In this document: piece after piece, positions 1 through 64,000 of the stretch
How positions within the stretch are numbered: the first letter of the stretch is position 1
How the letters are laid out: every line of letters starts with the position of its first letter
Assembly (NCBI GenBank): GCA_043822065.1
Contig: JBDRCC010000022.1
Coordinates: 1-64,000, forward strand
DNA from: JBDRCC01 sp043822065 [NCBI: archaeon]
Lineage (GTDB): Archaea > Undinarchaeota > CAZHTU01
Direction: 5' to 3'
DNA length: 64,000 nucleotides
Made by a program: the position numbers and the translations under genes
Notes under the pieces: generated by a model
Told to the model about the DNA's origin: nothing
Databases searched by the model: none
Seen by the model: the letters and a program-made list of their open reading frames with translations, nothing else

Positions 1-786
1 GCCTCCGCCGGTAGTTGGCTTGACCTGCCCTGCGGCGTCCCCGACGAGATATGCGTTACTGGATTGGGTCCTCTTGAGGGCTCCTTTTATTGGTATCACG
101 CCTGCAAACTTGGACTCCGGCTTTGCACCAAGCTTTTTCAGGAATGCTTCAAATTTCTGGGGCGCATCGGAGAATGAGCCGACGCCAACCCGGACAAAAT
201 CACCAGCCGGTATTGTCCATGCGAAAAAGCAGTCAGTATACTCCCTTGAGAAGTAAAGTGCGACCTTGTCTCGTTCAGAAGGCATTCTGCAGTCTGCCTG
301 GATTGTCTTTAGCAGGTTTTGCGGCTTGTAAGGCTCAAACCCGGCTTGGGAGATGAGATTAAGGCTGTTCCCGCATGCAAGTACAAGGGTCTCGTCTTCG
401 TAGTCTCCGGAACTAGTTTTTGCAACCCACGTTCTGCCCTTTTGCTCAATGCGGCTCACCCGGCAGCCGGTTTCAATTGTGCAGCCGCGCTTTTCCGCCC
501 GCTTCGCAAGGTACTGGTCGAAGGCCACTCTGCAGACTGAGTATGCGACGGTTTCGCCCTTGGAGATGCTGAAGTGCCGGCTTTTGGAGTAAAAGTCTGC
601 GCCGCGTATCTCGTTAAGGACGTAGTACTTGTCCAAGACTTTGAGCTCTTCCAGCCCAGAGCGGCTCAGGAGACCCCCGCACTGCGCAGGCACGCCTACG
701 TCTTTGTGCTCCTCAAGAATTTTGCAGCCGCCGATGTTCTCGCCTGCGAAGAGGCCCGCCGGCCCGGCGCCTATAATCAAGACCAT
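1..786 (-). CDS. FAD-dependent geranylgeranyl reductase family oxidoreductase (C-terminal part beyond window)
   Basis: The gene starts at 786 and runs off the left edge, so 262 residues are visible. The N-terminus has the dinucleotide-binding motif IIGAGPAGL, followed by the C-Q-C-G-G-L segment typical of this family. Near the edge, GDAAGQVKPTTGGG is the hallmark flavin-binding motif of geranylgeranyl reductases. In archaea such enzymes saturate the isoprenoid chains of membrane lipids, using a reduced flavin. The start is supported by a TATA element about 22 nt upstream, shared with the divergent gene at 834. Other members of this flavoprotein family act on other polyprenoids, so the exact substrate is open. 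Confidence 0.85.
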   Translation of the reverse strand, partial: MVLIIGAGPAGLFAGENIGGCKILEEHKDVGVPAQCGGLLSRSGLEELKVLDKYYVLNEIRGADFYSKSRHFSISKGETVAYSVCRVAFDQYLAKRAEKRGCTIETGCRVSRIEQKGRTWVAKTSSGDYEDETLVLACGNSLNLISQAGFEPYKPQNLLKTIQADCRMPSERDKVALYFSREYTDCFFAWTIPAGDFVRVGVGSFSDAPQKFEAFLKKLGAKPESKFAGVIPIKGALKRTQSSNAYLVGDAAGQVKPTTGGG

Positions 787-801
787 AAGCTTGATTAGAA
801 T

Positions 802-814
802 AGTATAAATAAAA
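802..814. promoter_or_regulatory. Shared bidirectional TATA box
   Basis: TATAAATA at 804-811 reads nearly the same on both strands. It lies about 27 nt before the ATG at 834 and about 22 nt before the ATG of the reverse gene at 786. Archaeal transcription starts about 25 nt from the TATA centre, so one element could drive two leaderless divergent transcripts. Confidence 0.6.
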
Positions 815-833
815 GGTTGCCGATAAAATTAGT

Positions 834-1187
834 ATGGGAGACCTGGACGACATTGGCGACATAATGCGTGAAGTTGCGGGTGAGATACACGGCACGGACG
901 CTCCGAAGAAAGAAGACGGGCTAAAAGTAGGCAAGCTTTACAGGAACAAGCGGAAGATTATAGAAATAATAAACGAGCTTGAGAACCAGTGGGGCGGGCA
1001 GATACCTGTAGAAAACATAGTCAATAAGGCTGCGGAACAGGACATCGGCGAAGAGGAGGTCAATGCCACTCTTGACGAGCTTGTAAGGGACGGCTACCTG
1101 GAAAGGCCAAGGTGGATGGAAGGCATTGTCCATAGAAAGGGGCGGCATATGTTGTTCTGCCCATGGCAGCAGGATTTTCCAGGATAA
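834..1187 (+). CDS. Stand-alone winged-helix protein resembling the MCM C-terminal domain
   Basis: A 117-residue protein with an acidic N-terminus and a winged-helix-like region at about residues 38-98. That region lines up by eye with the C-terminal winged helix of the MCM encoded at 9662-11683: both have a K-I-x3-I-x2-ELE start, a G-x-x-IP turn, an A-x4-I helix with a conserved E, and end in G-[YD]-L-x2-P. No ATPase or zinc domain is present. Known MCM winged helices modulate the helicase and contact initiators, so a DNA-replication or transcription-factor role is possible but inferred. It is probably leaderless from the TATA at 804. It converges with mtaB, leaving a 4-nt gap. Confidence 0.6.
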   Translation: MGDLDDIGDIMREVAGEIHGTDAPKKEDGLKVGKLYRNKRKIIEIINELENQWGGQIPVENIVNKAAEQDIGEEEVNATLDELVRDGYLERPRWMEGIVHRKGRHMLFCPWQQDFPG

Positions 1188-1191
1188 TCTT

Positions 1192-2469
1192 TTAGGCAGG
1201 CACTGCTCTAAGATAGGTCGAATGCGCTTCCGTGAACTTTACTTGGTAGAAAAGCCCGAGCTTTCCGTGGTCAAGGACGACTGATTTGTAGTTTGAGCCC
1301 CTTCCGACGACAGTCCCGCCCTTGCCCTTTTCAGTAAGGAGTACTAAATCAAACTTCCCGACGGACTTTTTGTTGTTTTTCAGGGCGGTCTTTTCTGCGA
1401 GCCGGGTCATTATCCTGCTCCGCGCCTTGAGGACCTCGCTCGGGAGCTTCTCAAGCTTTGCCGCCTCGGTGCCTGGGCGCGGGGCGAACCGGGAGATGTT
1501 TATTATGTCAGGCTTGACGTCCTTGACGAGGTCGAGCGTCTTCTGGAAGTCCTTTTCAGTCTCGGTCGGGTAGCCGACAATGATGTCAGTCGCAAGAGTC
1601 AGGCTTGGGCAGGCCTTCCTGAATTTCGAGACGGTCTGCTTGAAATCGGTTATCGAATAAGGGCGCTTCATGTCCTGGAGCACCTTGTTCGAGCCGGACT
1701 GGACCGGGACATGCAGGAACTTGTAGACTTTTTCGGATTCAAATGCACGTATGAGCTCCGGCAGGATTTTTTTCGCGCCGTTCGGATTCATCATGCCGAC
1801 GCGGATGCGGAATTCGCCGGGGAGGGTGGAGAGCTGCGAGAGGAGGGAGGGGAGGCTTGTGCCGGTGTCGGCGCCGTAGATGCCTGTGTCCTGCCCTGTG
1901 AGGCGGATTTCCCTGCATCCTTTTTGTATGGCTCTTTTGGTTTCTTCAACAATGCTTTCAAGTGGAAAAGACTGCAAAGATCCTCTAGCCAGCCTTGCTA
2001 TGCAGAAAGAGCAAGAACCCATACAACCACTGCCAATATTGATGGTATCTATCAATGGATTTGTTCTGCATTTCGGAAGCAAAAGTTTTGTCTCATTTCG
2101 CTTACCAATTCTTTCAATCCTTCGCCCCGCTAATGTTTCCTTGACTGTCTCCGACACATCGGTTATATGATGCGGTCCTAATAGACTGGCGCCAGGTGCA
2201 ATATTTTTTACCAATCCGGGTTCACTCTCTGACATGCATCCGGCTATGACGAGCTTTTTCTCTGGATATTTTTTTACAAGTTGTTGTATTGCGTATTTTA
2301 CTTTGGATTCGGTTGCGCCTTTTACAACACAGGTATTTATTAAGACAATATCGGCTGAATCAATATTTCCTATTAGACTGTAACCACTTTCCTTCAGCAG
2401 ACCTGCCATTATTTCGCTGTCGCTGGTATTAGAGGAACATCCATACGTTGACATGAATATGTTTTTCAT
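1192..2469 (-). CDS. mtaB: tRNA threonylcarbamoyladenosine methylthiotransferase (MtaB/CDKAL1-type radical SAM)
   Basis: At 425 residues this has the full MiaB-family layout. An N-terminal UPF0004 domain carries three conserved cysteines (C10 in TYGC, INTCVV, IAGC). The radical-SAM cluster motif CMGSCSFC lies near residue 146, and a C-terminal TRAM-like beta domain follows. The family converts t6A37 to ms2t6A37 in tRNAs reading ANN codons; archaea carry the eukaryote-like e-MtaB form. The start lies only 2 nt after the stop of the LAGLIDADG gene, with no visible Shine-Dalgarno, so translation may be coupled. Base composition changes abruptly near nt 1920 (about residue 183): the upstream half is AT-rich like the LAGLIDADG gene, the downstream half GC-rich. 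Confidence 0.9.
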   Translation of the reverse strand: MKNIFMSTYGCSSNTSDSEIMAGLLKESGYSLIGNIDSADIVLINTCVVKGATESKVKYAIQQLVKKYPEKKLVIAGCMSESEPGLVKNIAPGASLLGPHHITDVSETVKETLAGRRIERIGKRNETKLLLPKCRTNPLIDTINIGSGCMGSCSFCIARLARGSLQSFPLESIVEETKRAIQKGCREIRLTGQDTGIYGADTGTSLPSLLSQLSTLPGEFRIRVGMMNPNGAKKILPELIRAFESEKVYKFLHVPVQSGSNKVLQDMKRPYSITDFKQTVSKFRKACPSLTLATDIIVGYPTETEKDFQKTLDLVKDVKPDIINISRFAPRPGTEAAKLEKLPSEVLKARSRIMTRLAEKTALKNNKKSVGKFDLVLLTEKGKGGTVVGRGSNYKSVVLDHGKLGLFYQVKFTEAHSTYLRAVPA

Positions 2470-2471
2470 TT

Positions 2472-3734
2472 CTAGGGACTATTGCAATTAGCGTTTATAT
2501 CTTTTTCTTTGGTAGAGTAAATGTCCCGTCCGACTCTTTCTAACTTACCTTGTCCATCCAGTTTTCTAAATATTGGATAAATACGCTCATTTTTGAAGCC
2601 GGTTTGAGAGCGGATCTCTCTGACTTTTAGAGGACCCCGTTTGAGAGCATCGATTAGTTTTAACTGGCTTGCTGCGCCATTGTGTTCATCTCTTGCGTTT
2701 AGAAGGTACTCAATGTAAAAAGATGCCTCTTTAAATCGGTGGTGTTGAAGGATATTTTTTAGCTCTGCATTTGAATTTGATGAATGTTTTAGTTTACCTT
2801 CTCTCTGGAGTAGGTAGAGTTCGCAAATAGATAGAAGCATGTCATTCTTTTCAAACCCCGAGAAATGTTTGCTATTATTGCCTATCTTTATGCCTTCGAT
2901 GAATCCACCAATTTGCAGAAAATTTGCTATAGGCGAGAAAGAAACGGTTGAAAGTCTGTTTTCAGATTTATACATATGTGTACCTACTTCATCGGCTATC
3001 TTTTGCCATTCATTAATTAGAATGGGATGAAAACAAGTCAACATTAGCTTGGGCCTACTGTATTTATTTTTAGAATTGGCAAGCGTAACACATCCTTCTA
3101 AAGAGATTGCCAACCTGAATGCTAATTCTTTTGTTTTCATTGAGCTTCTCTTCAAAAACTTTAATGTTGGTTGCTTCTCTATTAGGTACTGTTCCCAGTT
3201 CTGTTTGCCCCTTGCGGGCTGATGCTTTGTAACCGGAGTTCTGCAATAGATATCGTTTAAGAGTGCTTTTACCGTATTTGCTCGAGCAAAAACCGTAGAA
3301 ACACCTGTTCTCGCATCCCTAGTCATTCTAGGGTTTAAACCAAATTCCTTTAGCATGTCTGTAAAGATACCAAGTGCAACTTTGTCTGTGTTATGCAAAC
3401 GTATGATTTTATGTGAGTGCGAGGATGACCCGTCTGTGAGCAAGAAAACTGCGAGTAAATCTTTAAGCCCTTCCACGCCTATTTGTTTTTTCCAAATAGA
3501 GACTCTCTCCATATCATCTCCATTTGGTGAAGTATGTCTCCTGGAAAGCGTTAATAGATTTGTAGCAGACCTAGTTCGAACTTTTGTAAGGCTCAGAGGT
3601 TCATAACTTTTGAGACGGCCCCATGCCGTTGTGTTTGATACATTGTACAGCTTAGAGATAGTTAAAGTTGGTACGCCCAATTCATAAAGTGCAAGAATGT
3701 TTAAGTCATCGAACAGATTCGTTTTAGGTTTCAT
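2472..3734 (-). CDS. Free-standing LAGLIDADG protein with N- and C-terminal helix-turn-helix regions
   Basis: A 420-residue protein. Residues 17-42 look like a Hin/resolvase-type HTH. Residues 93-103 (LLAVFLLTDGS) and 206-216 (FRLAISLEGCV) are two degenerate LAGLIDADG motifs, keeping an acidic residue (D, E) before glycine as expected for catalysis. Residues about 355-405 look like a winged helix. Two LAGLIDADG repeats in one chain are typical of monomeric homing endonucleases; combination with HTH domains also recalls the bacterial regulator WhiA. No intein or intron splice motifs are seen, so it is free-standing. Codons and base composition are AT-rich compared with most neighbours, suggesting transfer. 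It abuts the mtaB start, so it may control or have displaced that gene's promoter. Confidence 0.7.
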   Translation of the reverse strand: MKPKTNLFDDLNILALYELGVPTLTISKLYNVSNTTAWGRLKSYEPLSLTKVRTRSATNLLTLSRRHTSPNGDDMERVSIWKKQIGVEGLKDLLAVFLLTDGSSSHSHKIIRLHNTDKVALGIFTDMLKEFGLNPRMTRDARTGVSTVFARANTVKALLNDIYCRTPVTKHQPARGKQNWEQYLIEKQPTLKFLKRSSMKTKELAFRLAISLEGCVTLANSKNKYSRPKLMLTCFHPILINEWQKIADEVGTHMYKSENRLSTVSFSPIANFLQIGGFIEGIKIGNNSKHFSGFEKNDMLLSICELYLLQREGKLKHSSNSNAELKNILQHHRFKEASFYIEYLLNARDEHNGAASQLKLIDALKRGPLKVREIRSQTGFKNERIYPIFRKLDGQGKLERVGRDIYSTKEKDINANCNSP

Positions 3735-4065
3735 ATAGATATAAATTCTGAAAATAACAATATAAACTTATGGAGAGGGCACTTTGCCAGTAATTAGATT
3801 ATGTTAGAATCTACCTGGTTCGTGGTGCACCCGTAGGTCTCAAGGCAAATTTTCATAAAATGTATTTGGGTAGGCGGTATAAATAATTTGGGGTTAGACT
3901 GGCTTTGTAGAAATCCTCTGGAAATTTATTCGACATCGGCGTCCGTTAAAAACAATGGACTGCGTGTTTGGGCTAGGGGCGTTAAAAAAAGGGTTCTTGA
4001 CGGGAAGCCTGCAAACTCACTTTTCAAAGCTCTGCTCGCGCTTCCCCTATCCTGTTATCGACGAG
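3735..4065. other. 331-bp gene-free spacer with TATA elements and hairpins; possible small RNA
   Basis: No convincing ORF. On the minus strand a TATA-like element at about 3758-3770 could serve the LAGLIDADG gene. On the plus strand TATAAAT at 3878-3884 would start a transcript near 3905. Downstream are two hairpins: GTCCGTT (3941-3947) with AATGGAC (3954-3960), and GGGAAGC (4002-4008) with GCTTCCC (4040-4046). The words GGTTAGACT (3892-3900) and GTAGAAATC (3907-3915) recur in the spacer on the other side of the ACT gene (4576-4584 and 4490-4498). An RNA gene is possible but I recognise no known family. Confidence 0.3.
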
Positions 4066-4434
4066 TTAGAATGCTTCTGGGTTTGTGTCGACGCTCAGTG
4101 CGTAAGTTACTTTCTCGGCGGTTTTCCCAACAGTCAGTATGGAAAATATGTTTATCCCGCTGTCTGCTAGCTTTTGAGTTTCTTCCCCAAGCTTTCCTGG
4201 TTTGTTCTCCATGTCAATAAGAAAGACTTCCTCCTCGGTAAAGTCTATCTTGTTTTTTGCAAAAAGCTCTCGTGTCTGCTCTATGTTGTTCGGAATTAGG
4301 CTGATAATGGCATCCCCGCCGCGCTGCGTTTCTCCGCAAATAGCCTCTATATTGATACCAGCCTCACCCAAAAGCCGGCTAATCCTTGCTAGCACCCCAA
4401 TCTCGTCTTTAATATTTATGTTAAACTGCTTCAT
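4066..4434 (-). CDS. Tandem ACT-domain protein
   Basis: A 122-residue protein made only of two ACT-like units. The first begins MKQFNINIKDEIGVLARI and the second begins near residue 72 with the D-M-x-NKPGKLGE ligand-binding turn. ACT domains bind amino acids or other small ligands and signal to a partner enzyme. Single-purpose small ACT proteins are common in archaea, but the ligand cannot be read from sequence. Next to ahcY, a role in amino-acid or methyl-cycle sensing is a guess. A TATA element at 4458-4469 supports an almost leaderless start. Confidence 0.8.
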   Translation of the reverse strand: MKQFNINIKDEIGVLARISRLLGEAGINIEAICGETQRGGDAIISLIPNNIEQTRELFAKNKIDFTEEEVFLIDMENKPGKLGEETQKLADSGINIFSILTVGKTAEKVTYALSVDTNPEAF

Positions 4435-4484
4435 AACAGGTATATTATCTGCCGTTCTTTTATAAATAAGTATCTGTCCCCTAT

Positions 4485-4574
4485 GGTCCGTAGAAATCTT
4501 AATTAGAAGTGCAGTGTTTCGTTAGTTGAGGGAACCAAACGCCACAATAATCTCTCAGGTGGATTTCTACGACC
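4485..4574 (+). ncRNA. Candidate structured RNA between ACT gene and ahcY
   Basis: GGTCCGTAGAAATC at 4485-4498 pairs with GATTTCTACGACC at 4562-4574, giving 13 bp with one bulged C. The stem encloses a 63-nt interior. A plus-strand reading of TTTATAAATAAG (4458-4469) lies about 22-25 nt before the stem, where a transcript would start. The long stem spacing and the promoter make a small RNA plausible. No tRNA, C/D or known riboswitch signature was recognised, and the stem could also form in the opposite strand's RNA. Confidence 0.35.
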
Positions 4575-4582
4575 TGGTTAGA

Positions 4583-5839
4583 CTAGGTCCCATTGTCCCA
4601 GGAGGACATATACTTCTTCTGCTGGCTTGTAAGCGAGTCGATTTTCACGCCCTTTGACTTGAGCCAGAGCTGGGCGACGGTGTTGTCTATCTTCGGCGGG
4701 ACGCAGTATAGGTCCGGCTTGAGCTTGTGGTGGTTCTTGGCGAGGAATTCTGCACATAGCGCCTGGTTTGCAAATGACATATCCATAACCTCGATTGCAT
4801 GCCCCTGTGCACAGGCAAGATTGACCAAGCGCCCCTGCGCGAGCAGGTAGATGCGCTTCCCGCTTTTCAGGAGGTATTCGTCGACATCCTTTCTGACATT
4901 GGCTACTCGCTTGGACAATGATTTCAGGGCTGAGATATTCACTTCGACGTCGAAGTGGCCGGTGTTCGAGACAATTGCGCCGTCCTTCATCGTCGGGAAG
5001 TGCTTCTTGTCGATGACGTTTACGTTTCCGGTCGCGGTTATGAAAATGTCGCCCTCTTTTGCCGCGAGGTCCATGGGCATGACGCGGAAGCCGTCCATTT
5101 TCGCCTCTATTGCCTTGACTGGGTCGATTTCAGTGACTACGATGTTTGCGCCCATTCCCCTTGCGCGCATTGCCGCGCCCCTGCCGCACCAGCCGTATCC
5201 TGCAATGACAATTGTTTTTCCAGCAAGGATTGTGTTGGTCGCAGTCATTATGCCCTCGAGGGTGGACTGGCCAGTGCCGTAGCGGTTGTCAAAGAAGTGC
5301 TTTGTCTGGGCGTCGTTTACGTTGAAGACTGGGAACTTGAGCGCGCCCTCTTTTGCCATTACTGCAAGCCGGTGTATTCCGGTCGTCGTTTCCTCACAGC
5401 CCCCAATTATGCTTGGCAAAAGGTCACGGCGCTTTTTGTGGAGAAGGAATATCAGGTCGCAGCCGTCGTCGATTATTATGTCCGGCTTGTGGCCAAGGAC
5501 GCGATTGAGGTTCTTGTAGTAGTCCTTGCTGCTCTCGTTGTACCAAGTGTACACATTCAGCCCGTAGTCGATTGCAAGCGATGCTGCCGCAGAGTCCTGG
5601 GTAGAAAGCGGGTTGCAGCCGGTTATTGCGACTTCGGCGCCTCCGCGGGCAAAAGTGCTGGCGAGAATGCAGGTCTTCGGCTCGACGTGAAGGCACATCC
5701 CGATTGTAAGCCCCTTGAACGGCTTCTCCTTTTGGAAGCGTGCGCCTATGGACTCGAGCACAGGCATATGCCTGCGGGCCCATTCAATTCTTTTCTTTCC
5801 TTCAACGTGCTGCGCCTTGTTGCGGATGTCGTAAGGCAT
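4583..5839 (-). CDS. ahcY: S-adenosylhomocysteine hydrolase
   Basis: The 418-residue protein hydrolyses S-adenosylhomocysteine to adenosine and homocysteine, removing the inhibitor left by methyltransferases. Visible marks include the N-terminal MCLHVEPKTCILA segment, the substrate stretch NVNDAQTKHFFDNRYGTGQS, and the NAD-binding glycine motif IVIAGYGWCGRG. Length fits archaeal members, which lack the insertion seen in some bacterial and plant enzymes. It reads towards the ACT gene and the candidate RNA. Nearby methyl users include mtaB and several methyltransferases in this window. Confidence 0.97.
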   Translation of the reverse strand: MPYDIRNKAQHVEGKKRIEWARRHMPVLESIGARFQKEKPFKGLTIGMCLHVEPKTCILASTFARGGAEVAITGCNPLSTQDSAAASLAIDYGLNVYTWYNESSKDYYKNLNRVLGHKPDIIIDDGCDLIFLLHKKRRDLLPSIIGGCEETTTGIHRLAVMAKEGALKFPVFNVNDAQTKHFFDNRYGTGQSTLEGIMTATNTILAGKTIVIAGYGWCGRGAAMRARGMGANIVVTEIDPVKAIEAKMDGFRVMPMDLAAKEGDIFITATGNVNVIDKKHFPTMKDGAIVSNTGHFDVEVNISALKSLSKRVANVRKDVDEYLLKSGKRIYLLAQGRLVNLACAQGHAIEVMDMSFANQALCAEFLAKNHHKLKPDLYCVPPKIDNTVAQLWLKSKGVKIDSLTSQQKKYMSSWDNGT

Positions 5840-5957
5840 AGGGACAGTTAGAAATGGCGGGTTTTTAGAGTTTATGTTTGGGGAAAATCATTATAAAGCC
5901 CAAGTGCTATAACTTAGTTATAAATGACAGCCAAAGTCTGCTGCTGTTAATTTTTGA

Positions 5958-6036
5958 AGCACTGGTCCAGGCTGTCTTCTGGTTTTTCTGTTTTCGTTCT
6001 TTAAACTAATAGACTGCCAGCCAGTGCTGGGAGGAT
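5958..6036 (+). promoter_or_regulatory. Structured 5' leader of the cysteine synthase gene
   Basis: A TATA element (GTTATAAAT, about 5914-5922) predicts a start near 5945, leaving a leader of about 90 nt. In it AGCACTGG (5958-5965) pairs with CCAGTGCT (6021-6028), and GGCTGTCT (5970-5977) with AGACTGCC (6011-6018) apart from one mismatch. The 3' strand ends right at the Shine-Dalgarno GGGAGGAT (6029-6036) before the ATG at 6039. A long leader is unusual here, and the arrangement suggests translational control or a riboswitch-like element. No known class was recognised. Confidence 0.45.
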
Positions 6037-6038
6037 AA

Positions 6039-7004
6039 ATGAAAAGCGTAATTGGGCTGATTGGAAACACGCCGGTTGTAGAATTGGAGAGGCTGAACCC
6101 GACGAGGGGGGTGAGAATCTTCGCAAAGCTTGAGAAGTTCAACCCAGGCGGCTCGGTGAAGGACAGGATTGCCCTGTACATGGTCGAGAAGGCCGAAAGG
6201 GACGGCACCCTGACTATGGACAAAACGATAATAGAGCCGACGTCGGGGAATACTGGAATCGGGCTTGCGATTGTGGGGGCTGCCAAGGGTTATAGGGTCC
6301 AGCTTGTCATGCCTGAGAATATGTCGATTGAGAGAAGGCTGATTCTCCAGGCGCACGGGGCAGAGATTATCCTAACTCCGGAATCGGAAGGGATGAACGG
6401 TGCGGAGGACCTGGCAAAGGAATTGGCAAGGGACACGGACAGATATTTCATGCCAAACCAGTTTGCAAACTCCGCAAACGTCAATGCCCACTATGAGGGG
6501 ACTGGAAAGGAGCTTCTGCGGCAGGTGCCGGACGTAACTCATTTTGTCGCTGGCATGGGAACGGGAGGGACGCTGATGGGTGCCGGCAGGAGACTAAAGG
6601 AGTATAATTCGAAAATAAAAGTAATCGGCGTGGAGCCGCACAAGGAGACGCCGATTCAGGGATTGAAAAACATGGAGATCAGCTACGTGCCGGAAATCTT
6701 CGACAGGTCGAAGCTTGACGAAACAATCGTCGTCAGGCGGGAGCATGCATTCGGCATGGCGCGGGCGCTCGCAAGGGAGGAAGGCCTGCTTGTCGGGATG
6801 AGCTCAGGCGCGGCGATGCACGCTGCAGTCGAGGTTGCGAAAAGGGTTGAAACAGGAAGTATCGTCGTGCTTTTCCCTGACGGCGGCGAGAAGTACCTGA
6901 CGACAGAGCTGTACAAGGAGGTTCCGGAGTCCTGCAGGAGGTGCAACCTCAAAGTAGTTGAGCTGAAGAAAAGCATGGAAGAAGTGGCGGCAAAAAGATT
7001 ATAA
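6039..7004 (+). CDS. cysK: PLP-dependent cysteine synthase family protein
   Basis: A 321-residue fold-type II PLP enzyme. The PLP lysine lies in NPGGSVKDR and the substrate loop is PTSGNTG; the phosphate loop is GMGTGGTL. The family makes L-cysteine from O-acetylserine or O-phosphoserine and sulfide. The C-terminal tail ends with a C-R-R-C pair, which is not part of the standard core. The next gene, 23 nt downstream, is a PP-loop sulfur-transfer protein, so cysteine made here may feed RNA thiolation. Cystathionine beta-synthase activity cannot be excluded from motifs alone. Confidence 0.9.
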   Translation: MKSVIGLIGNTPVVELERLNPTRGVRIFAKLEKFNPGGSVKDRIALYMVEKAERDGTLTMDKTIIEPTSGNTGIGLAIVGAAKGYRVQLVMPENMSIERRLILQAHGAEIILTPESEGMNGAEDLAKELARDTDRYFMPNQFANSANVNAHYEGTGKELLRQVPDVTHFVAGMGTGGTLMGAGRRLKEYNSKIKVIGVEPHKETPIQGLKNMEISYVPEIFDRSKLDETIVVRREHAFGMARALAREEGLLVGMSSGAAMHAAVEVAKRVETGSIVVLFPDGGEKYLTTELYKEVPESCRRCNLKVVELKKSMEEVAAKRL

Positions 7005-7027
7005 GAACCGGTAAAGATAAGCTCAGC

Positions 7028-8017
7028 ATGAAAAAGGTAAAAGCCGTTGGCCTGCTTTCCGGCGGGCTGGATAGCACACTTGCAGCGAAGATGGTATTAG
7101 ACCAGGGCATCGACGTTGTCGCGCTTAATTTTACCTCTCCATTTTGTACTTGTAGCAGAGAGGGCAGATGCGAATCTGCTGAAGCTGCCGAACACCTTGG
7201 CATTGAGTTGAAGGCCATGCCCAAGGGTGATGATTATATTCACGTTATAAGGAATCCGAAGCACGGCTACGGCAAGAACATGAATCCGTGCATAGATTGC
7301 CGGATTTATATTCTGAAAAAGGCGAAGGATTTTGCAAAGGAGATTGGAGCTGATTTCATTTTTACTGGTGAAGTCCTCGACCAGCGGCCAAAGAGCCAGC
7401 ACAGGAGGGCGCTAGAGATTATTGAGAGGGAGTCGGGTCTTAAGGGAAAGTTGCTGAGGCCGCTTTCTGCGAAATTGTTGGCTGAGACTGAAGTTGAGAA
7501 GAAGGGCTTAATTGATAGGAAGAAGCTTGGCGACATGCATGGAAGGTCAAGAAAAAGGCAGATGGAGATGGCCGATGACATAAATCTTGTTGACTACCAC
7601 TGTGCAGGCGGTGGCTGTCTGCTGACTGAGAAAAGGATTGCAAAGAGGGTTCGCGATTTTCTTGACCATAATGCGGACGCAAAGATGCGGGACATGTGGC
7701 TGCTGAAGTATGGACGGCACTTCAGGGTTGGGGAGAACAAGATTATCGTCGGCAGGGACGAGGGTGAGAACAAAAAGCTATTGGCTTTCAAGAAAGAGAA
7801 TGATTTTGTTTTCGAGATTAAGGGCGTCGGGAGCCCGATTGTTGTTTTACAGGGGAGAAAAGGCAAAAAGGCAATAGAGATGGCCGCAAGGCTTGCCGCA
7901 AGGTATTCAGATGCGAAAGGGGAGGAAGTCATTGTGGGCTATTTGGCTGGAAAAAAGCACCATAAAATCAGGGTCAGCCCCGCGCGCAGGGAAGAGATTG
8001 AAAAGTATTTAATCTGA
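7028..8017 (+). CDS. PP-loop (ThiI/MnmA-like) RNA thiolation protein with NFACT-R-like C-terminus
   Basis: The 329-residue protein opens with the ATP-pyrophosphatase loop LLSGGLDST. Cysteines occur in a C-T-C-x5-C cluster and in NPCIDCRIYI, as in tRNA thiouridylases that adenylate a uridine and add sulfur. From about residue 220 the sequence reads YGRHFRVGENKIIVGRDE, resembling the NFACT-R (DUF814) RNA-binding core also present in the protein at 56438. Fusion of a ThiI-like enzyme to NFACT-R is known from bacterial families. The upstream cysteine synthase fits a sulfur supply role. The modified position is unknown. Confidence 0.7.
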   Translation: MKKVKAVGLLSGGLDSTLAAKMVLDQGIDVVALNFTSPFCTCSREGRCESAEAAEHLGIELKAMPKGDDYIHVIRNPKHGYGKNMNPCIDCRIYILKKAKDFAKEIGADFIFTGEVLDQRPKSQHRRALEIIERESGLKGKLLRPLSAKLLAETEVEKKGLIDRKKLGDMHGRSRKRQMEMADDINLVDYHCAGGGCLLTEKRIAKRVRDFLDHNADAKMRDMWLLKYGRHFRVGENKIIVGRDEGENKKLLAFKKENDFVFEIKGVGSPIVVLQGRKGKKAIEMAARLAARYSDAKGEEVIVGYLAGKKHHKIRVSPARREEIEKYLI

Positions 8018-8035
8018 GCGGGCGTAGATAGGAAT

Positions 8036-8809
8036 ATGACAAAAATATGCACGAAGTGCGGCAAAAAAGTGGAGCACGTCCACCTGTGTTCGCACTGCAA
8101 GCAGGAGTTCTGCATCCCGCACTCGCGCCACTACAAAGGCCATTATTTCTGCGTCGACTGCATTAACAAGTACTACCGGGCGCCGACGAGAGTCAGGAAG
8201 CCAAGGGCCGCCCCCCTGCCGCAGAAGCAGGCAGGATTTGGGTTCGGGTTTGCGAAGCCGCCGGTCCAGCAGGGGCAGGCGCCTGCGCCGCCGCAAATTG
8301 ACGCGCGGAAGATGCTCGTCCCAATCATTGTCCTAATTGCAGTCATTGTTGCCGCCGGAGTCGGGACTATAAAGGCAGGGGGCCTGTCGAGGGGCGGCGC
8401 CATAGAAAACGAGAGCGCAACAGTTGTAGAAGAGATAGGGCGGCTCGACACCAACATGACAAACGTTTTTCCGCACATGGCGTTCTATCTGGAGGTCACG
8501 AACTATTCGCTGTCCTGCGCAGGGAACAAGGTCACGGAGATGGAATTCGAGCTTAGGGCTGGCGGGAGGGCGATTGACATAACCCGCGTGGAGCTTGGCA
8601 AGAAGGTCGTAAATGAGACCGACTGGTCGGCAGGCAAGGTTGAAAAGGACCATTACGGGTGGATAAACCTCAACGACGTCGAGAGGTACGCAAACATAAC
8701 CAAGGGCGCGGAGCCGGAGATTTCCGTTGTTTTTGAGGGAAAGGAAGGAGTCAACCAAAAGGTCGTGTTCATACCGAACATGGCCGTCAAGTGCGGCCAG
8801 GGAAGGTAG
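8036..8809 (+). CDS. AN1-like zinc-finger protein with one membrane helix
   Basis: The N-terminal 45 residues contain paired C-x2-C and C-x-H-C elements (CTKCGKK, CSHCKQEFC, H-x5-H, CVDC) like an AN1-type zinc finger. A proline, glycine and phenylalanine-rich linker follows, then a membrane helix at about residues 100-117. The last 130 residues form a probable extracytoplasmic beta domain with several N-x-[ST] sequons. Similar finger-plus-membrane proteins are common in archaea without known function. It may be a cytoplasmic sensor coupled to an external domain, which is inference. Confidence 0.6.
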   Translation: MTKICTKCGKKVEHVHLCSHCKQEFCIPHSRHYKGHYFCVDCINKYYRAPTRVRKPRAAPLPQKQAGFGFGFAKPPVQQGQAPAPPQIDARKMLVPIIVLIAVIVAAGVGTIKAGGLSRGGAIENESATVVEEIGRLDTNMTNVFPHMAFYLEVTNYSLSCAGNKVTEMEFELRAGGRAIDITRVELGKKVVNETDWSAGKVEKDHYGWINLNDVERYANITKGAEPEISVVFEGKEGVNQKVVFIPNMAVKCGQGR

Positions 8810-8837
8810 AATACTGGCACCCCGCTCTCAAGTTACG

Positions 8838-8922
8838 CTTATAAATATCACGTTCCAAAGGAAACTGTGGCGTGAAAGCCTTTATAAATGGGTTCCCACT
8901 AATGTAAAAGGCTATTTATAAA
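8838..8922 (+). promoter_or_regulatory. Three tandem TATA boxes before tbp
   Basis: CTTATAAATA (8838-8847), CTTTATAAATG (8880-8890) and CTATTTATAAA (about 8911-8921) lie in the 130-bp spacer upstream of tbp. The last is about 25 nt before the GTG at 8943, giving a leaderless message; the others would give leaders of roughly 30 and 75 nt. Because the product itself binds TATA boxes, this layout suggests autoregulation. Confidence 0.55.
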
Positions 8923-8942
8923 GCGCAGGGGGTATCAAATTG

Positions 8943-9575
8943 GTGACCAGACCGAAGGTTAAAGTTGAAAACGTAGTCGCATCGACTTCACTCGGAGTCG
9001 AGCTGGACTTAGAGGCAATTTCTGCGACGCTCGCGAACACTGAGTACGAGCCGGAGCAGTTCCCGGGCCTCATCTTAAGGCTTTTTGAAGAGGAAGTCGG
9101 GGTGAAGGCGGCGGTGCTGGTTTTCCGCTCAGGGAAAATGGTCTGCACAGGGACAAGGAGTCCGGAAGCCATAAAACAGGCGATTAAGGCGGCGATAAAG
9201 CTGCTCGAGACCGTTCCAAACACGAAGATTCCGAGGAAGTACGACATAACAGTCCAGAACATGGTCGCAAGTTCTGACCTTAAGTGCGAGCTCAACCTCG
9301 ACAAGATAGCATTCACCTTGGACAACGCTGAGTTCGAGCCGGAGCAGTTTCCAGGATTAGTCTACCGGATGTTCAGCCCGAAGGTTGTTTTCCTCCTGTT
9401 CAGGTCTGGAAGGATAATCTGCACTGGCGCAAAGAACATAGAGGATGTCCACACAGCGATAAAGAAGCTCCAAAAAGAGCTAAAAGAGATTGACGTGATG
9501 AATGTTAAGACTAATAGAAATAGTGAAAATAGTAAAAGTAGTAAGACTATCAAAAGTAGTAAGACTAGTAAGTAG
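8943..9575 (+). CDS. tbp: TATA-box-binding protein
   Basis: General transcription initiation factor with the two-fold repeat saddle: VENVVAST...EYEPEQFPGLILR in repeat one and VQNMVASS...EFEPEQFPGLVYRM in repeat two, each followed by a F-R-S-G-[KR]-[MI]-[VI]-CTGA/T strand. TTG at 8940 and GTG at 8943 are in frame; the third TATA box favours about 8943. After the core (about residue 185) comes a basic Asn/Ser/Lys low-complexity tail built from repeated AGT and AAG/AAA codons. Many archaeal TBPs instead end in an acidic tail, so this basic tail is odd. Confidence 0.95.
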   Translation: MTRPKVKVENVVASTSLGVELDLEAISATLANTEYEPEQFPGLILRLFEEEVGVKAAVLVFRSGKMVCTGTRSPEAIKQAIKAAIKLLETVPNTKIPRKYDITVQNMVASSDLKCELNLDKIAFTLDNAEFEPEQFPGLVYRMFSPKVVFLLFRSGRIICTGAKNIEDVHTAIKKLQKELKEIDVMNVKTNRNSENSKSSKTIKSSKTSK

Positions 9576-9577
9576 CC

Positions 9578-9634
9578 ATGGATAACGCAAAGTATTCTGC
9601 CAGCATAGAAAAAGAGAGCAGGGGTGTGCGGTAG
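9578..9634 (+). CDS. Possible 18-codon mini-ORF before mcm
   Basis: ATG at 9578, two bases after the tbp stop, opens an 18-codon frame ending in TAG at 9634, immediately before the hairpin at 9635-9650 and mcm. Its length gives no statistical support. It could be a regulatory upstream ORF or chance. Confidence 0.15.
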   Translation: MDNAKYSASIEKESRGVR

Positions 9635-9650
9635 AGGGGATGCGTCCCCT
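9635..9650 (+). terminator. Strong hairpin between tbp and mcm
   Basis: AGGGGA, loop TGCG, TCCCCT forms a perfect 6-bp hairpin 11 nt upstream of the mcm start. It may end the tbp message or affect mcm translation; no long T-run follows, so a terminator role is uncertain. Confidence 0.35.
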
Positions 9651-9661
9651 TCTGCAGGATT

Positions 9662-11683
9662 ATGGAACGCGAGGAAAGCCTCTCTGCCCGTTTTGAAGAA
9701 ATCTTCAAGAGGCAGCAGCTTAAAAAAAGGCTCCTAGAGGTCGCCAAGAGCTACCCCGAAAAGAAATCGTTTCTGATGCCGTATTCTGAGCTTGAGAAGT
9801 ACGACCCAGAGATAGCCGACAGGATACTTACCGAGCCTGACGAAGTCATTGAGGCGGCTGAAAAGGCGATTAAAGAGATGGAGCTCCACATAGACGAGGA
9901 CGAGTGGGGGATACACTTCAGGGTGTTTGACCTTCCAGAGGAGAGCTCGGTCTGGGTAAGGAACCTGCGGAGCGAACACATAGGCAAGCTCGTCGCCCTT
10001 GAGGGGATAGTCAGGACTGCGTCGGACGTGAGGCCGCAGGCGATTTCGATTGAGTTTGAGTGCCCTGCCTGCGGAAAGCGGGAGTGGGTGCAGCAGGACA
10101 CCGTACTGATATCTGAACCGTTTGCGTGCAAGGAGTGCAGCAGGAAAGGGAAGTTCAGGCAATCCGGAAAGAAGCTCATAGATGCGACGACCGTCCGCAT
10201 CCAGGAGCCCCCGGATGCGATACTCGGCTCGGAGCAGCCGTCTGTAATAAACGTGGACCTGAAGGACGACCTTATCGCGCCGAGCGAGAAGAAAAAGGTC
10301 CTGCCGGGAAATACGATACAGGTGACTGGCATACTGCGCGAATTCTCAGCAAAGCCGACTTCGACCAGGTATGACATATATCTCGAGGCAATGCACGTCG
10401 AGGCGAAGGATCAGGAGTATTCCGAGATAGAGCTCACGAAACAGGATATAGATAGGATAAAGGAACTTGCAACTGACGTTGACATCTACAACAAGCTGAT
10501 TGACTCCATAGCGCCGTCTATTTACGGCTACCGCGAGGTCAAGGAAGCCATACTATTGCAGCTGTTCGGCGGAGTCCAGAAGAAGCAGCCGGACGGGACG
10601 AGAATAAGGGGCGACATACATATCCTGCTTGTCGGAGACCCTGGCGTAGGAAAATCGCAGATGATGAGGTACGTTGCCGACCTTGCGCCGAAAGGAAGGT
10701 ATGTATCCGGAAAGGGCGCGTCTGCAGCTGGGCTTACCGCGACCGCGGTCCGTGATGAGCAGACCGGCGGCTGGATGCTTGAGGCAGGCGCACTTGTACT
10801 TGCGAACAATGGCTCGGTCTGCATAGACGAGTTCGAAAAAATGGGTAAAGAGGATAGGGGGGCTATTCACGAGGCGCTCGAACAGCAGAGGGTCAGCATA
10901 GCCAAGGCAGGGATAGTAACAACGCTCAGCGCGAAGACATCGGTCCTAGCGGCGGCGAACCCGAAGTACGGCAGGTTCGACCCGTACCGGTCCATAGCCG
11001 AGCAAATTGACCTTGACATTGCCCTGCTATCTAGGTTCGACCTGAAGTTCCCGATAATGGACAAGCCGTCAAAAGAGACAGACACGGCGCTTGCGGAGCA
11101 CATCCTCAGGTCATACACCGACCCCAAGAGCATAATGCCGACATTTGAGCCTGTGTTCCTAAGGAAATTCATAGCTTATGCAAAGAAGAGCTCCCATCCA
11201 ATGCTCACGAAAGAAGCAAAGAGGCTGCTGAAGGACTTTTATGTAGAGTGGAGGACAAGATACGCAGATGACGACGGCACGGTATCGCTTACCCCAAGGC
11301 AGCTTGAGGCGCTTTCAAGGATGAGCGAGGCGTCTGCGAGGATAAGGCTCGATGACAAGGTGCTGGCAGAGGACGTCCAGCGCGCGACAAGGCTCCTGGA
11401 GAGCTCGCTCAAGCAGCTTGGCACAGACCTCGAGACAGGCAAGATAGACATAGACCGGATTGAGACGGGAATATCCTCAGCCCAGCGGAGCAAGATACAC
11501 GTCGTCTTTGACATCCTAAAGGAGCTCGAGGAAAAGCTTGGCAAGAGGATACCCCTTGACGAGATAACGAAGGAAGCCAAGGACAGGGGGATAAACCAGA
11601 GTGAAATGGAAGGCCTCATCTCCAAGCTCAAGGAGAAAGGCGACCTATTTGAGCCGCAGCCAGGATTTGTCCAGAGGGCGTAG
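9662..11683 (+). CDS. mcm: MCM replicative DNA helicase
   Basis: A 673-residue homologue of the hexameric archaeal replicative helicase. The N-terminal domain has a four-cysteine zinc module (CPAC at about residue 140 and CKEC about 20 residues later). The AAA+ core shows Walker A GDPGVGKSQ near residue 325, Walker B CIDEFEKM, sensor 1 AANPKYGRFD and the arginine finger SRFD. The winged-helix C-terminus (about 610-673) resembles the small protein at 834-1187. Upstream is tbp with a hairpin between. Length and domain order are normal and no intein is seen. Confidence 0.98.
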   Translation: MEREESLSARFEEIFKRQQLKKRLLEVAKSYPEKKSFLMPYSELEKYDPEIADRILTEPDEVIEAAEKAIKEMELHIDEDEWGIHFRVFDLPEESSVWVRNLRSEHIGKLVALEGIVRTASDVRPQAISIEFECPACGKREWVQQDTVLISEPFACKECSRKGKFRQSGKKLIDATTVRIQEPPDAILGSEQPSVINVDLKDDLIAPSEKKKVLPGNTIQVTGILREFSAKPTSTRYDIYLEAMHVEAKDQEYSEIELTKQDIDRIKELATDVDIYNKLIDSIAPSIYGYREVKEAILLQLFGGVQKKQPDGTRIRGDIHILLVGDPGVGKSQMMRYVADLAPKGRYVSGKGASAAGLTATAVRDEQTGGWMLEAGALVLANNGSVCIDEFEKMGKEDRGAIHEALEQQRVSIAKAGIVTTLSAKTSVLAAANPKYGRFDPYRSIAEQIDLDIALLSRFDLKFPIMDKPSKETDTALAEHILRSYTDPKSIMPTFEPVFLRKFIAYAKKSSHPMLTKEAKRLLKDFYVEWRTRYADDDGTVSLTPRQLEALSRMSEASARIRLDDKVLAEDVQRATRLLESSLKQLGTDLETGKIDIDRIETGISSAQRSKIHVVFDILKELEEKLGKRIPLDEITKEAKDRGINQSEMEGLISKLKEKGDLFEPQPGFVQRA

Positions 11684-11720
11684 AGTCTGCGAGCGGAGCG
11701 AGCCCCGTAATAGTTTTTCT
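11684..11720 (+). repeat. Short GC-rich repeat ending in TAGTTTTTCT
   Basis: Directly after the mcm stop: GCGAGC, GGA, GCGAGC followed by GTAATAGTTTTTCT. The gcvT-gcvH spacer has a related arrangement (AGCGAAGC, then GTAGTAAACGTAGTTTTTCT at 19684-19712). Both end in the same T-rich word TAGTTTTTCT, which could be a terminator-like or mobile intergenic element. Confidence 0.35.
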
Positions 11721-11731
11721 TTGGATACCAT

Positions 11732-11760
11732 ACCCTTTATTTTTTCTAAAAAGAAAGGGT
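11732..11760 (+). terminator. Inverted repeat / probable transcription terminator after mcm
   Basis: ACCCTTT (11732-11738) pairs with AAAGGGT (11754-11760), and the inner T-run (11740-11744) with the A-run (11748-11752). The long T-rich hairpin separates mcm from the leaderless gene at 11813, which has its own TATA (TTTATTAA, 11783-11790). Confidence 0.5.
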
Positions 11761-11812
11761 CGGCAGAGGGCTTAAGTAAAGATTTATTAAGGCTGGGGCA
11801 ATTAGCTTAGCT

Positions 11813-12649
11813 ATGTCAGTCGAGACGCCGATAACGCTACTAAAGAACAGCTGTGTCCCCATCGACAATGGGATTCTCCTGTGGATATTCGATGCCTATG
11901 ACTGGGTAGTTAACATCCAGGCGAATGTCTGCAAAGGGTGGATATCCTTCCTATGCGGTGCGCTGTGGATAATACTTTTTGTTATAATCCTCTTCTTTAT
12001 AGGCACGATACTAAACGTCGCAGGCGGCATGATAGGAATGGTTACGGATAGGATTTTCAAGCCTGACACACACATAATGGACTTCTTTAGCAACCTGTGG
12101 GCGCCGATGAAGGGCATAATGGATAGTCTCCCTGGGATGCAGGGATTTTTAGCAGGCTTTGGTGAACCGACTGCACCGACGAAGATAAGCACTGCAATCT
12201 GCGGAGGATGCTTTGGCCTGCTGGCGCTGATGGCGTATTGGCCGAACAAGTTTGGCTGGGGGCTTATAACGCCGGCGGCGTTCGGGCTTATGTTCTGCAT
12301 AGGGACGACGCTGATACCTTGGTTTGGCATCATGCGGATATTCTCGGGATTAGGCGGGGGCATATTGGGCATGGTCCTAGTAGTTTCCGGGAACTGGGGG
12401 GCGGCAATGCTTGCGGTCATTGCAGCGATGCTGCTAATACGCGTCATACTGCCGACTGAAGTAGGGCTTATAGCCGGCGGGGTAAGCGCGGTGTTTTTCT
12501 TCGCACTTAGCATCCTTTGCGTTTTCATTGCGATTCTTCCCATAGCCCCTGCGCTCCTTGACACGTTTATTGGGGAGTGGATAATGACGCTCCTGCGGCT
12601 TGGGCTCAGAATGGGGTGCGGGGCGCAGAGCCTGGCATACTTTGGATGA
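11813..12649 (+). CDS. Multi-spanning membrane protein, unknown function
   Basis: A 278-residue protein with about six to seven hydrophobic helices, rich in Gly, Ile and Met, separated by short loops; a soluble stretch of about 50 residues follows the first pair of helices. I recognise no family. TTTATTAA at 11783-11790 is about 26 nt upstream of the ATG, so it is probably leaderless. Its stop overlaps the DUF2085 start, and the run continues into a presenilin-like protease, suggesting a common membrane-associated operon. Confidence 0.6.
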   Translation: MSVETPITLLKNSCVPIDNGILLWIFDAYDWVVNIQANVCKGWISFLCGALWIILFVIILFFIGTILNVAGGMIGMVTDRIFKPDTHIMDFFSNLWAPMKGIMDSLPGMQGFLAGFGEPTAPTKISTAICGGCFGLLALMAYWPNKFGWGLITPAAFGLMFCIGTTLIPWFGIMRIFSGLGGGILGMVLVVSGNWGAAMLAVIAAMLLIRVILPTEVGLIAGGVSAVFFFALSILCVFIAILPIAPALLDTFIGEWIMTLLRLGLRMGCGAQSLAYFG

Positions 12650-13191
12650 TGGAATTTTTGTCGGCATTTGGCGCGTTGGTCTGCCATCAGCTGCCTGAAC
12701 GGTCGCTGTTTTTTGCAGGGCAGCAGGTATTCGTATGTGCTAGGGACGTTGGGATATACCTTGGAGTTCTTGCTGGATTTGCGCTGTTTTATGCCCTCAA
12801 GGAGCGCGGAAGCGAACTCAACCTGAGGCACCTGGTGCTTCTGATGCTGCCCGTTGCAGTCGACGGGCTGACGCAGCTTGCTGGCTGGGAGAGCACGAAC
12901 GGGCTCAGGCTCTTTACAGGAGGGCTTTTTGGCGTCGCAATGAGCTGCATGATGGTTTTCCTATACGACAGGATGTTTGAAACAGGCACATGCGAGACGC
13001 CCAGCGACAGGGCGGTGCTGGGAGCAGCCGGGATTGGCGGCTTGATGGTGGGTGTGGCTTACCTCCCGCAGAACGTTTATTCGTTTTGGCTTGTAAGCAT
13101 CGGAACGTTTATTAGTATTGTACTGGTAATTACTGGACTCGCCTTTTTTATAGGGCTTGTGCTTTACAGGAAGATAAGATGGAATCGCTAA
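12646..13191 (+). CDS. DUF2085 family membrane protein
   Basis: Two adjacent in-frame ATGs (12646, 12649) overlap the previous stop; either gives about 180 residues. The N-terminal signature CHQLPERS, then CARDVGIYLG, and later VDGLTQ with ESTNGLRLFTGGLFG match the DUF2085 family. Five or so membrane helices are visible. The family has conserved Cys and His that may bind metal, but its function is unknown. It sits between an unknown membrane protein and the presenilin homologue, overlapping the latter by 13 nt. Confidence 0.75.
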   Translation: MMEFLSAFGALVCHQLPERSLFFAGQQVFVCARDVGIYLGVLAGFALFYALKERGSELNLRHLVLLMLPVAVDGLTQLAGWESTNGLRLFTGGLFGVAMSCMMVFLYDRMFETGTCETPSDRAVLGAAGIGGLMVGVAYLPQNVYSFWLVSIGTFISIVLVITGLAFFIGLVLYRKIRWNR

Positions 13192-14015
13192 AGCCGCTGG
13201 CAACTGAAATCGGGATGTTCCTCACGACTGAGATGATTGCAGTCTATGTAGGGCTCGCCATGATTTCTGCGGGGATACGGGAGGAGTACATAATAGAGAG
13301 CACGGGGGAGGGCATCGGTGTTTTCGGGCTTGGGATGCTATTTGCCACGCTGCTGATACTGTTTATAATAAAGTACCTGAACCGCAAGATAGTCTTCCAG
13401 ATGCTCTTCGCCTGGCTGATATTCGTGGGCTCGCTTTTCGTGTTCGGGTCAGTGCTCATATTCCCTCTCGCCGCACTGCTTGCCGGGCTCGTAGTCGCAG
13501 CCAGGTTTCTCATGCCGAGGGTCTGGGTGCAGAATGTTGCGATGATACTGTCGATAGCAGGCATATCGCCGCAGCTTGCGATGTATTTCGGGACACCAAC
13601 CATAATCGCCATACTTCTCCTTGCTTCGGCGTACGACTATTATGCCGTTTTCAAGACGAAACACATGATAAAAATGTTCGAGAGCCTCATGAAGCACGAG
13701 ACGCCGTTCACGTTTGTAATCCCTGCCAAGGGCAGCATGAGTGGGGAAGTCAACGGCAAGTTGCACAAGAAGAAAAAGAAGGGGCAAAGGGAGTACTACC
13801 TTTTGGGAACGGGGGACATTGCGTTCCCGACGATTTTTGTAGTTGCGCTCCTTGCTGACTACTCGCCGCTCTCTGCGGCATTCGCATTTGCGGGAGCTAT
13901 TGTGGGGATGATAGTGGACCACCTCATCCTGATGAAAATGAAAACGGCAATACCTGCCCTGCCTGCGATAGCCGTCTGCAGCATAGCTGCATTTTTGCTT
14001 TCCCTGGTGGTGTGA
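13179..14015 (+). CDS. Presenilin / signal-peptide-peptidase family intramembrane aspartyl protease
   Basis: A 278-residue protein with about nine membrane helices. All three family motifs are present: YD in ASAYDYYAVF near residue 152, GxGD in GTGDIAFP near residue 211, and PALP near residue 259. The two aspartates form the catalytic dyad that cuts substrates within the membrane, and PALP shapes the active site. A lysine-rich cytoplasmic loop lies between the catalytic helices (about 195-205). It overlaps DUF2085 and is overlapped (GTGA) by the next gene. Natural substrates of archaeal homologues are not established; clearing signal-peptide remnants is a common proposal. Confidence 0.88.
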   Translation: MESLKPLATEIGMFLTTEMIAVYVGLAMISAGIREEYIIESTGEGIGVFGLGMLFATLLILFIIKYLNRKIVFQMLFAWLIFVGSLFVFGSVLIFPLAALLAGLVVAARFLMPRVWVQNVAMILSIAGISPQLAMYFGTPTIIAILLLASAYDYYAVFKTKHMIKMFESLMKHETPFTFVIPAKGSMSGEVNGKLHKKKKKGQREYYLLGTGDIAFPTIFVVALLADYSPLSAAFAFAGAIVGMIVDHLILMKMKTAIPALPAIAVCSIAAFLLSLVV

Positions 14016-15550
14016 ATTTGAGGTTTGAGCTTTCTGAAAGCGAAATTCCGAAATTTAGGCAGCCGCTGTCCAAGGTAATGACTTACGAGGAGGCAGAGCG
14101 ACAGCTTAAGGCGGACCTTGTCGTTGCAGTCGGGGACAGGGTAAGCTGGCAGTTTTCACAGTCCAAGAAAAGGCGGCCGGACGTGTTTATTGTGGACGGC
14201 GTGGAGCAGAGAAAAAAAGTACGGCTGAATTTCAGGACGCGGAAGAAGATACGGGCACGGAACGCCCCTGCGACCGTAAGCGAAGAGCTCTGGGAGGCAG
14301 TTAAGGCGTCCCTCAAGGAAAAAGATGTCAAGATTGTCGTAAGGGGGGAAGAGGACCTGGCAGTGATGCCAGTGGTGATGCTCGCACCAGAGGGGGCGCA
14401 AGTCGTTTATGGGCAGCCAAAAGAGGGCGTTGTGCTTCTGACGGTAACGGAGGAGCTGAAGGAGCGTGTCGCCAGCCTCTTCATTGATTACTACATCAAG
14501 CGCGGAAAGGAGTTTTTTGAACGCATACAAAAAAAGGACAAAGTCTTTGTAGTGCACCACACAGACGCCGACGGATGCACTTCCGGCGCCCTCGTCCTGA
14601 AGAAGCTGGAGGAGATTGGCGTGACCAAGGTGGAAGCGGCATCTCCGCAGAACAGCCCGGTCATTGAGAAAGGCATACGGGACAGGATAAAGGAGTTCGC
14701 GCCGGACGCCCGGATTGTGGTTGACATGGGAAATGAGAACACGAAATACCTGAGAAAATTGTCAAGGCGGATAAAGGTCTGCGTCATAGACCACCACAAG
14801 CTTTTCAGCCCTGATTTCGGAAGGACAGTCCTTGTGAACCCGCACCTTGCAAAGGCGCCGCTTTCCATGAACCCATCGGCAGCATATTTTGTGCAGAAGT
14901 GCACGCAGGGGCCTGCGTGGCTTTCTGTTGTAGGCAGCATAGGGGACAAGGGGCTTGGCAAGATACGGGACATGGAACGGCAGGTAAGGGAGGCTGACAA
15001 CATAACCATCTCCGAGCTTGAGGAGTGCGGCATACTAGTGAACTCGGCTGAAGCTTACGAGAACGGCGGGGCGCAGATTGCGCTCAAGGCGCTTCTTGAG
15101 TGCAAAAAGCCAAAGGACCTCCTTTACGGCTATAGGGAGAACACGGTCAAGCTCAGAAAGATGAAAGAAATGGTCCATGGATGCGTCCTGGACATAATAA
15201 AGAACCACAAAAAGAGCGCGAAGTTCTATAACGACGTGAAGCTGGTGGCCCTGGAAGTCGGGACACAGTACAGCATAAAGTCGAATGTCGCAGACTTCCT
15301 GCAGGACAAGCACCCGAAGTGGGTTGTTATGATATACCGGAAGGAAAACGGAAGGGTCAACCTCAGCGTCAGGACGCACACCAAGGTCGACCTTGCAAGC
15401 GCGCTTAAGGTTGCGCTTAAGGGGATAGGCAAGGGCGGCGGGCATGCACCGGCTGCCGGCGGCATGGTAAAGGCAAAGGACTTTGACAAGTTTATGGAGC
15501 GGTTCAAGGCGGAAGTGGGCAGGCGCCAGAAATTACTTATAAGGGGTTGA
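14012..15550 (+). CDS. Fusion of DUF359 (GTP-dependent dephospho-CoA kinase-like) and DHH phosphoesterase
   Basis: The GTG at 14012 overlaps the previous stop. Residues about 30-155 match archaeal DUF359 dephospho-CoA kinase: GDRVS, PDVFIVDGVEQR, NAPATVSEELW, RGEEDL near 112 and APEGAQVVYGQPKEGVV. That enzyme phosphorylates dephospho-CoA with GTP in the last CoA step. Residues about 180-512 are a DHH phosphoesterase: HHTDADGCTSGA, VVDMGNEN, VIDHHK and the DHHA1 motif GGGHAPAAGG, as in RecJ/GAN or NrnA-type nucleases. I know no described protein joining the two. The usual VDGEED is VRGEED here, so kinase activity needs checking. thyX follows 15 nt downstream. Confidence 0.8.
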   Translation: MNLRFELSESEIPKFRQPLSKVMTYEEAERQLKADLVVAVGDRVSWQFSQSKKRRPDVFIVDGVEQRKKVRLNFRTRKKIRARNAPATVSEELWEAVKASLKEKDVKIVVRGEEDLAVMPVVMLAPEGAQVVYGQPKEGVVLLTVTEELKERVASLFIDYYIKRGKEFFERIQKKDKVFVVHHTDADGCTSGALVLKKLEEIGVTKVEAASPQNSPVIEKGIRDRIKEFAPDARIVVDMGNENTKYLRKLSRRIKVCVIDHHKLFSPDFGRTVLVNPHLAKAPLSMNPSAAYFVQKCTQGPAWLSVVGSIGDKGLGKIRDMERQVREADNITISELEECGILVNSAEAYENGGAQIALKALLECKKPKDLLYGYRENTVKLRKMKEMVHGCVLDIIKNHKKSAKFYNDVKLVALEVGTQYSIKSNVADFLQDKHPKWVVMIYRKENGRVNLSVRTHTKVDLASALKVALKGIGKGGGHAPAAGGMVKAKDFDKFMERFKAEVGRRQKLLIRG

Positions 15551-15565
15551 CTTTCCCTTACGCCG

Positions 15566-16273
15566 ATGAGGGTAAAGCTTATTTCGCACACGCCAAATCC
15601 GGACATAGTATGTGCGGCGGCGGCTTACACAACGATAAAGGACAAGCCCCCAAGCGAGCTTTTCAAGGAGCTCATGAAGGACAAAAAAAGGGCTGAAAAA
15701 GTCCTCAGGAACGTCGTCGGGTACGGGCACCACTCAGTCATAGAGCACGCCTATTTCACGTTCAGCATCGAGGGCATCTCGAGGAGCTGCTCCCACCAGC
15801 TCGTGCGCCACAGGATGGCATCGTATTCCCAGCAGAGCCAGAGGTATGTCAAATTCGAGGAGATGAATTACGTCACGCCGAAGACCGTAAAGGGCGCGGT
15901 CAAGGCGAAATACGACAAAAAGATGGGAGAGATTGCTGACTTCTACCGCGAGATGCTTGACGCAGGGATACCTGCAGAGGACGCAAGGTTCGTATTTCCA
16001 AACGCAGCGCACACGAACATAGTCGTGACAATGAATGCAAGGTCGCTAATGAACTTCTTTGGCATAAGGTGCTGCTACAACGCGCAGTGGGAGATAAAGG
16101 GGCTCGCTGACAAAATGCTGGTTGAGGCCAGGAAGGTTGCCCCGGTAATATTCGAGAAAGCCGGGCCGCGCTGCCTGCATTACGGCTACTGCCCCGAAGG
16201 GGCAAGGACTTGCGGCAGGATTACCGAGGTGAGGGGAGAATATGAAAGAGGCGCTAAGGGAAAAGGTAAGTGA
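15566..16273 (+). CDS. thyX: Flavin-dependent thymidylate synthase
   Basis: The 235-residue protein carries the ThyX signature RHRMASYSQQSQRYV (RHR-x7-S). The enzyme methylates dUMP using methylene-tetrahydrofolate and FAD, releasing tetrahydrofolate rather than dihydrofolate, so no DHFR is needed for recycling. The activating serine and arginine lie in that motif, and N-terminal HSVIEH matches the flavin-binding region. It overlaps the 5-formyl-THF cyclo-ligase by 32 nt, linking both to the folate pool that also serves glyA and gcv genes downstream. Confidence 0.95.
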   Translation: MRVKLISHTPNPDIVCAAAAYTTIKDKPPSELFKELMKDKKRAEKVLRNVVGYGHHSVIEHAYFTFSIEGISRSCSHQLVRHRMASYSQQSQRYVKFEEMNYVTPKTVKGAVKAKYDKKMGEIADFYREMLDAGIPAEDARFVFPNAAHTNIVVTMNARSLMNFFGIRCCYNAQWEIKGLADKMLVEARKVAPVIFEKAGPRCLHYGYCPEGARTCGRITEVRGEYERGAKGKGK

Positions 16274-16793
16274 AAGCAACAGGGGCGCCAGTGACCTTGT
16301 AATGAAGAGCCTCAAGATTGCTGAGGCGGTAATGTGCCTTCCAGAGTACGAGGAGGCAGACATGATACTGTTTTATGTATCGCAGGGCGACGAGGTAAGG
16401 ACGCACGGGCTGATTAAGGACTCGCTTTATATCGGCAAGGGGGTCGCCGTGCCAGTAAGCAACACCCAGACTGGCGAAATCGAGGTTTATGAGATAAAGG
16501 ACTTCTCCGAGCTTGTCCCAGGCGCCTACGGCATCCTTGAACCGGCGCCAAAGTTCAGGAGGCATATAGATAGCGCAGAGATAGACCTTGTAGTAGTCCC
16601 GGGCGTTGCCTTCGACGAAAACGGGAACCGGCTGGGGCGCGGCAAGGGCTATTACGACAAGTTCCTTGCAAAGCTCCCAAAGACGGTGCCAAGAATCGCC
16701 CTCGCTTACGAACACCAGATTGTGGGCGAGGTGCCTGCGGAAGGGCACGACGCCAAGGTGGACAAGATTATCACGGAAACGCGGGTTATTTAG
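16242..16793 (+). CDS. 5-formyltetrahydrofolate cyclo-ligase
   Basis: A 183-residue protein of normal family length. GRGKGYYDKFL is the nucleotide-binding signature and VVPGVAFDENGNRLG the segment before it. The ATP-dependent enzyme turns 5-formyl-THF into methenyl-THF, rescuing a by-product of SHMT. Its ATG at 16242, after GAGGGGA, lies inside the thyX 3' end, implying co-translation. SHMT is the next gene, so product and repair enzyme are neighbours. Confidence 0.93.
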   Translation: MKEALREKVSESNRGASDLVMKSLKIAEAVMCLPEYEEADMILFYVSQGDEVRTHGLIKDSLYIGKGVAVPVSNTQTGEIEVYEIKDFSELVPGAYGILEPAPKFRRHIDSAEIDLVVVPGVAFDENGNRLGRGKGYYDKFLAKLPKTVPRIALAYEHQIVGEVPAEGHDAKVDKIITETRVI

Positions 16794-16965
16794 GCGCCTT
16801 TTGCGTTTTTGCCTGGTTCGGGCATTTATCTGTTGCCTACCCAGGTCAATGGAGTACTTGACTCGTTGCAGAGGGAGTGGTTTTGCGTGAAAGAGTGAGT
16901 GAGGCATCCGATAATAGAAAAAATCATTTAAAGAGGTAACATATTAGTATCCGCAAGGGGTTTTG

Positions 16966-18219
16966 ATGGGAATCAGGGACAAGCTTCAGAAAGTAGACCA
17001 GCGAGTCTACGATTTGATTAAGAAAGAGGAGAAACGGCAGGAGTACGGGCTCGAGCTGATTCCCTCTGAGAATTATCCTTCCGTCGCTGTTATGGAGGCG
17101 GAAAAGAGCATTATGATGGACAAGTACGCTGAGGGCTACCCAGGCAAGAGGTATTACGGCGGGTGCGCAGTTATTGACGAGGTTGAGAGCCTGTGCATAG
17201 AAAGGGCGTGCAAGCTGATGAAAATGGACCACGCCAACGTCCAGAGCCAGACAGGGAGCATGGCGAACTTCCAGGTATTCCTTAGCATGCTTAATTTCGG
17301 GGACACCTACCTGTCGATGGACCTGAGCCACGGGGGGCATTTGTCCCACGGGAGCCCGGTTAATTTCTCAGGCAAGTTCTACAATGTGATTCCATATCAC
17401 GTCAAGAGGGAAACTGGAAAAATTGATTACGAGGAGCTCGAGAGGCTGGCAAAGAAGCACAAGCCCAAGCTCATTCTGGCTGGGGCGTCGGCATATCCTG
17501 GAAAGTTCGATTTCAAGAGGTTCAGGGAGATTGCTGACCTGGTTGACGCCTGCCTGCTGGCTGACATTGCGCATTTCGCAGGGCTTATAGTCTCCGGCGA
17601 CCACCCGCACCCGGCGAAGCACTGCGATTTCATAACGAGCACGAGCCAGAAGACCTTGAGGGGCCCGAGGGGCGGGCTAATCTGGTGCAAAGGTGAGTAT
17701 GCAAAGCAGATTGACAAGACAGTCTTCCCGATGACGCAGGGCGGACCGTACGAGCACGTGATTGCTGCGAAGGCTGTCTGCTTCAAGGAGGCGCTCACCT
17801 CGGCATTCAAGAAGTACGGGCACCAGATTGCGAAGAACGCCAAGGCGCTGTCCAGCGAGCTGATGAGGCTCGGCTGGAAGCTTTGCATGGACGGAACGGA
17901 AAACCACCTTATGCTCATGAACATGATTGAGTACCCTGCAAAGGGCAAGGAAGTTCAGGAGCTGCTGGACTCTATCGGGCTGTGCGTGAACAAGCAGATG
18001 ATACCTTTCGACCCGGAAAAGCCGTTCACCCCGAGCGGGGTGCGGCTTGGAACGCCCGCAGCTACGACAAGGGGAATGAGGGAGCGGGAGATGAAAAAGA
18101 TTGCCGGCTTCATTGACAGGGCTATCAGGAACAGGGAAAACAAGAAAGAGATTTCCAAGATAAAAGGCGAGGTCAGGGGGCTTTGCACTAAGTTCCCAAT
18201 TTACAGGGTGCGAAAATGA
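16966..18219 (+). CDS. glyA: Serine hydroxymethyltransferase
   Basis: A 417-residue PLP enzyme that interconverts serine and glycine while loading methylene-THF. The ELIPSEN and YAEGYPGKRYYGG segments are family hallmarks. The PLP lysine lies near residue 229 in TSTSQKTLRGPRGG. In most SHMTs the residue before this lysine is His (THKT); here the codon is CAG, Gln. An in-frame TTG sits just upstream (16963), but ATG is preferred. A TATA-like CATTTAAAG lies near 16925. The stop overlaps the lplB-like start (ATGA), opening the glycine-cleavage operon. Confidence 0.97.
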   Translation: MGIRDKLQKVDQRVYDLIKKEEKRQEYGLELIPSENYPSVAVMEAEKSIMMDKYAEGYPGKRYYGGCAVIDEVESLCIERACKLMKMDHANVQSQTGSMANFQVFLSMLNFGDTYLSMDLSHGGHLSHGSPVNFSGKFYNVIPYHVKRETGKIDYEELERLAKKHKPKLILAGASAYPGKFDFKRFREIADLVDACLLADIAHFAGLIVSGDHPHPAKHCDFITSTSQKTLRGPRGGLIWCKGEYAKQIDKTVFPMTQGGPYEHVIAAKAVCFKEALTSAFKKYGHQIAKNAKALSSELMRLGWKLCMDGTENHLMLMNMIEYPAKGKEVQELLDSIGLCVNKQMIPFDPEKPFTPSGVRLGTPAATTRGMREREMKKIAGFIDRAIRNRENKKEISKIKGEVRGLCTKFPIYRVRK

Positions 18220-18512
18220 GGATTAAGAACGACTACAAAGTCGCAGGGGGGAAGCTCGTAAGGGTTGAAGGCGAATCAGCAGGAGAAAGGATACAGAGCA
18301 TAAGGATAACTGGGGACTTTTTTATGTTCCCGGAAGATGGGATTGAGAAGATTGAGAATGGGCTTTCCGACTGCGCACTTGAGAAGGGCATGATAGCCAA
18401 GAAAACCGCTGATGTAATCGCTAAGAACAAGATACAAGTCCAGGGGTTCACGCCGGAGGACTTGGCGGAGGCAATCGTCGGCGGGGTTCAAAATGAAACG
18501 GCTTCACCTTGA
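18216..18512 (+). CDS. lplB: Lipoate-protein ligase accessory subunit (LplB-like C-terminal domain)
   Basis: A 98-residue protein. Hydrophobic beta strands (KLVRVEGES, IQSIRITGDFFMFPEDG) and the helix region that follows match the C-terminal domain of lipoate-protein ligase. In archaea such as Thermoplasma this domain is a separate gene (LplB), needed with LplA to activate lipoate as lipoyl-AMP. Here it lies in the glycine-cleavage operon, while the catalytic half is at 30366-31130. It overlaps glyA (ATGA) and gcvT (20 nt). Confidence 0.8.
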   Translation: MRIKNDYKVAGGKLVRVEGESAGERIQSIRITGDFFMFPEDGIEKIENGLSDCALEKGMIAKKTADVIAKNKIQVQGFTPEDLAEAIVGGVQNETASP

Positions 18513-19614
18513 GGAATGGCACAACCAGCATGCAAGGATGGGTGAGTTCGCCGGCTGGCACACGCCGATATGGTATACGAGCATAAATGACGAGCACATG
18601 ACGGTTAGGGAAAAGGCAGGGGTGTTCGACATCTCGCACATGGGCGAATTCTATTTTGAGGGGAAGGACGCAGAGGCGTTTCTTGACAAAGTATGCGTAA
18701 GCGACATCGCAGGGCTGACGGCTGATGTTTCAAAGTACACATGCATACTGAACGACAACGGCGGCATAATGGACGAGGCAGTTATCTACAGGATAGACGC
18801 GACCCACTTCAAGATGGTGTGCGACGCAGTCTGCTATGACAAGCTCAAGGGCTGGTTTGCAAAGGTCAGGGAAGGGATGGAGCTAAATGTGATTGACAAG
18901 ACGGAGGACCTTGTCCTTCTCGCGATACAGGGGCCGGACGCGTATTCAGTGTCTGACAAGATGGGGATTGCGGCGAGGGAGATGCCGAGGTTCGGGTTCA
19001 GGCATATAGCTTACAAAGGCAGGGAAGTCCTGCTATCAAATTCAGGGTACACTGGGGAGAATGGCTTCGAGCTGTTGTTTGATGATAAGAAGCCAGTACA
19101 CCCTGACCCGAAGAAGGTCGGCGAGCCGACGTTTGCGCTTCAGGTATGGAATGACCTACTGTCGGCTGGCGCAAAGCCGGTCGGGCTTGGCTGCAGGGAC
19201 AGCCTGAGGATTGAGTGCGGATTCACTTTGTACGAGCATGAGGACACTGAGGAAGTCAACCCCCTTGAGGTTAACTTCAACTGGATGATAAAATGGGATA
19301 AGGATTTCATAGGCAAGGAAGCGCTGGTTAATGCGAAGGCTGCAGGAATAAAAAGGAAAATGAAGGGATTTGAGATGGCTGACCGCGCGATACCCAGGCA
19401 AGGGTATGATGTAATGCAGAATGGAAAAAAGGTCGGGGTTGTCACGAGCGGGACGATGCCGCCGACATCTGGGAAGGGCATAGGGCTCGGGCTTTTCGAC
19501 TCGGCAGTCGAGGGGGACGTCGACATCATGATCCGTGGAAAGGAAACAAAAGCTAAAATAGTAAAGCCGCCTTTCTACGACAAGCAAAAGTACGGAATGA
19601 AACGAGAGGCTTAG
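18493..19614 (+). CDS. gcvT: Glycine cleavage system T protein (aminomethyltransferase)
   Basis: A 373-residue T protein, which moves the methylene group from the aminomethyl-lipoyl H protein to tetrahydrofolate and releases ammonia. Typical segments are FDISHMGE, the SLRIECGF/Y motif near residue 235, and the C-terminal GxVTSGTMPPT stretch. The ATG overlaps lplB. The last codons (Y-G-M-K-R-E-A) and their DNA are repeated just before gcvH, separated by a small hairpin-rich insertion. Confidence 0.96.
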   Translation: MKRLHLEEWHNQHARMGEFAGWHTPIWYTSINDEHMTVREKAGVFDISHMGEFYFEGKDAEAFLDKVCVSDIAGLTADVSKYTCILNDNGGIMDEAVIYRIDATHFKMVCDAVCYDKLKGWFAKVREGMELNVIDKTEDLVLLAIQGPDAYSVSDKMGIAAREMPRFGFRHIAYKGREVLLSNSGYTGENGFELLFDDKKPVHPDPKKVGEPTFALQVWNDLLSAGAKPVGLGCRDSLRIECGFTLYEHEDTEEVNPLEVNFNWMIKWDKDFIGKEALVNAKAAGIKRKMKGFEMADRAIPRQGYDVMQNGKKVGVVTSGTMPPTSGKGIGLGLFDSAVEGDVDIMIRGKETKAKIVKPPFYDKQKYGMKREA

Positions 19615-19616
19615 AA

Positions 19617-19740
19617 AAGTATAATGGTCGGTAAGGAAAAGGTATCGGAACCTACGAATCTGCAAGATTCGTACGAACGTACAAGCGAAGCTTGTAGTAA
19701 ACGTAGTTTTTCTGATTACGGAATGAAAAGGGAGGTTTAA
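19617..19740 (+). repeat. Hairpin-rich spacer with a duplicated gcvT 3' end
   Basis: TACGAATC (19653-19660) pairs with GATTCGTA (19666-19673) and ACAAGC (19681-19686) with GCTTGT (19690-19695). The spacer ends with 24 bases (19717-19740) that match 20 of 24 bases of the gcvT terminus (19591-19614), keeping the residues YGMKRE in the same phase before a stop. The second copy supplies the Shine-Dalgarno GGGAGG for gcvH. It looks like a small insertion with duplication of the gene end. Confidence 0.5.
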
Positions 19741-19742
19741 GA

Positions 19743-20147
19743 ATGCAGGTAGGTGACTACAACATAAAGGAAGGTTTGTACTACCTTGACTCGCACGAGT
19801 GGGTTGAGATTAAGGGGAATACTGCGACAATAGGCCTGAGCGACTACGCACAGAAGTCGCTTGGTGATGTTGCATACATCGACGTGCCGCAGGTTGGCAA
19901 GGAAGTGAGCCAGAAGGCTGAGCTTTGCGAAATTGAGTCGGTCAAGGCTGTTGACCATGTCTATTCGCCGCTGTCCGGAAAGGTTGTAGGGGCGAACAGC
20001 GAGCTAACGAATTCGCCGGATAAGATAAACAGCGACCCGTACGGTGCGTGGATTGTGAAGATTGAAATTAAGGACGAAAGCGAAAAGGCGAACCTGAAGG
20101 ACGCCAACGCGTATGCTGAGTTCGTCAAGGGGCTTGCTGCAAAATAA
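19743..20147 (+). CDS. gcvH: Glycine cleavage system H protein
   Basis: The 134-residue carrier protein holds a lipoyl arm that shuttles the aminomethyl group between P, T and L proteins. The lipoylation lysine lies near residue 68 in EIESVKAVDHVYSPLSG, the standard motif, and HEWVEIKGN and GISDYAQ-like ends are present. It is preceded by GGGAGG within the duplicated gcvT tail. The lysine would be modified by LplA/LplB or LipA encoded in this window. Confidence 0.97.
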   Translation: MQVGDYNIKEGLYYLDSHEWVEIKGNTATIGLSDYAQKSLGDVAYIDVPQVGKEVSQKAELCEIESVKAVDHVYSPLSGKVVGANSELTNSPDKINSDPYGAWIVKIEIKDESEKANLKDANAYAEFVKGLAAK

Positions 20148-20149
20148 TC

Positions 20150-21475
20150 ATGCGGTATATTCCAAACCTTTCAAGAAAGGACGAACTGCTGAAAGAGGCA
20201 GGGCTGAAAAGGGAGGACCTTTTCGGCGACGTCCCGAAGGACTGCAGGACGGCTGGGCTCAACCTCCCTGAGCCGCTGCCGGAGCTTGAGGTCAGGCGGA
20301 AGGTTATAGGGATTCTTTCCAAGAACAAAGTTCCGAGGGCAAGCTTCCTCGGCGGCGGGGTCAGGAACCACTTTGTGCCGGAGCACGTAAGGCATTTGGC
20401 AGGCAGGTCGGAGTTTTACACTGCGTACACGCCGTACCAGCCGGAGATTTCTCAGGGGATGCTCCAGACACTGTTCGAATACCAGTCAATGGTTGCGGAG
20501 CTGACCGGGCTGGAAGCCGTCAACTCATCCATGTATGACTTTTCCACCGCACTTGCTGAGGCTGCATTGATGGCAAAGAGGGCGACCAGCAGGAGCGAAT
20601 TCTTGGTTCCAAAGCTAATGTCGCCAAAGAGGAAGGCCGTGCTGAGGACGTACGTTCAGGGCGCAGGAATGAGCCTAATCGAAATTGAAGCCCAGAAGAA
20701 TGGCCAGCTTGATTTGGAGGACCTGAAGAAAAAAGTCTCTGACAGGACGGCGGGCGTTTACGTTGAAAACCCGGCATACTTAGGGTATTTTGAAGAGGGA
20801 GTTGAGGAAGTTTCTGATATAATCCACAAGGCAGGCGGTTTGTTTGTCGTGGGCGCAGACCTGATATCGCTCGGAATCGCAAAGGCGCCGGGGGACTACG
20901 GCGCAGACATAGTCATCGGAGAGGGGCAGCTGCTTGGGAACCCGCCCTCCTACGGCGGGCCGTACGTAGGCGCGTTCGCCGTCAGGGCAGACCAGGGCCT
21001 CGTGAGGAAAATGCCAGGCAGGATAATCGGGATGACGGAAGACGCGGACAAGAACCGCGGGTTCGTGATGACTCTCCAGACAAGGGAGCAGCACATAAGG
21101 CGGGAGAGCGCGACATCGAACATCTGCTCGAACGAGGCGCTGTGCGCGGTGACCGCGGCGATATACCTCGCCACGCTTGGGCGAAATGGGCTGAGAGAAG
21201 TTGCAGAGGCGTGCGCGAAGAATGCGAATTATGTTATGCGGGAGATTGGTAAGCTGGATGGGTTTGAGGCACCAGTGTATGATTCAAAGCACTTCTGCGA
21301 GTTCACAGTGAAGTGCCCCAAGGACGTTGACGGGATAAACCGCAAGCTGATGGAAAATGGGATTCATGGCGGGTCTAAGGTCGAGTTCCTAAAGGATACT
21401 GCACTGTACGCGGTGACCGAAGCCCACACGAAGAAGGACGTCGATGAGCTGCTGGAGGGGCTGAAGAATGTATAA
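20150..21475 (+). CDS. gcvPA: Glycine dehydrogenase (decarboxylating) subunit 1
   Basis: A 441-residue N-terminal half of the split P protein, as in archaea and Gram-positive bacteria. The conserved FLGGG-x-RNHFVPEHVR and AYTPYQPEISQGMLQTLFEYQ stretches are present, together with GGPYVG and RESATSNICSNEAL. With GcvPB it decarboxylates glycine and passes the aminomethyl group to GcvH. It begins 2 nt after gcvH and overlaps gcvPB by 8 nt. Confidence 0.97.
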   Translation: MRYIPNLSRKDELLKEAGLKREDLFGDVPKDCRTAGLNLPEPLPELEVRRKVIGILSKNKVPRASFLGGGVRNHFVPEHVRHLAGRSEFYTAYTPYQPEISQGMLQTLFEYQSMVAELTGLEAVNSSMYDFSTALAEAALMAKRATSRSEFLVPKLMSPKRKAVLRTYVQGAGMSLIEIEAQKNGQLDLEDLKKKVSDRTAGVYVENPAYLGYFEEGVEEVSDIIHKAGGLFVVGADLISLGIAKAPGDYGADIVIGEGQLLGNPPSYGGPYVGAFAVRADQGLVRKMPGRIIGMTEDADKNRGFVMTLQTREQHIRRESATSNICSNEALCAVTAAIYLATLGRNGLREVAEACAKNANYVMREIGKLDGFEAPVYDSKHFCEFTVKCPKDVDGINRKLMENGIHGGSKVEFLKDTALYAVTEAHTKKDVDELLEGLKNV

Positions 21476-22922
21476 GCAGGCACACGGCGACAGCAGGCTT
21501 ATATTCGAGAAGTCGGACTCTTCGACAGGGTACTCCCTGCCAAAGCCATTCGGGACGGAATTTAGCATTCCCGAAAAGCTGAAGCGGAAGGAACTGAACC
21601 TCCCTGAGGTCAGCGAAGTCGAGGTCGTCAGGCATTACACTAATTTGTCCCAGCGGAACTTCGGGGTAGACAATGGGTTTTACCCGCTTGGGAGCTGCAC
21701 CATGAAGTACAACCCGAAGATTAACGAGGCGATGGCTGGGCACGAGCTTGTTGTGGATATGCACCCGGAGCAACTGGAGGAAACTGCGCAGGGCTGCCTT
21801 GAGCTGGCGTATAATCTTGGCGAAGTCCTGAAAGAAGTAAGCGGAATGGACGCAGTAAGCCTCCAGCCGGCCGCCGGCGCGCACGGCGAGTATATAGGAT
21901 GCATGATAATCCGCGCCTGCCACAAGGGCAAGGGGCAGGACAGGAATGAGATAATCGTCCCGGATTCGGCGCACGGGACAAATCCGGCGTCGGCGGCGAT
22001 GGCTGGGTTCAAAGTGGTCCAGGTGCCTTCGCTTGAGGACGGGACAGTTGACATAGAAGCGCTGAAGGCGGCGGTGTCTGGCAGAACTGCCGGGCTCATG
22101 CTAACCAACCCGAACACCCTTGGAATATTCGAGCACAACATCAAAGAGATTGCGAGGATTGTGCACGGGGCGGGCGGGCTGTTGTATTATGATGGGGCAA
22201 ACTTAAACGCGATAATGGGCTTCTGCAAGCCAGGCGAGATGGGGTTTGACGTCATGCACATAAACCTGCACAAGACCTTTGCCACACCGCACGGCGGCGG
22301 CGGGCCTGGAAGCGGCCCGGTGCTTGTGAAAAAGGAACTGGCAAAATTCCTGCCAGTGCCAGTTGTTGAGAAAACGGGCAGCAAGTTCAGGCTGAATTAT
22401 AACCTGCCGGAGTCGATTGGGCCTTCAAAGTCTTCGATAGGGAATTTTGGTGTGCTGGTCAAGGCGTACACTTACACGCTGACGATGGGGAAGATGCTCA
22501 AGGACGCCTCAGAGATTGCCGTCCTGAACTCGAACTACATGGCGCAGAAGCTGAAGCAGGACTATGAGATGCCGGGGAAGGAAATCCGAAAGCACGAGTT
22601 TGTGCTGTCAGCGGAGAAAATAAAAACCGAAACTGGCTGTTCGGCGCTGGACATCGGAAAACGGCTTTTGGACTACGGGCTGCATGCCCCGACGATTTAT
22701 TTCCCCCTGATTGTCCACGAGGCGCTGATGATTGAGCCGACTGAGACGGAAGCCAAGGAAAATCTTGATAGGTATATTGACGCCCTGAAAAAAATAAAGG
22801 AAGAGGCGTACAAGAGCCCTGACCTTCTGCACGGGGCGCCGGCAAACACCTCGGTCAGGCGGCTGGATGTTACCAAGGCGATAAGGGAGCCTGTCCTCAG
22901 CTGGAAGATGGTTAAGAAGTAA
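21468..22922 (+). CDS. gcvPB: Glycine dehydrogenase (decarboxylating) subunit 2
   Basis: A 484-residue PLP-binding half of the split P protein. The cofactor lysine near residue 269 lies in NLHKTFATPHGGGGPG. Other hallmarks are GSCTMKYNP and DSAHGTNPASA. It forms a heterotetramer with GcvPA. The operon ends here; the dihydrolipoamide dehydrogenase (L protein) needed to reoxidise the H protein is not in this window. Confidence 0.98.
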   Translation: MYKQAHGDSRLIFEKSDSSTGYSLPKPFGTEFSIPEKLKRKELNLPEVSEVEVVRHYTNLSQRNFGVDNGFYPLGSCTMKYNPKINEAMAGHELVVDMHPEQLEETAQGCLELAYNLGEVLKEVSGMDAVSLQPAAGAHGEYIGCMIIRACHKGKGQDRNEIIVPDSAHGTNPASAAMAGFKVVQVPSLEDGTVDIEALKAAVSGRTAGLMLTNPNTLGIFEHNIKEIARIVHGAGGLLYYDGANLNAIMGFCKPGEMGFDVMHINLHKTFATPHGGGGPGSGPVLVKKELAKFLPVPVVEKTGSKFRLNYNLPESIGPSKSSIGNFGVLVKAYTYTLTMGKMLKDASEIAVLNSNYMAQKLKQDYEMPGKEIRKHEFVLSAEKIKTETGCSALDIGKRLLDYGLHAPTIYFPLIVHEALMIEPTETEAKENLDRYIDALKKIKEEAYKSPDLLHGAPANTSVRRLDVTKAIREPVLSWKMVKK

Positions 22923-22951
22923 GCTAGTATTGGAAATATATACCAAAAGGG

Positions 22952-22973
22952 TATAAATGATAAGATGCTTATC
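22952..22973 (+). promoter_or_regulatory. TATA box and palindrome ahead of candidate RNA
   Basis: TATAAA at 22952-22957 lies about 25 nt before the 5' stem of the RNA at 22979. Between them GATAAG (22959-22964) and CTTATC (22968-22973) form a palindrome with a 3-nt centre, well placed for an operator. Confidence 0.5.
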
Positions 22974-22978
22974 TTCTA

Positions 22979-23080
22979 TGCTGCGGAAATGGCGTATTGC
23001 GGCCGGCAACGTCTGCAATGGATCATGCACTGAAAATGTGCATGTGAACCGATTACAACTTGGGCACCTTTTCTGCAGCA
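22979..23080 (+). ncRNA. Candidate structured non-coding RNA, unknown class
   Basis: TGCTGCGGAAA (22979-22989) pairs with TTTCTGCAGCA (23070-23080): 11 bp with one G-U. Inside, CATGCAC (about 23024-23030... see 23025-23031) and GTGCATG (about 23038-23044) form a 7-bp hairpin around TGAAAAT. TATAAA lies about 25 nt upstream of the 5' end, and two T-runs (CTTTTT, GTTTTTT at 23081-23095) follow the 3' end as archaeal terminators do. The ends mimic a tRNA acceptor stem, but no T-arm exists. It is not recognisably 5S, SRP or RNase P RNA. Confidence 0.5.
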
Positions 23081-23099
23081 CTTTTTGCGTTTTTTAGAG

Positions 23100-23352
23100 G
23101 GTAGGTTAGGTGATGCTGGCAAAATTCTAATATTTTTAATTATTTTCAATATTGTAGATAATTAAAATAATGAGATTTTGGTACGCATATTTGAAAAAAT
23201 CGGCGTTTTGCATATGTTTTTAGTTAATTTAACAGTATTATTGGCTATAAATAATTATTTTCATTATTGTAAATATTTAATTAGGATAGAATAAAAGTTT
23301 AATTAGTGTATTATTTTCAATATAGAAATGAATAAATTTAAAGAATCCTGCC
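23100..23352. repeat. AT-rich intergenic tract with three copies of an ATTATTTTCA-type repeat
   Basis: This stretch is far more AT-rich than its surroundings and has no ORF. AATTATTTTCAATATTGTA (23138-23156) recurs with one change at 23253-23271, and a shorter copy (core ATTATTTTCAATAT) lies at 23310-23323. The first copy is also half of an inverted repeat, ATTATTTT with AAAATAAT about 20 nt later. Iterated AT-rich repeats can be operator arrays, replication-origin unwinding elements or partition sites; no initiator gene is adjacent. Confidence 0.55.
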
Positions 23353-23386
23353 AGAAAGCTATAAACTAAGCCGCAATTAGCTTTCT
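23353..23386 (+). promoter_or_regulatory. Promoter of the HAD gene flanked by an inverted repeat
   Basis: AGAAAGCT (23353-23360) and AGCTTTCT (23379-23386) are perfect inverted repeats. They bracket the TATA (CTATAAA, about 23359-23365) and the probable start site, since the ATG is at 23387. A repressor bound here could block both TBP and polymerase. Confidence 0.4.
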
Positions 23387-24076
23387 ATGATAAAAGCAGT
23401 TGCCTTCGACCTTGACAACACCCTGATTGACTTTGTCAGGTTCAAGGAGGAGACTGCAAAAGCCGCTGCAAATGCGCTCGTTGCCAATGGCCTCGGTGCA
23501 AAGCCAAACGAGGTCAAGAAAAAGATTTGGGAAGTTTACGACAAACACGGAGTCGAGTACCAGAAGACATTTGCTACCCTCTTGGGCGACCACTACAAGA
23601 TTCGCGACCCTAACAAGTTCGAGAGGCTGCAGCAGGCTGCGATAAACGCATACCTCGCCCGCAAGCTTGAGGTGCTGCGGCCTTACCCCTCGGTCAAGCC
23701 GACCCTCCGGGCTCTTAGAAAAAAGGGCTGTCTGCTATGCATAGTCACCGACGCCCCGCGGAACAAGGCTTGGCAGCGGCTCCTGCTATGCGGGCTCCAG
23801 GACAGCTTTGATTTCGTCATCACTAAGGACGACACGAACCGGGCAAAGCCAAGCACGCTTCCATTCAGAGCGCTCCTAAAAAAGACTGGGCTCATGCCGA
23901 AACAGGTCCTTTTCGTCGGCGACGACCCGAAGAAGGACATAATGGGGGCAAAGAAGGTCGGGATGCTGACTGCGCTTGCAGAGTACGGCTGGGTGCTCCA
24001 CAGAAACAGCAGGATTAAGCCGGATTTTTATCTTAAAAGGCCATCCGGGATACTGCAAATCCTCAGACAAGCTTAA
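23387..24076 (+). CDS. HAD-superfamily hydrolase
   Basis: A 229-residue phosphatase-like protein with all HAD motifs: AFDLDNTLID (nucleophile and acid aspartates), VTDAPRN (motif II Thr), the lysine region AKPS, and GDDPKKDIMGAKKVGM (motif IV). The helical cap (about 20-95) is of the type seen in phosphoglycolate phosphatase and TIGR02253-like proteins. The substrate cannot be told. It appears leaderless from the TATA at about 23360. Confidence 0.85.
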   Translation: MIKAVAFDLDNTLIDFVRFKEETAKAAANALVANGLGAKPNEVKKKIWEVYDKHGVEYQKTFATLLGDHYKIRDPNKFERLQQAAINAYLARKLEVLRPYPSVKPTLRALRKKGCLLCIVTDAPRNKAWQRLLLCGLQDSFDFVITKDDTNRAKPSTLPFRALLKKTGLMPKQVLFVGDDPKKDIMGAKKVGMLTALAEYGWVLHRNSRIKPDFYLKRPSGILQILRQA

Positions 24077-24112
24077 TAATATATAGTCGGAGGGATTTGT
24101 ACTAATACTCCC

Positions 24113-26818
24113 ATGGTGCAACACCATAACTGGCACAGCATCGACATAGAGGATACTGCAAGGAGCCTCAGTGCGGACATCCGCGGGCTTGCGAGCGGGG
24201 ACGCATCCCGCCGGCTTGGGGAGTACGGCAAAAACAAGCTCGAGGGCGGCAAGAGGATAACCACTGTCGAAATTTTCCTCCGCCAGTTCAAGAACTTCAT
24301 AATATACGTCCTGATTGGTGCTGCAGCAATCTCGTACTACCTTGGCGAAATGCTTGATGTTTGGATAATAACCTTTGTAATATTCTTTGTTGCGTTCCTG
24401 GGGTTCTACCAGGAATTCCGCGCCGAGCGGTCAATGGAGTCCCTCAAGGAGCTTTCTGCTCCGCACGCGGTGGTCATGAGGGACGGCGTCAAGAAGGAGA
24501 TTCTCGCTGAGGAAATAGTGCCAGGCGATGTCATCCTTCTCGAGGCGGGGCGCAGGATCCCAGCGGACGCCAGGATTATAGACGCCACGGACCTCAAGTC
24601 TGATGAGTCAGCCCTCACTGGCGAATCAATACCGGTATTGAAGAAGGCTGGGACCCTGCCTCCGGACGTCCCGCTCGCAGAGAGGGACAATATGGTCTTC
24701 GTCGGGACGCACATAGTCGACGGAATCGGCAGCGCCCTCGTTGTCTCCACTGGCATGCACACCGAGATAGGCAAGGTTGCGAAGATGATTGAGCAGGTCG
24801 GGGAAATTGAGACGCCAATAAAGACCAAGCTGAACACGCTCGGAAAAAGGCTGACGATGATGGTACTTGCGGTCTGCGCTCTAGTAGTAGTTGTCCAGTA
24901 TGCCAGAGGGGCAAGTTTGACCAGCACGATGGTTGTGGTCGCGGCGCTTGCAGTTTCAGGAATGCCAGAGAGCCTGCCTGCAGTGGTTACGGTCACCTTA
25001 GCGTCCGGGGTCAAGCGGATGAGCAAGCACAATGCTATAATACGGGTACTCCCCACGGTCGAGACACTAGGCTCCGCCACGGTCATTTGCACTGACAAAA
25101 CCGGCACGCTGACGCACGGCACCATGACCGTCAGGAAATTATTCGCAAACTCAGAGATGCTTGAACTCACAGGCAGGGGCTCGGAGCTGGAGGGGGACTT
25201 TTATCTCAAAGAAAAAGCCGTCGGCCCAAAGGGCGTTGAGTTCCTGCTCAAAGCGGCTGCCCTGTGCAACGACGCCTACTTGGAAGAGGAGAAAGAGCGC
25301 GAGTCAGAGGAGCTGATAGTCATCGGAGACCCAACAGAAGGAGCACTCCTCGTTGCGGCAGCAAAGGGGAAAATACTCCAGGAGCAGATAAAGAAGGAAT
25401 ACCCTCGCATTGGCGAGGTCCCGTTTAACTCAGACCGGATGCGGATGACTACGGTGCACACCACTGAGAAAGAGAAAAAAATTGCGTTTACAAAGGGGGC
25501 ACCTGAAAAAATCATAGACTTGTGCAACCGGATTTACCTCAGGGGAACGGTCACAAAGATGACTGATAAGCAGCGCAAGGAGCTGCATGACGTCTACCGC
25601 AGGATGGGTGAGGACGCCCTGCGGGTGCTTGCAGTAAGCTACCGTGAGGTGCCTGACAAGGTTGAGGACTACACCGAGACGCTTGAAACTGGCTTGGTGT
25701 TCATTGGCCTCATGGGGATGATAGACCCGCCCAGGGAAGAGGCAATCTCGGCGATAACCGCCTGCAAGACGGCTGGAATCAAGGTGATAATGATAACTGG
25801 TGACAACAAGATAACTGCTGAGGCTATCGGAAAGGAGCTCGGGCTAACCCAAAAGGGCTCAAAAATCATCACCAGCGCGGAGCTTAACAAGATGAGCGAC
25901 GCCGAGTTCGATGTGATAGTAGAAGACGTCGCGATATATGCCAGAGCGTCCCCCTCTGACAAGCTCAGGATAGTATCCGCTCTCCAGAAGAAGGGGCATA
26001 TTGTCGCAATGACTGGGGACGGTGTCAACGACGCGCCAGCGCTGAAGAAGGCGGACGTCGGCGTCGCCATGGGCAAGGGGGGGACTGACGTCGCACGCGA
26101 GGCTGCGGACATGATACTGACAGACGACAACTTCGCGACAATAGTCAATGCCATAAGCGAAGGGAGGACTATTTTTGACAACATAAAGAAGTTTGTCTAC
26201 TACATGCTCGCTGGCAACATCGCGGAGATAACAATAACTGCCACGGCATTGATTTTCGGTGCACCCTTCCTGCCATTCACCGCCCTGATGATACTCTGGA
26301 TAAACCTTGTCACCAGCGACTTCCCCGCGATGGGCTTGGGGCTGGAGCCGCCGGAGACTGCCATAATGAGCCGCCCCCCACGGAACCCGGACGAGAACGT
26401 CCCCTCTATGCGCCTGATACTGGGGCTTACCGAAGTCGGCTCGATAATTTGCATCGGCGTCATCCTGCTCTTTGTCATGAAGGTCGGCATTTGGCAGATG
26501 CCGCTCGATAGGGCGAGGACTGTGGCCTTTGCGACCCTGATAGCATTCGAGCTGTTCCACGCATTCAACTCGCGCTCCCTGACGCAGTCGATATTCACCA
26601 TGGGGCTTATGAGCAACAAGCCGCTCCTCGTAGGCGTAGCTGCGTCGGTGGCCACGAGCCTGTTTGTTATATACTACCCGCCGCTCCAGAGCATATTCGG
26701 CACGAGCGCGCTGACACTTTGGGACTGGGCAAGGGTTCTTGCGGTGGCATCAACGGTGCTGATTTTCGTCGAACTGAAAAAGCACTTCGGCAGGGAAGTA
26801 GAGTACCAGAAGGTCTAG
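24113..26818 (+). CDS. P-type cation-transporting ATPase (P2A/Ca-type)
   Basis: A 901-residue pump. The actuator domain has DESALTGES, the phosphorylation site is [12 protein letters not shown], the nucleotide domain shows FTKGAPE, and the hinge is [22 protein letters not shown]. Ten membrane helices are arranged as in SERCA/PMR1, with M4 PESLP and M5 GNIAE. M6 reads [10 protein letters not shown], whereas SERCA has VNLVTDGLPA, so the ion-binding aspartate is displaced by one residue. This may change ion choice (Ca, Mn or another). The start follows AATATATAG by about 30 nt. Confidence 0.92.
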
Positions 26819-27219
26819 CTTCGTGAAGAGTCTGCGAGCTTCCGGAAGTAGACGACAAAGCCCCAGAGAAAGTCATAAAGGTATTTTGCCTGGTTTTCTG
26901 CAGAATTAATCTTCAGGACCGCCATTTTTATTGCCGGCTCCATCTGTGCGTAGGATATGTGGACGGAAAGCACCATGTCCCGCCCTTCCATAAAGGCAGG
27001 AGTCTTGGCATCAGGCTCGGCTGGGTACTTGTAGCAGCAAGACAGCCCGACGAGGGCGGAAAACAATATCTGGTGCCTGTACTTCTCGTTTCCGGAAATG
27101 AGCTTTGAAAGCCTGCCGAGCTTTTTCGGGTCGCAGAACAGGTGCCCGCCAGCCGCGGCTATCTGCACCTCCATAGTATGCGGAATTTCTATCAGGCTGC
27201 AAAACTCGGACTGGTTCAT
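26815..27219 (-). CDS. Conserved-looking small protein, unknown
   Basis: A 134-residue, mainly helical soluble protein with a central Cys-Cys-Tyr (SALVGLSCCYKYP). No family recognised. Its end overlaps the P-type ATPase stop by 4 nt in convergent fashion. It lies 1 nt downstream of the methyltransferase gene on the same strand, so the two are probably co-transcribed. Confidence 0.5.
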   Translation of the reverse strand: MNQSEFCSLIEIPHTMEVQIAAAGGHLFCDPKKLGRLSKLISGNEKYRHQILFSALVGLSCCYKYPAEPDAKTPAFMEGRDMVLSVHISYAQMEPAIKMAVLKINSAENQAKYLYDFLWGFVVYFRKLADSSRS

Positions 27220-27220
27220 T

Positions 27221-28309
27221 TTAGCCTTTTTTCACCCCGTACCAGACATGGTCTATCAGGAAGTCTTGAAGGTTCTGCGGCGGGGTGTACCTCCAGATAT
27301 CTGGAACGCCAAGCTTCGCAAAGAGCGCCTTGAGGGATTCCTCGTTTTTTATGGACGTCATGTCATCCCGCTCCCGGTCTGTGAACATTATAAAGCCGCC
27401 GGGCTTAAGAACCCGCAGGATCTCCCTAATGGTCGCCTCCTGCGAAAAAACATATGGCAGGACTGAAATGGCGATGGCGCAGTCAAAGGTTTTGCCCTTG
27501 GCCGGGATTTTGTCAGGCTTAATCTGGGCGAAGGATACATTTTTTACACCATGCTTTTTTGCCATCATGCCAGCCACCCGAAGCATCGAGGGGCTTGGGT
27601 CGACGGCAAGTGTCTTCTCTGAAACCTCCTCCAAACAAAACAAAGTTGAGCCGTCTCCGGTCCCATAGTCGATGCTATGTTTGAAAAGAGCTTTCCCTTT
27701 CTTATACTCGAAGCCGGCAAGCCTAAGGCAGTCCACAAGGGCTACGGCAAAAGCGCAGGAAGAGTATTCCCTCGCCCAGGAGTAAACCATGGAAGAGACT
27801 GCCCACTCTATCCGCTCCATCTTTGCCCAAAGCCGGGGAATGTCCCGCTTAAGGTACCTAAGAGTTGGCTTAGAGAAGAAGACGGGGTAGTACATTTTGG
27901 TGCCGAGGTTTTCCGGGCTGTCCTCTGCAACGAGGAAGAGGTGGCATCTATCGCCTTTCGTGGGGAACAGCAGGACATAGGTCAGCTTAAACTTGCCAGG
28001 GGAGAATACACGCGTTAGCGAATATTCAAGGCCAAACGGCAGGTAGGATGCAATATTGAGTGATTCGTTTTCGACCAGCTTGACCTCCTTCGCGGCAAGC
28101 CGCTTTGCGAGGTTAGAATACTTCTCAAAGCGCTTAGCTGGCACGTTGTCGACGGGGATTGGGAATTCGAGTATTAAGCCGAATGACGTGTAGTCGTTGT
28201 GCGCAGACAGTATCTTGCCGACCAGCTCCGCAGTAGGCTTTTTCATGACGTCGGATTCCTCGTGAAGCTGTTTTCGGAATATGCCCTCTGCCTGCTCCGG
28301 ATGTATCAT
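27221..28309 (-). CDS. SAM-dependent methyltransferase with long N-terminal domain
   Basis: The ATG at 28309 (MIHPEQ) is preferred over the upstream in-frame TTG at 28348, because a TATA lies at 28331-28340, 25 nt ahead, giving a leaderless 362-residue protein. The C-terminal third is a class I methyltransferase: DYGTGDGSTLF (motif I), AVDPSPSML (motif II), FDCAIAISVLPYV and VLKPGGFIMFTDR. The first 220 residues are not recognised. The substrate is unknown. Confidence 0.7.
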   Translation of the reverse strand: MIHPEQAEGIFRKQLHEESDVMKKPTAELVGKILSAHNDYTSFGLILEFPIPVDNVPAKRFEKYSNLAKRLAAKEVKLVENESLNIASYLPFGLEYSLTRVFSPGKFKLTYVLLFPTKGDRCHLFLVAEDSPENLGTKMYYPVFFSKPTLRYLKRDIPRLWAKMERIEWAVSSMVYSWAREYSSCAFAVALVDCLRLAGFEYKKGKALFKHSIDYGTGDGSTLFCLEEVSEKTLAVDPSPSMLRVAGMMAKKHGVKNVSFAQIKPDKIPAKGKTFDCAIAISVLPYVFSQEATIREILRVLKPGGFIMFTDRERDDMTSIKNEESLKALFAKLGVPDIWRYTPPQNLQDFLIDHVWYGVKKG

Positions 28310-28330
28310 ATTAGACGTATTGCAATATGG

Positions 28331-28340
28331 ATATATAAGC
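28331..28340 (-). promoter_or_regulatory. TATA box of the methyltransferase gene
   Basis: GCTTATATAT on the minus strand is centred about 25 nt upstream of the ATG at 28309. It argues for the internal start rather than the longer frame, which would begin upstream of the box. Confidence 0.6.
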
Positions 28341-28421
28341 CTAACCAAACGGCTTAGTCCTTGCGCTCAGAAAATAGCGATAAAAAGTAAGGTTTAAGAC
28401 AGGAATAGCCTTTTAGGTTGC

Positions 28422-29198
28422 ATGCCATTCCTAAAAAAGCTCGCGCTGTTCTTCATTGGAGGATTTTTAGGGCTGTTCCTGAGCCTGTTCATCCTTGGGC
28501 AGGCGATGGACAAGACAGTATTTAGCGCAGATTTTTATGACGCAGAGTTTGAGAAGTACGGGATGTATGATTTTATGCTCGAACAGATGACGCCGCCGGA
28601 TGCCAGCCAGGAGACGCTGGAGTCTTTTGAAAAGTATTATACTAAGGACTGGCTCCGAGGCCAGTTCAGCGGGAACCTCCAAAACATATTTGCCTACCTC
28701 AAAGGCGAAAGCGATGAGCTGGTACTTGGCTACTCGCTCGTAGAGATAAAAGAAAGGATGTTAGAGGACAACCCGACCGCAGACTTGAGCGGCATCCCGG
28801 ACAGGACTGAAAATGCAGCCCTCCCTAACCAGGAGCTTGTCGAGAGCTTTCGGGCAGTCTTCATTTTATTCTACCGGTTTTCTGGCCTTGCCCTGCCACT
28901 GGCGGGGGCGTGTATCGTCTTAGTATTTGCAGTCTCGCGTGACGCAGTATTTACTGCCAGAAGAGTGGGCAGGTCGGTCATGAATACTGGGCTTTCATTC
29001 GTGGTGCTTTATTATGCCAGCGCGTATCTGCCCAGCGGAGGAATGCCTGCTGCAGGAGGGCTCTCGCTTGAGGTTGTTGCACCCATTATGGCGGACGCGC
29101 TCCTGCCATTTAGGGCGTACGGCTTCTGGTTTGCTGGCATTGGGGCGGTCGTGTACGCACTTGCCATAGCTGCGGGCAGGCATCGTGGCAATCAATAA
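28422..29198 (+). CDS. Membrane protein with large extracytoplasmic domain, unknown
   Basis: A 258-residue protein. One membrane helix at about 7-28 is followed by an acidic soluble region of about 120 residues, then about four helices in the last 115 residues. No known family. A TTTAAG-like element lies about 25 nt before the ATG. Confidence 0.55.
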   Translation: MPFLKKLALFFIGGFLGLFLSLFILGQAMDKTVFSADFYDAEFEKYGMYDFMLEQMTPPDASQETLESFEKYYTKDWLRGQFSGNLQNIFAYLKGESDELVLGYSLVEIKERMLEDNPTADLSGIPDRTENAALPNQELVESFRAVFILFYRFSGLALPLAGACIVLVFAVSRDAVFTARRVGRSVMNTGLSFVVLYYASAYLPSGGMPAAGGLSLEVVAPIMADALLPFRAYGFWFAGIGAVVYALAIAAGRHRGNQ

Positions 29199-29236
29199 AG
29201 TTTATTAAAGCGAACAGGTAATAGGGGACTGGGGAT

Positions 29237-29926
29237 ATGTTCGGCAAAAAGAAATATTTGGACAACAAGCGGGACACTGTCTACTGCCCGATACGCGAAA
29301 GCATGTGCAGTATTGCCGAAATCTGCCCTGCGGCAGGCAAGGATGACGATTACCAGGGGCTTGCCCTCCTCATAGGTGTTGCGGAGGACGAGACCTGGAG
29401 GCAGTTTGCAGAAATTATGCCTGACACCTATTTTGTGCTGGCTGAGCTTGATGGGGAATCGCTCGATACGCAGATTAAAAGAGCAAGAAAGGCTGGAATT
29501 GAAAACTTCGGCGTAAAGCAGGTTTCTGGAAGTGGGGTCCCGTTCAGCGACAAGATGTTCAAGCGCATTGAATCCCATTACGTGCTTACTTCCCAAGGCA
29601 GCCGGGGAAAGGTTAGGTTTGCAAAACCTATCCTGGACGAGTATTTCCGCGTGCTAGACGACGATGGCGTGCTGCTGATATCTGGGGAATTGAGGATAAA
29701 GGGCGGGGACGAGGAAGACTATGTAAAAGAGCTCCACGCATATCTGGAGGGAAAGAGGAAAGAGGGGTACACGGTCGGCATGCACACTATGCCGCTCTCT
29801 GAGACTGGGACATACTACGGGCAGGTAAACATAACGTACTACATCTCAAAGGATAAGGCTGCCCTCAAGCGTGAACTCAACAGGGTCAAAAAAGTATACG
29901 GCCTGAAGGACGTTGAGCTAAAGTAG
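29237..29926 (+). CDS. Methyltransferase-like Rossmann protein, unknown
   Basis: A 229-residue protein. The order of segments (LLIGVAEDE, FVLAELDGES, a FSDKMFKRIESHYVL stretch, and EYFRVLDDDGVLLISGEL) resembles the core of class I methyltransferases, but the glycine-rich SAM motif is not clear. The N-terminus has four cysteines (CPIRESMC, EIC) that might bind metal. Function unknown. GTTTATTAAAG at about 29200-29210 is a likely TATA. Confidence 0.5.
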   Translation: MFGKKKYLDNKRDTVYCPIRESMCSIAEICPAAGKDDDYQGLALLIGVAEDETWRQFAEIMPDTYFVLAELDGESLDTQIKRARKAGIENFGVKQVSGSGVPFSDKMFKRIESHYVLTSQGSRGKVRFAKPILDEYFRVLDDDGVLLISGELRIKGGDEEDYVKELHAYLEGKRKEGYTVGMHTMPLSETGTYYGQVNITYYISKDKAALKRELNRVKKVYGLKDVELK

Positions 29927-29978
29927 AGTGGCAGTTGGGGGAGTAATTATTTATAGTTGGTTTTATTTCCAAGAAGCC

Positions 29979-30185
29979 ATGAAGCCAAAGCTGACAAGAG
30001 AGTCGAGCAATGAGGATTTCAGGCAAGACTACCTTTTATGGCGGAAGCAGCCGCTTGACGAGGAGCTTGCAAAATTTGAGAGCATATTAAAGGGCTGGGA
30101 GTCGAAACGGGCAGAAGCCGAAAAGGAGATTGCCTGGTACTCAAATCAAGCCAATATAATAAAAGAGGTCCTCGCCCAAAAGTAA
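29979..30185 (+). CDS. Small helical protein (68 aa)
   Basis: ATG at 29979 lies about 27 nt after ATTATTTATAG (29946-29956), so it is probably leaderless; an in-frame GTG at 29928 is upstream of the TATA and unlikely. The protein is charged and helical (E/K-rich, likely coiled coil at 25-65). Unknown function. Confidence 0.5.
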   Translation: MKPKLTRESSNEDFRQDYLLWRKQPLDEELAKFESILKGWESKRAEAEKEIAWYSNQANIIKEVLAQK

Positions 30186-30188
30186 AGC

Positions 30189-30350
30189 TTATTTTGGGAG
30201 GGGGATTGGCGTGCCAGTGTCCTTGCCCTCTTTCTCTCTTCGCCTGCACATCTTACAGACGCCTTTCTTTTCAGATTCCTGGATCGTCTTCAGCGTCCAC
30301 CAAGAGTCCATTGGAAGGCCGCAGTCCTTGCAGCGGGATATTTTTGCCAT
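30189..30350 (-). CDS. Small zinc-ribbon-like protein (53 aa)
   Basis: A 53-residue frame with C-K-D-C (C7, C10) and C-K-M-C (C32, C35), spaced like a four-cysteine zinc ribbon, and a basic stretch after the second pair. A TATA (TTTATAAAAG on the minus strand, about 30373-30382) lies about 25 nt upstream, inside the 3' end of lplA. Both features support a real gene despite the length. Nucleic-acid binding is likely for such ribbons, but unproven. Confidence 0.6.
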   Translation of the reverse strand: MAKISRCKDCGLPMDSWWTLKTIQESEKKGVCKMCRRREKEGKDTGTPIPLPK

Positions 30351-30365
30351 GAGCACAATAAGGAT

Positions 30366-31130
30366 TTATCTTTTATAAAGCCACTCGTCCGTGCCGTATT
30401 TTGTTTTCGCAAGCTCCTCTGCGAGCTCAAGCTCATAGTCAGTAAGGCCTGAGACCTTGAACTTGCCAAAGACCTTTTCGAAGCCCTTCGCCATCGCCTT
30501 TTCGACTTCCGCGCCGCCGACGTTTTTGCTTTTCCCAATCAGTTCGAGCTGCTGGTTTATGTTCGTAACCCTGTCCTTAATTGACTGGAGGATTTTGTCC
30601 GCCATCTTCGCCTTCGAGACGTTGAGGACTGAGAAAAGCAGGTCCATGTCTGTTCCGTACATCATGGTCCCGTGCTGGAGGACTGCGCCCCATTTCCGGG
30701 TCTGTGCCGAGCCAGAAATCTTCTTCCCGCCTGCGAGCACGTCGTTTATCGGCTTGAACTCCGCGGCGATTCCAAACTCCGCAAGAGCGTTGACAAGCCC
30801 CTGGCAGATTAGCTTGTAGGAGTCCTGGATGTTGCTGCTGACCGATTTTTCCGAGAGGATGACAGAATAGGTTATCTCGCCGTTGTAATCGTGAAAAACC
30901 GCCCCTCCTCCAGTTATCCTCCGGACTGCGTCGACGCTAGACTTCAGCCGGTTTTCGTGGAATATCTCCTGCTCATAAGACTGGAAGTAGCCAAGGCTGA
31001 CTGATGATGGGTTGAACTTGAAAAGCCTGAAAGTGTCCGGAACCTTGCCCTCGGACCTGGCACGGAGGATTGCTTCGTCGATTGCCATTGACAACGCGGC
31101 GTTATCTTCGCGTAATGGAACCAGCCTCAT
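30366..31130 (-). CDS. lplA: Lipoate-protein ligase A, catalytic subunit
   Basis: ATG at 31130 gives 254 residues; the longer frame overlaps lipA fully and is unlikely. RRITGGGAVFHDYNGEITYS is the lipoate-binding RRxxGGGAV-H motif, and GKKISGSAQ with the catalytic lysine follows. The enzyme activates free lipoate and attaches it to GcvH. The separate accessory domain is encoded at 18216-18512. It overlaps the lipA 3' end by 29 nt, so the two lipoylation genes form an operon. Confidence 0.93.
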   Translation of the reverse strand: MRLVPLREDNAALSMAIDEAILRARSEGKVPDTFRLFKFNPSSVSLGYFQSYEQEIFHENRLKSSVDAVRRITGGGAVFHDYNGEITYSVILSEKSVSSNIQDSYKLICQGLVNALAEFGIAAEFKPINDVLAGGKKISGSAQTRKWGAVLQHGTMMYGTDMDLLFSVLNVSKAKMADKILQSIKDRVTNINQQLELIGKSKNVGGAEVEKAMAKGFEKVFGKFKVSGLTDYELELAEELAKTKYGTDEWLYKR

Positions 31131-31980
31131 TTTCCAATTTGAAATAAAACTCCGCAGCTTTATAGGAGCTTCGCACGAACGGTCCTGACGCCACATACCT
31201 GAACCCTTTTTCAATGCCAACCCGCTCGTATTCCTCGAACTTGGAGGGGTGGACATACTCTGCGACTTCGGCGTTTTCCTTTGTCGGCTGGAGGTACTGC
31301 CCTATAGTCAGGAAATCTGTGCCTGCCGAGCGCAGGTCGTCCATCGCTTCCTCAACTTCGTCCTGGGTTTCGCCGACACCGACCATTATGCCAGATTTTG
31401 TATATAAATTTGGATCGATTTCCTTAAGCTTTTTGAGAACTGCAAGTGACGTTCCGTATCCTGCGCGCCTGTCCCGCATTTTTGGAGCCAGCCTTGCAAC
31501 GACTTCGATATTGTGGGCGACGACATTCGGCCGGGCGGAAGAAATCATAGTCAGGCGTTTTTCGTCGGCTCCAAAATCAGGGATGAGCGCTTCGACAGGT
31601 ATGCCTGCCGCACGCACGGACTTGATGCAGCTTGCAAAGTGACCTGCGCCGGCGTCAGGAAGGTCGTCCCGGTCGACAGAAGTCAGGACTGCGTACTTTA
31701 ACCCCCATTTGGTTGCAACCTTCGCCAGGCTCGCAGGCTCTTTTGAGTTCAGCGGCTCGCCTTTGCTGCCTGTGCGTACTGAACAAAAGCTGCAGTGGCG
31801 GGTGCAAACGTGGCCCATGAGCATAAAGGTTGCAGTCCCAGAATCCCAGCAGGCGCCCTGGTTCGGGCAGCGCGCGCCCTGGCAGACAGTATAAAGCCCA
31901 TGCTCGCTGAGGTCCCTGAGAATGCTGTTGTAATTGGGGCTGAATTTTGGGTGGACCCTGAGCCACTCTGGCTTTCTCAT
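31102..31980 (-). CDS. lipA: Lipoyl synthase
   Basis: MRKPEWLRV at 31980 is the likely start, with CTTTTAATTGC about 28-33 nt upstream. The 292-residue radical-SAM enzyme inserts two sulfurs into octanoyl groups. It carries both clusters: auxiliary CQGARCPNQGACW and radical-SAM CTRHCSFC, plus the C-terminal RSSYKA where the conserved serine binds the auxiliary cluster. Together with LplA it secures lipoylation of GcvH. No LipB octanoyltransferase is visible in the window, so octanoate loading is probably by LplA. Confidence 0.96.
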   Translation of the reverse strand: MRKPEWLRVHPKFSPNYNSILRDLSEHGLYTVCQGARCPNQGACWDSGTATFMLMGHVCTRHCSFCSVRTGSKGEPLNSKEPASLAKVATKWGLKYAVLTSVDRDDLPDAGAGHFASCIKSVRAAGIPVEALIPDFGADEKRLTMISSARPNVVAHNIEVVARLAPKMRDRRAGYGTSLAVLKKLKEIDPNLYTKSGIMVGVGETQDEVEEAMDDLRSAGTDFLTIGQYLQPTKENAEVAEYVHPSKFEEYERVGIEKGFRYVASGPFVRSSYKAAEFYFKLENEAGSITRR

Positions 31981-32030
31981 GTCGATATTATGGGCGCAAA
32001 GCAATTAAAAGTTGTCGGATTAGCAGTAGC

Positions 32031-33152
32031 ATGCTCGCGGGGTTCATAGTAAATCCCATAGCCGGGATGGGTGGAAAAGTAGGCTTAAAAGGCACCGACG
32101 GCCAGGTCAGGAGGGCGCTAGAACTTGGGGCAAAAATGGTAGCGCCGGAGCACGCAAGGGAGTTTCTTGGCGCGCTGAAGAAGGACATAGAATTTATCAC
32201 CTGCCCTGGCGAAATGGGCGAGGATTACCTAAGGGGCTCGAGGTTCGGCTTTGAGGTTGCAGGCAAAAAAAAGCTCCAGCATGGCGAGGATGGCATGCCG
32301 AAAACGACTGCCGCAGACACTAAGAGGATGGCAAAAAGGATTCTCGAGGAAAAGCCGCACATAATCGTCTTTGTTGGCGGGGACGGGACTGCAAGAGATG
32401 TATACTCGGCAGTCAAGGACAACATCCCCATTCTTGGAGTCCCTTCCGGTGTCAAGGTCTACTCCTCCGTCTTCGGAGGATCACCAGATGAGTCAGCTGC
32501 GCTCTTAGATATGTTTGCGGACGGGGCAGTGCCTGCAAAAGCCTGCGAAGTCCTCGACATTGATGAAGCAAAATACAGAAAGGGCATTCTAGACACAAAG
32601 CTGGTGGGCTACGCAAAAGTGCCGTACTACGAGTCGCTGATACCTGGCGGCAAATCAGCGAGCACGATTTCAGAGGAGGAGGAGCACGAGGCGATTGCGA
32701 AGAGGATAGCTTACGAGATTGATGCGGGACTGTACCTGTTCGGGCCTGGGACGACGGTAGCCGAATGCTCGAAGATGCTCGGGCTAAAGCACACCCTCTT
32801 AGGGGTTGACATAGTGGAAGTCGACAGGCAGAGGAAACCGTGCGTGCTGAAGCTTGACGCAAACGAGAGGGACATTCTCGCGGAGATGAAAAGGCACGGG
32901 AACAGGGTGAAGGTAATCGTCTCCCCCATCGGAAAGCAGGGGTTCATCTTTGGCAGGGGGAACCAGCAGATTTCAGAAAACGTGCTGAAATACGTTTCCA
33001 AGGAGGACGTCCTGGTTGTCGCGACGCAGAACAAGCTGAACGAGGTCAAATTCTTGAGGGTCGACGTCAACCCAGAGATAAATTCAAGGTTCCAGGGATA
33101 CATGAAGGTCATTGTCAGCTACAGTGACAGCAAAATACAAAAGGTAGTCTGA
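32031..33152 (+). CDS. ATP-NAD kinase family protein
   Basis: A 373-residue member of the COG3199-type archaeal NAD-kinase-like family. N-terminal GFIVNPIAGMGGKVGLKGTDG and the catalytic GGDGTARDV segment (residues about 120-128) are typical, with GVPSGVKVYSSVF after it. It may make NADP from NAD, matching the nearby NADP-linked FolD and hydrogenase, but some family members have other or unknown acceptors. Confidence 0.85.
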   Translation: MLAGFIVNPIAGMGGKVGLKGTDGQVRRALELGAKMVAPEHAREFLGALKKDIEFITCPGEMGEDYLRGSRFGFEVAGKKKLQHGEDGMPKTTAADTKRMAKRILEEKPHIIVFVGGDGTARDVYSAVKDNIPILGVPSGVKVYSSVFGGSPDESAALLDMFADGAVPAKACEVLDIDEAKYRKGILDTKLVGYAKVPYYESLIPGGKSASTISEEEEHEAIAKRIAYEIDAGLYLFGPGTTVAECSKMLGLKHTLLGVDIVEVDRQRKPCVLKLDANERDILAEMKRHGNRVKVIVSPIGKQGFIFGRGNQQISENVLKYVSKEDVLVVATQNKLNEVKFLRVDVNPEINSRFQGYMKVIVSYSDSKIQKVV

Positions 33153-33166
33153 CATCAGGATAAAAT

Positions 33167-34474
33167 ATGAAAGCCGTAGTAATCGGGGCTGGGGTTGCAG
33201 GGACGACTGCCGCGCTTGAACTTAAAAAGCTGGACCGGCGGTCAGAAGTGGTCCTGCTTGAAGCAACCAAATACCCGGAATACTCCCACTGCGGAATGCC
33301 GTTTTCCCTTGAGGGCATGTTCCCGCCCGAGAGCCTTATCTCCCACCCGGCAGAGTTCTATAAACGTGCAGGGATAGACCTCCGGCTGAATGCAAAAGTC
33401 AAAAAAATAAAGCCGAAGGAGCGGAAAGTAATTCTTGAGGGCAAAGAAGAGGGTTATGACTACCTAATAATTGCCACTGGCGGAAAGGCGTTTGTCCCGC
33501 CAATTGAGGGAATTGACAAGGAAGGGGTAGCCGGCCTCAACGTAATGGACGAGCTCAAGGAGCTCTTGCGGCTTTCTAAGAAATCAAAGAGGGCGGTCGT
33601 CATAGGCGCCGGCCTCATCGGGCTTGAGACTGCAGTTGCGCTGGAGAGCCTTGGCATTGAAGTGACCGTCGTAGAGATGTTGAACCAGATCATCCCGATA
33701 ATCGACAAGGACATGGCAGAGTATGCCCAGCGCCACATGGAATCCAGAGGAGTAGAATTCAAGCTCGAGAAAAAAGTAGAGCGCATACTCGGCAAGGGCA
33801 ATGTTGAGGGCGTCATGGTTTCTGGGGAGAAAATTGGCTGTGACCTTGTCGTCCTTGCGACAGGCACGCTGGCGAACTCCGGCCTGGCGAAGGACGCAGG
33901 GCTTAAGGCTGGCCCGTTCGGAATAGAGGTTGACGAGTACCTGCGAACAAGCGATGAGAGGATATACGCCATCGGGGACAGTATCCAGGTAAAAGACTTT
34001 TTTTGCAGGAAGTCGTCGGCTGCGCGGCTGAGCAGCATTGCGCTTATCCAGGGAAGAGTCGCCGCGGCAAACATCGCCGGCAGAAAAAAGAGGTTCGACG
34101 GCGGGCTCAACTCCACTGTGACAAAGCTCTTCGACCTGGAAGTGGGGCGGGTTGGGCTTGATTCGAACCTGGCTGGATGCCTTGGGGTTGAGGTGCAGAG
34201 CTCAAAATTCAAGGGCGCATCCAGGATTGAGTATTACCCTGATAAAAAGGACGTGGTTGTAAAGATAATATTCGACAAAAGAGGGAAAGTGCTTGGGTTC
34301 CAGTCGGTCGGGCCGGACTCGTTTGGAAGGGTTGCGGCGCTGGCAATCGGCATACAAAAGGGTGTGACGCTTGAGGACCTGACAAAAGTGGAGTTCCCCT
34401 TCGCCCCGCCAATTTCGCCGGCAATCGAGCCTATCCACGTCGCCGCCGAGCTCGGGCTCAGGAGGCTGAAATGA
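33167..34474 (+). CDS. FAD/NAD(P) pyridine nucleotide-disulfide oxidoreductase (CoA-disulfide reductase / NADH oxidase type)
   Basis: A 435-residue flavoprotein. FAD motif VVIGAGVAGTTAALEL at the N-terminus, redox cysteine in YSHCGMP near residue 44, NAD motif VVIGAGLIGLETAVAL near 144, and second FAD contact IYAIGDSIQV near 268. A single active cysteine rather than a C-x4-C pair places it with CoA-disulfide reductases and NADH oxidases, not with the missing dihydrolipoamide dehydrogenase. It overlaps folD (ATGA), the start of a folD-purN operon. Confidence 0.88.
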   Translation: MKAVVIGAGVAGTTAALELKKLDRRSEVVLLEATKYPEYSHCGMPFSLEGMFPPESLISHPAEFYKRAGIDLRLNAKVKKIKPKERKVILEGKEEGYDYLIIATGGKAFVPPIEGIDKEGVAGLNVMDELKELLRLSKKSKRAVVIGAGLIGLETAVALESLGIEVTVVEMLNQIIPIIDKDMAEYAQRHMESRGVEFKLEKKVERILGKGNVEGVMVSGEKIGCDLVVLATGTLANSGLAKDAGLKAGPFGIEVDEYLRTSDERIYAIGDSIQVKDFFCRKSSAARLSSIALIQGRVAAANIAGRKKRFDGGLNSTVTKLFDLEVGRVGLDSNLAGCLGVEVQSSKFKGASRIEYYPDKKDVVVKIIFDKRGKVLGFQSVGPDSFGRVAALAIGIQKGVTLEDLTKVEFPFAPPISPAIEPIHVAAELGLRRLK

Positions 34475-35316
34475 CTGCAAAGCTGATGGATGGGAAGGCG
34501 GCTGCGCAGGAGGTAGTCGACGCGCTGAAAAAGGAGGTATCCAGCTTCACTAAAAAGCCAGGGCTTGCGCTTATTCTCGTCGGAGACGACCCGGCGTCGA
34601 AGATTTATACTGCCAGCAAGGAGAAGCGCTGTGCAGAGATAGGCATCAGGTCGGAGATGAACCGCCTGCCGGAGAAGACGAGCCAGAGGGAGCTCATTTC
34701 GCTGATTGAGAAGCTGAACAAAGACAACAGCATCCACGGGATAATCGTCCAGCTTCCCCTGCCAAAGCACCTTGACCCGGCCGAAGCTGCAGCCAAGATA
34801 AGCCAGGACAAGGATGTCGACGGGATTTCCCCTGCAAATATGGGGCGGCTTTTGAGGGGGGAAGACTGCCTTGTGCCGTGCACCCCGCAGGGCATAATGT
34901 ACCTGCTGAAAAAGTATGGGGTTGAGATAAACGGCAAACGGGCGTCAATCGTCGGGAGGTCAAACATCGTAGGCAAACCGGTTTCAGTCCTTCTGCTCAA
35001 CGAGCACGCAACAGTAACCATATGCCATTCGAGGACGGCAGACCTTTGCGCAGAGACAAAAAAGGCTGACATCCTCGTCGCCGCGGTTGGGAAAGCAAGG
35101 ATGATTAAGGCAGACATGGTCAAGAAAGGGGCGGCAGTCATCGACGTCGGCATGAACCGGACCGCAGACGGCCTCGCGGGTGATGTGGATTTTGACTCAG
35201 TGAGCAAAATCGCAGGCTGGATAACGCCAGTGCCGGGCGGGGTGGGCTTGATGACTGTTGCTATGCTCATGAAAAACACGGTTGAAGCCTACAAGAGGCT
35301 GGAGGGCTTGAAATGA
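34471..35316 (+). CDS. folD: Methylenetetrahydrofolate dehydrogenase / cyclohydrolase
   Basis: A 281-residue bifunctional enzyme converting methylene-THF to 10-formyl-THF via methenyl-THF with NADP. YTASKEKRCAEIG contains the cyclohydrolase tyrosine and lysine (YxxxK), QLPLPKHL the folate motif, KDVDGISPAN the conserved D, and GRSNIVGKPVSVLLL the nucleotide fold. C-terminal TPVPGGVGLMTVAMLM is standard. Overlaps both neighbours by 4 nt; purN uses its 10-formyl-THF product. Confidence 0.98.
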   Translation: MTAKLMDGKAAAQEVVDALKKEVSSFTKKPGLALILVGDDPASKIYTASKEKRCAEIGIRSEMNRLPEKTSQRELISLIEKLNKDNSIHGIIVQLPLPKHLDPAEAAAKISQDKDVDGISPANMGRLLRGEDCLVPCTPQGIMYLLKKYGVEINGKRASIVGRSNIVGKPVSVLLLNEHATVTICHSRTADLCAETKKADILVAAVGKARMIKADMVKKGAAVIDVGMNRTADGLAGDVDFDSVSKIAGWITPVPGGVGLMTVAMLMKNTVEAYKRLEGLK

Positions 35317-35927
35317 CAAACATTGCAGTTCTTGTTTCCGGCCGCGGCTCAAACCTGCAGGCGCTGATTGACCGGGCTGAGTCGGGATACATCCCTGGCA
35401 AAATCACAGTCGTCATTTCCAACAAGAAAGATGCCTACGGGCTCGAGAGGGCGCGAAAGCATGGAATCCCAGCGGAGTATGTCCATATGGAACCAGGCGA
35501 AGCGCGCGAGGAATATGACAAAAAAATAATTACGGTTCTTGAAAAATACAAGGTGGACCTCGTGTGCCTCGCAGGCTACATGTTCATTGTCAGCCCGCAA
35601 TTCGTCAAGAGATACAAGTACTGCATGATGAATGTCCACCCGGCTTTGCTTCCGGCATTTGCAGGCGGGACGCACGCCCAGAAAGAGGCGATTGACTGGG
35701 GCGTCAAGGTCGCAGGATGCACGGTCCATTTCGTCACAGACGAGGTTGACGGAGGGCCGATAATAGTCCAAAAGACGGTCCCTGTGCTTGAGAACGATAA
35801 TATTGAAACGATCTCAAGAAGGATTCTCAGGCAGGAGCACAGGGCGTATTCGGAAGCAGTCAGGCTCTTCTGCGAGGGGAGACTCAAAGTGGAGGGCAGA
35901 AAAGTGAAGGTGCTCCCTGAGAAATGA
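35313..35927 (+). CDS. purN: Phosphoribosylglycinamide formyltransferase
   Basis: A 204-residue enzyme that formylates GAR with 10-formyl-THF, step three of purine synthesis. LVSGRGSNLQALID is the N-terminal phosphate-binding loop, NVHPALLPAF holds the catalytic N and H, and TVHFVTDEVDGGPII supplies the catalytic D. The start overlaps folD, linking formyl donor and user. Confidence 0.96.
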   Translation: MTNIAVLVSGRGSNLQALIDRAESGYIPGKITVVISNKKDAYGLERARKHGIPAEYVHMEPGEAREEYDKKIITVLEKYKVDLVCLAGYMFIVSPQFVKRYKYCMMNVHPALLPAFAGGTHAQKEAIDWGVKVAGCTVHFVTDEVDGGPIIVQKTVPVLENDNIETISRRILRQEHRAYSEAVRLFCEGRLKVEGRKVKVLPEK

Positions 35928-35949
35928 TTTAAAATGGAGGGGGATTAGT

Positions 35950-36681
35950 TTGGCTATGAAACCTAAGATGTTAGACGCTCTAAAGCTGGAGCCGGCGGAA
36001 AAGCTGACTGTACTGATTGGGCTTTTTATTGCATCGCTTGTTGCTGCAAACCTCCTTGGAAACAAGATAAGCGTCCTTGCCGGGATAAGCGTCTCAGTCG
36101 GCATATTCGCGTACCCGATAACGTTCCTTATTGCGAACATATTCGGGGAAGTTGACGGGCCAAGAATCCCCAGAATGCTTGTTGTAAGCGGCATCGTCTC
36201 GATAATTGCAGTTTTGGTGCTCACGTCAGTCTCGATTGCCCTGCCGCCAGCGGCGCGGTTCACCTACAACGACGCATACGTGCAGGTGTTTTCCTCGACC
36301 CGCAGGATAATGGTCGGGAGCCTCGTAGCATTTGCATTCGCGCAGATGCTCAACATCCGGCTCTTCGACGCGCTCAAGGGGCGCCTATCCGGCAAGCATG
36401 CATGGCTTAGGTACAACGCAGCAGTCACAACGAGCCAGTTTTTCGACACTGCAGTATTCTACTTCATTGCGTTCTACAAATTGACGCCAACGTTCACGGG
36501 GCCATTCGTTATTTCACTCATATTCCCCTACTGGTTCATGAAGTGCGCCTTCTCGCTCCTCAGCACGCCGGTTTTCTACGGCGGCGTGAAATGGTTCAAG
36601 AAAGGCGCAAAGCCAGGGCTTCCGCCCATGGCAATCCCAGTTTCGGCGCCTCAGCCTGCGGCCCACAGGAAAAAAAGGTAA
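35950..36681 (+). CDS. Queuosine-precursor-type transporter (YhhQ/VUT family)
   Basis: Start TTG at 35950 fits the GGAGGGG at 35936-35942 better than the ATG at 35956. The 243-residue protein has six membrane helices. LVAANLLGNKIS near residue 35, YPITFLIANIFGE and the late helix FDTAVFYFIAFY match the YhhQ/DUF165 family, which imports queuosine precursors such as preQ1 in bacteria. In archaea it could feed archaeosine or queuosine-like salvage, or another vitamin. Stops back to back with the convergent DHPS-N gene. Confidence 0.8.
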   Translation: MAMKPKMLDALKLEPAEKLTVLIGLFIASLVAANLLGNKISVLAGISVSVGIFAYPITFLIANIFGEVDGPRIPRMLVVSGIVSIIAVLVLTSVSIALPPAARFTYNDAYVQVFSSTRRIMVGSLVAFAFAQMLNIRLFDALKGRLSGKHAWLRYNAAVTTSQFFDTAVFYFIAFYKLTPTFTGPFVISLIFPYWFMKCAFSLLSTPVFYGGVKWFKKGAKPGLPPMAIPVSAPQPAAHRKKR

Positions 36682-37017
36682 TCAGCCGAGGAGCTTTTCA
36701 ATCCGCGCTGCGAACTCAGGGCACCCATGGACATTGTTGCGGAGGCTCCCGACTGCGCGGCGGTACTGGGCTACCGTTCCCAGGAGGAGGACATCCGTCT
36801 GCTTGACTTTGCAGGTCACAGTCCCGGCTGCGACTGCAGCGTCTCCGCCGGCAGAAAGCATTGTCTGCTTCAATATGTTTGCGGACCCAGCTGGAACTTT
36901 TTCAATCAGAATAAGCCGGAATTTTGCCTTTGGGAGCATTATTTCAATGCCCTCCCTCTGGCTTCCGAGGTCCCGCATCGCCTTTTCAGCATCGATTTCA
37001 GGTATCCGCCTGTCCAT
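36682..37017 (-). CDS. Stand-alone N-terminal domain of dihydropteroate synthase
   Basis: A 111-residue protein. ILKQTMLSAGGDAAVAAGTV and TDVLLLGTVAQYRRAVGSL closely follow the pattern found at the N-terminus of a subgroup of large dihydropteroate synthases (KQEMLSLGGDAA and DVLLMGT). The TIM-barrel catalytic domain is absent; the next ORF is on the other strand. It is downstream of folC on the same strand with a 20-nt gap. It could bind pterin or a folate intermediate, or regulate folate synthesis. The function is inferred. Confidence 0.7.
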   Translation of the reverse strand: MDRRIPEIDAEKAMRDLGSQREGIEIMLPKAKFRLILIEKVPAGSANILKQTMLSAGGDAAVAAGTVTCKVKQTDVLLLGTVAQYRRAVGSLRNNVHGCPEFAARIEKLLG

Positions 37018-37037
37018 GCTCTGAGAACCCCTGCTGC

Positions 37038-38285
37038 TTATTTAGGAGTTTCGAAGGAAACCACTTTACGCCACCTCTGCCGCGCCTCGCCGGCAAGGAA
37101 AATTGAGCCGGTTATTACAACTATTGAATCTGAATCTGCCTCCTTGAGGGCAGAGTCGACTGCCTTGCTGAGCGGTGTGCGTATTGCAAAGTTTCCGCTT
37201 GCGTAACTAACCATTTTTTCTGGGTCTGCAGACCTCGGCTTCGAATATTTGGTCAAGATTATTTTTGAGGCGGATTTGGATATCCGTCCGAGCATGGCGC
37301 GTATGTCCTTGTCCTTTGATGCACCAAAGACAAATATTTTTCTTTTTCTGATTGAGTCGAGTGTGCTGCAGAGCGCGTCTACGCCGGCAGGGTTGTGGTC
37401 GGCGGACAGAATGACAATCGGGCGTGTTTGCATGACCTCGAACCGCCCCGGCCAAAAGGAGTTAGAAATTCCTCTGACAATATGCTCCTGTTTTATTCCA
37501 AGCACCTCTGCTGCAGAAACTGCAACCGCTGCATTTTTCCTCTGGAAGCCGCCAAGCATCTTTGTCTCGAGGCTGTAGCCGTTTATCCTGAAAGCCTGGC
37601 GTTTGAAGTCTGAAGAGATTGGAGCTATCCCGCGGCTCGACGCCCGGATTAGCCTGCAGTTCTTCACCTTGCACACGTTGGAAAGGTACTGGACGACCTC
37701 CTGCTTGTCAGAGCCGGTAACGAGCACCTTGCCCTGCCGGATTATGCCTGCCTTCTCCTTTGCTATTTCTAGAACCGTGCTGCCAAGTACCTTCGTGTGG
37801 TCTAAGTCGACGTTAGTTATTATCGACAGCTCAGGCTCTGCGACATTGGTCGCATCATATCTTCCGCCAAGACCAACTTCTATAACAGCGTAATCAACGT
37901 TCTTTTCTAAGAAGTACAGAAAAGCCGCGGCAGTTAAGACTTCAAAGTGGGTTGCGCCGTATTTTTCCTGAAGCGGCCTGATTCTCGAAATGAGCCGCGC
38001 AAGGTCCCGCCCGGGTATCTTAGTTTTGTCAACGAGGATGCGCTCGCGGTCGTCACTCAGAGGAGGGGAGGTGTATGTCCCCACCTTTAGTCCGGATTCC
38101 AAGAGGATAGAGCTTAGCATCATCGAGACTGAACCCTTGCCGTTTGTGCCGCCAACTATCACGGTCTTGCATTTGAGCTGGGGGCTGCCAAGCTCCGCGC
38201 ATATTTGTCGGATTCGCCCGAGCCCGAGGTGGGAGCCGAACTGCTCAAGCCCCTCAAGGTATGCTTTAGTCTCAGCGAGATTCAT
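37038..38285 (-). CDS. folC: Folylpolyglutamate / dihydrofolate synthase
   Basis: A 415-residue Mur-ligase-family enzyme. GGTNGKGSVSMML is the P-loop, YAVIEVGLGGRYDATNV the second ATP motif, and ITNVDLDHTKVLGST the metal-binding region. It adds glutamate to dihydropteroate or folates so they are retained and preferred by folate enzymes. This supports true folate use rather than methanopterin. A minus-strand TATA-like AATTTAAAT lies about 38320-38328. The DHPS-N gene follows. Confidence 0.95.
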   Translation of the reverse strand: MNLAETKAYLEGLEQFGSHLGLGRIRQICAELGSPQLKCKTVIVGGTNGKGSVSMMLSSILLESGLKVGTYTSPPLSDDRERILVDKTKIPGRDLARLISRIRPLQEKYGATHFEVLTAAAFLYFLEKNVDYAVIEVGLGGRYDATNVAEPELSIITNVDLDHTKVLGSTVLEIAKEKAGIIRQGKVLVTGSDKQEVVQYLSNVCKVKNCRLIRASSRGIAPISSDFKRQAFRINGYSLETKMLGGFQRKNAAVAVSAAEVLGIKQEHIVRGISNSFWPGRFEVMQTRPIVILSADHNPAGVDALCSTLDSIRKRKIFVFGASKDKDIRAMLGRISKSASKIILTKYSKPRSADPEKMVSYASGNFAIRTPLSKAVDSALKEADSDSIVVITGSIFLAGEARQRWRKVVSFETPK

Positions 38286-38393
38286 TAAAACCCCAAAATC
38301 AAGCCTCCGAACGCCCCGCGATTTAAATTAGTTGCCTTTTTCAAAAAAGAAACATTTATATCCAGTTCTGCAAATATCTTAGTGGTGGTGCAC

Positions 38394-38618
38394 ATGACGG
38401 AAGTATCGTGCCCAGATTGTCAAAACAAAATTAAGATAGACAAAGAACTGTCTGAAGAGCCAACGGACATCTCCTGCCCAGAGTGCCTTTCAGACCTTAG
38501 GGTTACCAAGAACGGAGACGACGTTACCGTCCGCTCGATAGAGGAGGCTGAGCTCCTCGGCGTAGTAAAGAAAGACGAAAGCAAGTACTCAGATTCTGCG
38601 TTCGGCCAGTATGACTAA
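38394..38618 (+). CDS. Small zinc-ribbon protein (LysW-like)
   Basis: ATG at 38394 gives 74 residues; CATTTATATCC (38351-38361) predicts a start near 38382 and a short leader with GGTGGTG. C-P-D-C near residue 6 and C-P-E-C near residue 31 form a four-cysteine ribbon, followed by an acidic helix. It resembles the amino-group carrier LysW/ArgW in shape, but the usual C-terminal EDWGE glutamate is absent (it ends FGQYD), so carrier function is doubtful. The stop overlaps the convergent purH end. Confidence 0.65.
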   Translation: MTEVSCPDCQNKIKIDKELSEEPTDISCPECLSDLRVTKNGDDVTVRSIEEAELLGVVKKDESKYSDSAFGQYD

Positions 38619-39547
38619 ATCCCGTGCTTGAATGCGCGTATGCCTGTGAATGCAAGGGCTATGCCCTTCAGGTCTGCGGCTTTTATGACTTCCTCGTCCC
38701 GCTTAGAGCCACCCGGCTCGATTGCCGCAGTCACCCCGATTTTTGCGGCTTCGCCGATGCTGTCTGCAAACGGGAAGAACCCGTCTGACGCGAGGACTGG
38801 GTGTTTTACGCCTTTTTCCTTGGCTTTCTGGATTGTTATCCTGACTGAGTCCACGCGGTTCGGCTGTCCGGTGCCTATTCCGACAGTCACCTGATCCTTT
38901 GCCAGGACGATGCCGTTCGACTTGACGTGTTTGACCACTTTCCAGGCAAAGAGCAGGTCCTCGAACTGGGCCGCGGTCGGCTTTTTTGCCGTGACTATTT
39001 TCAGCCCAGCCTTTGTGACTTTTTTCGTATCGTGCTGCTGGACAAGGTAGAATTTCCCAACCTTGACAACGTCAGGCTGCCTGAAGTCAAGAAGAGAAGT
39101 CTTTACGACCCGGAGGTCGGGCTTCGTCCGGAGGACTTTGAGCGCGTCTGGCGAGTAGGATGGGGCTATGATGACTTCTTTGAAGGATTTCACAATCTCT
39201 TTTGCGGTCTTTTGGTCAACCTGCCGGTTTGCCGCGACAATGCCGCCGAATGCAGAGATGGGATCCGCCTCAAGGGCGCGCTTGTATGCGGTTGATATGT
39301 CCTTCGCAACAGCAACCCCGCATGGCAGCTGGTGCTTTATTATTGCAACAGCCGGCTTGGAGAATTCATAGACGAGCTCCTCGGCACAGGCTGCGTCGAA
39401 GATGTTGTTGTAGGAGAGCTCCTTGCCCTGGTACTGCTTTATTTTGCCGCCGGAGGAATAGACTGCAGCAGGCTGGTGCGGGTTCTCGCCGTAGCGTGGA
39501 GTCATGACTTTTTTCAGCTTCAGCTTGAATTCGCGCGGAAATGCCAT
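38615..39547 (-). CDS. purH: AICAR transformylase, stand-alone (PurH C-terminal domain)
   Basis: MAFPREF at 39547 is chosen as start, with CTATTTAA on the minus strand about 25 nt upstream. About 310 residues correspond to the formyltransferase half of PurH (usually around 500 residues): RYGENPHQPAAVY, the catalytic KH in AIIKHQLPCGVAVA, DPISAFGGIVA and ASDGFFPFADSI. The N-terminal IMP cyclohydrolase domain is missing, so ring closure must be done by another protein. It consumes 10-formyl-THF from FolD. Confidence 0.93.
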   Translation of the reverse strand: MAFPREFKLKLKKVMTPRYGENPHQPAAVYSSGGKIKQYQGKELSYNNIFDAACAEELVYEFSKPAVAIIKHQLPCGVAVAKDISTAYKRALEADPISAFGGIVAANRQVDQKTAKEIVKSFKEVIIAPSYSPDALKVLRTKPDLRVVKTSLLDFRQPDVVKVGKFYLVQQHDTKKVTKAGLKIVTAKKPTAAQFEDLLFAWKVVKHVKSNGIVLAKDQVTVGIGTGQPNRVDSVRITIQKAKEKGVKHPVLASDGFFPFADSIGEAAKIGVTAAIEPGGSKRDEEVIKAADLKGIALAFTGIRAFKHGI

Positions 39548-39657
39548 GGATAAACATACGTAGGGGGCGTTAAATAGATTTTCGGGCAAGCATAAATTTT
39601 TTAAATAGGGAGTTCATTCATACACAATCTTGGTTTTTAGGGATGTGGGCACAATAG

Positions 39658-41046
39658 ATGGGTAAAGACCTTCCGTCGAAGTACATAAAGCCCAGGTGGC
39701 CGTTTCTCCAGTGCGACAAGAGGGGCTACATGGTCATCGATGGAGTCCCCATACGCGACATCATAAAAAAGCACGGCACGCCAATTTACGTAATGGTCGA
39801 GAGCGAGATACGGCGCAGGATGCAGATGTTCAAGCACGGAATTCCTTACCCGAAGGTAAAGATACAGTACGCAAGCAAGTGCAACTCCAACCTTGAGATA
39901 CTGAGGATAGCAAAGGAGGAGGGGCTTGAGCAGGACGCGAGCAGCACTGGCGAGATAATCCTTGGGCTTATGGCCGGGTTCAAGCCGGAGCAGATAAACT
40001 ACACTAACCTGTACAAGACGGAGCAGGATGTCCTTTTTGCTGCGAAAATAGGCGTCAATTCAGTTTCTGCAGACTCGGTAGAGGAGCTTCGGATGATTGC
40101 AAAGGTCTGCAAGAGCATAAAGCACCACATAAAAATCGCACTGCGGATAAACCCGATGATTGACGTCGGGAGCTACACATCGCGGAAGCTGAAGTACGGC
40201 ATTCCGCACCACTACGCCAAGAGGGCGATAGACTTTGTGAAAAAAAGCCCGTACATGCAGCTTGTCGGCCTGCACTTCCACGGAGGATACATCTCCAACC
40301 CAAAGATTTACGAGGAGGCGGCGAAAAAGCTGCTCAACCTGGCAAAGTACTGTGAAAGCATAGGTGTAAAGCTGAAGTTCATAGACCTTGGCGGGGGGTT
40401 CCCGATAAAGCACACGAACCGGGAAGTATTCACAGTGCAGGACTTCGGGCCAAAGTTTGCGGAGTTCTTCAGGAAGCAGCTAGAGGTGATGGGGCTGCCG
40501 ATGTACACGCTCATCTTCGAGCCGGGAAAGGCGATTGTAGGGAACGCAGGAATCGGGCTTACGACTGTTGTGAGCAGCAAGAGGGTCTCGCGGAGGAATT
40601 TCCTTGTGGTAGACGCGTCAACTTACGCCTTCGTCCCGGACCCGCTGATATGCGACTGGTATTATGAAATACTGCCTGCAAGCGACCTGAAGCGGAGGAG
40701 GTCGACGGTCTATGACATAGGCGGCAGCACATGCGACGCATGGGACATAATAGGGACTAACAGGTGGCTGCCCACGATGTCTGCAGGGGAAAACCTCGCG
40801 ATAATGGACTGCGGCGCGTACAGCTCGGTCCTTGCATCGAATTTCAACACGCTGAAGAAGGCGTCAATGGTCATGGTATGGAAGGATGGGACGTTCAGCC
40901 TGATACGGAGGCGGGACAGGTACTCTGAGATGTTTGCGCCTGAGCTTGACGTCCTGCGCGAGCCTAAGCCCAAGGAGCTGAAGAGCCTCTACAACACATA
41001 CCGCGTAGATATACAAAAATTCTGGGGAAACAAGAAGAAAAAATGA
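39658..41046 (+). CDS. PLP-dependent Orn/DAP/Arg decarboxylase family protein
   Basis: A 462-residue fold-type III decarboxylase. PLP lysine lies in YASKCNSN near residue 79, with LHFHGGYIS (family HxHxGS position), GGGFPI, FEPGKAIVGNAG and GSTCDAWD, the last holding the active-site cysteine of the neighbouring subunit. Length is near that of diaminopimelate decarboxylase (LysA). The next gene is an agmatinase, so arginine decarboxylation to agmatine is the more likely role. Most archaea use pyruvoyl-type arginine decarboxylases, which would make this unusual. Confidence 0.85.
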   Translation: MGKDLPSKYIKPRWPFLQCDKRGYMVIDGVPIRDIIKKHGTPIYVMVESEIRRRMQMFKHGIPYPKVKIQYASKCNSNLEILRIAKEEGLEQDASSTGEIILGLMAGFKPEQINYTNLYKTEQDVLFAAKIGVNSVSADSVEELRMIAKVCKSIKHHIKIALRINPMIDVGSYTSRKLKYGIPHHYAKRAIDFVKKSPYMQLVGLHFHGGYISNPKIYEEAAKKLLNLAKYCESIGVKLKFIDLGGGFPIKHTNREVFTVQDFGPKFAEFFRKQLEVMGLPMYTLIFEPGKAIVGNAGIGLTTVVSSKRVSRRNFLVVDASTYAFVPDPLICDWYYEILPASDLKRRRSTVYDIGGSTCDAWDIIGTNRWLPTMSAGENLAIMDCGAYSSVLASNFNTLKKASMVMVWKDGTFSLIRRRDRYSEMFAPELDVLREPKPKELKSLYNTYRVDIQKFWGNKKKK

Positions 41047-41915
41047 CCTATCTGCCGCGCTATAATTTTGGGATGCTGCCGGAGGAGTACTCCAACTACA
41101 AGGACTCGCGAGTGGTCATACTGCCGGTGCCGTACGGCGCTACTGTTTCTTACATGGCGGGAACGCACTTGGGGCCGGACGCCGTAATAAAGGCTTCCCA
41201 GAACATGGAGTTGTATGACCGGAAACTTGGCAGCATTTTCGAATGCGGGATACACACCCTCCCCAGCCTTGAGCCAGTCATCGACCCGGAGGAGATGGTA
41301 AACCAGGTTGAGGTGGCGTGCACTGAGCACCTTAAGAAGGGAAAATTCGTCGCCATGATTGGCGGGGAGCACTCGCTTACAACCGGAGCCGTTCGGGCGG
41401 CAAAAACAGAATACAGAGATTTGTCAGTACTCCAGCTTGACGCGCACGCAGACCTGCGGGAGGAGTACGAGGGCACAAAGTACAACCACGCCTGCGTCAT
41501 GAACTGCGTCTCTGAAATATGCGATTTTGCAGGCGTCGGGATACGAAGCCTTTCGGAAGAGGAAGGCGAGCTTATCAAAGCCAAAGGCTGCAAGGAGTAT
41601 TACGCTGAGGACATTGCAAAGAGGGCTGGCGCAATGGACAACGCGATAGAAAGCCTCTCGAACGATGTCTACGTCACAATCGACCTCGACGCGTTCGACC
41701 CGTCAATAATGCCGGCTGTCGGCACGCCTGAGCCTGGCGGGCTCGGCTGGTACCAAACTCTGGACTTCCTCGAAAAAGTTTTTAAGAAAAAAAACGTTGT
41801 GGGGTTCGACATCGTAGAGCTTTGCCCGATTCCAGGAATCATCTTCCCAGATTTCACAGCGGCAAAGCTGGTTTACAAGCTCATAGGATTCAAGGCAAGG
41901 GAGGGGTTCAAGTGA
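41043..41915 (+). CDS. speB: Agmatinase / ureohydrolase
   Basis: A 290-residue ureohydrolase with the binuclear manganese motifs GGEHSLT, LDAHADLREEY and VTIDLDAFDPSIMPAVGTPEPGG. It hydrolyses agmatine to putrescine and urea, next to a decarboxylase that could make agmatine; overlap with that gene is ATGA. It overlaps the Hsp20 gene (GTGA). Formiminoglutamase or guanidinobutyrase activity is possible but context favours agmatinase. Confidence 0.92.
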   Translation: MTYLPRYNFGMLPEEYSNYKDSRVVILPVPYGATVSYMAGTHLGPDAVIKASQNMELYDRKLGSIFECGIHTLPSLEPVIDPEEMVNQVEVACTEHLKKGKFVAMIGGEHSLTTGAVRAAKTEYRDLSVLQLDAHADLREEYEGTKYNHACVMNCVSEICDFAGVGIRSLSEEEGELIKAKGCKEYYAEDIAKRAGAMDNAIESLSNDVYVTIDLDAFDPSIMPAVGTPEPGGLGWYQTLDFLEKVFKKKNVVGFDIVELCPIPGIIFPDFTAAKLVYKLIGFKAREGFK

Positions 41916-42484
41916 TAGCGAGAAAAAAGAAGCCAGAGGAGACTCCTTGGTGGAGGAAGTACACGGCAGCACATGTCAGCGGAGACGTGCCCGTTCTCAG
42001 GGAGGGGGCGAAAGACAGGGAAGAGGAGAGATACGAAATGGCGGAATTTGACCCGTTCAAGGATATGGAAGGCATATTCAAGGCGTTCTTAGGCACCGAG
42101 CCGCTCAAGCTCAAGATGAGCATGCGGCCCCGCCTGCTGAAGATGGAGGGCGGAAGTTTTAGGGAGCCGGTAGCCAAGCTCAAGGATACTGGAAAGGAGA
42201 TTGCTGCTGCAATTGAGCTTCCTGGCTGCAGGAAAGAGGATATAAACGTCAAGATAGAAAACGACAGCCTGATTGTGGATGCCATGATGCAGAAAAAGTC
42301 TGAGAAGCGCGGCGAAGGCTTTGCAAGCCTTTCGACAAGCTATAACGGCTTCAGGCGCGTTATAGCCCTGCCGGTGCCAGTTGAGCGGGAAGGCACGAGG
42401 GCGAAGTACGAGAACGGCATACTCACTGTGATAATGCGGAAGCGGAAAGGGGGCGCCGGGCCGAGCGACGTTGAGGTGGAATGA
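41912..42484 (+). CDS. Small heat-shock protein (Hsp20 family)
   Basis: GTG at 41912 overlaps the speB stop and gives 190 residues. The alpha-crystallin domain (about 90-180) has AAAIELPGCRKEDINVKIEND and the C-terminal A-x-Y-E-NGIL-x-V motif. The N-terminal 85 residues carry tryptophans and charged stretches. It should be an ATP-independent holdase. The classical C-terminal I-x-I anchor is replaced by a short acidic end. Confidence 0.85.
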   Translation: MIARKKKPEETPWWRKYTAAHVSGDVPVLREGAKDREEERYEMAEFDPFKDMEGIFKAFLGTEPLKLKMSMRPRLLKMEGGSFREPVAKLKDTGKEIAAAIELPGCRKEDINVKIENDSLIVDAMMQKKSEKRGEGFASLSTSYNGFRRVIALPVPVEREGTRAKYENGILTVIMRKRKGGAGPSDVEVE

Positions 42485-42645
42485 ACCCAGCATACATAAT
42501 CTCGTTGCTGATAAACGCCGGCTTGATTTATGTCGGCTACCAGACCTACCTCGGAGCGATGAGCCCGGCCTACGCAGGCGGTGTACTCGTCACGATAGGG
42601 GTGCTGGCGCTTATTGCCTCGGTACTAAAGCTTTTAACAGGGTAG
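42481..42645 (+). CDS. Small two-helix membrane protein (54 aa)
   Basis: ATGA overlap with hsp20 and a clean 54-residue frame. Two hydrophobic helices (about 4-20 and 32-51) are joined by a short loop (YQTYLGAMSPAY). No family recognised. Translational coupling supports its reality. Confidence 0.55.
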   Translation: MNPAYIISLLINAGLIYVGYQTYLGAMSPAYAGGVLVTIGVLALIASVLKLLTG

Positions 42646-42685
42646 TCATCAAAAACTTTAAAAGAGGTTTGCCCGTTATAGCAAG

Positions 42686-43645
42686 ATGACAGGTAGGAGA
42701 TTCATCACAAAGGCGGATTTCCAGCTATTTCTAAGCAAGCTATTGAAGGGGCACAAGGTCATCGCTCCTGCCAAGAACGGGAGCGGGCACGTATACAAGC
42801 AGATTTCTGAAGCAAAGGAGGCTGACTTTGAATTTCAGAACACAATGTATTCCCCAAAGGAGTTCTTCTACCCACACAAAGAAACGCTGTTTGACTTCAA
42901 CGGGGCCGTCAGCGTGCCAAACATAACGGAAAAGCGCGCGATAGTCGGGATAAGGCCGTGCGACATGAACGCCCTTTTGGTGCTCGACAAGATTTTCATG
43001 GAAGACTATTACTACAGGACGCGGCGCGAGAACACAGTATACCTCGCGTTCAACTGCACTGAGGCGTGCGAGAACTGCTTCTGCTGCTACGATAATTTCC
43101 ACTTACTGAGGGAGGGCTCATACGACCTTGCATTTACGCCAGCTGAAGGCGGATATGTTGTCGAAATCGGTTCGAAAAAGGGCGAAAAGCTGATTGACGC
43201 AAAACTGTTCCGGGACACTGACAAAAAGCCCATCCGAAATCTGGTCTGCAAAACCCATCTTTCAAAGGACCAGATAAGCAAGATGCGAGCTAACGCCAGC
43301 CATGCCGTATGGAAGGAGAACGCAAAGAAGTGCCTAAGCTGCACCGCGTGCACAGTCTCCTGCCCGACCTGCCTCTGCTTTGACATAGAGGACATCCCAA
43401 ACATCGAGCTAAACGGCGGAAAGCGCATCCGCAGGAACTCGTCATGCCAGCTAAAGGACTTTACAAGGGTCGCAGGCAACTTCCATTTCAGGGAATCGCG
43501 GGAGGGCAGGCTCAAACACAGGGTATACCACAAGTGGGTCTACCACCCGGACCAGTACGGAGAATTCCTCTGCGTCGGCTGCGGAAGGTGCATCACCAAC
43601 TGCCCGACGGGCATAAGCATGGTGGAGATGGTGAACAAGCTATGA
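42686..43645 (+). CDS. hydB: NiFe (sulf)hydrogenase beta subunit, 4Fe-4S
   Basis: A 319-residue electron-transfer subunit, first of four genes in the HydBGDA order of Pyrococcus sulfhydrogenase (group 3b). Ferredoxin clusters appear in CLSCTACTVSCPTCLC and CVGCGRCITNCPTG; a middle cysteine group CTEACENCFCCYDN and GIRPCD are also typical. It passes electrons between the gamma flavin subunit and the delta/alpha hydrogenase. ACTTTAAAAG at about 42654-42663 precedes the start by about 26 nt. Confidence 0.93.
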   Translation: MTGRRFITKADFQLFLSKLLKGHKVIAPAKNGSGHVYKQISEAKEADFEFQNTMYSPKEFFYPHKETLFDFNGAVSVPNITEKRAIVGIRPCDMNALLVLDKIFMEDYYYRTRRENTVYLAFNCTEACENCFCCYDNFHLLREGSYDLAFTPAEGGYVVEIGSKKGEKLIDAKLFRDTDKKPIRNLVCKTHLSKDQISKMRANASHAVWKENAKKCLSCTACTVSCPTCLCFDIEDIPNIELNGGKRIRRNSSCQLKDFTRVAGNFHFRESREGRLKHRVYHKWVYHPDQYGEFLCVGCGRCITNCPTGISMVEMVNKL

Positions 43646-44502
43646 AAAAGGCAACAAGGAAAAGAAAAAGCAACAATGCAGTGTCCACGATTGGAAAGAT
43701 TAATGGCTCTTGCGCTGACAATGACTTGGTCCCGAGGAAGCACAGGCTCGTAAAAATCGTTCCGCTTTCTCCGGATACGACGCTGTTCAGGATAGACTGC
43801 GGCATGAGCCACATGCCCGGGCAGTTTGTCCAGGCTTCCGTCCTTGGGGTTGGCGAAGCCCCAGTATCAATATCATCCTGGTCTGACAAGTACCTCGACC
43901 TTTCAGTCAGGCGGGTCGGAAATGTCACTGGTGCAATGCACCACATGAAGGTCGGCCACGCGATAGGCATAAGGGGGCCGTTCGGGAATGGATTCCCGAT
44001 GAAAGAGCTTGAGGGGAAAAATCTTATACTCCTTGGTGGCGGGTGCGGAGTCGCGCCGATGAGGGGCGTTGTAGAGTACCTTGCAAAGAACCGGAAGAAA
44101 TACGGGGAAGTTGACCTGCTATTCGGCTTCAGGAGCTATGATGACATACTTTTCAAGAAGGAAGGGCCTAAATGGAAAAAGAGCTTCAATGTTTACCTCA
44201 CGCTCGACAGGGGCTCAACGGCAGGAGTGTGCTCGGAGGGGACTGTTGTCGACCTGCTTTCCACAGTAAAGCCCTCGAACAAAAACGCCGCAGTAATGAT
44301 TTGCGGCCCGCACGTCATGATGAAGTATTCGGTCCTGAAGCTGAAGGAGCTCGGGTTCAAGGAGGAGCAGATTTATGTCTCGCTTGAGCGGCTGATGCAG
44401 TGCGGAAACGGCAGGTGCGGCCACTGCATGGTCGGCGGGAAGTACGTCTGCAAGGACGGGCCGGTGTTCAGGTTCGACGAGGCAAAGCTGTTAGAGGACT
44501 AG
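43642..44502 (+). CDS. hydG: NiFe (sulf)hydrogenase gamma subunit, FAD/NAD(P)-binding
   Basis: ATG at 43642 overlaps hydB (ATGA), giving 286 residues; upstream in-frame codons lie in hydB. Homologous to ferredoxin-NADP reductase-type subunits: FAD site in the PGQFVQASV region, NAD site GGGCGVAPMRGVV, and a C-terminal 2Fe-2S group CGNGRCGHCMVGGKYVC. It links H2 to NAD(P)H. The basic N-terminal extension (KKATRKRKSNN) is unusual. Confidence 0.93.
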   Translation: MKKATRKRKSNNAVSTIGKINGSCADNDLVPRKHRLVKIVPLSPDTTLFRIDCGMSHMPGQFVQASVLGVGEAPVSISSWSDKYLDLSVRRVGNVTGAMHHMKVGHAIGIRGPFGNGFPMKELEGKNLILLGGGCGVAPMRGVVEYLAKNRKKYGEVDLLFGFRSYDDILFKKEGPKWKKSFNVYLTLDRGSTAGVCSEGTVVDLLSTVKPSNKNAAVMICGPHVMMKYSVLKLKELGFKEEQIYVSLERLMQCGNGRCGHCMVGGKYVCKDGPVFRFDEAKLLED

Positions 44503-45276
44503 ATGTACAACATAAACAAGAGGCTAAAGGTCGGGTTCTTCGGTCTTACCAGCTGTGCTGGGTGCCACCTTAGCTTTGTGTTCATAGAGGACGAGCTTCT
44601 GAAGTTCTTTGAAGCGCTTGACATACAGCACTTCAGGATGATAGGCAAGAAAAAGCTTAAGGGGAAGTTCGACCTGGCATTTGTTGAGGGCGCGGTTGTG
44701 AGCAAAGAGGATTTACAAACAGTCCTTGACGTCAGAAAAAGGTCGAAAAAGGTTGTAGCTCTCGGCACATGCGCAACGTATGGCGGCGTGCCGGCAATAA
44801 AGAACTACGGGCACAGCGAAGAGGCACACGTCCATGACAAGAACAATCTAGAGGTCGGGGTTTACGGCATCGGGCATTACATCGATGTAGACTACTACCT
44901 CAGGGGCTGCCCACCAGAGTCGTCGGAGATTGTCAAAGTGACCAAGGAGCTCCTCGTTGGGCAGGATATAAGGCGAAACGTTGACTTCCCGGTCTGTAAG
45001 GAATGCAGGGAGCGCGGAAACGAATGCCTGCTCCAAAAGGGGCAGTACTGCATGGGCCCGATAACGTATGGGGGCTGCCACGCAAGGTGCCCGAGCGTCG
45101 GGGTGCAGTGCCTTGGGTGCAGGGGGCCGCTTGAGGACAGCAACATCGAGGCCGCCATGGAGCTTTACGAGAAAAACGGCTACACAAAGGACGACGTCAA
45201 GAGGATGTTCATCAAGTTCGCATCAACTTCGAGGATATACTGGACTGACGAGGTGAAAAAATGGCTCGAGAAATAA
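44503..45276 (+). CDS. hydD: NiFe (sulf)hydrogenase delta (small) subunit
   Basis: A 257-residue small subunit that carries the iron-sulfur clusters nearest the active site. TSCAGCHL gives the proximal cluster's C-x2-C, with GTCATYGGVP and GCPPES supplying further ligands. The C-terminus has CKECRERGNECL and CHARCPSVGVQCLGC for more clusters. It starts the base after hydG's stop and overlaps hydA by 16 nt. Confidence 0.95.
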   Translation: MYNINKRLKVGFFGLTSCAGCHLSFVFIEDELLKFFEALDIQHFRMIGKKKLKGKFDLAFVEGAVVSKEDLQTVLDVRKRSKKVVALGTCATYGGVPAIKNYGHSEEAHVHDKNNLEVGVYGIGHYIDVDYYLRGCPPESSEIVKVTKELLVGQDIRRNVDFPVCKECRERGNECLLQKGQYCMGPITYGGCHARCPSVGVQCLGCRGPLEDSNIEAAMELYEKNGYTKDDVKRMFIKFASTSRIYWTDEVKKWLEK

Positions 45277-46544
45277 CCCTTGACCACATAGCAAAGATAG
45301 AGGGGCACGCCACACTCAAGGTAAAGATTGAGAAGAACGAGATTAAGGAAGTCAACCTAAACGTTACAGAGGGCAGCAGGTATTTCGAGAAGATACTCAA
45401 GGGGCGGAAATACGACGAGGCGCCCTACTTAACGACGAGGATATGCGGGATATGCTCATGCATACACAACGTCGGCTCCCTAAAAGCAGTGGAGAACGCG
45501 TTCGGCGTCCAGGTAACAGAGCAAACTGCGCTCATGCGCGAGAGAGTGATATCTGGAGAGCGTATACGGAGCCATGCCGCCCACCTTTACATGTTTGTGC
45601 TCCCAGAGTACCTCGGCTTCGAGTCGGCAGTAGATCTTGCAAGCGAAAAGAAGGAGACCGTCCTCAAGGCTCTGGAGCTCGTAAAGCTCGGGAACAACAT
45701 CATAGAGACGTTTGCAGGGCGGTCGATGCACCCGATTTCGACAATACTCGGCGGGTTTTCGCACTATCCTGAGCGGAAGCAGCTGGACGACCTTCTTGAC
45801 AGGCTCAAGGCGAGCAGGAAATTCGCAGAGGACACTGCCAAGCTCTTCAAGGGCATTAAGGTTCCGAAGTTTGAGAGGGAAACGCAGTACTTCTGCCTCG
45901 ACGACAAGAAGACCTATCCAACTGCACACGGCGAGATAAGCTGCATAGGAAAGATGTGCGTCCCGACGATGACGTTTGCCACGCATGCTAAGCAGTACTT
46001 CGTCCCGTACTCGACCGCCAAACACGTCACGGTTGAAGGGGAGAGCTACTACGTCGGCTCGCTCGCGAGGATTAACAACTGCAGGCAGTACCTTAGGCCG
46101 CGGGCAAGGAAAATGCTCAACGGCATCAAGTTCCCGAACTACAACCCGTACATGAACAACTTCTGCCAGGCTGTCGAAACTGTCCACCACGTAGAGAACA
46201 TGATTGACTTCCTGGAGAACTATGAAATAAAGGAGGAAAAGCTGGTGAAGGTAGTTCCGAAGGCAAGCAGGGGCATATCCGCAGTCGAGGCGCCAAGGGG
46301 GCTTTTGTTCCATGACTACACGTTTGATGCGAACGGGATAATCACTCACGCAGACATAATAACCCCGACAAGCCAGAACCTCAAGAACATTGAGGACGAC
46401 CTAAAGGTTCTTCTGCCGCAGATACTAAGCAAAGGCAAGGAAGAGGTTGTCCGCGACATCAAAAAGCTAATCCGCGCCTACGACCCGTGCATCAGCTGCT
46501 CGACGCACTTTTTGACGATTGAGGGGCTTGACGGCGCGTTCTAG
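45261..46544 (+). CDS. hydA: NiFe (sulf)hydrogenase alpha (large) subunit
   Basis: A 427-residue catalytic subunit. Ni ligands are at RICGICSCIHN (L1, R-x-CGxC-x3-H, near residue 60) and DPCISCSTHF (L2) at the C-terminus. Eleven residues follow the L2 histidine (FLTIEGLDGAF), so a short tail would be trimmed by a maturation protease; a candidate is at 47796. Group-3b enzymes reversibly couple H2 with NADPH and can reduce sulfur or polysulfide in vitro. The operon ends here. Confidence 0.96.
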   Translation: MAREITLDHIAKIEGHATLKVKIEKNEIKEVNLNVTEGSRYFEKILKGRKYDEAPYLTTRICGICSCIHNVGSLKAVENAFGVQVTEQTALMRERVISGERIRSHAAHLYMFVLPEYLGFESAVDLASEKKETVLKALELVKLGNNIIETFAGRSMHPISTILGGFSHYPERKQLDDLLDRLKASRKFAEDTAKLFKGIKVPKFERETQYFCLDDKKTYPTAHGEISCIGKMCVPTMTFATHAKQYFVPYSTAKHVTVEGESYYVGSLARINNCRQYLRPRARKMLNGIKFPNYNPYMNNFCQAVETVHHVENMIDFLENYEIKEEKLVKVVPKASRGISAVEAPRGLLFHDYTFDANGIITHADIITPTSQNLKNIEDDLKVLLPQILSKGKEEVVRDIKKLIRAYDPCISCSTHFLTIEGLDGAF

Positions 46545-46582
46545 GAAGAAGGTTTATATTTGCCAAAGGCTAGTTGATTAGT

Positions 46583-47821
46583 ATGGATAAGGGCGAACCG
46601 TCCTACTGGAGGGTCAGCGAGAGGATAAGCAGCGGCAGGGAGATGCTCAAGGAGGTCGCCATAGATGGGTACAACGACACCTTTGCGTTTATCCTCCCCA
46701 TGCACTTTTCTGCGGCGATATACCAACTCACGAGCGCGACTTCCCAGCTCATGAGCATTCTTGACCCGCGGTCCGATTTTTTCAAGACAACGAAGGACTC
46801 GTTCCAGAAGGCAGAAGGAAGGTATGTGGTATCGCAGTCACTTGGCAAGGGCATGCAGGGGCTGGAAACGCTCTACTGGGAAAGGGTAAACATCCGGGCT
46901 TACCTCGCAGAGGCGGAGCAGATACTCTCTGCAGAGCTCCTTGACATGGAAAGCGAGGAAGGGGAGGTTGAGAGCCTGGAGGGCATCCTCCGCAAGTTCC
47001 GGTCGTTCCCGGACGACCTGGAGCATATGCTAAGGGCGCTTAAAACTATAGGCAGGGATAGCGACGGCGCGGTAAGGGTTAAGGAGGATGTTGAAGAGAC
47101 GAAGGCGCTCGTCGAGGAGGCGAAAGCCATGCGAAAGCGCCTTGCCGATTTCTCAAAGGAGCAGGGGGAGGAGATTCGCCTGAAGAAAAATGAAGTTGCG
47201 AAAGAGCCTGCAAAGAAGAGGGTCGAGGTGCTGATAGCAGCGTTCCAGCAGCAGGCGGTTATGTTTGAGCTGTTTACCTGCCTCTGCGAGGTTCTGAATG
47301 GCTTTTTCACTGCAAACAGCGGAAAGAAGTCAAAATCTGAAAATAAGATTGAGGGATTCCATAAGAAGGCAGTCCGGATTGCAGAGGACATACTGAAAAA
47401 AAGCAGGGAGGACCTACAAAAGGACCAGGAAGCAAGTGTGCACCTTGTACTCAAAAAGCAGGCAGAAATCGTGGAGGAAATGGTTGAGCCGCTGTTCGAG
47501 ACCGCGGAGGAGCTCAACGCGCTTGCCGAGAGCTACAACTGGCAGAGGGTGCCGCCAAGGGACGAAAAAGAGGAAATGAAGTTCCGCGATGAATCCGTCA
47601 AGGAGATTAAAAAGCATCTCGATGCGATGGAAAAACTCAAAGAGAAGGTCAGCAAGCCGAAAGGCGATGACGAGTGGGCCCGCATGCACAGGAGATACAA
47701 GGCCCTGAGGGACATGTTCTGGGAGCTGACGTTCATAGTCTCCGCATTCTCGGACAAGTACAAGCCCCGTGAAAAGCCGCCGGACACTAGCCCGCTCAGA
47801 ATGTTCCGGAAAGGAGCTTAA
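46583..47821 (+). CDS. Large helical/coiled-coil protein, unknown
   Basis: ATG at 46583 follows GTTTATATTT (about 46551-46560) by about 27 nt, giving 412 leaderless residues. Nearly all helix-forming, E/K-rich with long heptad-like stretches (130-260, 290-380). No motif recognised. It sits between the hydrogenase and the maturation-protease-like gene, with which it overlaps convergently by 26 nt. It could be structural; any link with the hydrogenase is positional only. Confidence 0.5.
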   Translation: MDKGEPSYWRVSERISSGREMLKEVAIDGYNDTFAFILPMHFSAAIYQLTSATSQLMSILDPRSDFFKTTKDSFQKAEGRYVVSQSLGKGMQGLETLYWERVNIRAYLAEAEQILSAELLDMESEEGEVESLEGILRKFRSFPDDLEHMLRALKTIGRDSDGAVRVKEDVEETKALVEEAKAMRKRLADFSKEQGEEIRLKKNEVAKEPAKKRVEVLIAAFQQQAVMFELFTCLCEVLNGFFTANSGKKSKSENKIEGFHKKAVRIAEDILKKSREDLQKDQEASVHLVLKKQAEIVEEMVEPLFETAEELNALAESYNWQRVPPRDEKEEMKFRDESVKEIKKHLDAMEKLKEKVSKPKGDDEWARMHRRYKALRDMFWELTFIVSAFSDKYKPREKPPDTSPLRMFRKGA

Positions 47822-48161
47822 GCAGGTCGTTTTTTATTTTCTTCTTGTCTCCGGACTGGGGTATGCCGATTATCTTGATATCCCTGAGTTTTCCAGCCTT
47901 ATCGAGAACCTGCAAGTAAAATGAAAGGTCGAAGTCGTGGACGGTCGAGCTTGACGGCTTTTTTAGCTCGGCTACGGAAACCTCGCGGACCGTGTCAATG
48001 CCGGCAACCACATCCACGATTACAAAGCCCTCCTCCAAGTCAGAGTACTTCAGCACATCCTCCGGCGAGTCGCACATGACGGCGCCAGGGACGCCGGCAA
48101 GAAGCTCCTTGGCAAGGGAGTCTTCGGGGACGAATTCGTTGCCAAAGGCGAGTATTTTCAT
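47796..48161 (-). CDS. Hydrogenase maturation protease-like protein (short)
   Basis: A 121-residue protein starting ILAFGNEFVPEDSLA, close to the GNxxxxDDG start of HycI/HyaD proteases; VIVDVVAGID and VHDFDLSFYLQVL correspond to the metal-binding D and H regions. It is shorter than usual (about 150 residues) and the second aspartate of the first motif is not standard. It probably trims HydA after nickel insertion. ATATTTAAATAG (48182-48193) is about 25 nt upstream. Confidence 0.7.
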   Translation of the reverse strand: MKILAFGNEFVPEDSLAKELLAGVPGAVMCDSPEDVLKYSDLEEGFVIVDVVAGIDTVREVSVAELKKPSSSTVHDFDLSFYLQVLDKAGKLRDIKIIGIPQSGDKKKIKNDLLKLLSGTF

Positions 48162-48261
48162 AATCTCAAAAAAAGGTCATAACTATTTAAATATTGTTAA
48201 TTCAGCTTAATGGCATACAAATACGATAGACGTATATACTCTTCAGGATTTCTCATGATTG

Positions 48262-48657
48262 ATGGTTAATAAAAGAGCCGCCGCCGGATTAAGCCTTTTA
48301 ATTGCAGTGCTTGTTGCCATATCCGGATGCATAGATATAGGAAAACCAGATATGCCTAAGGAGCCAAAATTCATGCCTGATGCTGCGTTTAATGTTTCAT
48401 GCGAAGCTGATTCGGACTGCACAATGGCTGGAGAACGGTTTTCTAAGGACCATTGCTGCGCAGGTTGCGGGCCCATTCCGGTAAATGTAAAGGCGGCTGA
48501 GATTAGAGAAAACTGGATATCAGATAATTGCGGGCCCATATACCATACCGCTTATTATTGCCCAGTGTATGAGTGTGTCCAGGTGGGGGTGCCAGGGGCA
48601 GCAATCAAAAAACTTATCTGCAAAGACAATTCTTGCACATTAGAAGAGACAGTTTAG
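48262..48657 (+). CDS. Cysteine-rich lipoprotein, unknown
   Basis: ATG at 48262 lies about 28 nt after GACGTATATAC. A signal peptide ends in a lipobox (VAISGC, Cys at residue 23), so it is probably lipid-anchored outside the cell. The mature part has about ten cysteines in pairs (CEADSDC, HCCAGCG, CPVYEC, CKDNSC), suggesting disulfides. More AT-rich than its neighbours, hinting at a different origin. No family recognised. Confidence 0.6.
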   Translation: MVNKRAAAGLSLLIAVLVAISGCIDIGKPDMPKEPKFMPDAAFNVSCEADSDCTMAGERFSKDHCCAGCGPIPVNVKAAEIRENWISDNCGPIYHTAYYCPVYECVQVGVPGAAIKKLICKDNSCTLEETV

Positions 48658-48694
48658 ACGGTGCATTCTTTAAAGAATCAAAGAAAGAGGTATA

Positions 48695-48767
48695 TAGCCC
48701 CGGGTGGGTTCGAACCACCGTCTCAGGCTCCAAAGGCCTAAATGCTTGACCACTACACCACGGGGCT
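48695..48767 (-). tRNA. trnQ: tRNA-Gln (anticodon TTG)
   Basis: On the minus strand AGCCCCG pairs with CGGGGCT, followed by discriminator A. The T-arm is GGTGG-TTCGAAC-CCACC. The anticodon stem TAGGC/GCCTG encloses CTTTGGA, giving anticodon TTG (Gln). No intron; CCA is not encoded. A TATA (CTCTTTAAACC) on the minus strand near 48790-48800 overlaps the stop codon of the GNAT gene. Confidence 0.95.
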
Positions 48768-48792
48768 ATGAGAAGTTATAGAGTTAGGGGGT

Positions 48793-49284
48793 TTAAAGAG
48801 GTTTCTTTTTGGTGGGCTGCAGGAGCTTCTTGTAGATATACATCCTGTGTTTGTATCCCTGGCCTTCTTTGAGTTTCCCTCTTTTGTAGAGCCTGAACCC
48901 CATTGCGCGGTAGAAAGCACGCGTTTTTGCATAAGGCTCATACTCGGGCGTACATTCACCAACAGTTTCTACGGTGACATATTCAACGCCTGCCTTTCTC
49001 AGTTCTCCTTCCAGCCTTTTGAAAAGCCGCTCACCTATGCCCTTCCCATGCATCGAGGAATGGACGCCTATCCACTCGAGCTCTGCCCCGCCACCCTTCG
49101 TGCGTATTGTAATGAATCCAACAAGCCTCTTGCCGCTTACGGCAACGAATGTCTTCTGAAAGCGGACGTCTAACGGAATGTTCAGGAGGGCATCCTTGTC
49201 AAACCAGTCGGGATGGAGGCTTTTGACTATCAGTTTTATCCCCTCTATATCAGCTGGTCTGTATTGCCGGATTTGTATTTTCAT
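48793..49284 (-). CDS. GNAT-family N-acetyltransferase
   Basis: ATG at 49284 overlaps the HD gene stop (ATGA) and gives 163 residues. LEWIGVHSSMHGKGIGERLF contains the acetyl-CoA Q/RxxGxG/A site (H-G-K-G-I-G). C-terminal ARAFYRAMGF-like (TRAFYRAMGF) strand is standard. The substrate is not evident; a basic C-terminal tail ends in KKKPL. Confidence 0.85.
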   Translation of the reverse strand: MKIQIRQYRPADIEGIKLIVKSLHPDWFDKDALLNIPLDVRFQKTFVAVSGKRLVGFITIRTKGGGAELEWIGVHSSMHGKGIGERLFKRLEGELRKAGVEYVTVETVGECTPEYEPYAKTRAFYRAMGFRLYKRGKLKEGQGYKHRMYIYKKLLQPTKKKPL

Positions 49285-50465
49285 TTTAGGTTCAGGACTT
49301 TCCTCGCAGCCTCCCCGACTTGCTTTGTATTCTCCTTCGGGCAGAAGACCATTGCTTCCCAGTAGTCCCATTGCGCCTCTTCGAGGGTCCGTATTGAAGT
49401 CGACGCCTCGGACGCCTTGATTAGTTTTCCAGCTGACTTGACTGAAAGGTCCATGTCCCGCTGGCTGTAGAGCGGCTCAGGTATGTCGAGGATTGCATAG
49501 CCATCGATTATGCCTGCGGCCTCGCAGATTTCGCGCTCAAGCTTCGCTATCTCCTTCGGCTGTGCGCTTAAGCTGAGCAGGTATTCAGTAAGCAGAGGGC
49601 CTGCCTGCCGCTTGTTCACCTGGAAAGCTCGCTTGAAGAGATTCCTTGCCTCGACCCTGCGGAATATCTCTTTCGGGTAGCCGGCAGAGCCGCGAAGGGC
49701 TGAGGTTACCGTGATGTCGTCCATCAGGTAAAGGTCCGTGGGGCGTATGTGCCCGTCGAGAATCGCACGCTCTAAGGCGCGGACGAACATTGACTCGGCT
49801 ATCCTATTTGTGTGGTGCTCGTAGACCGAAGAATACATGAGGAACCTTGCGCGGAGGAGGGACTCTGCAGCCTGGACCCCGCCGGTCAGGACAAGCTTCC
49901 CGCGATGGAGCTTGATGGTCGAAAGCAGGCGTTCAAGGTCGATTACCCCGTAGGCTGCGCCGGTGTAGTATGAGTCCCTGACGAGATAGTCCATCCGGTC
50001 AACGTCCAGCTCGCCGTGGAGCAGCTCGGAATATTTTTCGCCCCCAGATATTAATCCAACTACCTTTTTTGGAGCAATCCCGCCTGCAGATAGTATCCCT
50101 TTAAGCTCCGACTTGAGTATCAGCTCCCTTGCTATCTCCTCGTGCCCTTTTTTCAGGAACCTTCGCATCATTCGCTCGCTTGTGTGCGAAAAGGGGCCGT
50201 GGCCGATGTCGTGGAGAAGCGCCGCCGCGCGGAGAAGCCTTATGCTTGAAGCTGGAAGCCGCAGGTTCCGTGCAAGCTTTCCGGCGAGGTGGCAAACTCC
50301 AAGGGAGTGCTCGAAACGGGTGTGGTTTGCGCCCGGGTAAACAAGATAAGCAAGGCCAAGCTGGCGGATATTCCTCAGCCGCTGGACGTAAGGCGAGTCG
50401 ATGAGCTGGACTTCAAGCTTTGTCAGGGCAATGTTTCCATGTATTGCGTCCCTGATGTCGTGCAT
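49281..50465 (-). CDS. HD-domain phosphohydrolase (dNTPase/SAMHD1-like)
   Basis: MHDIRDAIHG at 50465 is the start: TTAATAAAG (minus strand, 50488-50496) lies about 26 nt upstream. The 394-residue protein has YVQRLRNIRQLGLAYLVYPGANHTRFEHSLG and LLHDIGHGPFSH, the HD-motif signature of dNTP triphosphohydrolases; a basic YLVRDSYYTGAAYG follows. Probably hydrolyses nucleotides. It shares its upstream region with the divergent NSUN gene. Confidence 0.88.
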   Translation of the reverse strand: MHDIRDAIHGNIALTKLEVQLIDSPYVQRLRNIRQLGLAYLVYPGANHTRFEHSLGVCHLAGKLARNLRLPASSIRLLRAAALLHDIGHGPFSHTSERMMRRFLKKGHEEIARELILKSELKGILSAGGIAPKKVVGLISGGEKYSELLHGELDVDRMDYLVRDSYYTGAAYGVIDLERLLSTIKLHRGKLVLTGGVQAAESLLRARFLMYSSVYEHHTNRIAESMFVRALERAILDGHIRPTDLYLMDDITVTSALRGSAGYPKEIFRRVEARNLFKRAFQVNKRQAGPLLTEYLLSLSAQPKEIAKLEREICEAAGIIDGYAILDIPEPLYSQRDMDLSVKSAGKLIKASEASTSIRTLEEAQWDYWEAMVFCPKENTKQVGEAARKVLNLK

Positions 50466-50532
50466 GGATTTTTTAAGGAGTGCGCCATTAATAAAGGGTA
50501 TGCTGGTGCCGGAGTGGTATTCGAAAAGGTGC

Positions 50533-51393
50533 ATGGAATTGGTGCCTGACGCAGAGGAATACCTCAGGTCACTTGAAAAGCCATTGCCCCAAAGCATAAG
50601 GGCCACCGCAAGGATATCTCCTGAGGCGCTCAAAGGCAGGATGGAGGCGAAGGGATTCATCCTAGAGGCAGTTCCGCACCTTGAACGGGCATTCATAGTC
50701 AGGAAAGCCCCTTTCAGCCTCGGCTCGACGCCAGAGTATCTGCTAGGCTATTATTACATACAGTCCATCGCACCCCAGATGCCTGTCGGGGCCATGCCAC
50801 GGGGAAAAATCGGGATAGACCTTTGTGCAGCACCCGGCGGGAAGAGTGTCCAGCTTTCTGAAAAGGTTGACGTGCTAATCTCTATAGACATTGACAGCAC
50901 GCGGATTAAGTCGCTCAGGTCAAACCTCGCACGCTGTGGGGTTGAGAATGCGATACTTCTCAGGATGGACGGGAACAAAATTTCGGAGCTGGGGATAACC
51001 GCAGACCGCATTCTTGTCGACGCCCCCTGCTCTGGAGAGGGGGTAATACGCTCGCACCCGGAAAGGCTAAGCACCCTCCAGGAAGGCGATTTCGCAAAGT
51101 ACGGCGAGCGCCAGAAGGAGCTCCTTAAGTCGGCGGCGGCTGTACTTGAGAAGGGCGGAACGCTCGTATATTCTGTCTGCTCGCTCAGTCCTGAGGAATG
51201 CGAGATGATTGCCGAGTACGCAATAACCGAGCTTGGCCTGAAAATCGTTGGCACGGAAACCAGCTTTGGCGAGAAGGGGATGACTGAGGCATTTGGCAAA
51301 AAGCTGAACACTGAAGTTGAAAAAGCAGTCAGGGTCTGGCCGCACAAAAGCGATACGGAGGGATTTTTCATTGCAAAGTTCAATAAGGTTTGA
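50533..51393 (+). CDS. RNA cytosine-C5 methyltransferase (NSUN/RsmB family)
   Basis: ATG at 50533 after AAAGGTG gives 286 residues. SAM motif IDLCAAPGGKSVQLSE, catalytic DAPCSGEG (second cysteine region), and VYSVCSLSPEECE (first catalytic Cys) are diagnostic. It methylates C5 of cytosine in tRNA or rRNA. It overlaps nip7 by 23 nt, which carries the PUA domain often fused to or partnered with such enzymes. Confidence 0.92.
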   Translation: MELVPDAEEYLRSLEKPLPQSIRATARISPEALKGRMEAKGFILEAVPHLERAFIVRKAPFSLGSTPEYLLGYYYIQSIAPQMPVGAMPRGKIGIDLCAAPGGKSVQLSEKVDVLISIDIDSTRIKSLRSNLARCGVENAILLRMDGNKISELGITADRILVDAPCSGEGVIRSHPERLSTLQEGDFAKYGERQKELLKSAAAVLEKGGTLVYSVCSLSPEECEMIAEYAITELGLKIVGTETSFGEKGMTEAFGKKLNTEVEKAVRVWPHKSDTEGFFIAKFNKV

Positions 51394-51841
51394 GGAGGCA
51401 ACTGAGGATGAGGAAAAGTGGCTGCGCGAGCAGCTAAGGATGAAGCACTTCGGGACTTTGTTTCTTGAAGGCAAGAAGATAATTATCGCGAAGGGCAGGT
51501 GGAATGAGATTTATGCCGTAGACGAGAAGCTTTATGCAGTCTACAAGAGGATGAGGCGGCAGCCGTATTCGCTCGGCCTGCAAATAGGCGAGGGCAAGCG
51601 GGAGCTGAAGCCTGCGCTGCCGATTGCCAAGTACTGCAGGAACAAGATGAGCATAAGAAGCAGCCAGGAGAACCACATAACGTACGGCGGCGACCCCGCC
51701 CAAGAGGTCAAAGGCGTGCTTGACGGGGACTTTGTTGTCATGGTAAATGGCAGGGATGAGCCGCTCGGGTATGGAAAAGTCCAGCGCAACAGAGTCAAGA
51801 ACATAAAGGATATCGGCTGGTATCTGAGAGAAGGGGGGTAA
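51371..51841 (+). CDS. nip7: NIP7-like ribosome biogenesis protein (pre-PUA + PUA)
   Basis: A TTG at 51371 is the likely start (TTG-CAA-AGT), because upstream in-frame codons lie deep within the methyltransferase. About 156 residues: the N-terminal region reads IRFEEATEDEEKWL; the PUA end has the hallmark VKNIKDIGWYLREGG of NIP7. NIP7 helps 60S/large-subunit assembly and binds RNA. Overlap with an RNA methylase supports an rRNA role. Confidence 0.8.
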   Translation: MQSSIRFEEATEDEEKWLREQLRMKHFGTLFLEGKKIIIAKGRWNEIYAVDEKLYAVYKRMRRQPYSLGLQIGEGKRELKPALPIAKYCRNKMSIRSSQENHITYGGDPAQEVKGVLDGDFVVMVNGRDEPLGYGKVQRNRVKNIKDIGWYLREGG

Positions 51842-51842
51842 A

Positions 51843-52082
51843 TTAAACCTTGATTGTAGTGTGAAGCCGTACAACTTTTACGCCAGACATTTTTTCTAAT
51901 CTTTCACAGATTTGTGTAATCTCTTTTGGGGAATCAGCGCCAATCTTCAGTATCCAATCATATTCGCCAAAGAGGGGGTGGTATTCGAGTATGCCAAGCT
52001 CTTTGGACCTGTCATCAAGTTGTTTTTTAACAGCCATGCGTTTGCCGTCCTCTGCAGTAATAAAAAGGAATGCCAGCGCCAT
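51843..52082 (-). CDS. Lrp/AsnC ligand-binding (RAM) domain protein without HTH
   Basis: 79 residues forming one beta-alpha-beta-beta-alpha-beta RAM fold (MALAFLFITAEDG ... GEYDWILKIGADSPKE...). The DNA-binding HTH of full Lrp proteins is absent. Such single RAM proteins assemble in oligomers and bind amino acids. The GEYD-[WF]-[IL] strand matches family members. The start has an ACATTTAATA TATA about 24 nt upstream, within a motif shared with the other RAM gene. Confidence 0.8.
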   Translation of the reverse strand: MALAFLFITAEDGKRMAVKKQLDDRSKELGILEYHPLFGEYDWILKIGADSPKEITQICERLEKMSGVKVVRLHTTIKV

Positions 52083-52104
52083 GGAGGATTATTGTAAAGA
52101 CTAT

Positions 52105-52139
52105 TATTAAATGTTTTCTATGAAAAACCATTAAATGGC
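52105..52139. promoter_or_regulatory. Operator-like motif, copy 1 (upstream of first RAM gene)
   Basis: TATTAAATG followed by TTTTC-TAT-GAAAA (perfect dyad) and AACCATTAAATGG. Nearly the same 35-bp order recurs at 52407-52443 before the second RAM gene. It covers the minus-strand TATA for 52082. Confidence 0.55.
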
Positions 52140-52141
52140 AG

Positions 52142-52384
52142 CTAACGCTCTTTGCCAGTCAGGAGCTTTACTTCCAAAACGCCGCCTAAGCCGCGAACTT
52201 TTTCATATACCTTGCCGAGGTCAGCTATGGTTTGAGTTTCTACCTGCAGGAGAAAATCGTGTACTCCAGTAAGGGGGTATATCCGTACTATCCCTAATTT
52301 GCTAGACATCCCGTCTAACCGCTTGTACACCGCATGGTTGCTGAGCTGGTTTTCTGTTTCGACTAACAGGAACGAGGTTATCAT
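52142..52384 (-). CDS. Second Lrp/AsnC ligand-binding (RAM) domain protein without HTH
   Basis: 80 residues with the same fold (MITSFLLVETENQ ... TGVHDFLLQVETQT...). It differs widely from the neighbour at 51843, so the pair is not a recent duplication, yet both share an upstream motif. Heteromers with full-length Lrp proteins or with each other are possible. The start is about 25 nt after GCATTTAATAC. Confidence 0.8.
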   Translation of the reverse strand: MITSFLLVETENQLSNHAVYKRLDGMSSKLGIVRIYPLTGVHDFLLQVETQTIADLGKVYEKVRGLGGVLEVKLLTGKER

Positions 52385-52406
52385 ATATTAGGATTCTCAG
52401 AATAAG

Positions 52407-52443
52407 TATTAAATGCGTTCTATAGAAAAACCATTTAAAGGGC
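52407..52443. promoter_or_regulatory. Operator-like motif, copy 2 (between second RAM gene and FKBP)
   Basis: TATTAAATG, then the perfect palindrome TTCTATAGAA, then AAACCATTTAAAGGGC. It matches copy 1 with few changes. One flank is the TATA of the minus-strand RAM gene; the other (ATTTAAAGGG) is about 26 nt before the FKBP start at 52462, so one site could control both. Confidence 0.55.
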
Positions 52444-52461
52444 GGCGGTTAATTACTGCGC

Positions 52462-53169
52462 ATGGCAGACAAAGTACAGAAAGGGGATTTTGTAAAAATA
52501 GATTATGTCGGCAGGATAAAGGCGACGAACAGGATTTTCGACCTGACCGATGAGGCTCTCGCCAAGAAGGAGAACATTTACGACAAAGAGCAGGAGTACA
52601 AGCCTAAGACGGTTGTTGTTGGTGCGCGTCACATAATCCACGGGCTTGACGAAAAGATTGACGGGCTGGAGATTGGGAAAAAGGTGACTATAGACGTCGC
52701 CCCATCTAACGGCTTTGGCTCGCGAAACCCTGAGTTCATCAAAGTGTTTCCGGTGAACCGGTTCAAGGACCAGAAGGTCCCTCTGGTGCCTGGCGCCCCG
52801 GTGCAGATTGGCGGCATACCGGGCACCATCTCGTCTGTCTCCGGCGGAAGGGTCAGGGTTGACTTCAACCACCCGCTCGCAGGCAGGGAGCTAGCTTATG
52901 AGATAACGGTCGTAGGGAAAATCACCGACAAAAAGGAAAAGGTAAACGGCCTGCTTGACCTGCATTACGGCGCTGGCAATTTTGGGATAAATTTCGAGGG
53001 GAAAAACCTTGAGATAACTATTCCAGACGATGTTAAGCAGGAGTGGATGCGGGCGAAGAGTTCCGTAATAAGCGACGCGCTTGAGTACCTTGGGGTAGAA
53101 AAAGTAAGGCTAATTGAGGAGTTCCAGAGGAGAAAGGAGCCCTCGAAAAAAGAGAGCCAGAAGAAGTAG
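52462..53169 (+). CDS. FKBP-type peptidyl-prolyl isomerase (long, SlyD-like)
   Basis: A 235-residue isomerase. GDFVKIDYVGRI starts the FKBP fold; an insert-in-flap region (about 75-130: IDVAPSNGFGSRNPEFIKVFP...) is a chaperone module typical of SlyD-like and archaeal FKBPs; DFNHPLAGRELAYEITVVG closes the fold. A C-terminal extension of about 75 residues ends with a lysine-rich tail. It assists folding and proline isomerisation in the cytoplasm. Confidence 0.9.
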   Translation: MADKVQKGDFVKIDYVGRIKATNRIFDLTDEALAKKENIYDKEQEYKPKTVVVGARHIIHGLDEKIDGLEIGKKVTIDVAPSNGFGSRNPEFIKVFPVNRFKDQKVPLVPGAPVQIGGIPGTISSVSGGRVRVDFNHPLAGRELAYEITVVGKITDKKEKVNGLLDLHYGAGNFGINFEGKNLEITIPDDVKQEWMRAKSSVISDALEYLGVEKVRLIEEFQRRKEPSKKESQKK

Positions 53170-53228
53170 ATTTGCCTCCCAAAAGAAAAGCATAAAAGGA
53201 AGGAAACCCTTAAATATGTGGCAAATCT
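53168..53228 (+). promoter_or_regulatory. ftsZ promoter within an inverted repeat
   Basis: AGATTTGCC (53168-53176) and GGCAAATCT (53220-53228) are 9-bp perfect inverted repeats around CCCTTAAATATG (about 53207-53218), the likely TATA of ftsZ. The message then has a leader of about 35 nt with a strong GGGAGG before the GTG. Confidence 0.45.
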
Positions 53229-53274
53229 AAGAAGTTTGCTATTTACGATTGCCTACTGTTAGGGAGGAATTAAA

Positions 53275-54399
53275 GTGGAAACCATAATCAAAACAGCCGT
53301 GAAGAAAAGTGAAGGGCCAACGCCGATAAAAGTCGCGAGGGGCTCTTCGAGGGAAGACAAGAGTCTTGAAGACCTTTTGATGAGCCACCGGACAAGAATA
53401 AGGGTAATCGGCGCTGGCGGTGCCGGAAACAACACCCTTTCCCGGCTTATGGAAGTTGGAATAAAGGGCACGGAAGCCATTGCGGTCAACACAGACGCGC
53501 AGGACCTTCTCTACACACGCGCTGACAAGAAGATTCTCATTGGAAAGGAGACCACTGAAGGCCTCGGCGCAGGCTCTGACCCTAAAGTTGGAGAAGCTGC
53601 CGCGAAGGAGACTGAGAGTGAAATAAAGGCTGCACTTGCCGGCTCGGACATGGTATTCCTCACATGCGGTCTCGGCGGGGGAACTGGCACAGGTGCAATC
53701 CCGGTAATTGCTGAAATCGCAAAGAAATCTGGCGCACTCACCATAGCAGTAGTAACACTCCCATTCACAGTAGAAGGCATGATGCGGTGGGAAAACGCCA
53801 GGAACGGCCTCGAGAGGCTGCGCAAGGTAGCGGACACGGTGATTCTGATACCAAACGACAAGCTGCTTGAGCTCGTGCCGGAGCTTCCGCTGAACGCGGC
53901 GTTCAAGGTCGCGGACGAAATACTCGTCAACGCCGTAAAGGGCATTGCTGAGCTCGTCACGGAGGAGGGCCTCGTCAACCTCGACTTCGCCGACATAAAG
54001 GCGATAATGAAGGACGGCGGGACTGCAATGATAGGGCTCGGAGAGTCCGACACCGAGAACAGGGCAATTGACTCTGTCGAGAAGGCACTGCTCAACCCGC
54101 TGCTCGATGTTGACATCAACGGCGCGAAGGGCGCCCTGATAAACATAACGGGCGGAGCTGATATGTCGCTAAAAGACGCGAGAATTGTCATGGAGACAAT
54201 CTCAGAGAAGCTCGACCCGGCCGCAAGGGTAATATGGGGCGCAAGAATCGACAAGGAGCTCCAGAACCTGATGCGTGTAATGCTGATTGTTACCGGCCTC
54301 AGGCCCCAGGCGCAGATTATTCCTGGCGGCATGCCGATTTCAATAGGGGAGAAGAGAACAGCAATGGAGGAAGAATACGGAATAGATTTCGTAGTCTAG
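53275..54399 (+). CDS. ftsZ: Cell division GTPase FtsZ
   Basis: GTG at 53275 behind GGGAGG; 374 residues. GAGGAGNNTLSRL opens the fold, the tubulin signature GLGGGTGTGA lies near residue 134-143, and LPFTVEG and NDKLLEL are standard. A 40-residue N-terminal extension precedes the core. It polymerises with GTP to form the division ring. The gene starts the classic archaeal ftsZ-secE-spt5-uL11 cluster. A SepF anchor gene is at the window's right edge. Confidence 0.98.
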   Translation: METIIKTAVKKSEGPTPIKVARGSSREDKSLEDLLMSHRTRIRVIGAGGAGNNTLSRLMEVGIKGTEAIAVNTDAQDLLYTRADKKILIGKETTEGLGAGSDPKVGEAAAKETESEIKAALAGSDMVFLTCGLGGGTGTGAIPVIAEIAKKSGALTIAVVTLPFTVEGMMRWENARNGLERLRKVADTVILIPNDKLLELVPELPLNAAFKVADEILVNAVKGIAELVTEEGLVNLDFADIKAIMKDGGTAMIGLGESDTENRAIDSVEKALLNPLLDVDINGAKGALINITGGADMSLKDARIVMETISEKLDPAARVIWGARIDKELQNLMRVMLIVTGLRPQAQIIPGGMPISIGEKRTAMEEEYGIDFVV

Positions 54400-54403
54400 C
54401 CCC

Positions 54404-54571
54404 ATGCCCCTGAAAGAATATCTTGACTACAAGGAATACAAGAGGGTATTGCAGATAACGCGCAAGCCTGACATGAATGAGTCAAAGATAATCATAAAGG
54501 CGACGAGCGTGGGGATGATGGTAATCGGGGCAATCGGCTTCGTCATTGCTATTATTGCTACAGTACTATGA
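54404..54571 (+). CDS. secE: Preprotein translocase subunit SecE (Sec61 gamma)
   Basis: A 55-residue protein with an amphipathic N-terminal helix (KEYLDYKEYKRVLQITRKP) and a single C-terminal membrane helix. Size and position between ftsZ and spt5 are the usual archaeal arrangement. Stop overlaps spt5 (ATGA). It stabilises the SecY channel. Confidence 0.92.
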   Translation: MPLKEYLDYKEYKRVLQITRKPDMNESKIIIKATSVGMMVIGAIGFVIAIIATVL

Positions 54572-55323
54572 GTGAACAGGAAAACCAGGATAACTCGGCG
54601 GCAGGCGGAACTGTCGCAGAAGAGACTGAAGAGAAGTTCGAGGCTAATGTCAAGAAGGTCAACAAGGAGATTGAAGAGGTCACCGAAGAGCTTGAGGAGA
54701 TGAGCCAGCAAGTCGAAAAGCTTGAGCTCCCGAAGTTAAAGGAATCGGAGACGCTGTGGGACGTCAAAAAAGCTGAAGTGCCCCCTGCGCCGAAGGGCGC
54801 ACAGGACGAGGAGCCGGAACCGGCCAAGGAAGCCCCGACGGACAGCCGCCTTTACGCTATAAGGACTACGGTCGGCAAGGAAGGCACAGTAGCCGACTTC
54901 ATAAGCAACAGGGTAAAACAGGAAAAGCTTGTAGTCAGGTCAGTCATAGCCCCTGCCGCGCTCAAGGGATACGTAATACTCGAGTCCCCTGACAAGGGCG
55001 AAGTGAGCAAGGCGGTCCTGAACATACAGCACGTACGCGGCCTTATTGCGGGCGAGGTCCAGTTCGACGAAATAATCCACTACCTTGAGGCGAAAGCGGC
55101 CAAGGAGATACCTGAAAAGGCGCTTGTCGAGCTCATAAGCGGCCCGTTCAAGGGCGAAAAGGCAAAGGTTGTTAGGGTCGACAAGTCAAAGGACTCGATA
55201 ACTGTCGAGCTCATAGAGGCGACAGTCCCAATACCGCTGACTGTAAAAATGGACGCAGTAAGGGTCCTTGCTGCGAGCACTGACGTTCTTGAAGATAAGA
55301 AGCTGATAGCGCAGGAGGAATAG
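54568..55323 (+). CDS. spt5: Transcription elongation factor Spt5 (NusG)
   Basis: A 251-residue Spt5. An acidic, coiled-coil N-terminal extension of about 90 residues precedes the NGN domain (LYAIRTTVGKEGTVADFI ... VRGLIAGEV) and a KOW domain (LVELISGPFKGEKAKVVRV). With Spt4 it clamps RNA polymerase. The extension is absent from most archaeal Spt5 proteins of about 150 residues and could be a contact for other factors. Confidence 0.96.
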   Translation: MSEQENQDNSAAGGTVAEETEEKFEANVKKVNKEIEEVTEELEEMSQQVEKLELPKLKESETLWDVKKAEVPPAPKGAQDEEPEPAKEAPTDSRLYAIRTTVGKEGTVADFISNRVKQEKLVVRSVIAPAALKGYVILESPDKGEVSKAVLNIQHVRGLIAGEVQFDEIIHYLEAKAAKEIPEKALVELISGPFKGEKAKVVRVDKSKDSITVELIEATVPIPLTVKMDAVRVLAASTDVLEDKKLIAQEE

Positions 55324-55803
55324 ATGAAGAAACAGACAGTCGATGTTATGGTTGAGGGCGGCAAGGCATCCGCCGGAGCCACGATGGGCTCTGCCCTCGG
55401 GCCGCTTGGGGTTAACATCGGGCAGATAATCGCAAAGATAAACGAGAAGACCAAGGAATTTTCCGGGATGAAGGTCCCCGTAAAGATAATAGTCGACCCA
55501 AAGACGAAGGAGTTCGACATAGAGGTCGGAACGCCGCCAACGTCTGCGCTCATAACAAAGGAGCTTAACATCCAGAAGGGCGCCGGAGACCAGAAGATGA
55601 TAGTCGGCAACCTGAAGTTCGAAAGCGCGGTAAAGATAGCCAAAATGAAGGGCGATTCGCTCTCGGGCAAAACTCTCGCTAAGAAGGTCAAAGAGATAAT
55701 AGGGACCTGCAAGAGCATGGGCGTCACAGTCGAAGGCAAAGACCCAACGCAGGTGCAGCATGAGATTGATTCCGGCGACTACAATTCAAAGCTCTCTGCC
55801 TGA
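55324..55803 (+). CDS. rpl11: Large-subunit ribosomal protein uL11
   Basis: A 159-residue archaeal L11. [26 protein letters not shown] is the N-terminal core (split here by length), [12 protein letters not shown] the linker, and a C-terminal rRNA-binding domain ends with [15 protein letters not shown] [12 protein letters not shown]. It begins on the base after the spt5 stop. The usual following L1/L10 genes are absent. Confidence 0.97.
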
Positions 55804-55845
55804 GAAATATTTATAAACACCATTTCCCACAGTCTTATAGGGAAT

Positions 55846-56385
55846 ATGCACTGGCACAGGGAATTCGCAATCGGGCTGTATTTTATCGGAGTAATGGTAG
55901 GCATAGCCGGGGGCTTTCTCCTGTGGGGCAATGACTCCGTGCAGGCAATGGAGTACAAGGTTGCCCCGCTGGCAGTATTGCCGGAGTACGCACTCCAGGC
56001 AGAGGACCAGCCAGCAGGCGAGGCTTTTGAGAAGTCGTGGTCATATTACATGCCGGAAAAAACCAAGTGCCATAACAACGGTGATGGGACGTCAAGGTGC
56101 GACGTTTACTTCAGCATAGAAAGCAAGCGGCTTTACTCCCAGGACACCTCAGAGTGCTGCAACAGCATGTACCCGACCATAAAGACTGGCGACGGCGTCC
56201 TGATGGTTGACGCCGCTGGGCAGGAGCTGCGGGCTGGCATGATAGTCGTCCACGACGGCATCCGCCACAGGATTATTTCGATAGACGGGGATATGGTAAC
56301 GACCAAAGGGGACAATAATGACTACCCTGACGAGCCAGTCCACATCTCCCAAATAGAAGCAATAGTCGTCGGCATCCTCGAGTAA
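55846..56385 (+). CDS. Signal peptidase I-like (S26) membrane protease
   Basis: A 179-residue protein with a membrane helix at about 6-25. CCNSMYPTIKTGDGVLMVD contains the catalytic serine (near residue 107) in the S26 box; IRHRIISIDGDMVTTKGDNN is box D/E with His in the position used by ER-type (Sec11) peptidases instead of Lys. A 60-residue segment between helix and catalytic box is unusual. Cuts signal peptides outside the membrane; pairs with the presenilin-like protease that could clear the remnants. Confidence 0.85.
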   Translation: MHWHREFAIGLYFIGVMVGIAGGFLLWGNDSVQAMEYKVAPLAVLPEYALQAEDQPAGEAFEKSWSYYMPEKTKCHNNGDGTSRCDVYFSIESKRLYSQDTSECCNSMYPTIKTGDGVLMVDAAGQELRAGMIVVHDGIRHRIISIDGDMVTTKGDNNDYPDEPVHISQIEAIVVGILE

Positions 56386-56437
56386 AAGAAACCAGCGGAT
56401 AGAAAATTGTTTTAAGCTTCTTGACATTCAGTTCAGC

Positions 56438-57199
56438 GTGGAGATTGAGATAGACCTGAAAAAGTCGGCATTCGAAAACGCCGCCGACTATTTTGAGCGG
56501 GGAAAAAAGCTGAAAAAAAAGCTCGAGGGCGCGACGGAGGCGCTGAGGAACGCAAAGTTCCAGCACGCTGACGCCTCGAAGGAGCTCAAAAAGGAGAAAG
56601 AGAAGAAGAAAAAAAGGAAATGGTACGACGCGTTCAGGCACTTTTTCACCTCAGAGGGCATGCTAGTGGTTGCAGGCAAAGACGCGCGCTCGAACGAGGA
56701 GCTTGTCAAAAAGCATCTTGAAAAGGGCGACATTGTTTTCCATGCAGACATAATAGGCGCGGCATTCGCAGTAATAAAGGCCCAAGGGAAAGCCGCTGGC
56801 GACGCCAGCCTTGAAGAGGCAGCACAGTTTGCGGCGTCATACTCGCGCGCCTGGCTGCGGGGGCTCGGCGCGATGGACGTCTACTGGGTAACGCCAGAGC
56901 AGGTGACGAAGCACGCCCCATCCGGGGAGTACCTCGGGAGGGGGGCATTCATGATTGAGGGAAAAAAGAACTATTTCCATGACGTAGAGCTTGCACTGTC
57001 ATTCGGCGAAAGGGATGGGGCGCTTGTATGGGGACCAGATAAAACGGTCAGGAGGGTCTGCGAAAGGGCAGTGACTGTAAAGCCAGGGGATGTGCCTGCA
57101 AAAGAGCTTGCCGCAGGAATCAAGAAGCAGGTGGGGGTTGGCGAGGCAGGGGAAATTGAGAGGCTCATACCATACGGAAAAGGCAGTTTTAGGCGGTAA
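56438..57199 (+). CDS. NFACT-R domain protein (RqcH/Tae2 C-terminal part)
   Basis: GTG start at 56438, leaderless after TTGTTTTAAG. 253 residues: a coiled coil (about 5-60) then the NFACT-R core KRKWYDAFRHFFTSEGMLVVAGKDA, HADIIGAAFAVIK, YSRAWLRGLGAMDVYWVTPEQV and GEYLGRGAFMIEGKKNY. Full-length archaeal NFACT proteins (about 600-700 residues) have NFACT-N, HhH and coiled-coil domains first; these are missing here. NFACT proteins tag stalled nascent chains on ribosomes. The missing part may be another gene. Confidence 0.88.
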   Translation: MEIEIDLKKSAFENAADYFERGKKLKKKLEGATEALRNAKFQHADASKELKKEKEKKKKRKWYDAFRHFFTSEGMLVVAGKDARSNEELVKKHLEKGDIVFHADIIGAAFAVIKAQGKAAGDASLEEAAQFAASYSRAWLRGLGAMDVYWVTPEQVTKHAPSGEYLGRGAFMIEGKKNYFHDVELALSFGERDGALVWGPDKTVRRVCERAVTVKPGDVPAKELAAGIKKQVGVGEAGEIERLIPYGKGSFRR

Positions 57200-57248
57200 A
57201 GAGGCATTCTCGATATTTATAAAAAGAATTTTCACTAACTCCTAAAGC

Positions 57249-58058
57249 ATGGATAAGCCCGAACTCAGGGAGAGCAGGAACCAGCTCCTGGATGAGAAAA
57301 GGAAGCTCATAGAGGAAACCAGGTCCATTTCAGACCAGATGAATGCGCTCAGGGAGGAGGCTGCCAAGCTGAAGAAGGAGAGGGACGAGCTGAACGCCCT
57401 CGTAAAGGACAGCAAGACAGAACGCGAACTGGCGAACAAGAAGATGAAGAGCATCGGCATGCCGAATGTCGATTTTGGGGTTTACAGGGGGCTTGACGGG
57501 ACTGAGGCGCTGAAGAAAGAGCTGGAGGGCCTTGAATGGACCTACCAGACAAGCTCGCTTACGCCTGAAAAGGACAAGAAGATGGCTAAGAAGATTACAG
57601 AGCTCCAGGAGCTCCTGAAAATTGCGCAGGAGAGGGACTCCAAGAGAAAAGAGGTTAGGGAGAAAATGGGGACAAGCGAAAACGTGAGGAAGGAGCAGAA
57701 GGCGTTCCATATGAGTGTTCTAAGGTATGCAGAGGAATCTGAAAAGCGCCACAAGAAGCTGATGGAAAACTACCGGAAGCTTGACGAGCTCAAAAAGAGG
57801 AAAGGGGAGATAAGCAACAGCCTGGACGGGCTGAAGGGAAAAGTAGACGGCATAAACGACCAGCTGCTGAGCAGGGAGGAGAAGGAAGCCATTGAAAGGC
57901 GCAAAGAAGCCAATAGAAAGATGCAGGACGAGGTCAGGATCATAGCTGAGAAATACAAGCACGTAAAGATGAAGCTTGACAATGGTGGGATACTCACCAA
58001 GGACGACTTTCTGATACTCCAGAGGTACGAGCAGCATAATGAACAAAAAGAGGCTTGA
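57249..58058 (+). CDS. Long coiled-coil protein (COG1340-like)
   Basis: A 269-residue, highly charged coiled-coil protein. The central LEWTYQTSSLTPEKDKKMAKKITELQ resembles the conserved hinge of the archaeal coiled-coil family COG1340. GATATTTATAAAAAG (57213-57227) lies about 25-30 nt upstream. It follows the NFACT-R gene and overlaps the M20 peptidase by 20 nt. Function unknown, perhaps ribosome- or RNA-linked. Confidence 0.65.
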   Translation: MDKPELRESRNQLLDEKRKLIEETRSISDQMNALREEAAKLKKERDELNALVKDSKTERELANKKMKSIGMPNVDFGVYRGLDGTEALKKELEGLEWTYQTSSLTPEKDKKMAKKITELQELLKIAQERDSKRKEVREKMGTSENVRKEQKAFHMSVLRYAEESEKRHKKLMENYRKLDELKKRKGEISNSLDGLKGKVDGINDQLLSREEKEAIERRKEANRKMQDEVRIIAEKYKHVKMKLDNGGILTKDDFLILQRYEQHNEQKEA

Positions 58059-59139
58059 GCAGACGCTCATAGACCTTATAAGAATACAGAGCACCAGCGG
58101 CAATGAGGGTGCGATAGCAGATTATGTCGTCCATGAATTCTCAAAGATAGGCTACAGGGCATCAATTGACAAAGAGGGCAATGTTTACGCGGAGGCGGGC
58201 CGCGGAAAAAAGAGCCTGATGTTTAACGCGCATTTGGATACTGTCCCGCCCCACCCGGGGATGAAAAGGCCATATGAGCCTGCGAAGCGCGGCAGGAGGG
58301 TATACGGGCTGGGCGCGACGGACTGCAAGGCAGGGATTGCCTGCATAATCGAGCTTGCCAGAAGCATTCCTCCGGAGGGAAAGCTAAAGTTCCTTTTCAC
58401 GGTCAGGGAGGAGTCATCGGCATCCGGTCGGCCGAGAGGGAGCATATCCGCCTCAAAAAAGCACATGGCAGACTTCTGCATAGTTGCGGAGCCCACATAC
58501 AAGGAGAAAGTCCCGCAGGTCGCCGCCGGCGCCAGGGGGCGGACTCTTCTGAAAATAGACGTCAAGGGCAAGAGCAGCCACTCGTCCAGGCCGGAGGACG
58601 GCGTAAACGCCATAGAGGAGGCGATGAAGCTTTTCAAGAAGCTTGAAAAAGTGTATCTCAACAAAAGGAGATACCACGACGTGATCCTCCACGAAACGCT
58701 TTCCGTAGTTAACATGGAAGTAAAGAGCACTGCGAACAACGTAATCCCGGACAACTGCAGGATTACCGTCGACTACAGGACTTTGCCAGGGAGGAAAGAC
58801 GCACTTAAGGTCATTAAAAGGCTAATAAGCGAGGCGGGGGTCAAGGCAAAGCCGCACGTCGTATTCAGCTCCCCTGGATACGTGCTGATGAATGAAATAA
58901 AGCCGCTTGGGCAGCTAAGGAGCGCCCTGCATGATGAGTTTGGAGGGGCGCCGGTTACCAGCATAGCGTTGGGAAAGGCGGATGCCGAGTACTTCCACCG
59001 TGCAGGCACGAAAACGGTAATATGCGGACCTGGCATCAGCAGGCTGTGCCATTCTGCGGACGAATATGCGCGAGTGGACTTGATGGCTAAGTGGACAACC
59101 GCAGTCGAGAGTTTTGTCAAAAATTATTTCAACGGATAG
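58039..59139 (+). CDS. M20-family metallopeptidase (ArgE/DapE/CPG2)
   Basis: A 366-residue di-zinc hydrolase. LMFNAHLDTVPP (zinc His and Asp), YGLGATDCKAGIA (bridging Asp), TVREESSASG (catalytic Glu), and the C-terminal RLCHSADEYA (zinc His). The dimerisation lid is at about 175-285. It could be a deacylase in Lys/Arg metabolism or an amino-peptidase; substrate not inferable. Confidence 0.9.
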   Translation: MNKKRLEQTLIDLIRIQSTSGNEGAIADYVVHEFSKIGYRASIDKEGNVYAEAGRGKKSLMFNAHLDTVPPHPGMKRPYEPAKRGRRVYGLGATDCKAGIACIIELARSIPPEGKLKFLFTVREESSASGRPRGSISASKKHMADFCIVAEPTYKEKVPQVAAGARGRTLLKIDVKGKSSHSSRPEDGVNAIEEAMKLFKKLEKVYLNKRRYHDVILHETLSVVNMEVKSTANNVIPDNCRITVDYRTLPGRKDALKVIKRLISEAGVKAKPHVVFSSPGYVLMNEIKPLGQLRSALHDEFGGAPVTSIALGKADAEYFHRAGTKTVICGPGISRLCHSADEYARVDLMAKWTTAVESFVKNYFNG

Positions 59140-59154
59140 GAGTTAAAAAGCGCG

Positions 59155-60150
59155 ATGAAAGTAAAAAGGACGTCGGTGATAAGGCGGATTGCGAGAGGTG
59201 ACCTTGACGAGGTGAGGCGCGTGAGGCGCAAGCCGACGAGCGGCGACGTCGTGAAAGTCAACGTATCCAAGATTGGCTTCTGCAAGCACTTTGAGAATGT
59301 GCATGGGAGGCTCGGGATGTTTTTCAGGAACAACGAGCTCTACTGCGCGATGGGGACGAGGTACGCAACGGCAGAGTACGAGGCAATAGTCCCTGGCAAG
59401 ACGCCCAAGACCCTTGACCTCCTGAATGCGGGAGGCGTCTGCGGAAAAGTCATAGGCAGGAACGTGATGGTGTCCGAGCCTACGAAGCTTGAGTTTGAGG
59501 GCTATGTAGTCAAGGGGAGCCATGTGGTGAATATCGCAGACTATGCGCTGCCAGTCCTGAAAAAGAAAAAAATTCCAACCATATTTGTAGTCGGCAGCGA
59601 TATGGACTCTGGAAAAACAACGACCGCAGGCACGATAATCAGCTCCCTGGTTGACGGCGGGTTCAGGGTAAATGGCGGCAAGGTTACCGGAGTTGCCAGG
59701 GTGAGGGACATCTACTCGATGAAGGACGCAGGCGCCTCAAAGATAGCGGACATAATAGACGCAGGACGGAGCTCGACCTACCTCCTGAATATCGACGAGC
59801 TCATGGACACGTTCTGGAGGATACACACCAACCTGGCGAAGGACGACCCGGATTACATTGTTCTGGAGATTGCAGACGGCATATTTGAGAAGGAAAACGA
59901 GATGCTGCTGAAGAACGAGGACCTCCGCAGGATGATAAGCAAGCTAGTTTTTGCAGCAGGGGATGCCATAGGCGCACAGGGAGGGGTAAGGTACCTGAAC
60001 GAGCACTACAGGCTCAATGTAGACGCAGTCTCAGGCATATTCTCAAACTCGGCGCTTTCAAAGAGGGAGCTTGGCAGGAAGATAAGCGTCCCGATATTCA
60101 GCAACCTCCCTGAAGAAGAGGAGGGAGTAGTCGAGTTGCTGACCAAATAG
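59155..60150 (+). CDS. P-loop NTPase (BioD/DUF1611-like)
   Basis: A 331-residue protein. A beta-rich N-terminus (1-135) precedes the P-loop VVGSDMDSGKTTTAG near residue 145 and the strand YIVLEIADGIFEKEN near 235, the order found in dethiobiotin-synthetase-like and DUF1611 ATPases. Role unknown. It begins 15 nt after the peptidase. Confidence 0.65.
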   Translation: MKVKRTSVIRRIARGDLDEVRRVRRKPTSGDVVKVNVSKIGFCKHFENVHGRLGMFFRNNELYCAMGTRYATAEYEAIVPGKTPKTLDLLNAGGVCGKVIGRNVMVSEPTKLEFEGYVVKGSHVVNIADYALPVLKKKKIPTIFVVGSDMDSGKTTTAGTIISSLVDGGFRVNGGKVTGVARVRDIYSMKDAGASKIADIIDAGRSSTYLLNIDELMDTFWRIHTNLAKDDPDYIVLEIADGIFEKENEMLLKNEDLRRMISKLVFAAGDAIGAQGGVRYLNEHYRLNVDAVSGIFSNSALSKRELGRKISVPIFSNLPEEEEGVVELLTK

Positions 60151-60170
60151 CGGCAAGGTGCTCTTTGGCT

Positions 60171-60188
60171 AAATTTATATAGCCGCCG
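60171..60188 (+). promoter_or_regulatory. TATA box of hel308
   Basis: AATTTATATAG inside the palindromic GGCTA...TAGCC (about 60168-60185) is about 26 nt before the GTG at 60203, giving a leaderless message with a possible operator. Confidence 0.5.
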
Positions 60189-60202
60189 GAAAAGAGGTTA
60201 TT

Positions 60203-63200
60203 GTGGAGATAGAAGACTTATTGAAAACCCACCCAGGGCTTGAGAAGGTGGTAGGCATACTCAGGCAGAGCGGGGTCCAGAAGCTTTATCCGCCCCAGGC
60301 CGAGTGCTTCAGTAAAAAAGTCCTGGACGGAAAAAACCTTGTCCTTTCTATTCCGACGGCATCCGGGAAAACCCTTGTCGCGGAGATAGTCATGATGCAG
60401 CACGTCCTCGCAGGCAAGAAGGCAGTATACCTCGTGCCCCTGCGGGCGCTCGCCTCTGAGAAGTACCAGGAGTTCAGGGAAAAATACTCTGGGCTCTGCA
60501 GGGTGGGCATGTCGAGCGGGGATTACGACAGGGTGGATGCGGGGCTTGGCGCCTGCGACATAATCATCCTGACGATAGAGAAAATGGATTCGCTCATGCG
60601 GCACGACGTAAACTGGCTAAGCAAGATAGGCGTGGTCGTCGTCGACGAGATACACCTGCTTGACTCGCCGGACAGGGGACCGACCCTTGAGATGGTGATA
60701 ACAAAGCTGAGGAAGTACAAGCCCTCAATCCTTGCCCTTTCTGCGACAATAGAGAACAGCGACGAGCTGGCGCAGTGGCTTGGCGCGGAGCTCGTTGAGA
60801 GCGACTTCAGGCCGGTCAGGCTTTCGAGGGGGGTTTTCCTGGACGGAAAGGTGAGCTTTGACATAAAGGAGGACATTGAGCTGAATGATGAGGGCGACAT
60901 TTCGCTTGTCCTTGCAAAGGACACTGTCTTGCAGGGGGGGCAGTCCCTTGTATTTGTAAACAGCAGGCGCTCGGCTGAGGCGGAAGCAGAAAAAATCTCA
61001 AAGTCAATGTACTCGCTTTTGGGGGAAAAGGAGCGGAAGCTCCTTGCAAAGGCCGCAGAGGATGTGCTTGGGGCGCTTGAAACCCCTACCAAGCAGTGCA
61101 AGAGGCTTGCGAACTGCATACGGGGAGGCGCGGCGTTCCACCACGCAGGGCTGCACCTGAAACAGAGGGCTGTCGTGGAATCCTCATTCAAGGCCAACCT
61201 GATAAAAGTGGTTTCGGCGACGCCGACCCTTGCGGCCGGGGTAAACCTGCCAGCAAAGAGAGTGGTAATAAGGGATTATAAAAGGTATACTTCGTATGGG
61301 CTTGAACCGATTCCTGTTTTAGAGATCCATCAGATGTGCCTACCTTACACTGAAAAGATTTTGCTTGGTGATGGGTCGGAGGAGGAGATTGGACGGCTAG
61401 TAGAAGATAAAAAAAGGATAGGCGTTCTTAGTTATAACCAAGAATCTGATTCGATAGAGCCAAAGAAAATAGAGAGATTTTATAAAAGCAAGTCGAGGCA
61501 TTTCGTCGATATCGAGGTCTCTATAGGACATAAACTGAGGCTTACGCCAGACCATCCGGTTTTAGTATTCAACAACGGTAAAAAAACTTGGAAACGGGCT
61601 TGCAAACTGAAAAAAATGGACATGGTGCTTTGTCAGAATACTACACGCCGCCGCATGAAAAGCATACCTTACTTCTATGAATTCCTTAACAAAGACAGGT
61701 CGTATTTGGTTGGAAGAGGCGAGCTAATAAAGGATGCAAGGGAGAGGCTGAGATGTACGGAAAAGGAACTTGCTAAGAGTATCGGAGCTAGTTATAGATC
61801 GATGTGGCACTACAAAACAAATAGAAAAGCCATGCCAGCGAAAATTGCATTGGAATTATGCAAGATTCTGGAGTTGGATGGCGCTGGGATTACAAAAGTC
61901 TTTTCTAAAGTGAAAACTGCATATGGAAACACTATTAAACTCCCTCCAAAGATTTCTGAGGATTATCTGTGGTTGTGCGGCCTTATAGCAACAGACGGGA
62001 ATCTTCAAGAGGCTTATGACCGATGTGGTTCGAGGTACTGTAAGATACGTATTTTCAACAATAACCGAAAAATAATCAACAGGGCTACGTCTATATTGCG
62101 AGAATTCAATTTAGAGCCATGCTGTAGAAAGGTCGGAGATAAGTGTCACGCCATTGAGGTAGGTGCAACGCTGCTTGCAGATATCATTTCTATAAATTTT
62201 GGCATACCCTATGGAAACAAAACGGCTATTGTTAGGGTGCCAGATATAGTAAAATCGATGCCCCCGGCATATATTGGCTCATATCTCGCAGGTGTTTTCG
62301 ATGGTGACGGCAATTACTTTGAACTTAAAAAGAGTGGTGTAGTAAAGGGCAGGCGAGTGCTATTTTCTACAGGGAGCAAACAGTTTGCAGATGGAATTCA
62401 AAAACTTTTGACACGGATAGGTATAACCAGCACAGTTAGAAAGGAGCGTGGCGGAAAAACATTTGGGATACGGGGAAAACTGGTAACCTTTCCAAGAGCA
62501 AATTACACCATCAGCTTCTGCAAGAAAGAGTATATCAATAGATTCCATAGATTCGTCAGACCTGTGAAATGTTCAATACCGGCTGTCAGGTATAGCGACT
62601 ACCACAATATAAACAAGTTCTTTGACAGACCTGCTGAATACTCTTCCGTTCCAATAAAGAGGATTAGGCGAGTAGAGCTAAAGGATCCGGTGACTGCGTA
62701 TAACTTGGGAGTAAAAGATAACAACAATTACATAGCGTCTAACATACTGGTACACAACTGCGGCCGTGCCGGAAGGCCGAAGTATGACAGTGACGGGGAG
62801 GCCGTCCTGATAGCCAAAAGCCTTCCTGAGTACGAGCAGCTCTGGGAGCATTACATAGAGGGGCGGCCGGAGCCGATATCCTCGAAGCTTGGCGTCGAGC
62901 CGATACTAAGGACGCACATCCTTGGCATAATATCCCAGGGGCCGCTGACGCGGGAAAGCCTGGACAAGATGTTTGAGAGCACGTTCTACGCATTCCAGTA
63001 CGGAGATGTCTCCGCACTAGAGGAAATAATAAGCAGGGTTTTGGACTCCCTCTTTTCCTGGGGATTCCTAGAAGAGGAAGACCTGAAGTTCAGGTGCACC
63101 CGCCTTGGGAAGCGGGTGGCTGAGCTCTATATCGACCCGCTGACGGCATACGAATTCATCCGGCTTTTCGAGACTGAGATGGAGGAGATGGTCCTCCTCA

Positions 63201-63730
63201 CAATGATTTCCGATACGTCGGAAATGGGGATGCTTCCGGGCGTAAGGAGCGCTGAGGAGCCGTTCCTGTACGAGGAGTTCGAAAAGTACAGCCTTGACGA
63301 GGACAAGATACGGGCGTTCAAGAACGCGCTTGTGTTCAGGGACTGGATGGATGAAAAGACTGAGGACGACATACTCGAGAGGCATAACGTCGCGCCAGGG
63401 ATACTCAAGGTCAGGCTGGACATTGCAGACTGGCTCCTCTACTCCTGCGTAGAGATAAACGCAATCCTCAAGAGGAATGAGGCGGCAAAGATGGTCCGCA
63501 GGCTCCGCACGCGCCTCAGCTACGGAGTGAAGGAGGAGCTGTCCCTGCTCGTAAGGGTCCGCGGAATAGGCCGCGTCAGGGCAAGGCGGCTGTTTAGCGC
63601 TGGCATAAAAAAGCCGTCTGACCTGAACAGCAGAAACTGCACAAAAGTGTCAAACCTTCTTGGAAAAAAGACTGCGGAGAAGATATACTCTGACTTAAGA
63701 GCAAAAATCAGCAAGCGCGGAGTTCAGTAG
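60203..63730 (+). CDS. hel308: Hel308-type DNA helicase precursor containing an intein
   Basis: GTG start, 1175-residue precursor; after removal of the 474-residue intein the mature protein has about 701 residues, the usual Hel308 length. Motif I IPTASGKTLVAE near residue 51, motif II VVVDEIHLLD near 148, LALSATIENSDELA (III), VFVNSRRSAEAEA (IV) and TPTLAAGVNLPAKRVVIRD (V). Motif VI, MCGRAGRPKYD, is interrupted by the intein between M378 and C853. C-terminal helix-hairpin-helix RVRGIGRVRARRLF near 1115. It unwinds forked DNA during repair and fork restart. The 75 bp before the intein is AT-rich unlike the rest. Confidence 0.95.
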   Translation: MEIEDLLKTHPGLEKVVGILRQSGVQKLYPPQAECFSKKVLDGKNLVLSIPTASGKTLVAEIVMMQHVLAGKKAVYLVPLRALASEKYQEFREKYSGLCRVGMSSGDYDRVDAGLGACDIIILTIEKMDSLMRHDVNWLSKIGVVVVDEIHLLDSPDRGPTLEMVITKLRKYKPSILALSATIENSDELAQWLGAELVESDFRPVRLSRGVFLDGKVSFDIKEDIELNDEGDISLVLAKDTVLQGGQSLVFVNSRRSAEAEAEKISKSMYSLLGEKERKLLAKAAEDVLGALETPTKQCKRLANCIRGGAAFHHAGLHLKQRAVVESSFKANLIKVVSATPTLAAGVNLPAKRVVIRDYKRYTSYGLEPIPVLEIHQMCLPYTEKILLGDGSEEEIGRLVEDKKRIGVLSYNQESDSIEPKKIERFYKSKSRHFVDIEVSIGHKLRLTPDHPVLVFNNGKKTWKRACKLKKMDMVLCQNTTRRRMKSIPYFYEFLNKDRSYLVGRGELIKDARERLRCTEKELAKSIGASYRSMWHYKTNRKAMPAKIALELCKILELDGAGITKVFSKVKTAYGNTIKLPPKISEDYLWLCGLIATDGNLQEAYDRCGSRYCKIRIFNNNRKIINRATSILREFNLEPCCRKVGDKCHAIEVGATLLADIISINFGIPYGNKTAIVRVPDIVKSMPPAYIGSYLAGVFDGDGNYFELKKSGVVKGRRVLFSTGSKQFADGIQKLLTRIGITSTVRKERGGKTFGIRGKLVTFPRANYTISFCKKEYINRFHRFVRPVKCSIPAVRYSDYHNINKFFDRPAEYSSVPIKRIRRVELKDPVTAYNLGVKDNNNYIASNILVHNCGRAGRPKYDSDGEAVLIAKSLPEYEQLWEHYIEGRPEPISSKLGVEPILRTHILGIISQGPLTRESLDKMFESTFYAFQYGDVSALEEIISRVLDSLFSWGFLEEEDLKFRCTRLGKRVAELYIDPLTAYEFIRLFETEMEEMVLLTMISDTSEMGMLPGVRSAEEPFLYEEFEKYSLDEDKIRAFKNALVFRDWMDEKTEDDILERHNVAPGILKVRLDIADWLLYSCVEINAILKRNEAAKMVRRLRTRLSYGVKEELSLLVRVRGIGRVRARRLFSAGIKKPSDLNSRNCTKVSNLLGKKTAEKIYSDLRAKISKRGVQ
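61337..62758 (+). mobile_element. Intein with LAGLIDADG homing endonuclease in hel308 motif VI
   Basis: It begins with Cys1 (CLPYTEKILLGDG) after QM and ends ...NILVHN before the C of CGRAGRP. Block B has TPDHPV, blocks F/G VTAYNLGVKDNNNYIASNILVHN split by few residues. The endonuclease region has LCGLIATDGN (about precursor residue 591) and LAGVFDGDGN (about 694), both with catalytic aspartate, so cutting activity is probable. An XRE-like HTH (about 510-560) precedes the first motif. It is much more AT-rich than the extein. The insertion point in motif VI is a known helicase intein site. Confidence 0.93.
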
Positions 63731-64000
63731 GTTATCGACCTTGTGTTGCGCTGGTACCTTGACGGCTCAGGATGCGCATCAAGCTCTTCTTCTACCCCGC
63801 TTTTCTCGCGGTAGGGCGCTATGGGATCGTACTCGGATTTTCCCTTCTTTCGGTCAATCCTTACTGCAGGAGGAGTAACAACCATGAGGTCCTCGCTAAG
63901 GCCGACTATGTCGCCGCCTATTGCATAAGTGGTCTTCTGGACGCGCCTTAGTGCGCGCCTGAGCTCGACCTTGTCTGAAGCGAACTGCGACTTAAGCTTC
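63724..64000 (-). CDS. sepF: SepF-like cell division protein (partial, C-terminal part)
   Basis: The 3' part of a gene that enters from the right edge; its TGA is at 63724-63726 and it overlaps the hel308 stop. About 91 residues are seen. ELRRALRRVQKTTYAIGGDIVGLSEDLMVVTPPAVRI follows the SepF core (helix, then GGDI-x-G-x2-ED-x4-TP) and then a tail of about 45 residues. In archaea SepF anchors FtsZ to the membrane; ftsZ is also in this window. (Motif shown in parts: helix near 63950, core near 63900.). Confidence 0.8.
   Translation of the reverse strand, partial: KLKSQFASDKVELRRALRRVQKTTYAIGGDIVGLSEDLMVVTPPAVRIDRKKGKSEYDPIAPYREKSGVEEELDAHPEPSRYQRNTRSITY

What the first reader, a model, noticed from the sequence alone, without database searches (positions are those of the whole stretch)
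14012..15550. Fusion of a DUF359 dephospho-CoA-kinase-like domain with a DHH phosphoesterase
Seen: one uninterrupted frame carries DUF359 motifs (GDRVS, IVDG, GEEDL, YGQP) then complete DHH/DHHA1 motifs (DADG, IDHHK, GGGH). Known: DUF359 is the archaeal GTP-dependent dephospho-CoA kinase; DHH proteins are nucleases or nanoRNases. Inference: the chain may couple CoA or nucleotide-pool synthesis to breakdown of CoA-capped RNA, oligonucleotides or pAp-like compounds. The fusion is new to me.
Basis: partly seen in the sequence, partly recalled or inferred. Interest (0 to 1): 0.78.

Follow-up and report, generated by a model that had tools for sequence, protein, structure and literature searches.

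The report
CoA-making kinase fused to nucleotide-cutting enzyme
Some little-known small archaea carry one protein that joins an enzyme for the last step of making coenzyme A to an enzyme that cuts nucleotides, which may point to an undescribed link between cofactor supply and nucleotide breakdown.

Summary
Window 14012-15550 (+) is one 512-aa frame with DUF359 (E 2.8e-32), DHH (1.2e-10) and DHHA1 (4.2e-11) domains, all above Pfam cut-offs. It is not an assembly join: 5 of 6 genomes held for the phylum of an Undinarchaeales MAG encode it, and codon bias keeps one frame. The window's MCM is sister to that phylum. No full DUF359-DHH fusion was seen in the other groups sampled. The dephospho-CoA kinase Asps and the DHH motifs are kept in 6 of 6 fusions. 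The DHH half is compact, not RecJ. The five fusion-bearing genomes show no CoaB and no PPAT-class hit, which suggests salvage; but CoaB is also missed in 11 of 20 other DUF359 genomes. A relative of the DHH half is fused to an NAD-making enzyme in one other archaeon. Most likely: a CoA-salvage kinase joined to a small-nucleotide phosphoesterase. The DHH substrate and the coupling are inferred. New variant of a known kind.

The parts
14012..15550 (+). ORF of the DUF359-DHH-DHHA1 fusion protein, 512 aa (GTG start overlapping the upstream stop; TTG at 14018 possible)
   Evidence: relatives
14084..14497 (+). DUF359 / GTP-dependent dephospho-CoA kinase domain (residues 25-162 by alignment to 8jvc; Pfam 51-157)
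14132..14137 (+). G41-D42; D42 is the equivalent of catalytic Asp48 of TK1697
14195..14197 (+). D62, equivalent of catalytic Asp67 of TK1697
14345..14356 (+). G112-E113-E114-D115; D115 is the equivalent of Asp125 of TK1697
14540..14884 (+). DHH domain (residues 177-291)
14564..14575 (+). DADG metal motif, residues 185-188
14789..14797 (+). DHH triad, residues 260-262
15245..15517 (+). DHHA1 domain (residues 412-502)
15434..15445 (+). GGGH motif, residues 475-478
13179..14015 (+). upstream neighbour: presenilin/signal-peptide-peptidase family membrane protease; its stop overlaps the start of the fusion gene
15566..16273 (+). downstream neighbour: ThyX thymidylate synthase

Best explanation
The gene makes one bifunctional enzyme. 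The N-terminal half phosphorylates the 3'-OH of dephospho-CoA with GTP (the DPCK reaction), mainly to salvage dephospho-CoA that comes from a partner organism or from nucleic-acid breakdown. The C-terminal half is a compact metal-dependent DHH-DHHA1 phosphoesterase that hydrolyses small 5'-phosphorylated nucleotides (dinucleotides, very short oligonucleotides or 3'-phosphorylated adenine nucleotides), leaving a free 3'-OH. Shown here: homology, catalytic residues, conservation of the fusion, and no recognisable CoaB or PPAT-class gene in the five fusion-bearing genomes searched. Inferred: activity of both halves, the DHH substrate, and that the halves are coupled in cofactor scavenging.
For: Pfam and PDB matches of both halves. 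TK1697 Asp48/67/125 equivalents kept in 6 of 6 fusions; of 13 positions invariant in 27 other DUF359 rows (start Met left out) 10 are invariant in the fusions too. DHH motifs invariant in 6 of 6. Fusion in 5 of 6 genomes of the phylum. The six DHH halves form one clade, bootstrap/SH-aLRT 96/96; by MCM the window is sister to four genomes that carry the fusion, SH-aLRT 94. CoaB (PF04127) in 0 of 6 genomes with 14 of 14 controls positive; the four PF01467 hits in fusion-bearing genomes score best as NadM or HldE/RfaE, not PPAT. Undinarchaeota are reported to lack vitamin biosynthesis and perhaps to use extracellular DNA (PMC7414124, section 10 part 1 of 2). The DHH profile aligns over both domains with the archaeal PAP phosphatase 8a8k. 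The same DHH family is fused to NMN adenylyltransferase in one genome. Bacterial NrnA works 5'-3' on RNA of 2-4 nt, and a 5' phosphate is likely critical for its binding (PMC9757072, passages).
Against: No assay. Relatives of the DHH half stand in varied gene contexts (CoA ligase, KH/TopoVI, DnaK/DnaJ), so no single pathway is implied. CoaB is also not found in 11 of 20 other DUF359-bearing genomes, so its absence is not special to the fusion. Four of the five genomes are MAGs by title, the fifth is unnamed, and no completeness is given. GGGH argues against a strict pApase. NCBIfam DPCK models stay far below their clade-specific cut-offs (82.4 of 300 bits). In the best DUF359 tree the window's half pairs with a stand-alone DUF359 of G119 (SH-aLRT 93, long branches) and not with the other fusions, though one clade of fusions is not rejected (p-AU 0.266).
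Confidence: 0.45

Rival explanations
1. Kinase-phosphatase pair: the DHH half removes the 3'-phosphate of CoA (or of pAp, a CoA by-product), opposing or cleaning up after the kinase, as in the NAD kinase/NADP phosphatase MJ0917.
For: Archaeal DHH enzymes that remove the 3'-phosphate of pAp exist (PMC8268124, abstract and passages; PMC10322725, passages). MJ0917 is a bifunctional NADP phosphatase/NAD kinase (PMC4518329, passages). Another DUF359 is fused to a HAD domain with a weak PNKP-phosphatase match, E 3.7e-5, below the Pfam cut-off. The DHH family is also fused to NMNAT, and in one locus a NAD kinase-like gene precedes a MBL-DHH pair.
Against: Motif VII is GGGH, not the K form of Pyrococcus pApase. 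Four bacterial NrnA-type enzymes showed little or no pAp hydrolysis at low enzyme levels (PMC9757072, passages). I recall no DHH enzyme that acts on CoA itself.
Confidence: 0.2
2. The two halves work independently: a general nanoRNase and a DPCK happen to share a chain, for joint expression or stability only.
For: In the phylum of G009 98 of 100 genomes have a match to the fusion profile, nearly all to its DHH half, and only three show a DUF359 match; the stand-alone relatives lie in varied contexts.
Against: The fusion is kept in 5 of 6 genomes and in the divergent window lineage at about 30% identity; a second fusion of the same DHH family to another cofactor enzyme.
Confidence: 0.2
3. The DUF359 half no longer makes CoA: it is a kinase for another nucleotide or a binding module that presents substrate to the DHH half.
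For: The five fusion-bearing genomes lack PPAT-class and CoaB matches. The window's half has a six-residue gap in a loop against the other fusions, S for an otherwise invariant G at residue 20, and A85 and A87 where TK1697 has P and G.
Against: The three catalytic Asps are kept in 6 of 6, and 10 of 13 family-invariant positions are unchanged.
Confidence: 0.13
4. Assembly or frameshift artefact.
For: None found.
Against: Five genomes with the same layout, of which G006, G007 and G008 are close relatives; no frame change in codon bias.
Confidence: 0.01

Closest known systems
GTP-dependent dephospho-CoA kinase TK1697 (arCOG04076, DUF359; PDB 8jvc, matched by sequence)
   Same: Domain, aligned catalytic Asp48/67/125
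   Different: 8jvc chain is 177 aa with this domain alone; here it is followed by DHH-DHHA1, in a phylum without recognisable CoaB (0 of 6)
DUF359-PPAT fusions of uncultured archaea (PMC6650551, section 7)
   Same: DUF359 in a fusion with a cofactor-related enzyme
   Different: That partner is the preceding CoA-pathway enzyme; here it is a phosphoesterase
Archaeal RecJ / GAN nucleases (6tvv, 5ghr, 7bhi)
   Same: DHH and DHHA1 domains; among the best-scoring solved relatives
   Different: About 100 aa longer than this half; 92.8 of 360 bits for NCBIfam RecJ_archaeal; separate clade (100/100); G004 has its own RecJ (507.7 bits)
Archaeal PAP phosphatase MtPAPP (8a8k) / PyapApase
   Same: Compact DHH-linker-DHHA1; profile match over both domains
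   Different: Motif VII: K in PyapApase, GGGH here
NadM-DHH fusion of G364 (L158)
   Same: Same compact DHH family with an N-terminal cofactor-making enzyme
   Different: Partner is NMN adenylyltransferase (NAD), not DPCK (CoA); seen in one genome only
MJ0917 NAD kinase/NADP phosphatase; bacterial NMNAT-Nudix bifunctional proteins
   Same: Logic: cofactor-making enzyme joined to a phosphohydrolase
   Different: Other phosphohydrolase families (recalled); MJ0917 seen as passages of a review, NMNAT-Nudix only as NCBIfam model names

Membership tests
DUF359 / archaeal GTP-dependent dephospho-CoA kinase | Match to PF04019 above the gathering score | tested here: met
   111.4 bits, cut-off 25
DUF359 / archaeal GTP-dependent dephospho-CoA kinase | Catalytic Asp48, Asp67, Asp125 (TK1697 numbering) | tested here: met
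   D42, D62, D115 by alignment, in 6 of 6 fusions
DUF359 / archaeal GTP-dependent dephospho-CoA kinase | Reaches the NCBIfam cut-off of a clade-specific equivalog model | tested here: inconclusive
   82.4 bits against 300 for the Thermococcales model, below the cut-off; that cut-off defines a clade, not the whole family
DUF359 / archaeal GTP-dependent dephospho-CoA kinase | GTP-dependent 3'-phosphorylation of dephospho-CoA | not testable with these tools
   needs an enzyme assay
DHH-DHHA1 phosphoesterase | PF01368 and PF02272 above gathering scores | tested here: met
   42.1/28.1 and 43.7/25.9 bits
DHH-DHHA1 phosphoesterase | DxDG, D, DHH, D metal motifs and GGGH | tested here: met
   invariant in 6 of 6
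Archaeal RecJ/GAN nuclease | NCBIfam RecJ_archaeal cut-off and length of about 450 aa | tested here: not met
   92.8 of 360 bits; the half is about 350 aa; separate clade
Archaeal DHH pAp phosphatase (PyapApase type) | Compact DHH-linker-DHHA1 layout | tested here: met
   profile positions 21-344 of 363 match 21-318 of 335 in 8a8k, E 9.8e-14
Archaeal DHH pAp phosphatase (PyapApase type) | K in place of the last His of motif VII | tested here: not met
   GGGH in 6 of 6 fusions; K287 in PyapApase
NanoRNase NrnA | Three Arg of motif VI that bind the 5' phosphate (BsNrnA R262, R264, R266; PMC8268124) | tested here: inconclusive
   one Arg (R454) invariant in 6 of 6; the BsNrnA sequence was not aligned
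NanoRNase NrnA | 5'-3' hydrolysis of 2-4 nt RNA | not testable with these tools
   needs an enzyme assay

The most novel reading that the evidence does not exclude
This compact DHH family is a cofactor-recovery hydrolase of small-genome archaea. It attacks very short RNAs that carry a cofactor at the 5' end (dephospho-CoA-RNA, NAD-RNA) and frees the intact cofactor with its 3'-OH. The fused enzyme, DPCK in Undinarchaeota, would then turn dephospho-CoA into CoA; in the NadM-DHH fusion the partner would handle NAD. Organisms without de novo CoA synthesis would thus draw cofactor from RNA. DHH cleavage should leave exactly the free 3'-OH that DPCK needs (inference from chemistry). [quoted passage not shown] against it, another 5'-3' exonuclease, aCPSF2, is already implicated in NAD-RNA turnover there (PMC10663502, passages).
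Probability: 0.1. Interest if true: 0.8.

Novelty: new variant of a known kind. Interest (0 to 1): 0.45.

Why it matters
It ties the last CoA enzyme of archaea, identified in 2019, to a compact phosphoesterase family of unknown substrate that is common in the small archaeal genomes sampled. A second fusion of that family to an NAD-making enzyme gives a concrete lead for its substrate: adenine-dinucleotide cofactors or what they leave behind. It also suggests how host-dependent archaea that seem to lack the upstream CoA enzymes may still obtain CoA.

Tried and rejected
A genome-contig scan with the fusion protein found no relative (16 stretches matched a pattern, none confirmed). An MCM query then gave 80 archaeal loci; none of the 80 holds the fusion in the stretch fetched around MCM (four weak DHH-half matches, best E 4.6e-4).

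AlphaFold2 on the window protein alone failed (mean pLDDT 34.1), and no fold search was made. I did not hand in an alignment with relatives, because they came from the genome search, which is not among the sources that the tool says it accepts.

A strong 'no CoA pathway' claim was weakened by its control: CoaB (PF04127) was found in 9 of 20 other DUF359-bearing genomes, one of the nine marginally (1.2e-5). Gene neighbourhoods looked supportive at first: a CoA-ligase gene and a MBL gene upstream of DHH in 6 loci, in one of them (L186) with two genes between MBL and DHH. Other contexts are as common (KH/TopoVI in 7 loci, six of them with RIO; DnaK/DnaJ in 3), and loci of one phylum share descent, so I give contexts little weight. 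An apparent long DHH frame in G594 (726 aa with one stop) resolved into a 347-aa DHH gene beside a 368-aa gene. G106 looked at first like a split fusion; it is DUF359-HAD plus a separate DHH gene. Membership of RecJ and of the PyapApase type was tested and not met.
Full report
What is there. The frame 14012-15550 (+) encodes 512 aa without interruption. Pfam finds DUF359 at residues 51-157 (2.8e-32), DHH at 177-291 (1.2e-10) and DHHA1 at 412-502 (4.2e-11), each above its curated cut-off. Among solved structures the N-terminal half matches the GTP-dependent dephospho-CoA kinase 8jvc (2e-15) and the C-terminal half archaeal RecJ/GAN nucleases. The GTG start overlaps the stop of a presenilin-like membrane protease gene, and ThyX and 5-formyl-THF cyclo-ligase genes follow.

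Not an artefact. Codon usage favours frame 0 in 16 of 16 windows of 40 codons across the gene. GC3 of the halves is 0.648 and 0.694, against 0.669-0.73 in five neighbouring genes. Of 16 genomes reached through archaeal MCM loci, four carry the fusion at full length. In the phylum of G007 (an Undinarchaeales MAG) 5 of 6 genomes held carry it; G017 shows no match. The five proteins read as frames of 495-502 aa and are 29-32% identical to the window protein. G006, G007 and G008 are close relatives of each other; G004, G018 and the window are well separated.

Which organism. No genome is held for the window. Among the 80 MCM loci the four best long matches are those of G004, G006, G007 and G008 (702-713 bits; next 628). 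In a tree of 35 MCM rows (the window and the first 34 matches longer than 620 residues) the window is sister to these four, SH-aLRT 94. So the window probably comes from a deep-branching relative of Undinarchaeota.

How far the fusion reaches. With the six-protein profile A1, no match over both whole halves was seen in 100 genomes of the phylum of G009 (E <= 1e-10), 10 of that of G011, 19 of that of G015 (E <= 1e-22), 194 of that of G014 (E <= 1e-30), 12 further genomes (E <= 1e-15) and 34 of the phylum of G338 (E <= 1e-24). Some genomes occur in more than one call. One match in G106 ran from DUF359 into the DHH columns (5-211) but proved to be DUF359-HAD. I had no centre from which to search Thermoproteota or Asgard archaea, and Thermococci and Halobacteria were touched only through single genomes. 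The thresholds would hide very divergent fusions.

Descent. In a tree of 38 DHH rows the six fusions form one clade (bootstrap/SH-aLRT 96/96), apart from four RecJ-type rows of 442-470 aa (100/100). In the tree of 33 DUF359 rows the window's half pairs with a stand-alone DUF359 of G119 (SH-aLRT 93, long branches) and not with the other fusions, but holding all six together is not rejected (p-AU 0.266). One old fusion with vertical descent is the simplest reading; a later exchange of the window's kinase half is not excluded.

Active sites. TK1697 mutants D48A and D67A grew much more slowly, D125A less so (PMC6650551 section 13). The PDB alignment puts D42, D62 and D115 of the window protein at these places, and all six fusions keep them. 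Thirteen positions are invariant in the 27 other DUF359 rows, the start Met left out; the fusions depart at three of them (G20 to S in the window, E114 to D in three, A125 to G in one). In the DHH half D185, D187, G188, D238, D260-H261-H262, D312, R454 and G475-G476-G477-H478 are invariant in the six fusions.

Nature of the DHH half. It is about 350 aa and fails the RecJ_archaeal model (92.8 of 360 bits); G004 has a separate protein that passes it (507.7 bits). A profile of six fusion halves and ten stand-alone relatives scores archaeal RecJ2 and GAN best through the DHH domain. With the compact PAP phosphatase 8a8k it aligns over profile positions 21-344 of 363 (E 9.8e-14), as it also does over both domains with the longer bacterial RecJ chains 8y30 and 5f54. 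The pApase of Pyrococcus has K287 at the place of the NrnA motif VII His (PMC8268124, passages); the fusions have GGGH. NrnA works 5'-3' on RNA of 2-4 nt, and competition tests suggest that a 5' phosphate is critical for binding; the same study finds pAp an unlikely substrate of bacterial NrnA (PMC9757072, passages). A small-nucleotide hydrolase is therefore likelier than a processive nuclease, but its substrate is open.

CoA context. CoaB/DFP (PF04127) is found in 0 of 6 Undinarchaeota-phylum genomes, with 14 of 14 control genomes positive. PF01467, which holds PPAT (recalled), gives no hit in G006, G007 and G008 and two hits each in G004 and G018, which score best as NMN adenylyltransferase or HldE/RfaE; the two hits of G017, which lacks the fusion, were not classified. 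Against this, CoaB was found in only 9 of 20 other DUF359-bearing genomes, so gaps in draft genomes or divergent enzymes must contribute. The describers of Undinarchaeota report a lack of amino-acid and vitamin biosynthesis, few transporters, and possible growth on DNA (PMC7414124 section 10, part 1 of 2). Salvage of dephospho-CoA is the most economical use of a lone DPCK. Whether the window's own organism has CoaB or PPAT is unknown.

A second fusion of the same DHH family. In G364 (phylum of G338) a 537-aa protein carries an archaeal NMN adenylyltransferase domain (NCBIfam PRK01153, 7.8e-35, 120 bits, just under the cut-off of 127) before the DHH module. It lies beside KH and TopoVI genes, as plain relatives of 363-377 aa do in six other loci. 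Of the 28 of 34 genomes there with a match it was the only one with a frame over 416 aa, and no match over both parts was seen among the 100 of 371 genomes with a match in the phylum of G009 (E <= 1e-25, at most three candidates scored per genome). So the family has been joined to two enzymes that make adenine-dinucleotide cofactors, CoA and NAD. Each is probably one event, so this is a lead, not proof.

Neighbourhoods. In four of five relatives (G004, G006, G007, G008) a MobA-like nucleotidyltransferase gene overlaps the start of the fusion gene. Pfam finds that domain in both copies tested, and a SWIM finger in the G008 copy only. In G018 and in the window no such gene precedes the fusion. 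I chose 40 regions; 38 hold a DHH relative from outside the Undinarchaeota phylum, one the fusion of G006, one no DHH. Contexts vary: CoA-ligase and MBL-fold genes upstream in 6 loci (in L186 two genes lie between), a NAD kinase-like gene and MBL in one, KH/TopoVI in 7, DnaK/DnaJ in 3 (names beyond the ten proteins are by eye or by similarity cluster). These do not single out one pathway.

Known or new. DUF359-PPAT fusions are in print (PMC6650551 section 7), and domain fusions were used to link DUF359 to CoA (PMC6393860, passages). For DUF359 with DHH, one search of the held library (terms arCOG04076, DUF359, DHH, fusion) gave a single paper with three of the four terms and no DHH in it. A search for NMN adenylyltransferase with DHH, archaea and domain fusion listed 8 papers, none with such a fusion in its title or the start of its abstract (none opened). 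Architecture databases were not available. I rate it a new variant of a known kind: two known families in a conserved combination that I did not find reported.

Noticed in passing
L158:1489-3102 (-), genome G364: NMN adenylyltransferase (NadM) domain fused to the same compact DHH-DHHA1 family, beside KH and TopoVI genes as plain DHH genes of relatives are.
   Followed up: partly
L115:5826-6899 (-), genome G106: DUF359 fused to a HAD-type domain (weak PNKP-phosphatase match), a different DUF359-phosphohydrolase fusion.
   Followed up: partly
L175:1978-2994 (-), genome G430: NadM-type nucleotidyltransferase domain fused to DUF488.
   Followed up: no
L181, L182, L185, L186, L188, L192; L183: CoA-ligase (ADP-forming type) and MBL-fold hydrolase genes upstream of DHH in six loci (in L186 with two genes between); in L183 a NAD kinase-like gene precedes MBL and DHH.
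   Followed up: partly
L209, L211, L212: A DHH gene of the same family sits between DnaK and DnaJ genes (named by eye).
   Followed up: no
window 60203-63730 (+): Archaeal DEAD-box helicase (archaeal helicase domain 4) with an intein carrying a LAGLIDADG domain.
   Followed up: no
window 2472-3734 (-): 420-aa frame with a weak LAGLIDADG match next to a UPF0004/radical-SAM/TRAM gene.
   Followed up: no
L081-L084, L121 and L123, upstream of the fusion: MobA-like nucleotidyltransferase gene, with a C-terminal SWIM zinc finger in the G008 copy, overlapping the fusion gene in four genomes; function unknown.
   Followed up: partly
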